DNA of 40,052 nt from Gemmatimonadota bacterium (GTDB lineage: Bacteria; Gemmatimonadota; Gemmatimonadetes; Gemmatimonadales; Gemmatimonadaceae). Numbering within the stretch: position 1 is the first letter of the stretch; every line of letters starts with the position of its first letter. The notes beneath the pieces are model-generated. The model worked only from the letters and a program-made list of their open reading frames with translations, had not been told where the DNA came from and searched no databases. The stretch is from contig VGVM01000020.1 of NCBI GenBank assembly GCA_016874035.1, positions 1 through 40,052 of the forward strand, in the 5' to 3' direction. Below are positions 1-40,052 of the stretch, in pieces. Position numbers and translations under genes: made by a program.

Positions 1-629
1 GCGCCCTTCCAGATCGCCGTCAGCGAGTCGGCGACGAAGCGCTGCCCGCCCTGGTTGCCGCCCGAGTCGCCGATCAGGAAGATCGTCTTGAAGCCGTGCA
101 TCTTGAGCGAGTGCACGATGTCGAGGAGCAGCGCACGGTACGTGCCCTCACGCATCGAGATCGTGCCCGGGCTCGTCATGTGCCCCGTCGCCGGGTCGAT
201 CCCGCCTTCCGGCGTGAACTTCACGAGCGGCGCACACAGGGCGTTGCCGAGCTTGCGGGCGATCGCCTCGCAGTTCGACTGGTTCACATAGTTGTGCTTG
301 CCGGTCACCAGCCACGGGCCGTTGGGTTCGACACCGCCGGTGGCGATGATCGCAGTCGTCTTGCCGGCCTTGAGCGCGTCGCGCACGTCCATCCACGTCA
401 TCTCTTCGATCCAGACCGTGTTCGCGACCGGGAGCGGGTTTGGCGTGTCGCGGCAGTTGTACAGGTTGGCGCGGCAGTCGCCGCCGCCCATGGTGCGCGG
501 GTCAGGCGCTTGTCCGCGGCCACCGCCGCGCCCGGCCTGGCCGGCGGCTCCTCCAGCCGGCGGGTCCTGCGCGAGCGCCGACGTGGCGGTCAGCGCACCA
601 ACGACAACCATCGAGAACAGTCGCTTCAT
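1..629 (-). CDS. Secreted creatininase-family protein, 3' end outside window
   Basis: The first 209 residues are visible; the C-terminus lies beyond the left edge. Residues 1-20 form a signal peptide (MKRLFSMVV... ending ATSALA), followed by a Gly/Ala/Pro-rich linker and then a creatininase (creatinine amidohydrolase) fold. The family landmarks are recognisable but altered. E-x-H-G is EPNG at 101-104, the GT-I-S strand is GTISM at 155-159, and the NGHGGN loop is GDSGGN near 187-192. In characterised family members the His residues of these motifs bind the two metal ions; here they are Asn and Ser, so a classical metallo-amidohydrolase reaction is doubtful. The start is ATG at 629-627, with no strong Shine-Dalgarno. 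It follows the 786-1490 gene on the same strand, but a strong hairpin at 726-756 lies between them. Family membership is fairly sure; function and substrate are unknown. Confidence 0.75.
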   Translation of the reverse strand, partial: MKRLFSMVVVGALTATSALAQDPPAGGAAGQAGRGGGRGQAPDPRTMGGGDCRANLYNCRDTPNPLPVANTVWIEEMTWMDVRDALKAGKTTAIIATGGVEPNGPWLVTGKHNYVNQSNCEAIARKLGNALCAPLVKFTPEGGIDPATGHMTSPGTISMREGTYRALLLDIVHSLKMHGFKTIFLIGDSGGNQGGQRFVADSLTAIWKG

Positions 630-725
630 TTGGATACTCCGCGAGCTAGGGGGTGACTTGGGAGCGGCGACGACGTGCAGCGTTCCCCGGACCTCCGGGG
701 CCTTCAAACGTGGCAGAATTGCAGA

Positions 726-756
726 GGCCGCCGCAACCTCTACGGTCGCGGCGGCC
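726..756 (-). terminator. GC-rich hairpin, probable terminator after the 786-1490 gene
   Basis: The arms 726-738 and 744-756 pair over 13 bp (nine uninterrupted G/C pairs plus four, including one G-U), leaving a 5-nt loop. It lies 30 nt downstream of the minus-strand stop at 786. The trailing sequence has only scattered T residues, so termination may be partial. A second short hairpin (CCCCGG/CCGGGG, 685-700) follows before the creatininase-like gene. Confidence 0.5.
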
Positions 757-785
757 CCGACGCTGAGCGGCGAGCGCTCGGCGGC

Positions 786-1490
786 TTACTTCATGACCAT
801 CCAGTTCGAGATCTGGGCGTCCGTGTTATGCCCCATCCGGATGCCGGCGAACCCATCGAGCGACGTCAGCTTGCCTTCGCCGATCAGCGCCGACTTCGCG
901 TAAGTGCCCACCACCTTGCCGTTGATCGAGCAGGTGACGTTGTCGCCCTTGACCGAGACCGAGATATCTTGCTTCACGGGCTTCGCCACATCCGCTTCCG
1001 TGTTCACGGCGGCATTCGCTTCGCCGCGCGGGCCGTTCATCTGGAACGTGCCGCGCTGCGCCGTCGGCGAGAATCCGCGCATGATGAACGAACCGTTCCG
1101 GTAGGCCGCGCAGTAGAGGGCTTCCGGCTTGTCGGTATCGAGCCCCTTTCCGGCGATCACGATGCCAAACGCGTGCGGATGCGTCATCGTCTGCTTGGCC
1201 TCGTTGAACGACGCCATCACGGTATAGTCGCCCGACACGTTCTGGGCAGTGTTCCAGTACGTCGTGGCAGGACCCGTCGTGATGTGAATGCCGGCACCCA
1301 TGCCGACGATCAGCTGGTCCGTGATCTTCATGCCACCGGCGGCTTCGCGGGCGTCAATCTTGGCCTGCCAGCCAGCCAGCTTCACGCCTCCGTCCTTCAC
1401 GGCCTTCGAGGCATCATCCATTCCGCCCTGCGCGGCGGCGATAGCCGGCGCGGCGATCAAGGCGAGCACTGCGAGCGCGTTACGACGCAT
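786..1490 (-). CDS. Secreted protein with concanavalin-like (DUF1080-type) fold
   Basis: This is a 234-residue protein with a clear signal peptide (MRRNALAVLALIAAPAIAAA, cleavage after AAA-QG). The rest looks like a single beta-sandwich domain of the laminin-G/concanavalin type seen in DUF1080 (3-keto-disaccharide hydrolase-like) proteins. It has alternating short strands, GDYTVMASF near the middle, and a C-terminal block with GFAGIRMGHNTDAQISNW, where strand pairs end in an aromatic residue before the stop. It is likely periplasmic or surface-located and may bind or act on carbohydrate. No catalytic residues can be named. The ATG start is backed by AGGAG at 1499-1503, 8 nt upstream, one of the few good Shine-Dalgarno sites in the window. 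It is divergent from moxR and upstream of the creatininase-like gene. The fold call is from pattern only. Confidence 0.7.
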   Translation of the reverse strand: MRRNALAVLALIAAPAIAAAQGGMDDASKAVKDGGVKLAGWQAKIDAREAAGGMKITDQLIVGMGAGIHITTGPATTYWNTAQNVSGDYTVMASFNEAKQTMTHPHAFGIVIAGKGLDTDKPEALYCAAYRNGSFIMRGFSPTAQRGTFQMNGPRGEANAAVNTEADVAKPVKQDISVSVKGDNVTCSINGKVVGTYAKSALIGEGKLTSLDGFAGIRMGHNTDAQISNWMVMK

Positions 1491-1498
1491 TCGGTCTT

Positions 1499-1530
1499 CT
1501 CCTGAGTATCCGGGGGTTCGGTTAACAATA
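1499..1530 (-). promoter_or_regulatory. -10 box and Shine-Dalgarno of the 786-1490 gene
   Basis: On the minus strand TATTGT (1530-1525) is a good -10 hexamer. The predicted start point near 1518 gives a leader of about 28 nt that contains AGGAG at 1503-1499, 8 nt before the ATG. I see no convincing -35. Confidence 0.4.
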
Positions 1531-1651
1531 CGGTGGCTTCGGGTCCCGTGCCACGGCTGCGCGGCCGCGATCTTGCCCGCCGGTCCTGGACGACTCCCGA
1601 AGCCAACGCTTCTACCCCGCTCCGCGTCTATTGGTCACGAGGGTCAGTCCA

Positions 1652-1680
1652 GGCGCCGCCCGGTGCGGCGCCCTTTTGTT
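1652..1680 (+). terminator. Intrinsic terminator or attenuator in the moxR upstream region
   Basis: Perfect 8-bp stem GGCGCCGC (1652-1659) / GCGGCGCC (1665-1672) with a 5-nt loop, followed directly by CTTTTGTT (1673-1680). This is the clearest rho-independent terminator in the window. It points toward moxR and sits 94 nt before its start, yet no coding region precedes it on the plus strand. It therefore ends either a small RNA or an attenuated moxR leader. Confidence 0.65.
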
Positions 1681-1773
1681 ATCTTCTGCCGGCCTTCGGA
1701 GGCCCCGGTTGGTCGGGGCGACGCCAGACCGCCTCACCCGGCGGCACCCCAGAACCGATCACGAGGACAACGC

Positions 1774-2778
1774 GTGGCAACGGCGACAGCAGCGAACGCG
1801 GCACAGGGCACGACCGACGAGCGCGACCTCGAACTCCTGGACAAGCTCGCGCGGGCCCGAAAGGAACTCGCGGTCCAGATTTCGCAGCGGATCGTCGGAC
1901 AGCACGACATCGTCGAAGGCCTCGCGGCGGCCATCCTCGCCGGCGGTCACGTCCTGCTGATCGGCGTGCCCGGCGTTGCCAAGACCCTGATGATCCAGAC
2001 GCTGTCTCAGGCGCTGGACCTCTCGTATTCGCGCGTCCAGTTCACGCCCGACCTGATGCCCTCGGACATCACGGGTACCGAACTCCTCGAAGACGATGGA
2101 ACGGGCAAGAAGCAGTTCCGCTTCACGAAGGGTCCCGTCTTCGCGAACATCATCCTGGCCGACGAAATCAACCGCGCACCACCGAAGACCCAGGCCGCGC
2201 TCCTCGAGGCCATGCAGGAACACCGTGTGACGGCCAGCGGCAAGACCTACCAGCTGCCGGAGCCGTTCTTCGTGCTTGCCACGCAGAACCCGATCGAGCA
2301 CGAGGGCACGTACCAGCTCCCCGAGGCCCAGCTCGACCGCTTCATGTTCAAGCTGGTCGTGGGGTACCCGAGCAAGGCCGAGGAAGAGCAGATCGTCTCG
2401 CAGACCACGAGCGCGTACAAGGCTGTGATCAAGCCCGTGCTTCGCGGCGACGAGATCATCGAGATGCAGCAGCTGGTGCGGCGGATGCCGGCGCCGCCGA
2501 GCGTGGTGGAGTACGCGGTGCGCCTGGCGCGCTCGACGCGCCCGGGCGAGCCCGGTGCGACGCCCGAGATCAAGAAGTACGTGAGCTACGGCGCGGGTCC
2601 TCGCGCCGGCCAGAACCTGGTGCTTGGCGCGAAGGCGCGCGCGGCGATGGATGGCCGCAGCGTGCCGGACCTGGACGACGTGAAGTCGGTCGTCAAGGAA
2701 GTGCTCGGCCACCGCGTGGTCATGAACTTCCAGGCCGAGGCCGAGGGCGTGACGGTGGACAAGCTGGTGCAGTTGTAG
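1774..2778 (+). CDS. moxR: MoxR-family AAA+ ATPase
   Basis: This 334-residue MoxR-type AAA+ ATPase is a chaperone-like protein thought to help mature or activate partner complexes, often together with von Willebrand factor A proteins. Walker A is GVPGVAKT (residues 64-71), Walker B is ILADEINRAPP (about 126), and sensor 1 is the MoxR signature ATQNPIEHEGTYQLPEAQ followed by LDRF. All catalytic residues are present. The start is GTG at 1774, backed by GAGGA at 1763-1767 with 6-nt spacing; the reading frame is open further upstream, but that stretch is leader RNA without family similarity. Unusually, the DUF58/VWA genes that normally follow moxR are absent: a hairpin (2805-2838) and a convergent RidA gene come next. 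The partner is therefore unknown. An intrinsic terminator and several hairpins upstream suggest control in the 5' leader. Confidence 0.93.
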   Translation: MATATAANAAQGTTDERDLELLDKLARARKELAVQISQRIVGQHDIVEGLAAAILAGGHVLLIGVPGVAKTLMIQTLSQALDLSYSRVQFTPDLMPSDITGTELLEDDGTGKKQFRFTKGPVFANIILADEINRAPPKTQAALLEAMQEHRVTASGKTYQLPEPFFVLATQNPIEHEGTYQLPEAQLDRFMFKLVVGYPSKAEEEQIVSQTTSAYKAVIKPVLRGDEIIEMQQLVRRMPAPPSVVEYAVRLARSTRPGEPGATPEIKKYVSYGAGPRAGQNLVLGAKARAAMDGRSVPDLDDVKSVVKEVLGHRVVMNFQAEAEGVTVDKLVQL

Positions 2779-2804
2779 CGTTTCACCACAGGTAGTTACT
2801 AGGG

Positions 2805-2838
2805 CGCCCTCCAAACCGGTTCAGCGGCTTGGAGGGCG
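2805..2838 (+). terminator. Hairpin downstream of moxR
   Basis: Perfect 10-bp inverted repeat CGCCCTCCAA (2805-2814) / TTGGAGGGCG (2829-2838) with a 14-nt loop, 26 nt after the moxR stop. It is followed by a short T-containing stretch (TCTAGTTTC). The stem can also act on the opposite strand for the convergent RidA gene. Confidence 0.5.
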
Positions 2839-2939
2839 TCTAGTTTCGCTCCGCTCAGCGCGCAGACGTCGGCATCCGGCCCGCTTTCGAACATCGTCGC
2901 TGTCATCAGTCTGCGGAGCGTGCGTCACAGCCGCGTCAT

Positions 2940-3332
2940 TCAACCCGAAATCACGGCTTCCGCCTCGATCTCGACCAGCATCGCCGGGTCAATCAGCGCT
3001 CGCACCTCGACCATCGAAGTTGCCGGCCGGATCTCGCCGAAGACCTCACCGTGCGCGCGGCCGACGGCCTCCCAGTCGCGGGCGATGTTCACGACGTACA
3101 TGCGGGTCCGCACGACGTCCGCGATCGTCGCGCCGGCGCGGCCAAGCGCGTGTTCGATGTTCTTCAGCGTCTGGACCGCCTGGGCATACGCATCGCCCGG
3201 TCCGACGATCCCGCCGTCCGGTCCTGTGGCGGTGGTACCGGAGATGTGCACGGTGTTCCCGGAACGCACGGCGCGGGAGTAGCCGACCACGGGCTCCCAT
3301 TTCGTGCCGGATGAGATGTTGGTGCGTGGCAT
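2940..3332 (-). CDS. RidA family protein (YjgF/YER057c/UK114)
   Basis: This 130-residue protein belongs to the RidA family, small trimeric enzymes or regulators that hydrolyse reactive enamine/imine intermediates of PLP enzymes. Characteristic pieces are the N-terminal [19 protein letters not shown], then [21 protein letters not shown] and the C-terminal VEIEAEAV strand. The central arginine segment [11 protein letters not shown] is present, and Arg in this position binds the substrate carboxylate in canonical RidA. The frame is open to 3440, but ATG 3332 is chosen because family members begin just before this conserved segment. No good Shine-Dalgarno is visible. A minus-strand TAGATT box (3405-3400) overlaps the -10 of the divergent regulator gene, suggesting a shared promoter region. 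Threonine dehydratase, a typical source of RidA substrate, is encoded about 26 kb away in this window. Confidence 0.88.
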
Positions 3333-3378
3333 GGCGGTGCGTGAAAGTTCGAGGCGGGCTGCTGGCATTGCGGCTGGC

Positions 3379-3391
3379 GGCGCAAAGCGCC
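3379..3391. promoter_or_regulatory. Inverted repeat upstream of the regulator promoter
   Basis: GGCGC-AAA-GCGCC is a perfect 5-bp inverted repeat with a 3-nt spacer, 7 nt upstream of the TAATCT -10 box. It could be an operator covering the -35 region. It is short enough to arise by chance in GC-rich DNA. Confidence 0.25.
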
Positions 3392-3398
3392 CTCGCCG

Positions 3399-3404
3399 TA
3401 ATCT
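3399..3404 (+). promoter_or_regulatory. -10 box TAATCT, probable leaderless start of the BTAD regulator
   Basis: TAATCT ends 8 nt before the ATG at 3413, so transcription would begin at or next to the start codon. The overlapping minus-strand TAGATT (3405-3400) may serve the RidA gene. No Shine-Dalgarno is present. Confidence 0.45.
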
Positions 3405-3412
3405 AGGCCACC

Positions 3413-6400
3413 ATGCCAGCGCGCCGACCTCGCGCCTCATCCCGTCCGCACGCCGCTACCCCCGAGGCGCGCGCTGCCAGTGACGCGCGCGATGCCGGTG
3501 ACGCGCAGATGACGGCCCTCCGCGAGCGTAGCGGCAACTCGTCATCCGGGGACGGCGTGGAACCGTCGGGCGCGCACAGGATTCGCATCCAGGGGATCGG
3601 CCGGTGTGAAGTGCGGCTGGGCCGTACGGTCGTGTGCCCCGACGCATCGGTGCAGTTCGCGCTCCTGCTCTACCTTGGCGCGCGTGCCGGCGAGCGGATC
3701 GCCCGCGGGCACCTGCTCGACTTGTTCTGGCCCAAGGGCGAAGATGCGGACCGGAAGCACGCGCTTCGGCAGTTCCTGTATCGGCTGAAGCGCGCCGGCG
3801 TACCGATTGACGTTGATGGGCCGGACGTCGTGCTCCCGGCGGACGTCGTGTCGTCGGACCTCGCGGACGTCCGGAGCGCCGCATGGATCGCGACCGCCAC
3901 GGCGACAGCATTGCCCATCCCCGCCGCCGTGCTTCCCGCGTACAAGCCGACGGTTTCGCAGCCGTTCGCCGCGTGGGTCGAGGGCCAGCGGGCCGAAGTC
4001 TGGGCGGCGATGCGCAAGGCCGCATTGCGAATCATCGAGTCCGGGCGCCGAGAGGGTCGCTGGGCCGATGTCGAGCTCGCTGCGCGCCGCTGCGTGGCCT
4101 CCGACCCGCTGCACGAGGAAGCGACGCTCGCGCTGGCGGAATCCGTGGCGATGAGCGGCGCCAAGGCCGAAGCCGTCCGGATCCTTGAAGGGTACCTGAT
4201 CGAGCTCGGCGACCTCAGCAGAACGATCGGCCTGCCGGCGCGCCTGCTCAAGCGGCGGATCTCCGAGCAGCCGCCGGATCGCGCCCCGACGCGCGCGGAC
4301 ATCCCCATGATCGGCCGCGCGTCCGAGCTCGCATGGCTCAACGAGCAGCTCGAGGGGACGAAGCGCGGCGCATCGGTGTTCGCGGCGATCACCGGACCGC
4401 CGGGCATCGGGAAGACCACGCTGGCGCGCGAGTTCGCGGCGCACGCCGAGATGCGCGGATGGCGCGCCATGTTCGTGCGCTTGCATCCGAGCGACGTGGA
4501 TCGCCCGCTCTCGATGTACGCCGACCTGGCGAGCGGGCTCCTGGCCGCCGAGGGCGCGCTCGGCGCGGCGCCGGAGAGCCTGGCGAACGCGAAGCGGCTG
4601 ATCACGCTGGAAGACCCGGTTAAGGAACGGCCAGGATTCGAGAACGTGGACGTCGCGCAGCACCAGATGCGCGCGGCTATGGAAGACCTGCTGACATCGG
4701 TGTGTCACGAAGGCCCGCTCGTGTTCGTGATCGAGGATATCCACTGGCTCGACAACGCCTCGATTCGCCTCATGCCTTGGCTCTTCGAGCGGCTCTCCGA
4801 TGGGCCCGTGATGTGGCTGTTTTCGACGCGTCCGGAGGGGCGCTACGAGCAGGTGATCCCCCGCTTCCGCGAGCAGAACGTGGCGCTCCGGGCACTCCCG
4901 CCGCTGGATCGGACGGAAACGCTTGCCTTGGTGCGGGCCGTGGCGGGTTCGGACCTCCAACCGGACGAATCGCCGGTAGTGGGCGCGGCGTACGAGATCA
5001 CGGCCGGGAACCCGATGTTCGTGCGGGAGGTGGCTGCGCACTTCGCGCGCGCCGCCGACGTCGCGCGGATTCCGTCGAGCCTTCGCGCGATCATCCGCGA
5101 ACGTGTCGCGCGGCTCCCGGCCGAGTCCGCGCGAGTCCTGCAGGCCTGTGCGATGCTCAGCCGATTCGCGACGACGGAACGGGTGCGGCTGATGCTCGAC
5201 ATCGCGAGCGCGACGTTGTTCAGCGCACTGGAATCGCTCGACGACCTCGGCATCCTCGCGCCGCAGCGTGCCCCCGGTTCGCTGGTGATGCACGAGTTGT
5301 GGATCGAGGAGATCCTTGCCGACGTCCGGCCGGCCGTTGGCGCGCTGCTGCACCTGCGGGCGGGCGAGATCCTTGCGGCCGAGTCCGAGCAGTCGAAGGA
5401 CTCGGCGATGACGTCGGAGGCCGCGCGGCATCTAGTTGCAGCCGGCGCGCGCGATCGGGCACTGCTCCTGTTGATTTCGCTGGCGCACGTGCAAAAGCGG
5501 GGCGGGCTGATCCAGGAGGCTATCGAGTCGAGTCGGGCGGCGCTCGACCTCGCGGTGGGCACAGGGCGCGAAGACGAGGTGCGCGTGCTGCACGCGCGGT
5601 GCCTGGCGGACGGCGGGGCTTGGGCGAAGGTGCTGGAGGTGGTTCCGGAGCGGCCGTCGGTGACCAAGGAGCATAGCCCGACGCGCGAGGCGATCGAACT
5701 GGAGTTGTTGAGGATTGAGGGGAGGTGGCGGTCCTGGACGGATATCGGATCGCCCGTCGAAGTGTTGAGGGCGATCATGGCGACGAACTCGTTTCCGCAT
5801 GACCTGCGGGCGGCTGCGCTGTTGATCGCGACGCGTTACGCGTCGAACGCACTCGACACGGCCACGGTGCGGGTGCTGGCGGCAGATCTGGCGGTGCTGC
5901 GCGCGGGCGCCGGCGGCGCGGACAATCCAATGCTCGATGTCTGCGAAATGATTGTTGAACACGATGTCGGTTCGCTGGACCGAGCTCTTGAGTTGGCCCG
6001 CGCATCGGTCGAGCGTGCAGAGTCTGTTGGCACGCCCCACGAGCTTGCAAGAGCTCAACGTTTTCTGGCGCTCGTACTTCGCGCGGTTGGCAACTTCGAC
6101 GGGGCCGTTTCGGCTTGCGACGCGGCCGCTCGCCTCGCGATTCGGCACTCGCTTGACGAAGAGGCTGCGCTCGCGCACATCTCCCTCGCGAACGCTCATC
6201 TCGAATTTGGAAACCCCCAGCAATCCCTTGCGTTGCTTCCAGAGATCGAACGGTACTATGAGCGATTTGCCGGTCAACATGCCGCCTACATCTGCGCCAT
6301 TCTACACTGCCGTATTTTGATTCAGCTGGGCGACGTCGCCGGGGCCAGCGCCACTCGGCCCGAGGTAGACTCCAGGTATGCGCTCTCCGTCCGTGTGAGC

Positions 6401-6721
6401 ACGCAACACGCGGTGTTGGACTGTCAACTCGCCGATAAGCATACTGACGGCGTTCGCCTAAAAACGGCCATTCACGCGCTCGAGCTTTACCTTGAGCGCG
6501 CTGCGTCGATACCGCTAAACGATTCGCCGGTAGCGGCGCTATCGCGAGCACTTAGGCTGACTGGCCGCCAGCGAGAAGCGACGAGCCGCGTTCGGCGATT
6601 TCTCGGCCATGATCGCAGAAGTCGCGGCAGGCTCGAGCCTGAGCTCGCGCTCGAAGTTACCATCCTGTTTGGCGGCGACGCAGGGCTACTCTTGCGTAGA
6701 GACAGCTCCAGAGTGCCGTAG
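3413..6721 (+). CDS. Large BTAD/SARP-like regulator with AAA ATPase and TPR region
   Basis: This 1102-residue protein has the architecture of large SARP/LuxR-type STAND regulators. A winged-helix DNA-binding domain spans about 55-160 ([20 protein letters not shown], then [20 protein letters not shown]). A BTAD-type helical repeat domain spans about 175-285. An NTPase domain follows, with Walker [10 protein letters not shown] at about 326 and Walker [12 protein letters not shown] at about 435. A long TPR-like helical region fills roughly 600-1080. STAND proteins act as nucleotide-dependent switches in which the TPR part senses a ligand, often a peptide or protein; the ligand here is unknown. 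The ATG at 3413 is favoured by a TAATCT -10 box 8 nt upstream; ATG 3509 is an alternative. The gene overlaps the convergent HD-GYP gene by 36 bp (6686-6721). Base composition falls toward the 3' end. Direct repeats at 8172-8213 resemble SARP binding sites and may be its target. Confidence 0.88.
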
Positions 6722-7522
6722 GGTTGGTGGCAACGTGTGCTCGTCAGACCTAGGCGCGCCACTCGCCCGCAACACAATTTCCATTTTCTGCCAGTTACTG
6801 TCGGTAATCAGCGCCGCCACAATAGCGGGGTCGAACTGGCGACCACTTTCGCGCCTTAGCTCCGCCCGCACGAGCGAAGGGGAAAGGGCATCTCGATAGG
6901 GACGATCGGTAGTCATTGCGTCCATCGTATCAGCGATCGCGACCATGCGAGCCCACAACGGTATCGCGTCGCCCTTCAGGCCATCAGGATACCCGCTGCC
7001 GTCCCACGCTTCATGGTGACTACGAATGGCGGGAAGCAGGTCGCGAAACTGCGACACCTTTGAAACGATCGCCGCGCCTTTCTCGGGATGCGACTTCATC
7101 ACGGCGAACTCAGCGTCTGTCAGCCGTCCGGGCTTACGAAGAATTGGCGCGAACTCTTCGTGGATCTTGCCGACGTCGTGAAGCAGTGCAGCCATTGCGA
7201 CGCGATCGACAGCCTTGGTTCCGATGCCAGCCGCGTCGGCTACAACTCGAACGTACGCCGCGACACGCTGCGAGTGGCCGGAGGTGTACGGATCTCGCGC
7301 CTCAACCGTCGCTACGAGAAGCTGAAGGAGCTCTTCACTCTCGTTCTCAAGCTCTCGCGTTGACTTGTAGAGATGCTGCAACCCCAATAGCGGAAGCAGT
7401 AGCGCTCCGCTCCACGCCCAGCCAACAGTCTGATACGCGAGAGCAAATCCAAGGACAATTGGAATGCCGACCAGATCGTAGGCGATCATACGTCGGATAT
7501 CGGTACGGGCAATCGACGTCAA
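6686..7522 (-). CDS. HD-GYP phosphodiesterase domain (C-terminal half of a frameshifted gene)
   Basis: This 278-residue reading frame carries a complete HD-GYP domain, which hydrolyses cyclic di-GMP to pGpG/GMP. The metal and signature residues are present: GHS (His83), HDVGK (115-119), HHEAWDGSGYP (169-179) and the trailing ADTMDAM-TDRPYR helix. Residues 13-55 hold one or two hydrophobic segments and a linker helix, so the protein is the cytoplasmic end of a membrane protein. The ATG at 7522 has no ribosome-binding site. The reading frame continues upstream as FRLYWPTTAESFLTSIART, which joins naturally to the 7347-8033 frame if one base of the A6 run at 7556-7561 is removed. I infer one gene, 6686-8033 (about 448 residues), broken by a +1 frameshift that is genuine, phase-variable or a sequencing error. 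Its 3' end overlaps the BTAD regulator gene. GC content is clearly below that of its neighbours. Confidence 0.85.
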   Translation of the reverse strand: MTSIARTDIRRMIAYDLVGIPIVLGFALAYQTVGWAWSGALLLPLLGLQHLYKSTRELENESEELLQLLVATVEARDPYTSGHSQRVAAYVRVVADAAGIGTKAVDRVAMAALLHDVGKIHEEFAPILRKPGRLTDAEFAVMKSHPEKGAAIVSKVSQFRDLLPAIRSHHEAWDGSGYPDGLKGDAIPLWARMVAIADTMDAMTTDRPYRDALSPSLVRAELRRESGRQFDPAIVAALITDSNWQKMEIVLRASGAPRSDEHTLPPTLRHSGAVSTQE

Positions 7523-8033
7523 AAACGATTCGGCGGTTGTCGGCCAGTACAGCCGAAAAAAGCACGCGGTTCACGGCAAAGAACACCACGAATGCCGCTG
7601 CAAACGGCGCAAGATTGCGAATCAGTCCCTGCTGAATCGGAGTGCCACCCAATCCCGCAAAAGTCAGCGTTGCAACTGACATGGCTACCAGCGTGGCCGC
7701 CACGTTGAACACCACGCGGATCGACTCCCGCCGGTGGAAGTACTCACCAATCAGCACCGCCGTACCGGCACCGATTATCACCGGAGTCGACGGAGACACG
7801 GCCAGGCTCGCAAGGAACGGGATAAAGGCGATCGAACCAAACCCGCCCTTTGCAAGGCGGTACGAGAGACCTTCCGCAACAGCAGCGGCGAGCGAGAAGA
7901 AGACCGCCGCTTCGACATCAGCGGCGCCGCTAGACGCAGCAAAGCGAAACGCGGCGGCAACCGCAGCAGCCGCCAGCAGGCAAACGGCGGTGACGACGGC
8001 GAACGTCTTGCGTGAATAGCGTGGCTCAGCCAT
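7347..8033 (-). CDS. Integral membrane domain (N-terminal half of the frameshifted HD-GYP gene)
   Basis: This 228-residue frame contains about five transmembrane helices between residues 9 and 160, such as FAVVTAVCLLAAAAVAAAF, AAVFFSLAAAVAEGLSY, the helices after FGSIAFIPFLASL, and FAAAFVVFFAVNRVLF. It looks like an uncharacterised membrane sensor of MASE-like type. After about residue 163 (NRVLFSA) the sequence becomes unlike a protein (VFDVDCPYRYPTYDRLRSGR). That stretch is the out-of-frame reading of the start of the HD-GYP half, which places the frameshift near 7556-7561. The start is ATG 8033, 28 nt after the stop of a 15-codon ORF with a very strong ribosome-binding site; the gene itself has none, so its translation may depend on the small ORF upstream. 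The tail beyond residue 163 should be disregarded. Confidence 0.7.
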   Translation of the reverse strand: MAEPRYSRKTFAVVTAVCLLAAAAVAAAFRFAASSGAADVEAAVFFSLAAAVAEGLSYRLAKGGFGSIAFIPFLASLAVSPSTPVIIGAGTAVLIGEYFHRRESIRVVFNVAATLVAMSVATLTFAGLGGTPIQQGLIRNLAPFAAAFVVFFAVNRVLFSAVLADNRRIVFDVDCPYRYPTYDRLRSGRHSNCPWICSRVSDCWLGVERSATASAIGVAASLQVNARA

Positions 8034-8061
8034 CAGTTGGGGAGTCGCCCCCGACGCCAGC

Positions 8062-8109
8062 CTACCAGGTGAAGTAGTCTCGGAGCATCCCGAGCAAATA
8101 CGTCATCAT
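8062..8109 (-). CDS. 15-residue ORF with strong Shine-Dalgarno, possible signal or leader peptide
   Basis: The ORF encodes MMTYLLGMLRDYFTW and ends in TAG at 8064-8062. It is preceded by GGGAGGTGA (8124-8116), with 9 nt between GGAGG and the first ATG; this is the best Shine-Dalgarno in the whole window, where most genes have weak sites or none. The peptide is hydrophobic and aromatic with one central Arg-Asp pair and a C-terminal Thr-Trp. Its stop lies 28 nt before the start of the membrane/HD-GYP gene on the same strand. It may be a mature mini-peptide, such as a cue for a TPR receptor or a membrane modulator of the HD-GYP protein. It may instead be a leader whose translation couples to the next gene. 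I know of no named family for it. The evidence is the start signal and position only. Confidence 0.5.
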   Translation of the reverse strand: MMTYLLGMLRDYFTW

Positions 8110-8115
8110 CTCGCG

Positions 8116-8124
8116 TCACCTCCC
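8116..8124 (-). promoter_or_regulatory. Strong ribosome-binding site of the 15-codon ORF
   Basis: The minus strand reads GGGAGGTGA, almost fully complementary to the 3' end of bacterial 16S rRNA. It decides the start at 8109 (or the next codon, 8106). It stands out because neighbouring genes rely on leaderless starts or weak sites. Confidence 0.6.
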
Positions 8125-8136
8125 TTTTCACTAAGT

Positions 8137-8162
8137 CACACGCCGCGTCCGCGGGTCGTGTG
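8137..8162. repeat. Interrupted inverted repeat upstream of the small ORF
   Basis: CACACG-CCGCG (8137-8147) pairs with CGCGG-GT-CGTGTG (8150-8162) apart from a 2-nt bulge. On the minus strand it lies in the leader between the direct repeats and the small ORF. It could be an RNA hairpin controlling access to the strong ribosome-binding site, or a terminator-like structure after the 8283-8984 gene; no T-tract follows. Confidence 0.35.
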
Positions 8163-8171
8163 CTACAAGGT

Positions 8172-8213
8172 TGGCTCCGCTCTGTTACTCGCTGGTTCCG
8201 CTGTGGCTCCGCT
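8172..8213 (-). promoter_or_regulatory. Three phased direct repeats, candidate SARP-type operator
   Basis: TGGCTCCGCT (8172-8181), TGGTTCCGCT (8193-8202) and TGGCTCCGCT (8204-8213) recur at offsets of 21 and 11 bp. A degenerate copy ends at 8193. On the minus strand they read AGCGGARCCA and lie 63-104 nt upstream of the 15-codon ORF. A weak -10 candidate, TAGCAC (8165-8160), follows the last repeat by 6 bp. SARP regulators are known to bind direct repeats spaced about 11 or 22 bp, just upstream of the -10. The window encodes one protein of that architecture (3413-6721). Confidence 0.4.
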
Positions 8214-8282
8214 TCGCCGGAGTCGGGGGACTTATCTCCTCAGTTGACTGTGAACGCGCACCGGCGCGAGCGATGGCCCGCG

Positions 8283-8984
8283 CTACTTCCCTGTGCCTGA
8301 CTTGGATCCCGTTGCAGCGGCTGCGCCAGGCGCAGCCACCGATTGCATCCACCGATTCGTCGCGTCGAGCACCGCCAGCACGCCCGCCGTCTCGAGACTG
8401 TCACGCACCGCGCAGCTCCCGGTCAGCAGCGCGCTGGTCCGCCCTTCCCGCACCGTGACTCCGGAGAGCACGATATCCCGGTCAAATGCCGCGATCACCT
8501 TCACGCCCTCGAGCGAGAACTGCCGCGCGCCGTCGTCACTCAACGCCACCGCACTGAGCGCGGCCCGCGCGGCCAACTCCACACGCGCACGCTCCGTCTC
8601 CATCCCTTCGGCCTCGCCCACGTATTGCTTCTCGCCCTTCCGCAGCGTCACGCGGCACACCATCCCTTTCGCCCGCGAGCCGCGCAGCTCGACATCCTCG
8701 AAGTACACGGCTCGCCCGGTCCGTGCGGCGCGCACGATCGCCTGCTCTTCCGGCTCACCGCTTGGCGGACGCTTCACGGTCGTCGCCACGCTCACCTTGC
8801 GATGGTCCACGCGCATGCCCAGATGCGCCACCAAGGCGCTCTCGACATTCCGCACCACCTGCTTCGGCGTCAACTCACCCGTGACAAGCATGTGGATCGC
8901 GTCCACACCGCCGCTCGCGTCCGCGACGATCTTCGCCGAGACGACGCTCTGCAGCGTCACCAAACAGCTCTTCGGCGCGCGCAA
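8283..8984 (-). CDS. Conserved protein of unknown function
   Basis: This 233-residue protein is one I cannot name. It shows two parts. Residues about 10-70 read as an alpha/beta unit (SAKIVADASGGVDAIHMLVT, then PKQVVRNVESALVAH and VDHRKVSVAT). Residues about 85-210 form a second unit with strands CRVTLRKGEKQYVGEAEG, a helix with RARVELAARAAL, and a closing block with VLAVLDATNRWMQSV. A low-complexity Ala/Gly/Ser/Lys tail ends the protein. No signal peptide or membrane segment is seen, so it is probably cytoplasmic. The start is TTG at 8984, with AGG about 12 nt upstream; no ATG or GTG precedes the conserved beginning, so this start is uncertain. It lies downstream of the sigma-54 activator gene on the same strand, separated by a hairpin and about 210 nt. 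Confidence 0.65.
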   Translation of the reverse strand: MRAPKSCLVTLQSVVSAKIVADASGGVDAIHMLVTGELTPKQVVRNVESALVAHLGMRVDHRKVSVATTVKRPPSGEPEEQAIVRAARTGRAVYFEDVELRGSRAKGMVCRVTLRKGEKQYVGEAEGMETERARVELAARAALSAVALSDDGARQFSLEGVKVIAAFDRDIVLSGVTVREGRTSALLTGSCAVRDSLETAGVLAVLDATNRWMQSVAAPGAAAATGSKSGTGK

Positions 8985-9179
8985 GCGGCAAAACCTGCCC
9001 AGCGATTTGATTCGCGTTCGAGCCGTGGATTGTCATCGCGTCTGATGCCCCAACCGCGTGTGGGTCAAGGGTTCATCCTAATCACTTAGTGTCCAATTGC
9101 GCTACAGCAATCGTGACCGGAAGACGACTCAACCCGTTGGGCGTCATACACTTGGGAGCGGTTAGCTGTCTCAGGTCAG

Positions 9180-9194
9180 AACACCCGAAGGGCG

Positions 9195-9196
<2 letters not shown>
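9180..9196 (-). terminator. Hairpin overlapping the stop codon of the sigma-54 activator gene
   Basis: AACACCC (9180-9186) and GGGCGTT (9190-9196) form a 7-bp stem with one G-U pair and a 3-nt loop, beginning inside the TAA stop codon. No long T-tract follows on the minus strand. The rest of the 8985-9194 gap holds a short inverted repeat (ATTGC/GCAAT, 9096-9111) and CACTTAGTG (9083-9091 region), but no confident promoter or RNA gene. Confidence 0.35.
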
Positions 9197-10766
<1,570 letters not shown>

Positions 10767-10776
10767 AGGGGTTGGC

Positions 10777-10782
10777 TAACTA
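10777..10782 (-). promoter_or_regulatory. -10-like box TAGTTA before the sigma-54 activator gene
   Basis: The minus strand reads TAGTTA, 10 nt before the GTG start. This implies a leader of 0-4 nt, in keeping with other genes here. It abuts the left arm of the inverted repeat at 10790. Confidence 0.3.
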
Positions 10783-10789
10783 CAACGGC

Positions 10790-11039
<250 letters not shown>

Positions 11040-11057
11040 GCAGTGGTCCCTTCCCGA

Positions 11058-12158
11058 CTATCGGTGCGTCCCGTGCTTCCAGAACGGCATCTCGACGATC
11101 GTCCCCACGATCCGCTTGCCGCGGACGTCCACTTCGAGCGTGTTCCCCGGCTTCGCGTGGTCGGCCGGGACGTACGCCGTGCCGATGCCGACGCCGAGTG
11201 ACGGACTCATGGTGCCGCTCCGCACTTCGCCGCTCGGCGCGCCGTTCACGAACACCGGGTAGCCGTGCCGCGGGAACGCGCGGTCCGCGAACGTGAACCC
11301 GACGAGCTTGCGCGGCAGCCCTGCGGCGCGCTGCGCTTCGAGCGCCGGCCGTCCGGTGAACTCGCCCTTCTTCATCTTCACAAGCCACGTGAGGTTCGCT
11401 TCCAGCGGCGTCACCCCATCGTCAATGTCGTTGCCGTACAGCGCCATGCCCATCTCGAGGCGAAGGGAGTCGCGGCAGCCGAGGCCGGCCGGCGTGACAT
11501 CGCCCGCGGCGGTGAGGAGATCCCACATCATGACCGCGTGCCGGGGATCGAAGTACAGCTCGAACCCGTCTTCGCCGGTGTAGCCGGTGCGCGCGATCAG
11601 CACGTTGCTCACGCCGCCGACCGTCCCCCGCGTGAACCAGTAGTACTTGATCGCGTCGAGGTCGGCATCGGTGTGGCGCTTGAGGATTTCCTGCGCCCGC
11701 GGCCCCTGCAACGCGAGCAGCGCGACGTCGTCGCTGATGTCCTCGAGTTTCGCGTCGAAACGCGCCACTTGCCTCGAGATGTGCGCGAAATCCTTGTCCT
11801 TGTTGGATGCGTTCACGACCATCATGACGTGGTCGGCGGCGCGGTACACGAGGCAGTCGTCCTCAAAGGTGCCGCGGTCGTTCAGGATGCCGCTGTAATG
11901 CACCTGCCCGATCCCGAGCGCGGCGACGTTGTTGGTCGTCACCGCATTCACGAACTCAACGGCTTGCGAACCGGTGACGAGGAACTCGCCCATGTGGCTG
12001 ACGTCGAACAAGCCGCAGGCCTTCCGCACGGCGTTGTGCTCGGCCGTAATACCGGTCGGGTACTGCACGGGCATTTCGTAGCCGGCGAACGGCACGATCT
12101 TGCCACCCAGGCGGACGTGGGTGTCGTAGAGGGGCGTGCGCTTGAGGTCGGCTGTCAT
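11058..12158 (-). CDS. gcvT: Aminomethyltransferase, glycine cleavage T-protein
   Basis: This 366-residue protein is the T-protein of the glycine cleavage system. It transfers the methylene unit of the aminomethyl-lipoyl H-protein to tetrahydrofolate and releases ammonia. The N-terminal TPLYDTHVRLGGKIVPFAGY, the folate-site region GLFDVSHMGEF, ARTGYTGEDGFELYF and the C-terminal GCRDSLRLEMGMALYGNDID are all characteristic, and the length is normal. The ATG at 12158 is chosen because the family begins a few residues before TPLYDTH; the open frame reaching far upstream is antisense to the DUF5916 gene. No gcvH or gcvP lies nearby, so the other subunits must be elsewhere. A possible minus-strand -10 (TATTGT, about 12237-12242) would give a leader near 70 nt; I see no glycine riboswitch in it. 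Confidence 0.95.
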   Translation of the reverse strand: MTADLKRTPLYDTHVRLGGKIVPFAGYEMPVQYPTGITAEHNAVRKACGLFDVSHMGEFLVTGSQAVEFVNAVTTNNVAALGIGQVHYSGILNDRGTFEDDCLVYRAADHVMMVVNASNKDKDFAHISRQVARFDAKLEDISDDVALLALQGPRAQEILKRHTDADLDAIKYYWFTRGTVGGVSNVLIARTGYTGEDGFELYFDPRHAVMMWDLLTAAGDVTPAGLGCRDSLRLEMGMALYGNDIDDGVTPLEANLTWLVKMKKGEFTGRPALEAQRAAGLPRKLVGFTFADRAFPRHGYPVFVNGAPSGEVRSGTMSPSLGVGIGTAYVPADHAKPGNTLEVDVRGKRIVGTIVEMPFWKHGTHR

Positions 12159-12316
12159 AATGAGTGGGTCAGGTCCCGGGTAACGCGACCGGTGGGCTCG
12201 CTGGCGCACGTACAATGCGCGGGTCGCACGAGTCCACAATATGCCGTTGTGGCAGTCCGCTGGCGAGCGGCAACATTCCGACTCCCGGATGCAACATTTC
12301 CCGAACAAACTCCGAC

Positions 12317-12322
12317 TATTAT
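12317..12322 (+). promoter_or_regulatory. -10 box TATTAT, probable leaderless start of the DUF5916 gene
   Basis: TATTAT is a near-consensus -10 in otherwise GC-rich DNA and ends 8 nt before ATG 12331. This places the transcript start at the start codon. It also argues against the two upstream in-frame ATGs (12241, 12289). Confidence 0.5.
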
Positions 12323-12330
12323 TGGTGCTC

Positions 12331-14301
12331 ATGACTGCCGGGATTCCGATCCGTCTCACCCGTTCGGCCGCAGTCCGGGGCGCGCACGCAGGCTTCTGCG
12401 CGGGCGTGATCGCTGCCGCGCTGGCGGGCGTACCCGCGAGCCAGTCGGTGCTCGCGCAGTCGGCGCGGCAAGCGGCGGACTCCGGCGGCAGTCGCGATTC
12501 AAGGGCCGCAGAGCTCCGTGCGACTCGGCTCGGCGCGAACCAGGCGATCCGAGTTGACGGCCGGCTCGACGATGCGGCCTGGCGCGCGGCGCAGCCGTCG
12601 AGCGAGCTACGGCAGCGCGAGCCCGGCGAAGGCGCCGAGGCCAGCGAGCGCACCGAGGTCCGCGCGCTCTTCGATGGCACGACGCTGTACTTCGGGATCC
12701 ACGCGTTCGACCGCGAGCGCGAGGCGGTGATCGCCCGCTCGCTGCAGCGCGACAAGGTGATGGAGATGAGCATGATGGAAGGCGGCCTCCAGTACGCCGG
12801 CGACGATGCTGTCGCGCTGCTCCTCGATACGTTCGACGACAACCGGAACGGGTTCCTCTTCGAGACGAACGCGAACGGCGCGGAGTTCGATGCCCTGGTC
12901 ACGGACGAGGGGCGCGAGTTCAACCGCGATTGGCGCGGGCTCTGGCGAGTCGCAGCGACGCGCACGTACGACGGCTGGACGGCGGAGTTCGCGATCCCGT
13001 TCTCCACGCTTCGATACCCCGATGGGCAAACCTCCTGGGGATTCAACGTCTCGCGGATGATCCGTCGGAAGAACGAGGAGTTGCTCTGGCAGTCGTGGGA
13101 ACGCGACGGCGGCGGGTTCCTGCGGGTCAGTCGCGCCGGGGCGCTCACCGGCCTCACGGACCTGCCGCGCACGGGCAGGAACGTCGAGGTGAAGCCGTAC
13201 ACGCTGGGCGCGGTGGACCAGGGCCGAGCCGATGTGTCGCAACTCGCGCTGTACGCGCGCGAGATCCGGACGATACCGTCCGGCAGCGGTGGCCTGGACG
13301 TCAAGGCCGAACTCCGCCCCGGACTCGTGCTCGACGCGACCGTGAACACGGACTTCGCGCAGGTCGAGGCCGATGACCAGCAGGTGAACCTCACCCGCTT
13401 CAGCCTGTTCTTCCCGGAGAAGCGGGAGTTCTTCCTCGAGAATGCCGGGATCTTCCAATTTGGCGCGCCCGGTTCGTTCGGCCCGCCTCCGTTCCAGTTG
13501 TTCTTCTCACGGCGGATCGGCATCGCCAGCGACGGCGCCGTGCCGGTGCTTGGCGGCGCGCGCGTCACCGGGCGCGTCGGAAAGCAGACCATCGGGCTCC
13601 TGAACATCGTCACAGACTCGACTTCGTTCGGCGAACCGAGACGCAACTTCGGTGTGGCACGGCTCAAGCGCGACGTGGGCAACTCAGGCTACCTCGGCGC
13701 GATGGTCACCGACCGGCGGAACACCAGCAGCCAGGGAACGCCCAACACGGCGGGCGGCGTCGACTGGTCGCTGTGGCCCACGCGCTCGCTGAACGTGCAG
13801 GGGTTCGCTGCGCGGTCCACCACGCTCGGCACCGGCGGCGACGGCGGCGCGTACCGCCTCGCCACCGATTACCAGTCAGGGCGGTTCGGGGTGACGGCGC
13901 AGACGCTCGGCATCGGCCGCGACATGCGCGCACGCAGCGGGTTCATCACGCGGACGGACATCCGTCAGTACGATGGGTTCGGTCGGCTGACGTTCCGCCC
14001 GCGACACCTGGGGATCCGCACGCGACAAATCTTCCTTGTGGGCCTCTACAACACGTCCATGCGCGGGCTGCGGATGAACCAGAACCTGGGCATCGCGCTC
14101 GACCACAACTGGAACAGCGGCGAGAGCATCACGGTGTTCACGAACCGCGGTCGCTCACGCGTGGACGAGGAGTTCGAGATCAGCGATTCGGTGACCGTGC
14201 CGATCGGCGACTACGCGACCGGCGACGACGGGCTCATCGTCTCGACCAGCCCGGCCCGCCGCGTCTCCGCCTCGACGTTCATCCAGCGCCAACAGAACTA
14301 G
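12331..14301 (+). CDS. DUF5916 outer-membrane-type protein, interrupted by in-frame TAG
   Basis: This 656-residue segment ends at a TAG (14299-14301) that lies inside the family fold. It has a signal peptide (MTAGIPIRLTRS..., hydrophobic AGVIAAALAGV, then LAQS). A carbohydrate-binding family 9-like domain spans about 70-250 (IRVDGRLDDAAWRAA, TLYFGIHAFD, WTAEFAIPFSTLRYP), and a long DUF5916 beta-barrel region follows (VNTDFAQVEADDQQVNLTRF, then FFPEKREFFLEN). DUF5916 proteins are predicted outer-membrane proteins of unknown function. The same frame continues after the stop for 117 further codons with the typical barrel C-terminus, so the intact gene would be 12331-14655 (about 774 residues). 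The stop is a nonsense mutation, an amber read-through site or a sequencing error. The gene is convergent with the histidine kinase gene. Confidence 0.85.
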   Translation: MTAGIPIRLTRSAAVRGAHAGFCAGVIAAALAGVPASQSVLAQSARQAADSGGSRDSRAAELRATRLGANQAIRVDGRLDDAAWRAAQPSSELRQREPGEGAEASERTEVRALFDGTTLYFGIHAFDREREAVIARSLQRDKVMEMSMMEGGLQYAGDDAVALLLDTFDDNRNGFLFETNANGAEFDALVTDEGREFNRDWRGLWRVAATRTYDGWTAEFAIPFSTLRYPDGQTSWGFNVSRMIRRKNEELLWQSWERDGGGFLRVSRAGALTGLTDLPRTGRNVEVKPYTLGAVDQGRADVSQLALYAREIRTIPSGSGGLDVKAELRPGLVLDATVNTDFAQVEADDQQVNLTRFSLFFPEKREFFLENAGIFQFGAPGSFGPPPFQLFFSRRIGIASDGAVPVLGGARVTGRVGKQTIGLLNIVTDSTSFGEPRRNFGVARLKRDVGNSGYLGAMVTDRRNTSSQGTPNTAGGVDWSLWPTRSLNVQGFAARSTTLGTGGDGGAYRLATDYQSGRFGVTAQTLGIGRDMRARSGFITRTDIRQYDGFGRLTFRPRHLGIRTRQIFLVGLYNTSMRGLRMNQNLGIALDHNWNSGESITVFTNRGRSRVDEEFEISDSVTVPIGDYATGDDGLIVSTSPARRVSASTFIQRQQN

Positions 14302-14655
14302 GGTGGCCGCGTAACCAGCGCGAACTCGAACCTGAATGTGTCGGGCGGATCGCACCTCACCCTCGGCGTCGGCCACAGCTACGGCTCGGTTGACGTGCCG
14401 GGCGGCGCACTGCGCTACCAACTCGTCTCGACGCGCGTCGCGGTCGCGATGACCACGAGGCTGTTCGTCAACACGCTGGTGCAGGTGAACACGCTCGACC
14501 GAAACGTCTCGGCCAACGTCCGGCTGCAGTACATCTACCGCCCGGGCAGCGACATCTTCCTCGTGTTCAGCGAGTCCCGCGGCGACCGGGACCGCCCCTG
14601 GTCGTTCGAGGAGCGCGGCATCCGTCTCAAGGTGACCTGGCTCGCGCGACTGTAG
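14302..14655 (+). pseudogene. Severed C-terminal part of the DUF5916 protein
   Basis: It is in the same frame as 12331-14301 and separated from it only by the TAG. It begins GGRVTSANSNLNVSGGSHL and ends VKVTWLARL-stop. The pieces FVNTLVQVNTLDRNVSANVR and YIYRPGSDIFLVFSESRGDR match the last strands of DUF5916 barrels, including the hydrophobic terminal strand that is needed for outer-membrane assembly. No start codon or ribosome-binding site of its own is visible at the junction. Without it the barrel would be incomplete. Confidence 0.8.
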
Positions 14656-14683
14656 CGCGAGCGGACCGTCCCCAGCGAGGGCG

Positions 14684-16198
14684 CTAGGCCTTCGCGTGCG
14701 GCAGCAGGATATCGAACCGCGTGCCGCGCGCCGGCGTCGTGTGCACCTCGATCTGGCCGCCGGCCTGACGGACGATGCCGTCGCAGGTGGCGAGCCCGAG
14801 CCCGGTGCCTTCACTGGCCTTCTTCGTCGAGAAGAACGGTTCGAAGATGTACGGCCGGACCTCATCCGGAATCCCGACCCCGGTGTCGGCAACGGACATG
14901 CGTACCCAGTGTTCGCCCGCTTCGCCGCGCGGGGACAGCGCGAGGCACATCGTCACGGTCCCGCCATCCGGCATGGCGTCGCGGGCGTTCGAGACAAGGT
15001 TCATCGCGACCTGGTCGAACTGGCCCGGGTCCATCTCGACGATGAGGGGCGTTGCGGCAAGGGCGATGTCCATGCGCGTGGACTTTCCGGCCATTCGCCT
15101 CAGCAGTCCGGAACACTTGTCGAGCTGGGCGTTGGCATCGAATCGCGCCACCTGTTGCGGCTTCTGGTGTGCGAACGCGAGCAACTGGCGGGTAAGTTCC
15201 TGTCCGCGCTCGGCCGCCGCCTCGACATCGCGCATCTCCTCGTCGACATCCGCGCCGCCGAGCCGCACGGTCTGCGCACCGAGCTTGATGGCGGACAGGA
15301 GGTTGTTGAAGCCATGCGCGACGGCGCCGGCCATCTTGCCGAGACTCTCCAGTCGCGCCGAATGCGCCATCGCCACCTCCGCCGCGCGGAGGCGCTCCGC
15401 CCGTTCGATCCCCGACGCGCGCTCCTCCTCGAGCGCCGCGATGATGACCATGCCGCCGGCGCTCACGAGCAGGAAGATCTGCAACGTGGCGATGCCCGCC
15501 CCGAACTCCGGCCGCTCGCCGCTGACCACCGCCAGCAGCGTCACGATCACGTTCGTCCCGCTCTGCAGCGCCAGCATGCCGAAGGCCGCCGCCAGCATCG
15601 CAACGGCTGTCGGGCGGCGCGACGCGCGCCGCCAGCGCAACGCGAGCAGGCACAGCACCGCGTATGCCGCGAAGGCAAACGACGAGCTGACCATCCCGAT
15701 CACCGAGGGCCAACCGCCACCGGATCCGGCCACTCGCGCGTACACGGCAAACGCGATGAGGTAGCCACTCGCGATGACAACGCACAGCACCCGGACGGAT
15801 GGCCATGGGCTCGTGGTTTGGCCGGCGACAAGCCGAAGGATGTGCCCGTAGAGCAGCGTCATCAGGAACGGCGAGATCGGGAAGGCGAGCGCCGTAAACA
15901 GCAATCCCGTGTCGCCGCTCCAGCCATGGCCCTCCGCGGACAGCGAAAGCCAGATCAGCACGCTCGCCAGCGCGCTGGTCGCTGCCGCCGCGCCAACGAC
16001 ACGCAGCACCGGCCGCCGAAACACCAGCGCCAGACCGGCAGCCGCGACCGCCAGGCCGCCGGACAAGGCGGCCTGGATCGACCACGTCAGGATGTAGTCC
16101 CGCTGGGGATTCGGTTGCAAAGTAGCTTTGTCGGCTGGCGTGAATCGTTCGATCAACTCGGACGAGTCTCGACAGCGCCACCTTACGCAATCCACCAA
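14684..16198 (-). CDS. Membrane sensor histidine kinase
   Basis: The protein has up to 504 residues. Seven hydrophobic helices lie between about 36 and 256, with little extracytoplasmic loop sequence. A short coiled linker (ALEEERASGIERAERLRAAE) leads to the kinase core. The H-box is LGKMAGAVAHGFNNLLSAI with His295 as the likely phosphorylation site (HGFNN instead of the commoner HDFNN). The N-box is QVAMNLVSNARDAMPDGG, and G1 DTGVGIP, F PFFSTK and G2 GTGLGL are intact. It should autophosphorylate and pass phosphate to an unlinked response regulator; none is adjacent, and the nearby sigma-54 activator lacks the acceptor Asp. The start is uncertain: TTG 16198, GTG 16195 or a later codon before the first helix. 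It is convergent with DUF5916 and divergent from the first deoxynucleoside kinase. Confidence 0.9.
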   Translation of the reverse strand: MVDCVRWRCRDSSELIERFTPADKATLQPNPQRDYILTWSIQAALSGGLAVAAAGLALVFRRPVLRVVGAAAATSALASVLIWLSLSAEGHGWSGDTGLLFTALAFPISPFLMTLLYGHILRLVAGQTTSPWPSVRVLCVVIASGYLIAFAVYARVAGSGGGWPSVIGMVSSSFAFAAYAVLCLLALRWRRASRRPTAVAMLAAAFGMLALQSGTNVIVTLLAVVSGERPEFGAGIATLQIFLLVSAGGMVIIAALEEERASGIERAERLRAAEVAMAHSARLESLGKMAGAVAHGFNNLLSAIKLGAQTVRLGGADVDEEMRDVEAAAERGQELTRQLLAFAHQKPQQVARFDANAQLDKCSGLLRRMAGKSTRMDIALAATPLIVEMDPGQFDQVAMNLVSNARDAMPDGGTVTMCLALSPRGEAGEHWVRMSVADTGVGIPDEVRPYIFEPFFSTKKASEGTGLGLATCDGIVRQAGGQIEVHTTPARGTRFDILLPHAKA

Positions 16199-16261
16199 CT
16201 CCGCGCCACTCGTCCGGTCAGACTTGCCGCACGTCGCCAGCCGGACCAGGCGCGCGGGCGG

Positions 16262-16267
16262 TAAATT
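16262..16267 (+). promoter_or_regulatory. -10 box TAAATT, probable leaderless start of the first kinase gene
   Basis: TAAATT ends 7 nt before ATG 16275. There is no Shine-Dalgarno, and the start point would fall at the ATG. Confidence 0.5.
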
Positions 16268-16274
16268 TCAGCGC

Positions 16275-17108
16275 ATGGCACTCGGCAACTTCCACATCGG
16301 CATCATGGGGAACCTCTTCTCGGGGAAGACCACCCTCATGAACGCCCTGACGGCCGAGCCGTACCGCCGGGAGATCGAGACGCTGCTGGACGGCGCCGAG
16401 GTGTACTCGTTCACCGAGCGCGTCGAGAAACGCTCGCTGACCGACCGCTGCCTCGACCTGTTCTACAAGGACCGTGTCGCCAACATCTTCGCGACGGAAG
16501 TGGCGTTCCTGCACATGCGCGTGCTGCAGCAGCGCGAGATCCGGCACCTGATGACGCGGGAGAGCAAGCATCCGGTGGTGGTGCTCGAGGACCGCCCGTT
16601 CCTCGACGGGCCCGAAGTCTTCGTCCGCCGCATGATTGACGCGGGAGAGATGCCGCAGGCCCACGCCGACCTGTACTTCACGCTCTTCAACCAGACGCTG
16701 CACCAGGAGCGCATCCGCCTGCCGGACCTCACGGTGTACCTGCGCACCGAACCCGCGCACCTCGAGAAGCGGCGGAAGTCGCGCGCCCGCGCCGGCGACG
16801 CGTACGCCAAGACGATCTCGCTCGACTACCTGCGGCAGATCCACGATCGCTATGAGGCGCTCAGCGCCGTCTGGCGAGAGACCCTGCGCAAGTATCAGGA
16901 GCTCACGGTCGTCCCGCCGGATTCCGACCTGCTGATCCTGCCGGCCGAGATTGATATGGATGAGCACCCCGACTACGTGCATGTCGCGGCGGGCACGATT
17001 CGCGAGAAGGTGCGCCGCATGGTCGCGGCGCGCCGACTGAACGGCGGCGTGAGCGCCGGCGGAAACGGCGCGGGTGCGAGCTCGCCCGCCGGCGGGTACT
17101 CGCGGTGA
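16275..17108 (+). CDS. Deoxynucleoside kinase (dNK family), first of a tandem pair
   Basis: This 277-residue P-loop kinase belongs to the deoxynucleoside kinase family, which phosphorylates deoxyribonucleosides for salvage. Motifs are the P-loop GNLFSGKTT (12-20), an EDRP motif near 107 (the family Asp-Arg that positions the substrate), and the LID-like Arg-rich stretch LEKRRKSRARAGDAYAKTIS. YLRQIHDRYEAL is the usual C-terminal helix. The last 25 residues are a Gly/Ala/Ser-rich tail not seen in the family core. The ATG is set by a -10 box 7 nt upstream. It overlaps the next kinase gene by 4 nt (GTGA), so the two are co-translated and may form a heterodimer, as dAK/dGK does in lactobacilli. 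Substrate preference cannot be read from sequence. Confidence 0.88.
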   Translation: MALGNFHIGIMGNLFSGKTTLMNALTAEPYRREIETLLDGAEVYSFTERVEKRSLTDRCLDLFYKDRVANIFATEVAFLHMRVLQQREIRHLMTRESKHPVVVLEDRPFLDGPEVFVRRMIDAGEMPQAHADLYFTLFNQTLHQERIRLPDLTVYLRTEPAHLEKRRKSRARAGDAYAKTISLDYLRQIHDRYEALSAVWRETLRKYQELTVVPPDSDLLILPAEIDMDEHPDYVHVAAGTIREKVRRMVAARRLNGGVSAGGNGAGASSPAGGYSR

Positions 17109-18046
17109 CCGAAGTGCTCCGGGTCCGCGAGGACCCGACGATCAAGCGGCACGAGATCGCGCACCGCCTCACGCGGGTCGAGCGACGGCTGCTCACCTAC
17201 CTCGGCAAGCACCAGACGCTGATCGCGTGTTGCGGGAACATCGGCGCCGGCAAGAGTTCGCTCGTGAAGCTGCTCGCGTACAGCACGGGAATGAACGCGC
17301 TGTTCGAACTCCCGGACGACGGGTTCGAGGACCACATCGCCAGCAATCCGTCACTGTTCCCCTTGCTCGCCACGGCGAAGCACTCGGCGAAACGGACGCT
17401 GGGGCGGTACTACGGCGCGATCAACGATTTCATCGTCGCGCAGGATCGGCACACGGAGCGCGCGGCGGCGTGGCAGCAGGCGCGCCGGGGCGTCGAGCAG
17501 GCGGCGCTCGACATCCAGCACGCCTACCTCGACCTGCGCAAGATGCAGTTGCAGGCCGCGCCGCATCTCTCGGCATCCACCTGCATTGACGGCTCACCGC
17601 TCGCGGACCGCTATGCGTTTTGCGAAGTGCTCCATCGAGACATGGATATCCCGTACCTCACGGCCGAGGCGCTCGCGGTCGTGGACGCGCGCCTCGACGA
17701 CGAGTTCCGGGCGCTCGCGCGCCCGCAACTCCTGATCCTGCTCAAGAGCCCGGTCGACACGCTGCTCCAGAACATCAGCGATCGCCAACGGGACGAGGAA
17801 CGGGCGACGGCCGGTGCCGACGCCCAGCAGGCCGACTCACCACCGGAAGGGCTCGTGCGCCTCGTCCGCGCCCTCAACGCCCGCTACGACGCTTTCGTGG
17901 ACACGATCCGTGCGACCAGCTGGTATCGCGGCCCGGTACTCGAGATTGACGTCTCCGAGATTGACTTCGTCTCGAACGTGCGGCACCTGATCGCGGTGTA
18001 CGAAGGGATCGAGCGGCTCCTGGTGCCGCGGGAGTTCCGCGCCTAG
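17105..18046 (+). CDS. Deoxynucleoside kinase-like protein, second of the pair
   Basis: This 313-residue protein starts with GTG at 17105 within the GTGA that ends the preceding gene. The P-loop is CGNIGAGKSS (about 43-52). CIDGSPLADRYAFCEVLHRD corresponds to the substrate-site Asp-Arg motif of the dNK family. The tail YEGIERLLVPREFRA closes the domain. An N-terminal extension of about 38 residues and an insertion between about 215 and 245 (Ala/Asp/Glu-rich) make it longer than the usual 200-230 residues. Tight coupling with 16275-17108 suggests that the two act together. The gene ends with a 4-nt convergent overlap with the oligopeptide permease gene (18043-18046). It is the more divergent of the three kinases in this window. 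Confidence 0.8.
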   Translation: MTEVLRVREDPTIKRHEIAHRLTRVERRLLTYLGKHQTLIACCGNIGAGKSSLVKLLAYSTGMNALFELPDDGFEDHIASNPSLFPLLATAKHSAKRTLGRYYGAINDFIVAQDRHTERAAAWQQARRGVEQAALDIQHAYLDLRKMQLQAAPHLSASTCIDGSPLADRYAFCEVLHRDMDIPYLTAEALAVVDARLDDEFRALARPQLLILLKSPVDTLLQNISDRQRDEERATAGADAQQADSPPEGLVRLVRALNARYDAFVDTIRATSWYRGPVLEIDVSEIDFVSNVRHLIAVYEGIERLLVPREFRA

Positions 18047-18861
18047 GGACGCCGGTTCCACCCACGACCCGCGGCGGGCGCGGCAACCAGCGCGTCGCCG
18101 AGGACGTTCAGGCAATACACCGTGACCAGGATCGCGAGGCCGGGGAAGACCGCGAGCCACGGTTCGGTCGCGAGGGTCGCCTGCCCTTGGTACAGCATGT
18201 TCCCCCAGCTCGCGCGCGGCGGCTGCACGCCGACGCCGAAGAAGCTGAGCGTGCTCTCGAGCAGGATCCCGCGGGCCACCGCGAGCGTGGTGGCGGCGGC
18301 GATCACGGAGGTCGCCGACGGCAACACGTGCCGCGCCGCGACGCGCCACGGCGAGCCGCCGAGCGCCTTGGCCCCGCTCACCCAATCACGCGACTTGAGC
18401 GTCAGGGCCTCCGCGCGCACCACGCGCGCAGTTTCCATCCAGCCGACCGCGCCCACCAGCACAACGAGCGCCGGCACGGTCGGCGAGAGCACGACCGATG
18501 CGATCATGAGGAGCGGCAGGCGCGGGACCGCCAACATCGCATCGGTGCACCGCATCAGGACGTCGTCGGTCCACCGACCGGCGTAGCCCGCGACGAGCCC
18601 GACCGCCGTACCGAACAACGCACTCAGCGCGCCCGCCACCACGCCCACGGCGAGCGAGACGCGCGCGCCGAAGACGATGCGCGACAGCAGGTCCCGGCCG
18701 AGGTCGTCGGTGCCGAGCCAGTGGAGGCCTGAGGGGCCGGCGCGCCGGTTCATGAGATCCACGGCGTCCGGTGCGTACGGCGCAACGGCCGGCGCGACGG
18801 CCGCGGCGACCGCGACGATCACCAGGAGTGCGAACGCGAGGCGGACCTGCGCGGTGGTCAC
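18043..18861 (-). CDS. ABC transporter permease, DppC/OppC type
   Basis: This 272-residue inner-membrane permease belongs to the peptide/nickel family. The N-terminal helix is followed by the family motif GLHWLGTDDLGRDLLSRIVFGARVSL; the N-terminal helix itself is VRLAFALLVIVAVAAAVAP. Further helices run to the C-terminus, with the EAA-type coupling loop ARVVRAEALTLKSRDWVSGAKALG that contacts the ATPase. GVQPPRASWGNML is typical of OppC proteins. The start is GTG 18861, overlapping the stop of the oppB-type gene by 4 nt. It is the last gene of the operon here; the next gene is convergent, so no ATPase subunit follows. The transporter must use an ATPase encoded elsewhere. Confidence 0.9.
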   Translation of the reverse strand: MTTAQVRLAFALLVIVAVAAAVAPAVAPYAPDAVDLMNRRAGPSGLHWLGTDDLGRDLLSRIVFGARVSLAVGVVAGALSALFGTAVGLVAGYAGRWTDDVLMRCTDAMLAVPRLPLLMIASVVLSPTVPALVVLVGAVGWMETARVVRAEALTLKSRDWVSGAKALGGSPWRVAARHVLPSATSVIAAATTLAVARGILLESTLSFFGVGVQPPRASWGNMLYQGQATLATEPWLAVFPGLAILVTVYCLNVLGDALVAAPAAGRGWNRRP

Positions 18862-19838
18862 GCGTCTTCCCTCACGCGCGGGTCCACGATCCGGAGCGCG
18901 ATGTCCCCCGCGGCGCCGAAGACCACGACCGATGTCGCCGCGCACATGAGGAAGGCCATCAACACCGTGTAGTCACGCTTGACCATGGCCTCCGTGAACA
19001 GGGATCCGACGCCCGGCCACGCGAAGATGCTCTCGGTGACCACCGCCCCCGATGCCATGATGGAGACGTCGAGCAGGACCACCGTGATCATCGGGCCGAC
19101 CGCGGCCCGCAGCACATGGCGGAACAGCACCGCTCGCTCGCGCACGCCTCGCGCGCGCGCCGCCCGCACAAACGGCGCGGCGAGCACCTCACGCACGCTG
19201 CCGCGGAGGTAGCGTGACCAGGCCGCCGCGTGGACCGTGGCGAGCACCACGCAGGGCAGCACAAGGTGGGTGAGGCGATCGGCCGCGCCCGTCGCGCCGA
19301 ACGACACCCGACCCGATGACGGGAGCCAGCCGAGCAGGTTCGCGAAGACCAGCTGCAGGATCAGCCCGGACCAGAACGTCGGGAGCGAGATCGCGGCGAT
19401 GGCGGTCGCGCTCGCGAGCTGGTCCACGCGAGGACGACGCGCCGCCAACAGGCCAACCGGGATCGCGACGAGCAGCGCGAGTGCCGTCGAGGTCAGGCCA
19501 AGCTCGATCGTGGCGGGCAAGCGCTCGGCGATGCGCTCGATCACCGGGCGACCGTCGCTGAAGCTGTACCCCCAATCGCCCTGCACGAAGGCCCCGAGCC
19601 AGCTGACATACTGCACCGCCAGCGGACGATCGAGCCCGAGCGACGCGCGCAGTCGCGCGATGTCCTCGGGCCTGACGTTCGGATTCTCGAGATACAGGGC
19701 CATCGGCCCGCCGGGCACCAGGTGGATCAGCCCGAACACCACGAGCGACACCACGAGAAGCAGCGGCACGGCCTGGGCCAGGCGCCGCAGCGCGAAGCGC
19801 CACAGCGTGGCCGCCTGCGACCCGACGCGCTCACTCAC
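18858..19838 (-). CDS. ABC transporter permease, DppB/OppB type
   Basis: This 326-residue inner-membrane permease pairs with the 18043-18861 product. The N-terminus has the family pattern of a basic stretch and a long helix, FALRRLAQAVPLLLVVSLVV, then HLVPGGP. LGLDRPLAVQYVSWLGAFVQ is the conserved periplasmic region. The coupling loop is LRGSVREVLAAPFVRAARARG, and AWPGVGSLFTEAMVKRDY is the usual C-terminal signature. GTG 19838 is chosen because it overlaps the binding-protein gene by only 8 nt and leaves a normal N-terminus; ATG 19892 would add 18 residues and a 62-nt overlap. It is part of the five-gene minus-strand operon. Confidence 0.92.
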   Translation of the reverse strand: MSERVGSQAATLWRFALRRLAQAVPLLLVVSLVVFGLIHLVPGGPMALYLENPNVRPEDIARLRASLGLDRPLAVQYVSWLGAFVQGDWGYSFSDGRPVIERIAERLPATIELGLTSTALALLVAIPVGLLAARRPRVDQLASATAIAAISLPTFWSGLILQLVFANLLGWLPSSGRVSFGATGAADRLTHLVLPCVVLATVHAAAWSRYLRGSVREVLAAPFVRAARARGVRERAVLFRHVLRAAVGPMITVVLLDVSIMASGAVVTESIFAWPGVGSLFTEAMVKRDYTVLMAFLMCAATSVVVFGAAGDIALRIVDPRVREDA

Positions 19839-21504
19839 ACGGGGGGCGTCCCGCAAGCGACCATGGCGGCGAGACTTCCCACTGCCAGACATTCCAGAAG
19901 GGGCCCGCGTTCGTCGGGTTCCCGGTGAACCCCCTGAGCGCCTGCGGCACGGCGTCGATCTTCTCGGTGTTGTAGAGCGGGATCTCCGGCAGCAGCTCCG
20001 CGATGCGTCGCTGCGCGCGTTTCAGGATGTCGGTGCGCTTCGCATGGTCCACCGTGCGGTCGGCGGCGTACACCAGCTCGGTCAGCTCGGCGTCGTCCAC
20101 GTAGTTGATGTTCCGGCCTGCGGGCGGCGTGCGGTCGCGGGCGAAGAACAGTGTCAGCTCGGGATCGGCCGGCATCTGCCACCAGTGCAGCATCGCGTCG
20201 AAGTCGCCGGCGAACCAGACCGAGCTGATCGCCGTGCCGTCAATCAGGCGCACCTGCATCGCCACGCCGATCTCCTTGAACTGTTGCTGGAGTGCCTGGG
20301 AGATGCTCTCGCGGATGGCAAATCCCGATTGGGTGATCAGCGTGAACTCGAGGCGCCTGCCGTCCCTCACCCGCACGCCATCGGGCCCGACGGTCCACCC
20401 GGCCTCATCGAGCAGCGCGCGGGCGCGCGCCACATCGTGCGGGTAGGTCCGGACGTTCGGCTCGTACGCCCAAGAGAGCGGCTGGATCGGCCCGTTCACC
20501 ACCGTGACGAGCGAATCGAGGATCGTGCGGACGATCAGGTCGCGATCCACCGCATGCGCGAGCGCGCGCCGCACGCGCAGGTCGGCGAAGGGCGTGAATC
20601 GCCGCTGGTTCAGCGTGACGTGTTCGTAGCCGTTTCCCACCACGGTGTTGAGCCGGACACCCGGCAGGTCGCGGATCTCGCGCACCTTGTCCCACGGCAC
20701 GAGGGCCACCGCGTGCACCTCACCCGAGCGGAGTTGGTTGATCCGGGTGGTCGTGTTCGTGAGGAACCGGAACAGCAGTCGCTTGATCCTCGGGTACTCG
20801 GGCCCGCGCCAGTAGTTCGGCACCGCCTCGAGCGCGATGTGTTCGCCCGTGCGCCACTCGGCGAGGCGGTATGGCCCGGTGCCCATCGGGTTCCGGTTGT
20901 AGTCCGTCGCCTGGTCTATGCTCCGCCCGGCGAGCAGGTGTTTCGGCAGCGTTCCGCGAAAGAACTGCAACTCGTACGGCGCGTACACTTCCTTGTAGTG
21001 CACGACCGCCGTGAGCGAATCCGGCGTATCCACACCGCTGATCCGGTCGAACCCGTCGGTGCTCTCGGGTTTCCAGTCGCCCTTGTTGATGGCCTCGACG
21101 GTGAACTGGACGTCCGCCGATGTATGCGGCGTGCCGTCGTGCCAGCGTACGCCGGGGCGGAGTTTCCAGATCACGTCCATGCCGCCGTCGCGTCGCAGGA
21201 TCACGCCCCCGTTCTCGAGCGTCGGGACTTCAGCGGCGAGGAGCGGGACCACGTTCATGTGCTCGTCGGTCGTGACCAGTCCCTCGACGATGCAGGAGTG
21301 GATGTCCTCGAGGATGTGCGAGGCGAAGCGGTTCAGCGTGTCGGGCTCACGATCGTAGCCGACGATCAGCAGGTCGTTCGACGGCGCGCGTGCGCCGGAA
21401 CGCTCGCCACCGCACGCGGAGGCGAGGATCGCCATGGCGGCCGCCGCGACGACCACCCTCGACAAGAGCGGCGACACCCAGCGCCTCCGTCGCGCGGGGC
21501 TCAC
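19831..21504 (-). CDS. Peptide-binding lipoprotein (SBP family 5) of the ABC transporter
   Basis: This 557-residue extracytoplasmic solute-binding protein belongs to family 5 (OppA/DppA type). Residues 1-30 are a lipoprotein signal (RRRRW, hydrophobic AAAAMAILASA) with lipobox Cys31, so it is anchored in a membrane. Family landmarks include LRPGVRWHDGTPHTSADVQF, NPMGTGPYRL, RRALAHAVDRDLI, and a C-terminal part that reads RRIAELLPEIPLYNTE. Peptides, opines or glycosides are possible ligands; the ligand cannot be read from sequence. GTG 21504 overlaps the DUF885 stop by 4 nt (GTGA). The coupling with a DUF885 peptidase-like protein hints that imported peptides are processed in the cytoplasm. 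Confidence 0.93.
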   Translation of the reverse strand: MSPARRRRWVSPLLSRVVVAAAAMAILASACGGERSGARAPSNDLLIVGYDREPDTLNRFASHILEDIHSCIVEGLVTTDEHMNVVPLLAAEVPTLENGGVILRRDGGMDVIWKLRPGVRWHDGTPHTSADVQFTVEAINKGDWKPESTDGFDRISGVDTPDSLTAVVHYKEVYAPYELQFFRGTLPKHLLAGRSIDQATDYNRNPMGTGPYRLAEWRTGEHIALEAVPNYWRGPEYPRIKRLLFRFLTNTTTRINQLRSGEVHAVALVPWDKVREIRDLPGVRLNTVVGNGYEHVTLNQRRFTPFADLRVRRALAHAVDRDLIVRTILDSLVTVVNGPIQPLSWAYEPNVRTYPHDVARARALLDEAGWTVGPDGVRVRDGRRLEFTLITQSGFAIRESISQALQQQFKEIGVAMQVRLIDGTAISSVWFAGDFDAMLHWWQMPADPELTLFFARDRTPPAGRNINYVDDAELTELVYAADRTVDHAKRTDILKRAQRRIAELLPEIPLYNTEKIDAVPQALRGFTGNPTNAGPFWNVWQWEVSPPWSLAGRPPCE

Positions 21505-23204
21505 GCGGCGCCCAACATTCGCCGCGCCGCAGCCGCGACTGGGATAGATCCGTGCGACAGCAGCGCGTCGTGAAACGCCTTGAGCGCGAACGCCGGTCCC
21601 TGCCGGCGGGACAGCTCGGCGCGCAGGGCGTGGATCCCCGACGTGCCCAGCCAGTACATCACCGCGGTGGCCGGGAACAGCGAGTTCTTGGTCGCCTCGC
21701 TGAGCGCGGCGGCGGGCTTCATGCCCACGCGCGCGACGTAGAACGCGACGGCCTCGTCGAACGTCATGCTCCCCTGGTGCAACTCGATGTCCACGATTGC
21801 GCGTGCGAGCAGGCGCACGCGCGTATGCTGTTGCGCGAGTCGCTCGAGCGGGGTGAGGAACCCGATCTCGTCCATGAGGTCGGTCGCATAGCAGGCCCAG
21901 CCTTCGGCCATGGTGCCGCCGGTGAACATGCCGATTCGCGTGGCACCATCCACCGCTGCGACGCGCCCCACGCGTGACTCCGCGCGGTGGTAGGCGAACC
22001 AGTTCTGCACGTGATGCCCGATCGCGCCGTGGTGCACGACGTGATTGAGCTTGATGACCGCGTGGTTCCAGGCCGAGAGGTGCTGGTCCGCATTCGCCGC
22101 GGGGATAGGCGGAATGAGGTAGTCGTGGGCCCGGACGGTGTCGTTCGGCGCCGGCGCGCGATACGGCAGGAAGTAGAGGTACGGCGCCGACTCCTGCGCC
22201 CACTCGGGTTGGATGACGTATCGCAGCGGCCACTTCGGCCAGGACACGAGGTCCAGGCGTTCGACCTTCGCCCGGCACTGTGCCCACGTGCGCTCGAACG
22301 CCGCGAGGTACTCGGCCGTCGGCGGATGCGCGGCGGACAACCGTTGGTCGGCCGCTTCCCATGAACCCGCGGTCTCACGCGAATCCGCCTCGAGCTTGGC
22401 CCGAGCCGCGGCAAACTCATCGCGGGCCTGCTGCAGCAGCGACGCGGCCGACCGCTCGCAGGCGTGCCCCGTGGCGAGCAGCGTGTCGAACAGCGCGCCG
22501 CCGACAATCGCCTTGGGCGCTGCCGCCGGCTTGGTCCGAAGCCAGTTCGCGAACTCGGCGAACGCCGCTCGCGCCGCCGCGGCGGCGTCGAGAACCTGCC
22601 GCGCCAGCGCATCGGGCGCGACCTTGCCCGCCGGCCCGATCTCGACCGACGACCTCGGCAGCCACTCCAGCCACTGTCCGAGGCCCCGCGCGAGCAGCGT
22701 GTCGGCGCCGTCGCACTCCCGGAGTGCACGCGCCGCCCAGGGCTCGGGCACCGCGCGAGCGCCGATCGTGGCGCGAGCGGCCGCCAGGAACTGGGGAACG
22801 GCCTGCAGGCGCGACGCGACATGGGCCGCGCGCCGCCGCATGGACGAGGACGGCCGCAGCATGAGCGAGATCACCCCGAAGATCGCCTCGCCCGTCCAGT
22901 ACACCGGATTCCCGCGCACCCCGTGGGCCGATGCCAGTTCCGCCCGCTGCGTCTCGAGGAAGTCCGCAGCGAGCGCCGCATCAAGCGATGGCCAGTCGGG
23001 CTCGGTCCCGCGTTCCGCAGTCGGTCGGGCGCCGGCCGCGACCCGGAGGTCAGGAACGAGCGCCGCCATCCCCGCGTCAAGCGCATCGAGGCCGCCCGGC
23101 GACCAATCGGGAAGCCGATCGTCGAAGTCGTGTACCCCGGTGAACGTCGCCGTCACCGGGCGGGCGCGATAGTACTGCTCGAAGAAGTCGTCGAGTACCG
23201 TCAT
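21501..23204 (-). CDS. DUF885 family protein, probable metallopeptidase
   Basis: This 567-residue protein belongs to the DUF885 family, a group of zinc-peptidase-like proteins related to M32/M2-type folds. The helical C-terminal half carries the metal-site patterns HHGAIGHH (391-398) and EGWACYATDLMDE (434-446), an H-x-x-x-H plus downstream Glu arrangement as in known DUF885 members. PVTATFTGVHDFDDRLPD near the N-terminus is also typical. No signal peptide is seen, so it is probably cytoplasmic. ATG 23204 overlaps the oxidoreductase stop (ATGA), which rules against the slightly longer upstream frame. It overlaps the binding-protein gene by 4 nt. The likely role, by context, is cleavage of a peptide or amide compound brought in by the linked transporter. 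Confidence 0.9.
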   Translation of the reverse strand: MTVLDDFFEQYYRARPVTATFTGVHDFDDRLPDWSPGGLDALDAGMAALVPDLRVAAGARPTAERGTEPDWPSLDAALAADFLETQRAELASAHGVRGNPVYWTGEAIFGVISLMLRPSSSMRRRAAHVASRLQAVPQFLAAARATIGARAVPEPWAARALRECDGADTLLARGLGQWLEWLPRSSVEIGPAGKVAPDALARQVLDAAAAARAAFAEFANWLRTKPAAAPKAIVGGALFDTLLATGHACERSAASLLQQARDEFAAARAKLEADSRETAGSWEAADQRLSAAHPPTAEYLAAFERTWAQCRAKVERLDLVSWPKWPLRYVIQPEWAQESAPYLYFLPYRAPAPNDTVRAHDYLIPPIPAANADQHLSAWNHAVIKLNHVVHHGAIGHHVQNWFAYHRAESRVGRVAAVDGATRIGMFTGGTMAEGWACYATDLMDEIGFLTPLERLAQQHTRVRLLARAIVDIELHQGSMTFDEAVAFYVARVGMKPAAALSEATKNSLFPATAVMYWLGTSGIHALRAELSRRQGPAFALKAFHDALLSHGSIPVAAAARRMLGAA

Positions 23205-24334
23205 GTGCCAAGTGGGATTGAGACCCACCGCCGCTCGCGGAACGAGCGTTCGACGGCGTTGATCAGCTCCTGCACATGGGCGCCGTCGTCAAAGTCACCG
23301 GCGCCCGGCACCGAATCGTCCGTGATCTCGGTGATGAACGAGCTAACCAGGTTCGCGTAGAACAGGGAACGCCAGGACTCGCGACTGCTCCCTCCCGGCG
23401 GGTAGTAGGACGCGGTGACCTCGATGTCGCGGAACTCCACCTGGTCCTTGGTGGCGCCCTTGAGGGACTCGCAGATGCCGTTCTCCTCGACGAGCCGGCA
23501 GATCAGCGCGCCCTTGCTGCCGTACACGCGCGCCTCGAGTCCCGGGTAGTTGCCCACCGTGACAAAGCTGGTCTGGATCGAGCCGATCGCCCCGCTCGCG
23601 AACTCGCCGATGAAGATGTCGCCGTCATCAATGTTCATGCGCATCATGGTGCCGGTCGCGCGCACGACGCGCTCCGGGATGAAGTTCTTCATCGTGCCGA
23701 CGACCTGCTGGAACCGGCTGCCCATGAAGAGATGTCCGAGGTCCATGATCGGCGCGCCATAACCCTCGAGCGACGAGACCTGCAGCACCGATTGGTCGGC
23801 CGTGTGATCCGCCTGGCGGAGCGGCGTACTGGGGTCAATCCACTGCGAGTTCTGCTCATAGCCGTTGAAGATGAACGGCGTACCGACGAAGCCGTCGTCA
23901 ATCAACCGCTTCATGTACTGCATCGCGGGGCTGTAGCGGAACGTAAAGCCCAGCTTGGTCCGGAGCCCGTTCTCGCGCGCAAGTGCCGCGGCACGGCGCG
24001 TCTCGCGAAAGTCGTACGCGACCGGCTTTTCGCAGAGTACATGCTTGCCGGCCTCGAGCGCCGCCATGGCCAGCGCGAAGTGGGTCGCGCTCGGCGTGCA
24101 CACGTCCACGACGTCAATGTCCGCGCGCGCGATGAGCTCCTCGTGGGAGGCGTACGCGTGCGGGATCCGAAACTCGGCCGCGGCCTCCGTCGCGCGTTCG
24201 GGGACGACATCGGCGATCGCGACGAGCTCGCAGCGCGGGTCCCGCGCGAATCCCGGCAAGTGGGCGAACCGGGCCCACGCACCGGCGCCGAGGACCCCGA
24301 CGCGCACCTTGCGATTGCGGACAACCTTGAGCAT
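23201..24334 (-). CDS. Gfo/Idh/MocA-family NAD(P)-dependent oxidoreductase
   Basis: This 377-residue oxidoreductase has an N-terminal Rossmann fold (VRVGVLGAGAWARFAHLPGF), the signature EKP motif (GKHVLCEKPVAYD) whose Lys takes part in catalysis, and the C-terminal alpha/beta substrate domain (GTPFIFNGYEQNSQW, DLGHLFMGSRF, GAIGSIQTSF). Members oxidise or reduce sugars and related polyols. ATG 24334 is chosen because it starts just before the first Rossmann strand. It is the first gene of the operon with DUF885, the binding protein and two permeases, with 4-nt overlaps throughout. The promoter probably lies in the AT-rich spot near 24424-24431 shared with the divergent ABC1 kinase gene, where the minus strand reads TAATAC. 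Confidence 0.92.
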   Translation of the reverse strand: MLKVVRNRKVRVGVLGAGAWARFAHLPGFARDPRCELVAIADVVPERATEAAAEFRIPHAYASHEELIARADIDVVDVCTPSATHFALAMAALEAGKHVLCEKPVAYDFRETRRAAALARENGLRTKLGFTFRYSPAMQYMKRLIDDGFVGTPFIFNGYEQNSQWIDPSTPLRQADHTADQSVLQVSSLEGYGAPIMDLGHLFMGSRFQQVVGTMKNFIPERVVRATGTMMRMNIDDGDIFIGEFASGAIGSIQTSFVTVGNYPGLEARVYGSKGALICRLVEENGICESLKGATKDQVEFRDIEVTASYYPPGGSSRESWRSLFYANLVSSFITEITDDSVPGAGDFDDGAHVQELINAVERSFRERRWVSIPLGT

Positions 24335-24425
24335 CGGATGGACGTTGGGTCCGAGTCGGGGAGGCGAGCGCCTGCGGGGTCGAGACGGAAAGTTCCGGCC
24401 CGGAACTGCCTGCCGCAACCGTCCG

Positions 24426-24431
24426 TATTAT
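24426..24431 (+). promoter_or_regulatory. -10 box TATTAT, probable leaderless start of the ABC1 kinase gene
   Basis: TATTAT ends 9 nt before GTG 24441. On the minus strand the same spot offers TAATAC (24429-24424) for the divergent operon, with a leader of about 85 nt. Confidence 0.5.
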
Positions 24432-24440
24432 TCCCTGACC

Positions 24441-26369
24441 GTGCTGCACACCACCCGCGTCTTCCTCACCCTTGCCCCGATCGCGCTTTCCTTCGTGCGC
24501 GACCGGCGCCGCTGGATTTGGTGGGGCCCGGGGCTGGCTCGGACCCCCGAGTTTCATCGTGCGCGGGCCGACCGGCTCGTCGCGGCGATCGTCCGGCTCG
24601 GCCCGACCTTCGTGAAGATCGCGCAGGTCTTCGCGTCCCGCGCCGACCTGATTCCCGAGCCCTACCTCGCGGCGCTCGGCTCGCTTGTGGACCAGGTGCC
24701 CGCCCTGCCGTTCGACCGCGTGGATGCCGCGATCCTCGACGCGTACGGCCGCCGCGCGGACGACATCTTCGACCAGTTCGAGCGGACGCCGGTCGCAGCG
24801 GCATCGCTCGCCCAGGTGCACCGCGCGCGGGTGGACGGCCGGACGGTGGCGGTGAAGGTGCTGCGCCCGGGCATCGAGGAGCGGCTCGAAGCCGACATCC
24901 GAGCGGCCCGCACGATCCTGGAGCTGCTCGATCGCTGGTGGGGGCACCCGCACATCAAGCGTGAGCTGACCGCGCTCGCGGCATTCACCACGCGCGCGCG
25001 GGAGGAAGTGGACTTCCGGCTCGAGGCCGGGTACGCCAAGACCATACGCGCCAACTTCGCGAACAACGACCGCGTCGTGATCCCAGAGATCCTCGAGGAG
25101 TACACGCGCCAGCGCGTGCTCGTGATGGAGTTCATCGAAGGCACGCGCGCGGACCGCCTCGATCCGTCGCGTGTGGACGTGCGCGCGATGGCGCAGACGC
25201 TGGTCGAGCTGTACGTGCAGATGGAGTTGATTGACGGCGTGTTCCACGCCGACCCGCATCCCGGCAACGTGTTCGTCCTGGACGACGGTCGGATCGGGCT
25301 CGTGGATTTTGGCGCGGTGGTGCACGTCCCGATCGCCATGCGCCGCGCGCTGGTGCACACCTCGATCGCGGCGATCCGCCGCGACGCCGCGGCCGTGACC
25401 GACGGCTTCTTCAAGATGGGCCTGTTCGGCGAGACGACCGACCGCGCGAGCGTGCGGTGGATTGCGGAGCTGATGATCGAGGGCGCCTACTCGCGGACGA
25501 CGACGAAGGAGCGGCTCGATATGCTGCTCGCCCGGCGCGTGATGCGGTCGCTGTTCGACTCGCCGATCCAGCTCACCGAGGAGGCCGTGTATTTCGCGCG
25601 CGCCGCCGCGCTGATCGAGGGCATCGGCACGCGCTACGACCCGTATTTCCAGATCGTGCCGATTGCGAGTCCCGTGGTGCTCCGAATGCGCACGCGGATC
25701 CTCCGATCGCTGGGCGAGGACGTCACGCCATCGCCTGAGGAGATTGCCGCCGTCACCGGGTACGCGCTCGGCCGCGCGACGAAGTGGATCCGGGAGCGCG
25801 TGGCGAACGCGCAGGACGCGTGGGAGAAGCGCCGCGCGCTGGCGCGGACGGGAACCGGCCCAGCGCTCGGGCTCATGCTGATGGCGATGCTGGCGTGTTC
25901 GCGCCCGACGATCTCGACGGTGTCCACCGCAGCGACCCCGGCACCCCGAAGCACCGTCGCCGGACCGACAGCCATTGACGTGCGCTGTGACTCATGCGGA
26001 CCGATCGCGATGCGACCGGAGATCGTTCGCGCGCTTTCCGCGCGCGCGGCCGCGCTGCAAGCGCTCGGCGGCGCCTGCGCGGAATACGGCGCCACGATGG
26101 AACGAGCGCTCACGAACGGGCTCATCACCATACGCCCGTTCATGTGGCGCGTGGACGACTCGCTCGCATCCGCGCGCGGCCATGACACCGGGGAGATGCA
26201 CATCGCCGCGGAGATTGACTCGCTCAACCCCGGTGTGCGCACCGTGGACGATATCGTGCACAGCGTCGAGTACGAGGCCGCACACATCACGTTCCGGCTG
26301 CTGTCGCGCCAGGCGGAGTCGGAGGCGCTGGTGGAGCGACACCTGAGTGGGTGCCGAGGGCGGCGGTGA
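24441..26369 (+). CDS. ABC1/UbiB-family kinase fused to a lipoprotein-like C-terminal domain
   Basis: The protein has 642 residues. Residues about 1-470 are an ABC1 (UbiB/ADCK) atypical kinase: LGPTFVKIAQVFASRADL (the usual K-x-G-Q is KIAQ here), the Ala-rich loop AAASLAQVHRA, the Lys of VAVKVLRPG, HADPHPGNVF and LVDFGAV. Such proteins support ubiquinone or other lipid metabolism at the membrane. From about residue 475 the sequence changes: WEKRRALARTGTGPALGLML followed by MAMLAC-SRP reads exactly like a lipoprotein signal peptide with a lipobox Cys. About 150 residues of unknown type follow, rich in Ala/Arg and with VHSVEYEAAHITF near the end. Either this is a true fusion or a second protein starts inside at GTG 25800. 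The start GTG 24441 is backed by a -10 box 9 nt upstream. It is convergent with the peroxiredoxin gene. Confidence 0.88.
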   Translation: MLHTTRVFLTLAPIALSFVRDRRRWIWWGPGLARTPEFHRARADRLVAAIVRLGPTFVKIAQVFASRADLIPEPYLAALGSLVDQVPALPFDRVDAAILDAYGRRADDIFDQFERTPVAAASLAQVHRARVDGRTVAVKVLRPGIEERLEADIRAARTILELLDRWWGHPHIKRELTALAAFTTRAREEVDFRLEAGYAKTIRANFANNDRVVIPEILEEYTRQRVLVMEFIEGTRADRLDPSRVDVRAMAQTLVELYVQMELIDGVFHADPHPGNVFVLDDGRIGLVDFGAVVHVPIAMRRALVHTSIAAIRRDAAAVTDGFFKMGLFGETTDRASVRWIAELMIEGAYSRTTTKERLDMLLARRVMRSLFDSPIQLTEEAVYFARAAALIEGIGTRYDPYFQIVPIASPVVLRMRTRILRSLGEDVTPSPEEIAAVTGYALGRATKWIRERVANAQDAWEKRRALARTGTGPALGLMLMAMLACSRPTISTVSTAATPAPRSTVAGPTAIDVRCDSCGPIAMRPEIVRALSARAAALQALGGACAEYGATMERALTNGLITIRPFMWRVDDSLASARGHDTGEMHIAAEIDSLNPGVRTVDDIVHSVEYEAAHITFRLLSRQAESEALVERHLSGCRGRR

Positions 26370-26373
26370 AGCG

Positions 26374-26827
26374 CTAGGCCAACGCTCGCAAGTCACGCAC
26401 TGCAAGCAGCACCGCATCAGCATGGCCCGCGATCACCGGCGCCTTGATGGTCGCGGCCACGCGACCATCCGGACCGATCACGACGCTCGCGCGATCCACA
26501 CCCATGTAGCGGTGACCGAATAGCTGCTTCGGCACCCAGAGCTTGAAGCGGCGTATCACAGCGGCGTCAGGGTCGGACAGCAACCGGTACGGCAGGCCGA
26601 GCTTGTTCCGGAAGTTCGCGAGCTTGCGAACCGAATCCGGTGAGACGCCGGCGACTTCCGCACCGACTCGCGCAAAACGCGGCATCAGGTCGCGGAACTC
26701 GCACGCGGATTCCGTACAGCCCGGTGATCCGGCCTTCGGGAAGAAGAAGAGCACCACGAAACTCCCGTGGTGCTCGGCGAGATCGAACGTGCTCCCGTCG
26801 TCGGCCGGCAGCCGGACGACCAGGCGC

Positions 26828-26838
<11 letters not shown>
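26374..26838 (-). CDS. bcp: Peroxiredoxin, BCP/PrxQ type
   Basis: This 154-residue thiol peroxidase reduces hydrogen and alkyl peroxides. The peroxidatic Cys41 lies in PKAGSPGCTESACEFRD, and the resolving Cys46 five residues later marks the PrxQ class with an intramolecular disulfide. The family core FVVLFFFPKA and the later Arg-containing strand are present. It has no signal peptide and is cytoplasmic. ATG 26838 overlaps the argF stop by 11 nt, so it is translated with ornithine carbamoyltransferase. A functional link between the two is not obvious. The stop lies 4 nt from that of the convergent ABC1 kinase gene. Confidence 0.93.
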
Positions 26839-27772
<934 letters not shown>

Positions 27773-27778
27773 CAGGCG

Positions 27779-27784
27779 GTCATA
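27779..27784 (-). promoter_or_regulatory. -10-like box TATGAC before argF
   Basis: The minus strand reads TATGAC, ending 6 nt before ATG 27772. The last base departs from the TAnnnT pattern of the other sites. Upstream (27815-27840) lies the inverted repeat GCGGGG/CCCCGC, a possible weak terminator for the aminotransferase gene. Confidence 0.35.
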
Positions 27785-27890
27785 CGGGAAGGGGCGAAAT
27801 GTATCGGCCGCGAGCGGGGGCGGAACCCCGCGACACGCCCCGCCCTACTGCTTCTTCAGCAGCGCCTGCCGTTCGCCGTCATCGCGCTAC

Positions 27891-29186
27891 CTACTTCAGC
27901 GCCTTCAACGCGTCCCGCACCCGCGGCATCAACGCCTTGATGTCATCCGGCGTGACCGCGCCAGCGGACACGCGGAACCAGCCCGTCTCCTCTCGCGCGC
28001 CAAACGCCTGGAACTGCACCGCCGCGAATCCCGCGGACTCGAGCAGGTAGCGGCGCACGTCCTCGTTCGTCTTGAGCGTCGTGCCGGACGGCGTGACCTT
28101 CCCCGCCAACGCGAACTGCGCGCTGAGGTAGATCGTCGAGCTGGGCTTCGTGGAGTTGACGGGAAATCCCTCGGCCTTCAGCGCGCGCATGCCGTCGGCG
28201 AAGAGCGCCAGGCGCTCGGCGATCCCGGCGTTCATCCGCGCGTGAAACGCGCGGATCTCGTCGCCCTGCGGCAGCAGCTCGGCCGTCGCGAGTTGCTCGG
28301 CCTTCGGCGCCCAAGCGCCCACGTGAGTCAGCAGGTCGGACATGGCCTTGATCACATCCGCCGGGCCCACGCCCCAACCCACACGAAGCCCGGTCGAGGC
28401 GAAGGACTTCGATATGCCGTCCACGAACACCGTGTACTGCGCCAACGCAGGACGCAGGCCCACCGGCGTGAAATGCTTCGCGCCGCCGAAGGTCAGCATC
28501 CAGTACATCTGGTCGTACATCAGGTAGAGCGGCCGTTCGCTCGTCCCACGGCGGGCGTTTTCTTCCAGCACCGCGTCGCAGATTTCCGCGAGCTGCTGCT
28601 CGGAGAACAGCGTGCCGCACGGGTTCATCGGCGAGTTGAGCACGAGCAGCCGCGCGCCACGCAGGTGCGGCGCGAGCATCGCGGCCGTCGGCAGGAACCC
28701 GGTGTCCACTCCGCATGGCACCTCGACCGGGATGCCGCCGACCATCGGCGTGTAGTACTCGTTGCTCCAGCTCGGCGTCGGATACACCACGCGATCGCCG
28801 GGGTTCACCACGGCGCGATACAGCGCGTAGATCGCGGGGCGCCCACCGGAGCAGATCGCCGTGTTCTCGACCGCGTAGCCCAGGCCGAGCCACGAGCGAT
28901 AGAACTCGAGCACGGCCTTTCGCAGCTCGGGCTCGCCATTTGACGGCGGATAGTTGGTTGCGCCCGCATTGAGTCGCCGTGCGATGCCCTGCGCCAGCCG
29001 CTCCGGAATCGGGAAGTGCGCCGGCGCAAAATCGCCAACGGTGAGGTTGCACACCGGCTTGCCCTGACCAATCAACTCGCGCACCTGGGCAGCGATCGAG
29101 AGGATGAGCGAGCCGCGCATCCCCATTGCAAGCGTGGAAAGGCGGTTCGGAGCGGACGTGGTGTTTGCGGCGGCGTTCGATGGCAC
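27891..29186 (-). CDS. PLP-dependent aminotransferase, class I/II
   Basis: This protein of up to 431 residues belongs to fold type I of PLP enzymes. It transfers amino groups between an amino acid and a keto acid. Landmarks are the N-terminal KPVCNLTVGDFAPAHFPIP, the substrate segment TNYPPSNGEPELRKAV, LLVLNSPMNPCGTLF (the Asn-Pro motif) and the PLP Lys in DGISKSFASTGLRVGWGVGP. Substrate range cannot be fixed; it resembles aspartate/aromatic-type aminotransferases. GTG 29186 is used because related proteins carry about 15-20 residues before MGMRGSLIL; ATG 29126 would be a shorter alternative. Divergent from the dehydratase gene, with a 106-nt gap between. Confidence 0.9.
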   Translation of the reverse strand: MPSNAAANTTSAPNRLSTLAMGMRGSLILSIAAQVRELIGQGKPVCNLTVGDFAPAHFPIPERLAQGIARRLNAGATNYPPSNGEPELRKAVLEFYRSWLGLGYAVENTAICSGGRPAIYALYRAVVNPGDRVVYPTPSWSNEYYTPMVGGIPVEVPCGVDTGFLPTAAMLAPHLRGARLLVLNSPMNPCGTLFSEQQLAEICDAVLEENARRGTSERPLYLMYDQMYWMLTFGGAKHFTPVGLRPALAQYTVFVDGISKSFASTGLRVGWGVGPADVIKAMSDLLTHVGAWAPKAEQLATAELLPQGDEIRAFHARMNAGIAERLALFADGMRALKAEGFPVNSTKPSSTIYLSAQFALAGKVTPSGTTLKTNEDVRRYLLESAGFAAVQFQAFGAREETGWFRVSAGAVTPDDIKALMPRVRDALKALK

Positions 29187-29292
29187 GGAGAGTCTCGCGG
29201 GTGGCTACGGCAGGGGTGGTTCGGGCGGCTCGGCGTCAGGACCGAGCGACGAAAGCTATCTTCGGTTCCCTACCCGCCCAAATCCCCGCCCC

Positions 29293-30273
29293 GTGTCCTT
29301 CCCGATCTCCTATGCCGATGTGCTCGCCGCCCGCGACCGGTTGCGGCCGTACCTGACGCCGACGCCCCTCCGGGAATACGGGCAGCTGAACGAGCTGGTC
29401 GGCCACGGGATCCGCGTCTGGGTGAAGCACGAAAACCACCATCCGACGCAGAGCTTCAAGATCCGGAACGGCCTCGCGGCCGTGTCGGCGCTGACCGCCG
29501 AGGAGCGCGCGCGCGGCGCGATCGGCGCCAGCACCGGCAACCATGGCCAGGGCGTGGCATACGCGGGCCGCCTGCTCGGCGTGCCGGTGGCGATCTGCGT
29601 CCCGCTGGGCAACAACCCGGAGAAGAACGCCGCCATTCGCGCGCTCGGCGCCGAGTGCATTGAGGTCGGCGCGAACTACGACGCGACGGTCAGCAGCTGC
29701 GCGAAGATCCGGGACGAGCGCGGGATGACGCTGATGCACTCGACGAACAACCCGCACGTGATCGCAGGGGCCGGCACCATGACGCTGGAAATCATCGAGC
29801 AGGAGCCATCGCTCGATGCCATCGTGATCGCGCTCGGCGGCGGGTCGCAGAGCGTGGGCGCACTCACCGTGCTGCGGGAGCGCGCGCCCAACGTCGCGGT
29901 GTATGCGGTCGGCGCGAGCGGCGCCCCCGCCCAGTACGAGTCATGGCGCCGCGGCGAACGGCTCACCAACCAGCCGATTGACACCTTCGCCGAGGGCATC
30001 GCCACCGGCTCGGCCTACGAGCTGACGTTCGGAGCCCTGCGCGAAGGACTGGCCGGATTCGTCACCGTGTCCGACGCCGAGATGTACGCCGCGGTGCGCG
30101 ACCTGATCCGGATCACGCACAACGTGCCCGAGGGCGCAGGGGCGGCCGGGTTGGCGGGGCTCCGGCATCTCGCGCCGCAGCTCGCGGGGAAGCGCGTGGC
30201 GATTGTGATGTGCGGTGGCAACCTGAGCATGGCGGCGCTGCGAAAAGCGCTTGAGGGCCCGGGTCCGGCGTAA
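29293..30273 (+). CDS. Threonine/serine dehydratase-like PLP enzyme
   Basis: This 326-residue enzyme belongs to fold type II of PLP enzymes, close to threonine dehydratases and serine racemases, which deaminate hydroxy-amino acids to keto acids. The PLP Lys lies in KHENHHPTQSFKIRNGL, the substrate loop is GASTGNHGQGVAYAG, and the phosphate-binding Gly loop is ALGGGSQSVGA, slightly unlike the usual GGGGL. There is no C-terminal ACT-like regulatory domain, so it is probably a catabolic form without isoleucine feedback. GTG 29293 is chosen because the family starts at this point (SYADVLAARDRLRPYL); the open frame upstream reads through promoter DNA. A TATCTT box at 29257-29262 would give a short leader of about 24 nt. 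Enamine products of such enzymes are RidA substrates. Confidence 0.88.
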   Translation: MSFPISYADVLAARDRLRPYLTPTPLREYGQLNELVGHGIRVWVKHENHHPTQSFKIRNGLAAVSALTAEERARGAIGASTGNHGQGVAYAGRLLGVPVAICVPLGNNPEKNAAIRALGAECIEVGANYDATVSSCAKIRDERGMTLMHSTNNPHVIAGAGTMTLEIIEQEPSLDAIVIALGGGSQSVGALTVLRERAPNVAVYAVGASGAPAQYESWRRGERLTNQPIDTFAEGIATGSAYELTFGALREGLAGFVTVSDAEMYAAVRDLIRITHNVPEGAGAAGLAGLRHLAPQLAGKRVAIVMCGGNLSMAALRKALEGPGPA

Positions 30274-30302
30274 CGGCGGCCCCTCACGGGGTTCGCGCCT
30301 CG

Positions 30303-31253
30303 CTACGCCCTCGGGTGCGCCTTCCGGTGCGCCTGCTTGAGTCGCTCGACGCTCGTGTGCGTGTAGATCTGCGTCGTGCTGACCGACGCGTGCCCCAGCA
30401 GTTCCTGCACGGCCCGCAGGTCGGCGCCTGCGTCGAGCAGGTGCGTCGCGAACGAGTGCCGCAGCGCGTGCGCGGACAGGCCTGCGCCTTCGTCCACCTC
30501 GCCGAGCCACTTGGTCACGGCGTCATGCAGCGCTCGCACGCTGATGCGCCGGGCGCGTACGCTCAGGAATACGGCCGTGCGATCGGCCTTCGTTCCCATC
30601 CTTGCACACAGGGCATCGCGGACGCGCTCGTACTCGCGCAACGCGCGCTGGGCGTGATCGCCCACGGGGACGATCCGCTCCTTCCTGCCCTTTCCGCGTA
30701 CCTTCACGACGCCGGACAGCAGGTCGAGATCGGCGCGGTTGATCCCGCGGAGTTCAGAAAGCCGCAGCCCCGCCGAGTAGAACAGTTCGATGATCGCGAG
30801 GTTCCGCACGTCGTTGTACTCGCCGCCCGCCGCGCGGGTGTGCAGCGCGGCAAACAGGATCTCGAGCTGCCGGCGGTCCAGGTGGCCGGGCAGGCGCCGA
30901 TCGAACTTCGGCATGCCCACCGCACGGCTGGGGTCACGGCTCACCAGCCCTGCGCGGTCCATCCAGGCGTAGAACGAGCGAATCGCCGACAGCGCCCGCG
31001 CCGAACTGCGCTTCGAGACGCCCCGCCGGGCGAGGTGGGCCAGGAAGCCCCGCATGGTCAGCCGGTCGAGCGTTGACCAGTCCCAGGTCTCGCTGCCCAG
31101 GTGTTCGCCGAGGTACGCCGTGAACTCGACGAGGTCACGGCGGTACGCGCGCACGGTATTCGGCGACATATCCCGTTCCTTCGCCAAGTGTTCGACGAAC
31201 GCGTCCACCGCAGCCGACGGACGCTCACCGGGGTGCCCCGCAGGACCTCGCAT
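30303..31253 (-). CDS. xerC: Tyrosine recombinase XerC/CodV type
   Basis: This 316-residue site-specific recombinase would resolve chromosome dimers at dif. An N-terminal SAM-like core-binding domain (about 12-105) is followed by the catalytic domain. The active-site residues are all present: Arg164 (AGLRLSEL), Lys188 (GKGRKER), His262 and Arg265 (AHALRH), His288 (LLGH) and the nucleophile Tyr297 (STTQIYTHT). The length is that of a housekeeping Xer protein rather than a phage integrase. The neighbourhood topA-trmFO-xerC matches the conserved topA-gid-codV order in Firmicutes, supporting xerC/codV; xerD cannot be excluded. ATG 31253 follows a TATGCT box by 6 nt, indicating a leaderless transcript divergent from the third deoxynucleoside kinase gene. 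Confidence 0.92.
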   Translation of the reverse strand: MRGPAGHPGERPSAAVDAFVEHLAKERDMSPNTVRAYRRDLVEFTAYLGEHLGSETWDWSTLDRLTMRGFLAHLARRGVSKRSSARALSAIRSFYAWMDRAGLVSRDPSRAVGMPKFDRRLPGHLDRRQLEILFAALHTRAAGGEYNDVRNLAIIELFYSAGLRLSELRGINRADLDLLSGVVKVRGKGRKERIVPVGDHAQRALREYERVRDALCARMGTKADRTAVFLSVRARRISVRALHDAVTKWLGEVDEGAGLSAHALRHSFATHLLDAGADLRAVQELLGHASVSTTQIYTHTSVERLKQAHRKAHPRA

Positions 31254-31259
31254 TGGTGA

Positions 31260-31265
31260 AGCATA
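31260..31265 (-). promoter_or_regulatory. -10 box TATGCT, probable leaderless start of xerC
   Basis: The minus strand reads TATGCT, ending 6 nt before ATG 31253. Only 74 nt separate the divergent starts 31253 and 31328, and each has its own -10 box 6 nt away. Confidence 0.5.
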
Positions 31266-31315
31266 ATCGTGGCCGGCGACCCGGGAGCCGTATCGCAGAT
31301 CGCACGATGCGTGGG

Positions 31316-31321
31316 TAGAAT
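31316..31321 (+). promoter_or_regulatory. -10 box TAGAAT, probable leaderless start of the third kinase gene
   Basis: TAGAAT ends 6 nt before ATG 31328, with no Shine-Dalgarno. Together with the xerC site it forms a compact divergent leaderless promoter pair. Confidence 0.5.
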
Positions 31322-31327
31322 TCCCCG

Positions 31328-32035
31328 ATGATCCTCGGCGTTGCGGGCATGATCGGCTGCGGCAAGACCACGCTTTCCCGCGTCCTTGCGCAGCGTTTCG
31401 GCATGCAGCTCGCGCTCGAAAGCGTTGACGACGAGAACCCGTGGCTGAGCCAGTTCTACGGGGGCACCGAGGCGATGCGCTCGTATGGCCTGCACCTGCA
31501 GCTGCACTTCCTGGCGACGCGGTTCAAGGCCATGCGCCGCATGCGGGCGACCGGCGGCAGCTGGGTGCTCGACCGGACGTGGTACGAGGACGCGGAGGTG
31601 TTTGCGCGCGGCCTGTTCGAGCAAGGCTACATGAGCGAGGCCGACTGGACGCTGTACGAGCAGCTCTACGCCGAGCTGCTGCATGCGCCGGCCGCGCGAC
31701 CGCCGCGACTCCTGCTCTACCTCGAGGGTCCGCTCGAAACGATCCAGGAGCGAATCTCGACGCGCGGGCGCGCGGGTGAGCGCGACGCGGACCCGGAGTA
31801 CTTCTCGTCACTTCACGAGCGGTACGCGAGGTGGATTGCCGGGTTCAAGCGCTGTCGCGTGCTCCGCCTGGACGTGCGCGACTACGACGTCGTCGGCGAT
31901 CCGACGGCCGCCGAGGGGATCGTCACCCGCGTGCGACAGGAACTGGAAGGCGAGTTGCCGCAGACCGAGCTCTGGCCGATCACGCCGCGGCGCGCGAAGC
32001 CGGCCCGCCACGCCGCACAGGGACAGCGCCCGTGA
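31328..32035 (+). CDS. Deoxyadenosine/deoxyguanosine kinase-type deoxynucleoside kinase
   Basis: This 235-residue protein is the most canonical of three deoxynucleoside kinases in the window. The P-loop is GMIGCGKTT (7-15), ESVDDENPWLSQFY is the substrate-binding Glu region, LDRTWYEDAEVFA holds the Asp-Arg motif and LYLEGPLETIQERISTRGRA the LID region with Arg residues that contact phosphates. This matches bacterial dAK/dGK. The last 25 residues are a basic, Pro/Arg-rich tail. It sits on the opposite strand between xerC and trmFO, interrupting an otherwise co-oriented minus-strand block, so it may be a later insertion. The ATG start follows a -10 box by 6 nt. Confidence 0.9.
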   Translation: MILGVAGMIGCGKTTLSRVLAQRFGMQLALESVDDENPWLSQFYGGTEAMRSYGLHLQLHFLATRFKAMRRMRATGGSWVLDRTWYEDAEVFARGLFEQGYMSEADWTLYEQLYAELLHAPAARPPRLLLYLEGPLETIQERISTRGRAGERDADPEYFSSLHERYARWIAGFKRCRVLRLDVRDYDVVGDPTAAEGIVTRVRQELEGELPQTELWPITPRRAKPARHAAQGQRP

Positions 32036-32081
32036 TGCCCGGTTTCCGCTCCATCGTGCGCGGCGGCGGCCGCGCGCGCAG

Positions 32082-33425
32082 CTAGACCGTCGCGGCCACC
32101 ACGCCGTTCGCGTCCATCCACGACCGGAAGTCCCGCAGCGCCCGCTCGGCGTAGGCCTCCTTGCGCCGCGCCTTGTCGCGCGGCGGCGACTCCAGCGCCT
32201 CCAGGAGCCCGAAGTTCGCGTTCATCGGCTGGAAATGGCGCGCGTCGGCCTCGCGGAGGTGGCGGTACAGCGCGCCGAGCATCGTGGTCGGCGGCGGAAG
32301 CACGGGCTCGAGCCCGCGGCTCATCCGATCGAGATTGATCGCAGCCAGTATGCCGCTTGCCGTGCTCTCGGTGTAGCCCTCGACGCCTGTCAGCTGCCCG
32401 GCAAAGAGCACGCGCGGATCGTCCCGCAGCGAGAGGTGCGGGGTGAGCGCCGCGGGCGCGTTGATATAGGCGTTGCGGTGGATCGAGCCGAACCGCAGGA
32501 ACTCCGCGTTCTCGAGGCCGGGGATCATGCGGAAGACCCGCTGCTGCTCGGGGATCCGGAGCCGTGTCTGGAAGCCCACGAGATTGCGCATCCGGCCGGC
32601 GCGATCCTCAGCGCGGAGCTGCACGACCGCCCACGGCCGTTTGCGCGCGCGCGGATCCGTCAGCCCGACGGGTTTCATGGAGCCGAACCGCAAGGACTCC
32701 GCCCCGCGCCGCGCGATCTCCTCGACCGGCATGCAGCCCTCGAAGTACGGCACGGCGTCGAACTCGTGCGCCGTGAACTGGTCGGCCTCGCGCAACGCCG
32801 CGATGAACGCGTCGTACTGTTCGCGCGACATCGGGCAGTTGATGTACGCGCCCTCGGTTTCGACGCCCGATGTCTCCTTGTCATAGCGCGAGGCGGTGAA
32901 CGCCACGTTCATGTCCACCGACTCGGCCGCGACGATCGGGGCGATCGCGTCGTAGAACGCGAGGGACTCCACACCCAGCCGCTCCCGGATTCGCTCGGCG
33001 AGCGCATCGCTCGTCAGCGGCCCGGTGGCAATCACCGCGGGCGACGGGAGGGTGGTGACTTCGCCACGCTCGACGCGGATCCGCGGGTGGGCCATCACGC
33101 GGTCATGGACGCCGGCGGAGAACACATCGCGGTCCACGGCCAACGCCGTACCCGCGGGCAATCGCGCGGCATCGGCCGATTCGAGCACGATTGACCCCAT
33201 CAGTCGCATCTCGGCCTTCAGCAGGCCGTGCGCCGACGTCAGCTCCGTGCTCTTGAAGGTGTTGGAGCAGACGAGCTCGGCGAGCCGGTCCGTCTTGTGC
33301 GCCGCCGTGCCGCGCACCGGGCGCATCTCGTGGAGGATGACGTCGTGGCCGCGCTCCGCGAGCTGCCACGCACATTCGGAGCCCGCTAGCCCTCCGCCGA
33401 TGACCGTGATCGGCACGTCAGCCAT
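32082..33425 (-). CDS. trmFO: tRNA methyltransferase TrmFO (folate- and FAD-dependent)
   Basis: The protein has 447 residues from ATG 33425; GTG 33431, two codons earlier, is an alternative. TrmFO makes 5-methyluridine at position 54 of tRNA using methylene-tetrahydrofolate and FAD, and it replaces the SAM-dependent TrmA of enterobacteria. The FAD-binding GGGLAGSECAWQLAERGHDV is at the N-terminus. LAELVCSNTFKS and FEGCMPVEEIARRG contain conserved Cys residues of the family, and RMIPGLENAEFLRFGSIHRN and GQLTGVEGYTESTASG are diagnostic. It follows the porin gene by 3-9 nt on the same strand and belongs to the topA-porin-trmFO transcription unit. gcvT in the same window also uses methylene-tetrahydrofolate. 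Confidence 0.96.
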   Translation of the reverse strand: MADVPITVIGGGLAGSECAWQLAERGHDVILHEMRPVRGTAAHKTDRLAELVCSNTFKSTELTSAHGLLKAEMRLMGSIVLESADAARLPAGTALAVDRDVFSAGVHDRVMAHPRIRVERGEVTTLPSPAVIATGPLTSDALAERIRERLGVESLAFYDAIAPIVAAESVDMNVAFTASRYDKETSGVETEGAYINCPMSREQYDAFIAALREADQFTAHEFDAVPYFEGCMPVEEIARRGAESLRFGSMKPVGLTDPRARKRPWAVVQLRAEDRAGRMRNLVGFQTRLRIPEQQRVFRMIPGLENAEFLRFGSIHRNAYINAPAALTPHLSLRDDPRVLFAGQLTGVEGYTESTASGILAAINLDRMSRGLEPVLPPPTTMLGALYRHLREADARHFQPMNANFGLLEALESPPRDKARRKEAYAERALRDFRSWMDANGVVAATV

Positions 33426-33434
33426 GGGCACCGA

Positions 33435-34727
33435 CTAGAAGTACGCTTGCCACCGGAACTGCAGCAGCCGCTCCGGCGCTCGGTCGCCGGTACGCGCCCC
33501 CATCGTGAAAACCGTGTGCTCGTAGGCGAGCTGCACGCGCATCACGCGCGTGAGGTACCAGTTCAGGCCGACCCCGATTTCCCGCGCGGTGCGCGCGGCG
33601 ACGGTGGAATCCGCGAATGTCGGGAACGCCTCGTCGCCGACACGGACTGCCGACGCGCGAAACCCGACCTGCCAGGCGCCCCAGCGCCCGCGGTCCGGAT
33701 CGAATGCGGTTCGCGGCACGACCCCTTCCTGCCCAGACGGTTCCCCCGTCAACGTCCACTGTGCGTTCGCGATCCAGCCCGACGTGCCCACCGCGGCTCG
33801 GGTCGCACCACGCGAGACCGTCTGCGAGTTGCCCATGACCTCGGCGAACGAGCCGAACCGTCCTCGGTGGAGGTACGCAAACGCGCCCGACCGGGAATGC
33901 CGGCCCGCGGCACGGACTCCGCCGCTCTCCAGGTACGAAAAGAACGGCGAGCCGGCAATCGTCTTGAAGATCGGAAGCCGGGTCCCCGATGTCGCGGCAC
34001 TCTTCTCGATTCCCGTCGAGCCGTACAGCGCGCCGCCCATGCCTTGCTCCACGCTGCCAACCCGCTTGCGCACGGGCTTCCACCAGAGCCGGTACGTCAG
34101 ATCCTTGGCGTCGTTGTGATCGCTGTCCTGCGTCCCGGAGCCGTCCGGCACCCCGTTGAACACGCCGACGGACATCTCCACGCGGTCACGCAGCGCGGTG
34201 CCGGTGAGGAACACGCCGACGTCGCGGCTCCCGCTCAGGTTCACCGCGACGGACCGGTCGGGAAGCAGCTGTGAGGAGATGGACATGTAGCGCTCGAGCG
34301 ACGAGGGCGTCTTCTGCTTGCCCACCCGCAGCCACCAAGTGCCCGCGAGCCCGATGTCGGCGTAGGCATCCTGCATCGGGGACGTCGAGGACGGCGGGCC
34401 GACATCGAACATGATCCGCGCGGCGAGCCGCGGATGGAAGTTCGCGTCGAAGATCATGCGCGATCGCTTCACGTGGAACCCGTCGCTGATCGCATCGGCC
34501 GTGTCGCTGAGCAGTGCGCGGTATTCCGTCACGACATAGCCGCGCACCTTGAGCTGCTTGCGGCCATCGGCGGAGTGGATCCGCAGGCCGTCGTCGTCGA
34601 ACACGACGGTCGCCGAGTCGCGTGTCGGTTGTGGTGTGCGCGCCTGCGCGCCGAGCGCCGGCGGGAGGAACGCAACGATGAGCGCGCACACGACGGCGCG
34701 CGCCCACCGGGCGAGGAACAGGTTCAC
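33435..34727 (-). CDS. Phosphate-selective porin OprO/OprP family protein
   Basis: The protein has 430 residues. A signal peptide (MNLFLARWARAVVCALIVAF, cleavage near LGAQA) leads to a beta-barrel of the OprP/OprO type. It begins with the periplasmic-side segment KQLKVRGYVVTEYRALLSD and continues with amphipathic strands such as RSRMIFDANFHPRLAARIMF, WWLRVGKQKTPSSLERYMS and the aromatic-ended last strand LLQFRWQAYF. The C-terminal Phe is typical for outer-membrane insertion. Substrate is unknown; family members pass phosphate or other anions. GTG 34727 lies 8 nt after the topA stop and trmFO follows within 10 nt, so an outer-membrane protein sits inside a DNA/RNA housekeeping unit, which looks like an insertion into that cluster. 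Confidence 0.85.
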   Translation of the reverse strand: MNLFLARWARAVVCALIVAFLPPALGAQARTPQPTRDSATVVFDDDGLRIHSADGRKQLKVRGYVVTEYRALLSDTADAISDGFHVKRSRMIFDANFHPRLAARIMFDVGPPSSTSPMQDAYADIGLAGTWWLRVGKQKTPSSLERYMSISSQLLPDRSVAVNLSGSRDVGVFLTGTALRDRVEMSVGVFNGVPDGSGTQDSDHNDAKDLTYRLWWKPVRKRVGSVEQGMGGALYGSTGIEKSAATSGTRLPIFKTIAGSPFFSYLESGGVRAAGRHSRSGAFAYLHRGRFGSFAEVMGNSQTVSRGATRAAVGTSGWIANAQWTLTGEPSGQEGVVPRTAFDPDRGRWGAWQVGFRASAVRVGDEAFPTFADSTVAARTAREIGVGLNWYLTRVMRVQLAYEHTVFTMGARTGDRAPERLLQFRWQAYF

Positions 34728-34735
34728 GCGCGCTG

Positions 34736-37288
34736 CTACGCGGCCGCGCCGTCCGCCCCGCCCTCAGGCGGTTCGGCCACGCTCCACTCGTTCGCGCACT
34801 TGAGGCAGCGTCGATAGCTCCCACGCGTCCGCTTCGACTTCGCCTCCGCGCCCACGTTGCCGCACTCCGGGCAGGGCTCGGAGACCGGCTTGTCCCAGCA
34901 GACGAAGTCGCACTTCGGGTAGTTCTCGCAGCCGAAGAACGCCTTGCCGCGTTTCTTCGACCGGCGCGCGGCGATGTCGCCGCCGTCCTTCGGGCACTTC
35001 ACGCCGGTGGGCATGGAACGCGTGCCGCGACACTTCGGGAACGTCGAGCACCCGAGGAACTCACCCGAGCGACCGCGACGGATCACCATCTGCTTGCCGC
35101 ACAGCGAGCAGATATGCTCCGTCAGCTGCGGCGGCTGGCGCTCGCCCTTGAGCGGCCGCGTGTACTTGCAGGTCTTGGGATGATTCTCGCACGCGACAAA
35201 CGGGCCGAAGAACCCACCCTTGGCCACGAGGCGGCCGCCATCCTGCGGGCACTTCTCGGAGGCGAGCGCCGAGAGGTCGTGCGCTTCCTCGATCAGCGCC
35301 TCGTAGTTCACGGTCGAGAGCGCCTTGTCGAACGGGCCATAGAACTCGCGCAGCACACGCTGCCACCCGATCGACCCATCCTCGATCTTGTCGAGTTCGT
35401 CTTCCATCCCGGCCGTAAACCCGACGTTGAACTCGTTCGGGAACTGCTTGATCATCACCTTCTCGACCGATTCACCCAGCGGCGTGGGGAAGAAGCGGCG
35501 CTGCTTGAGCTCGGCGTAATGCCGGTCGGTGAGCGTCGAGATGATCGAGGCGTACGTGGACGGTCGCCCGATCCTGAGCCGCTCAAGTTCCTTCACGAGG
35601 GACGCTTCGGAGAACCGCGGCGGCGGCTCGGTGAAGTGCTGCGTGGGCGTGATCGCCTTCACCGGCGCATGCTCGCCCGGCTCGATGGCCGGGAGGGCCT
35701 GCTCGTCCTCGAGCGCCTTCCCTTCCCCCTCTTCGCGCGCCTCCTTGTACAGGGAGAGGAAGCCCGGGAACTTGATGACGGATCCCGTCGCGCGGAACAG
35801 GTAGCGACGCTTGTTGGCGAAGTCGAAATCCACGGTCGTCGTGTCGAACACCGCGGGCGCCATCTGGCTGGCCATGAACCGCTGCCAGATCAGCTGGTAG
35901 AGCCGGAATTGCTCGGGCGTCAGGTGCTTCTGGACGGCATCGGGCGTGCGAGTCGGATCGGTGGGCCGGATGCCTTCGTGCGCGTCCTGCGCGTTCGCAT
36001 CCTCGGCCGCACCGTAGAACATCGGTGTCTTGGCCAGGTAGTCGGTCGAGTATTGCTTCGCCAGCCAGTCGCGCGCCTGACCCACGGCGCTCGCCGCGAC
36101 GCGCGTCGAGTCGGTTCGCATGTACGTGATGAGGCCGACGGCGCCCTCGGCGCGACCCAGCTCGATGCCTTCGTACAGGTTCTGCGCGAGCCGCATCGTG
36201 CGTTTCGAACCAAACCCCAGCTTCTTCGCCGCCTCCTGCTGCAGCGTGCTTGTCTTGAACGGCCACAACGATTCGGCGGTTGCGGGGTTCTTCCGCCGCT
36301 CGCGCCGCTTGATGTCCGTGACGTCGAACGTCTTCCGCCCCGCGAGGTCGGCGAGGATGGCGTCCGCCGCGGCCTTGTTGTGGATCTCCGGCTTCGCGCC
36401 GTCGAGATAGTGAAGCTTCGCGGTGAACTCCTGCGCGTCGTGCGTCAGCGTCGCCGCAATGGACCAGTACTCGACCGGCTTGAACGCCCGGATGTCGCGC
36501 TCGCGCTCGACGAGGAGCCGCAGCGCGACGGTCTGCACGCGCCCGGCCGCCAGTCCCTTCTTCACGGTCTTCCACAGCACCGGACTCGCCTTGTAGCCGA
36601 TCAGGCGGTCCAGCACGCGGCGCGCCTGCTGCGCGTCCACCTTCCGCGTATCAATGTCGCCCGCGCCGTCAATCGCGCGGAGCACGGCATCGCGCGTGAT
36701 TTCGTGGAACAGCACGCGCTTCGCCGCGGGCGCGCCCTTGCCACGAATCTGCGACTGCACGTGCCACGCGATCGCCTCGCCCTCACGGTCAGGGTCGGTC
36801 GCGATGTACACGTTCTTCGCTCCACGCGCCGCCTGCTTGAGCTCGGCGACCGTTTTCTCCTTCCCTGGGATCGTGACGTATTCGGGCTCGAAGCCCGACT
36901 CGAGGTCGATGCCCAGCGTCTTCGTCGGGAGGTCGCGGATGTGACCCACCGTCGCCTTCACCGCGAACGCGGGACCGAGGTACTTGCCGATCGTCTTCGC
37001 CTTCGCGGGCGACTCGACGATGACCAGCGACTTGTTGCCGAGGTTGATCGGCGCCGCGTACTCCGCCGTGCTCGGCGAGATCGGAGTCGCCTTGCGCGTC
37101 CGCCGCTTCGCCGGTGCTGCCGGAGCCGCGGCAACCGCGACCGGCTTCGGCGCCGCCGGCGCCTTCACCGCTTTCGCCTTGACTGCTTTCTTCGCCGGCG
37201 AAGCCGCGGCAGCCGACGACTTTCCGCGTGGGGACGCGGATTTTGCGGCGGCTTTGCGCTTCGTGCTTGGCGTCTTCTTCGTGGCCAT
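34736..37288 (-). CDS. topA: DNA topoisomerase I (type IA)
   Basis: This 850-residue enzyme relaxes negative supercoils by single-strand passage. The Toprim domain begins at KSLVIVESPAKAKTIGKYLG (about residue 86) with the acidic DPDREGEAIAWH, and the catalytic Tyr is in GLITYMRTDSTR (about 387). Four zinc-ribbon repeats follow the core, each with paired Cys motifs (CPQDGG...CENHPKTC, CSLCG...CSTFPKC, CPKDGG...CENYPKC, CPECG...CLKC). Residues 1-75 are an unusual Lys/Ala/Pro-rich tail with PAKKA and KAKAVKAP units, like histone-H1 tails, which may add non-specific DNA binding. The ATG at 37288 is preceded by a promoter at 37357-37383. The porin gene starts 8 nt after the stop. Confidence 0.97.
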   Translation of the reverse strand: MATKKTPSTKRKAAAKSASPRGKSSAAAASPAKKAVKAKAVKAPAAPKPVAVAAAPAAPAKRRTRKATPISPSTAEYAAPINLGNKSLVIVESPAKAKTIGKYLGPAFAVKATVGHIRDLPTKTLGIDLESGFEPEYVTIPGKEKTVAELKQAARGAKNVYIATDPDREGEAIAWHVQSQIRGKGAPAAKRVLFHEITRDAVLRAIDGAGDIDTRKVDAQQARRVLDRLIGYKASPVLWKTVKKGLAAGRVQTVALRLLVERERDIRAFKPVEYWSIAATLTHDAQEFTAKLHYLDGAKPEIHNKAAADAILADLAGRKTFDVTDIKRRERRKNPATAESLWPFKTSTLQQEAAKKLGFGSKRTMRLAQNLYEGIELGRAEGAVGLITYMRTDSTRVAASAVGQARDWLAKQYSTDYLAKTPMFYGAAEDANAQDAHEGIRPTDPTRTPDAVQKHLTPEQFRLYQLIWQRFMASQMAPAVFDTTTVDFDFANKRRYLFRATGSVIKFPGFLSLYKEAREEGEGKALEDEQALPAIEPGEHAPVKAITPTQHFTEPPPRFSEASLVKELERLRIGRPSTYASIISTLTDRHYAELKQRRFFPTPLGESVEKVMIKQFPNEFNVGFTAGMEDELDKIEDGSIGWQRVLREFYGPFDKALSTVNYEALIEEAHDLSALASEKCPQDGGRLVAKGGFFGPFVACENHPKTCKYTRPLKGERQPPQLTEHICSLCGKQMVIRRGRSGEFLGCSTFPKCRGTRSMPTGVKCPKDGGDIAARRSKKRGKAFFGCENYPKCDFVCWDKPVSEPCPECGNVGAEAKSKRTRGSYRRCLKCANEWSVAEPPEGGADGAAA

Positions 37289-37356
37289 TGGCGTTCGTGT
37301 TTCAGGTATCCAGGGCGGGCACGACAGCCGTTGCGCCTGCCCTTCGCCGCGTCACT

Positions 37357-37383
37357 CTTATAGTTGTGGCGGCGGAAGGCCAA
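37357..37383 (-). promoter_or_regulatory. Promoter candidate for topA
   Basis: On the minus strand TATAAG (37362-37357) is a good -10 box, and TTGGCC (37383-37378) lies 15 nt upstream as a possible -35. The start point near 37350 gives a leader of about 60 nt. It overlaps the stop-proximal DNA of aroK, so topA can be transcribed apart from the aro genes. Confidence 0.45.
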
Positions 37384-37385
37384 TC

Positions 37386-37904
37386 CTAAGGGTGCGAACC
37401 CCCGCTAGCAAGCGCAAGTACCCTTTCCGCCACGATTTCGGTACCTACGCCTGTCGTGTCAACTCGTTGCCCTGCAAGGAGATACGACGCCTCGCGGCGC
37501 GCCAGCAATTCGCGAATCTTTTGTGCGGCATCGGCACCGGCGAGTAGCGGACGTGCCGTTCCCTGACCGGCGACCCGTGCCGCAGCTTCGTCAGGGTCAA
37601 CGACCAGATAGATCACGTCAGACGCCGCGAGCGCCTCCATGCACCCGGGATTCGTTGCCCAGCCGCCGCCCGTGGCGACGACCAGGCCGTCGCGGTGCCT
37701 CAGTTCATCGGTCGCCGCGCGCTCCAGTGCGCGGAACCCGGATTCACCGAGCGTTTCGAAGATTTCCGCAATCGAACGTCCGGCGCGTTCGGCGATCATG
37801 TCATCGAGATCCACGGCCTGCCGCCCCAGGGCGGCCGCGACGAGTCGTGCGACGGTCGTCTTGCCGGCGCCGGGAAGTCCGACCAACACGATGTTTCGCG
37901 GCAC
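37386..37904 (-). CDS. aroK: Shikimate kinase
   Basis: This 172-residue P-loop kinase phosphorylates shikimate at O3, step five of the chorismate pathway. The P-loop is GLPGAGKTT, the shikimate-binding DLDDMIAERAG and GESGFRALE come next, then ATGGG of Walker B type, and RPLL is the LID Arg. The length is normal. GTG 37904 is 5 nt after the aroC stop on the same strand, so both shikimate-pathway genes are co-transcribed. Placement behind a pilQ-type secretin recalls the pilMNOPQ-aroK order of Proteobacteria. Confidence 0.95.
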   Translation of the reverse strand: MPRNIVLVGLPGAGKTTVARLVAAALGRQAVDLDDMIAERAGRSIAEIFETLGESGFRALERAATDELRHRDGLVVATGGGWATNPGCMEALAASDVIYLVVDPDEAAARVAGQGTARPLLAGADAAQKIRELLARREASYLLAGQRVDTTGVGTEIVAERVLALASGGSHP

Positions 37905-37909
37905 TGCGG

Positions 37910-39124
37910 TCAGGGCGCGGGAGGACGCCCGGAAATCCGGCTTCCCACGCGCCCAACGTAGCCATCGAAGTTGTGGCGCATCTCTGTGAGCGAATCGCCG
38001 CCGAACTTCTCCAGGAATGCGTCGGCAAGGACGATCGCGGTCATGGCCTCCGCGATCACCGCCATCGCCGGCACTGCGGTCACGTCGGATCGTTCCGCCG
38101 CAGCCTCGGCCGCTTCGCCCGTGGCGACATCCACCGTGCGCAGCGGCGTCATCAGTGTCGAAATGGGCTTCATCGCGGCGCGGATCACGAGGGGTTCGCC
38201 CGTGGTGATGCCGCCCTCGAGCCCACCCGCCCGGTTGCTTCGACGGCGCACGTTGCCGGTGCGTGGAGTTCCGGGCGCCATCTCGATTTCGTCGTGCACC
38301 TCAGCGCCGCTCTTGCGAGCCGCCTCCCACCCGTTCCCGATCTCCATCGCCTTCACGGCGTGGATCGAGACGATTGCGCGTGCGAGCCTGCCGTCGAGCT
38401 TCCGGTCCCAGCTGACATGGCTTCCCAAGCCGACGGGGAGGTTTCGTACCACCACCTCGGCGATTCCGCCGGCCGTGTTCCCGGCGCGCTTCAGTTCGTC
38501 AATCCGCGTGATCATGCGGGCTTCGGCATCGCGATCGAGCGTCCGGAGCGGCGACACATCGGCCGCGGCGTTCAGGTCGTCCGGGAGCGTTTCCGGCGGT
38601 CGCGCATCCACGCCGCCCAAGTGGACGACATGCGAGCCGATTGACACGCCGAACTGCGTCAGCAGCTGGCGGGCCACCGCGCCGGCCGCCACACGGGCTG
38701 CCGTTTCGCGAGCGGAGGCCCGTTCGAGGATGTCGCGCGCATCGGCGCGCTCGTACTTGAGGATGCCCCCCAGGTCCGCGTGGCCGGGACGTACGCGCGT
38801 CAGGCGGCGCTTGCGGCCCTCGGCGGCGTCCTCTGGTCGGGACGCCGGATCCATGATTTCCGACCAGGTCTTCCAGTCCCGATTCCGGATCAGCATCGCG
38901 ATCGGAGATCCCAGGGTCTCGCCGGCCCGGACGCCACTCAGCAACTCGACTTCGTCCTGCTCGATCTGCATGCGCCGGCCGCGGCCATAGCCGGTCTGCC
39001 GACGCGCGAGCTCGCGATCGATGTCGGCCGCAACGAGCCGAAGCCCCGCGGGAACGCCTTCGACAATGGCGTTCAGCGCGGGGCCATGCGACTCACCGGC
39101 TGTGGTAAAGTGAAACCGGCCCAG
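37910..39124 (-). CDS. aroC: Chorismate synthase, apparently with a CTG start
   Basis: This 404-residue FMN-dependent enzyme forms chorismate from EPSP. The N-terminal signature RFHFTTAGESHGPALNAIVE is present. It is followed by GYGRGRRMQIEQDEVELLSG, then ERASARETAARVAAGAVA, and the C-terminal RSDVTAVPAMAVIAEAM. All three family signatures are therefore intact. The first ATG (38971) would delete 51 residues, including the essential GESHG. Upstream, the same frame is closed by the secretin stop TGA (39130-39128), and between that stop and RFHF lie only CCG, CTG and GGC. CTG 39124-39122 is therefore the best start, 3 nt after the secretin stop; translation probably restarts there by coupling. 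The length agrees with the family. aroK follows after 5 nt. Confidence 0.9.
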   Translation of the reverse strand: MGRFHFTTAGESHGPALNAIVEGVPAGLRLVAADIDRELARRQTGYGRGRRMQIEQDEVELLSGVRAGETLGSPIAMLIRNRDWKTWSEIMDPASRPEDAAEGRKRRLTRVRPGHADLGGILKYERADARDILERASARETAARVAAGAVARQLLTQFGVSIGSHVVHLGGVDARPPETLPDDLNAAADVSPLRTLDRDAEARMITRIDELKRAGNTAGGIAEVVVRNLPVGLGSHVSWDRKLDGRLARAIVSIHAVKAMEIGNGWEAARKSGAEVHDEIEMAPGTPRTGNVRRRSNRAGGLEGGITTGEPLVIRAAMKPISTLMTPLRTVDVATGEAAEAAAERSDVTAVPAMAVIAEAMTAIVLADAFLEKFGGDSLTEMRHNFDGYVGRVGSRISGRPPAP

Positions 39125-39127
39125 CGG

Positions 39128-40052
39128 TCAGGGCTTCTTCGCACGCACGATATCGCCTTCGTCCACGATATGCGGCGTGATGAGGATGAGCAGGTCTTGC
39201 TTGCGCTCGGTCAACTCGGCCTGTGAGAACAGCCGTCCGACCAGCGGAAGGTCCATCAGCAGCGGGATCCCGGAGCGCGACCGGGTGACCTGCGTTTGCG
39301 TCAGCCCGCCGATCACGGCCGTCTGCCCGTCCTCGACGAGCACCTGATTCGTGCTGCTGCGCTTGTTCGTGTTCGGGCCGGCGACGGTGATGGACTGCAG
39401 CACTTCCTGCTCGGTGACGACATCCATCAGCACCTGGCGGTTCGCCGTGACGTGCGCGGTCACGCGCAGGCTGATGCCGATGTCGCGCTGCGCGATCTGC
39501 GGCGCCACGGACTGGATCTGGCCCGCGGGAATCGGCGGGGTGAGGAGGAACGACAGGCTCGAACCGGAGAACAGTTCGGCCTGCTTGTTGTCCACGGCCG
39601 TCACGCTGGGCTCGGCCTGCACGTCGGTGAGCTGCACGGAGCTGAGCGCGTCCACGAACGAAGTGATGTTGAAGCCGCCGAGCACCATGTTGTGGATCAG
39701 CGTGAGCGACGAGTTGCCCTTGAAGGTCCGCTGCGAGTTCGCCACGCCGGCAAACCCGTCGCCGGACAGGTTCACCCGACCATCGCCGGTGCTCCCGGGC
39801 CGTGTCGAGATCGCGTTGGAGAACATGTTGGGCTGGCCGAGGTCATACGCGAGACCGAGCTGCTCGGTGCCCGTCCGGTCCACCGTGATGATCTTTGCCT
39901 TGATGGTGATCTGCGGCGTCCGCACGTCGAGGTCGCGCACATAGCTCTCGATGTCCGCGACGCGCGCGGCGGTTTCCGTGACGATGATCGCGTTGGTCTG
40001 CTCGTTCGCGACGACGTTGCCGCGCGAGCTGCAGATCGCCGCACTGGCGCCC
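39128..40052 (-). CDS. pilQ: Secretin, PilQ/GspD type, 5' end outside window
   Basis: The last 308 residues are visible; the N-terminus lies beyond the right edge. Secretins form the outer-membrane gate for type IV pili or type II secretion. The visible part begins in an N-terminal repeat domain (VANEQTNAIIVTETAARVAD) and continues into the secretin core with EPSVTAVDNKQAELFSGS, IAQRDIGISLRVTAHVT, VLVEDGQTAVIGGLTQTQ, and SGIPLLMDLPLVGRLFSQ followed by LLILITPHIV, the classic C-terminal secretin signature. PilQ is favoured over GspD because aroC and aroK follow directly, like the pilMNOPQ-aroK cluster of Proteobacteria; GspD cannot be excluded without the upstream genes. Its TGA stop is in the same frame as aroC and only 3 nt before the proposed CTG start. 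Confidence 0.9.
   Translation of the reverse strand, partial: GASAAICSSRGNVVANEQTNAIIVTETAARVADIESYVRDLDVRTPQITIKAKIITVDRTGTEQLGLAYDLGQPNMFSNAISTRPGSTGDGRVNLSGDGFAGVANSQRTFKGNSSLTLIHNMVLGGFNITSFVDALSSVQLTDVQAEPSVTAVDNKQAELFSGSSLSFLLTPPIPAGQIQSVAPQIAQRDIGISLRVTAHVTANRQVLMDVVTEQEVLQSITVAGPNTNKRSSTNQVLVEDGQTAVIGGLTQTQVTRSRSGIPLLMDLPLVGRLFSQAELTERKQDLLILITPHIVDEGDIVRAKKP

Follow-up and report, generated by a model that had tools for sequence, protein, structure and literature searches.

The fused frame and its kinase half

The window analyzed here, a stretch of 40,052 nucleotides from a Gemmatimonadota genome, carries a 642-codon frame on the plus strand (24441-26369), which, as seen in the ORF list and its translation, runs without a stop from an ABC1/UbiB-like kinase into a C-terminal tail. 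The fusion is confirmed as an observation, with a kinase, a lipobox-like signal, and a domain of about 155 residues lying in one frame, all on the plus strand. The kinase part (residues 1 to 453; 24441..25799) contains FVKIAQ, an AAAS loop, AVKV, HADPHPGN, and DFG, and its GTG start at 24441 is putative, having been picked by alignment. The junction (25800..25856) consists of the end of the last kinase helix and a basic linker, WEKRRALARTGT, within which GTG 25800 and CTG 25839 are the only start-like codons. It is followed by a hydrophobic core with a lipobox-like end, GPALGLMLMAMLAC (25857..25898); the Cys of its MLAC is Cys486 (codon 25896-25898), after which come 156 residues. The mature part of the lipoprotein (157 residues; 25896..26366) includes YEAAH (residues 611 to 615; 26271..26285) where the alignment places HExxH, the first His being replaced by Tyr (TAC). 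Behind the stop codon of the fused frame (26367..26369), the ORF list shows a convergent gene on the minus strand (26374..26838), which we take from its sequence to be of the peroxiredoxin type.

Coding scores computed in the fused frame over 40-codon blocks are positive for the kinase and for the domain, and the two blocks covering about residues 473 to 552 (the signal core and the stretch after it) score about zero or lower. The G+C contents at codon positions 1, 2, and 3 are 0.71, 0.52, and 0.86 in 26001-26366, compared with 0.71, 0.46, and 0.91 in the kinase, and 25881-26000 is atypical (0.55, 0.75, and 0.75). The ORF list gives an ORF of 804 amino acids, but its part upstream of 24441 does not belong to the protein: each of the four 40-codon blocks there has its best score in another frame or on the opposite strand. 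In 23955-24440, the frame is open upstream of the kinase and overlaps an oxidoreductase-like ORF on the minus strand.

The Pfam ABC1 domain (PF03109) matches residues 82 to 320 (E value of 2.5e-62), its 210.6 bits lying above the gathering score of 22.9. The invariant Lys, HxDxHxxN, and DFG are all present and are invariant or nearly so in a 15-row alignment, one row of which is incomplete. The NCBIfam UbiB model TIGR01982 aligns over positions 45 to 426 of 436 with 283.8 bits, under its cut-off of 487.55, and the kinase is best described from its sequence as UbiB-like, below the UbiB equivalog cut-off. Its main matches among relatives show 43 to 70% identity. By hydropathy, the window kinase lacks a C-terminal transmembrane hairpin and has only the signal-like core in that place.

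The lipoprotein family and its altered motif

The original prediction read the tail as a lipoprotein signal with a lipobox cysteine and an unknown domain fused to the kinase, and it guessed that YEAAH is a decayed HExxH site; each of these points holds at the sequence level. A query with the tail alone against 61 genomes (its own and 60 relatives) matched two unfused ORFs of about 200 amino acids at 42% identity (E values of 2.3e-38 and 5.1e-36), which indicates that the tail is more than a chance extension, and gave two further weak matches (G026 and G034). A profile of the lipoprotein matched 18 of the 179 genomes of the bacterial family, 12 of them (the window included) at an E value of 1.9e-35 or better, and 13 of 394 genomes of the class, 11 of which belong to the same bacterial family. 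In an alignment of the window with 11 unfused relatives (A4), the lipobox Cys is invariant (12/12), and EHEA[AV]H is found in 11/11 unfused relatives, with the window alone having EYEAAH. HExxH also occurs in two weaker matches, as HEFAH in L271 and HESIH in L056. The unfused HExxH lipoproteins, which come from the same bacterial family, have 32 to 44% identity and a shared lipobox Cys and core motifs, whereas in the window the copy is joined to a kinase and has YEAAH instead of HExxH. It belongs to the aligned family by homology but does not have both His of the motif, and it has lost 5 of the 32 positions that are invariant in the other 11 members, the most of any member, while keeping 27. 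Judging from the motif, the HExxH family may bind metal, and the window domain, without the first His, is probably not an active metalloenzyme.

The lipoprotein domain has no convincing sequence match in Pfam, NCBIfam, or the PDB and therefore represents an unnamed family; profile searches of the PDB gave best E values of 0.82 for this family and 0.5 for the secreted partner family described below. A single-sequence structure model of the mature domain was set aside (pLDDT, 60.6; pTM, 0.33). A 672-amino-acid frame of the family in G169 was rejected as a kinase fusion because it contains no kinase sequence. The analysis thus adds an unnamed family of HExxH lipoproteins that includes one informative broken member.

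The signal in the window lies inside the protein and has a basic stretch, a hydrophobic core, and the Cys, with Met, an unusual choice, at lipobox position -3. The LGT and LspA families are both found in the genome. A nested gene starting at GTG 25800, as had been proposed, did not stand up to comparison: this codon aligns with a kinase valine (RERV in the window and KDRV in the tail-less kinase of G008), a GGAG ends just 3 nt upstream of it, and the next ATG, GTG, or TTG is ATG 25875, inside the hydrophobic core.

Kinase tails and neighboring genes among relatives

The kinase is present in 102 of the 179 family genomes at an E value of 1e-90 or better. The survey of C-terminal ends took in 101 of these and G085, from the same order; G178 has no motif, and the sequences of G010 and G078 are incomplete. 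By hydropathy, the 99 family kinases with complete C-terminal ends divide into 11 that are long-tailed (fused), 8 with a hairpin, and 80 with neither. Most family kinases are thus tail-less, and both the stand-alone lipoproteins and the tail-less ABC1 homologs that the original prediction called for exist; the opposite picture, in which every close homolog is tailed with a long conserved transmembrane segment, the Cys is missing, and no stand-alone forms occur, is not what the genomes contain. All 11 tailed kinases fall in a clade that lacks the usual membrane hairpin at the C-terminal end. The eight hairpin kinases (L122, L134, L135, L138, L171, L172, L175, and L178) are followed by a co-directional GTPase-like gene (GPPGAGKST), which is not exported.

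The genus of the window is represented here by 18 genomes, that of the window included, of which 14 have the kinase and 13 have it with a complete C-terminal end. Four of these kinases (G003, G008, G013, and G015) end shortly after the last helix, and the nine others continue. In G005, G006, G007, G011, G014, G016, and G017, the kinase continues into a protein that has a signal peptide and belongs to an unnamed secreted family, whose domain is well conserved in these seven fused relatives. The secreted family (alignment A2) is about 200 amino acids long, with conserved FHVACYH and GTPKAH, and has no Pfam or NCBIfam match above the cut-off and no convincing PDB match. In G008, G013, and G015, plus G080 from another genus, it is encoded separately, by the gene that immediately follows the kinase, and matches to it occur in 113 of the 179 family genomes, with none in the window genome, G003, or G004. 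In public records, locus L181 (JANYKA010000226.1) carries a kinase fused to this family, with the same tail as in G006, and the kinase at L195 (JADZCT010000018.1) is the tail-less one of G003, Gemmatimonadaceae bacterium SJ733.

G004 holds the best-scoring relative of the window kinase, and its tail consists of a lipobox and about 70 residues without a recognizable domain. The idea that this tail is a deleted copy of the window lipoprotein is only suggestive and was not adopted, with a best domain E value of 0.045 and with 8 of 2,000 shuffles reaching a score that was chosen after the fact. Downstream of the kinase in G004 (L015), the minus strand has an antisense lipoprotein-like ORF, MRATTGAFAVAMLVVAACSS, that extends as far as the end of the kinase frame; the last part of the tail may therefore not be protein. 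In another genus, the kinase of G184 is fused to a SnoaL-like exported domain (16.4 bits, below the Pfam cut-off of 22) and that of G194 to an exported protein of the beta-lactamase family (E value of 3.7e-49). A SnoaL-like protein is encoded by the next gene after the kinase in G193 and farther downstream in G187; for the beta-lactamase-type partner, no separate neighboring copy was seen among the kinase loci examined. The window lipoprotein is a kinase partner in one genome only and an unfused kinase neighbor in none of the genomes examined, and the unfused lipoproteins inspected adjoin other genes.

The fusions must number at least four, given the four different partners. On a 66-row kinase tree, the fused state changes six times under parsimony, and a single loss of the hairpin preceding all fusions suffices on the same tree, which was built quickly, with SH-aLRT support only, and with an outgroup that does not fall on one branch. 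The secreted family also lies within long frames (up to 1,052 amino acids) at loci other than that of the kinase; these were rejected as fusions, since the upstream part codes in another frame or on the other strand in 9/9 scored. These came from 14 loci tried (12 plus L087 and L076), nine of which gave a row and five none, and they are part of the frames listed; as a small base-rate check, 0/9 long frames away from the kinase were fusions.

A motif scan placed a convergent peroxiredoxin-type gene behind the kinase in 9 of 16 relatives; it missed the copies of the window and G004, of which the first is in the ORF list and the second, separated from the kinase by another gene, was recognized by eye. 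Because the window and these relatives have this gene in common, the junction lies in a slot that they share. In the other six of the 16, no peroxiredoxin-type gene was seen within 0.35 to 1.5 kb behind the kinase, and in G003 the kinase abuts the convergent gene with nothing between. A co-directional gene lies within 200 nt in 40 of 89 unfused rows. At least 19 of these 40 genes look exported, an undercount because a late start was picked for G008, G013, G015, G102, G105, and G106. Since the neighborhood is already rich in exported-looking genes, exported partners prove little, and they were rejected as proof of selection.

Counted from HxDxHxxN, the 11 fusions have the start of their first hydrophobic segment at 187 to 213, with the window at 204. 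For the 8 hairpin kinases this start is at 212, and among 64 relatives from named genomes it is at 212 to 231 in 61, the remaining three being Gemmatimonadota without a hairpin. The 64 are the loci with a recognized and complete C-terminal end out of 80, two of the genus of the window being left out. Only 3 of 81 unfused hairpin-less kinases have such a segment. The position of the segment fits a captured signal replacing the lost anchor, and the match is also in part a consequence of where the kinase itself ends and of the short linker behind it.

Readings of the fusion and known systems

On balance, the two genes are probably truly fused in the window, and the 642-residue product would have a cytoplasmic kinase, a signal at the inner membrane, and a lipoprotein domain on the outer side. 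The frame is continuous, both halves have homologs and also exist unfused, and the lipoprotein has no start codon of the ordinary kind, all of which supports the fusion directly. A kinase gene without its own stop would read on in frame into the lipoprotein gene, and the fusion may have arisen through loss of the kinase stop beside such a gene, by analogy with two other partners for which this is the likely route. The internal signal would still engage Sec and would then either stay as a C-terminal anchor or, after lipidation, be cut by LspA before Cys486. Because the kinase clade has no two-helix hairpin, a captured signal would restore a membrane segment near the old place, and as a hypothesis, this restored segment could be why such fusions persist. 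The lost invariant positions and the noncoding-like blocks at residues 473 to 552 speak against this reading, pointing to possible decay.

Decay is central to one alternative, in which the C-terminal end of the kinase can be extended without harm, drift produced the fusion, and the window lipoprotein domain is a decaying passenger. The replacement of His by Tyr in a motif kept by all 11 relatives and the five lost invariant positions are in line with such a neutral relic, as are the variable C-terminal ends across the clade, the G004 tail with its lipobox and domainless residues, and the G003 kinase that ends directly against a convergent gene. The retention of 27 invariant positions and of the codon-position pattern of the domain, together with the well-conserved secreted domains of the seven fused relatives, argues otherwise, and we regard a neutral relic as possible but rather unlikely.

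By analogy with FbcH of Bradyrhizobium, the chain might instead be a polyprotein that is always cut at the internal signal, by LspA in the window and by signal peptidase I in the relatives, so that kinase and exported protein would become separate proteins. Cleavage-type ends are kept (the Cys in the window and A-x-A-like ends in relatives), and the genome has both lipoprotein-processing families noted above, but the open-licence PMC papers searched gave nothing on the FbcH precedent. Constant cleavage is put forward tentatively, as a minority possibility.

Two products from one frame, the full fusion and an independently started lipoprotein, were also suggested by the original prediction, which failed for GTG 25800 in the window but is plausible in the seven secreted-family fusions, where an internal start looks preserved. 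In all seven, an SD-like motif (GAGG, AGAGG, or GGGAG) ends 7 to 9 nt before the ATG that opens the signal peptide (L018 to L024, in G011, G014, G017, G016, G005, G007, and G006, the candidates for two products), and in six of them, it uses an AGG arginine codon, which accounts for 6 of the 318 arginine codons of those seven kinases. The distance from AGY to this ATG is 28, 29, or 30 whole codons. A separate secreted product besides the fusion is likely in these relatives, as far as the sequence signals go. The linker before the internal ATG behaves as protein too: G005 and G007 differ there at 6 of 18 codons (5 silent), compared with 47 of 300 in the kinase (44 silent) and 22 of 203 in the signal and tail (15 silent), although this is a small sample, 18 linker codons in a single pair, the first of which belong to the kinase helix. 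The window junction has no ATG, GTG, or TTG at the position matching the internal start of the relatives, and neither does that of G184 at the corresponding place. The sole alternative internal start in the window is CTG 25839, 12 nt before which a GGGAG ends, and a second product of its own is improbable here.

An assembly or sequencing artifact is very improbable: the window is a single 40-kb contig from a draft genome of 191 contigs and this exact fusion was seen once, but the downstream flank with the convergent peroxiredoxin-type gene matches relatives, the tail family belongs to the same bacterial family, and ten other genomes have in-frame tails on the same kinase.

As for the fused frame itself, the lipoprotein half may anchor the kinase through an uncut signal, undergo cleavage at Cys486, or represent a passenger in decay. 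In a broader and doubtful reading, a hairpin-less kinase clade would have regained a membrane segment at least four times by capturing the signal peptides of its neighbors, with interchangeable outer domains and with some partners also made separately from a buried SD and ATG. Gene fusion is a known event; what is unusual is that it has recurred at a single point in a single kinase while the exported partners differ, and no description of a fusion between this kinase and an exported protein was found in the open-licence PMC literature. Membrane attachment bears on how UbiB-like kinases work, and the hairpin-less clade with its varied exported partners offers a natural experiment on whether a signal peptide in the middle of a bacterial protein anchors it or marks a cleavage site and on whether fusions of neighboring genes are selected or merely tolerated.

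The window kinase shares the ABC1 domain, HADPHPGN, and DFG with the ABC1/UbiB/COQ8 family. Members of that family normally have KxGQ, whereas the window kinase has KxAQ, no C-terminal hairpin, and an exported domain at its C-terminal end. FbcH, the cytochrome b/c1 precursor of Bradyrhizobium, resembles the window in having an upstream protein, an internal signal peptide, and a periplasmic protein encoded by a single frame. Its cleavage is reported to have been shown, and both parts serve one complex, whereas the fusion in the window is known from its sequence.
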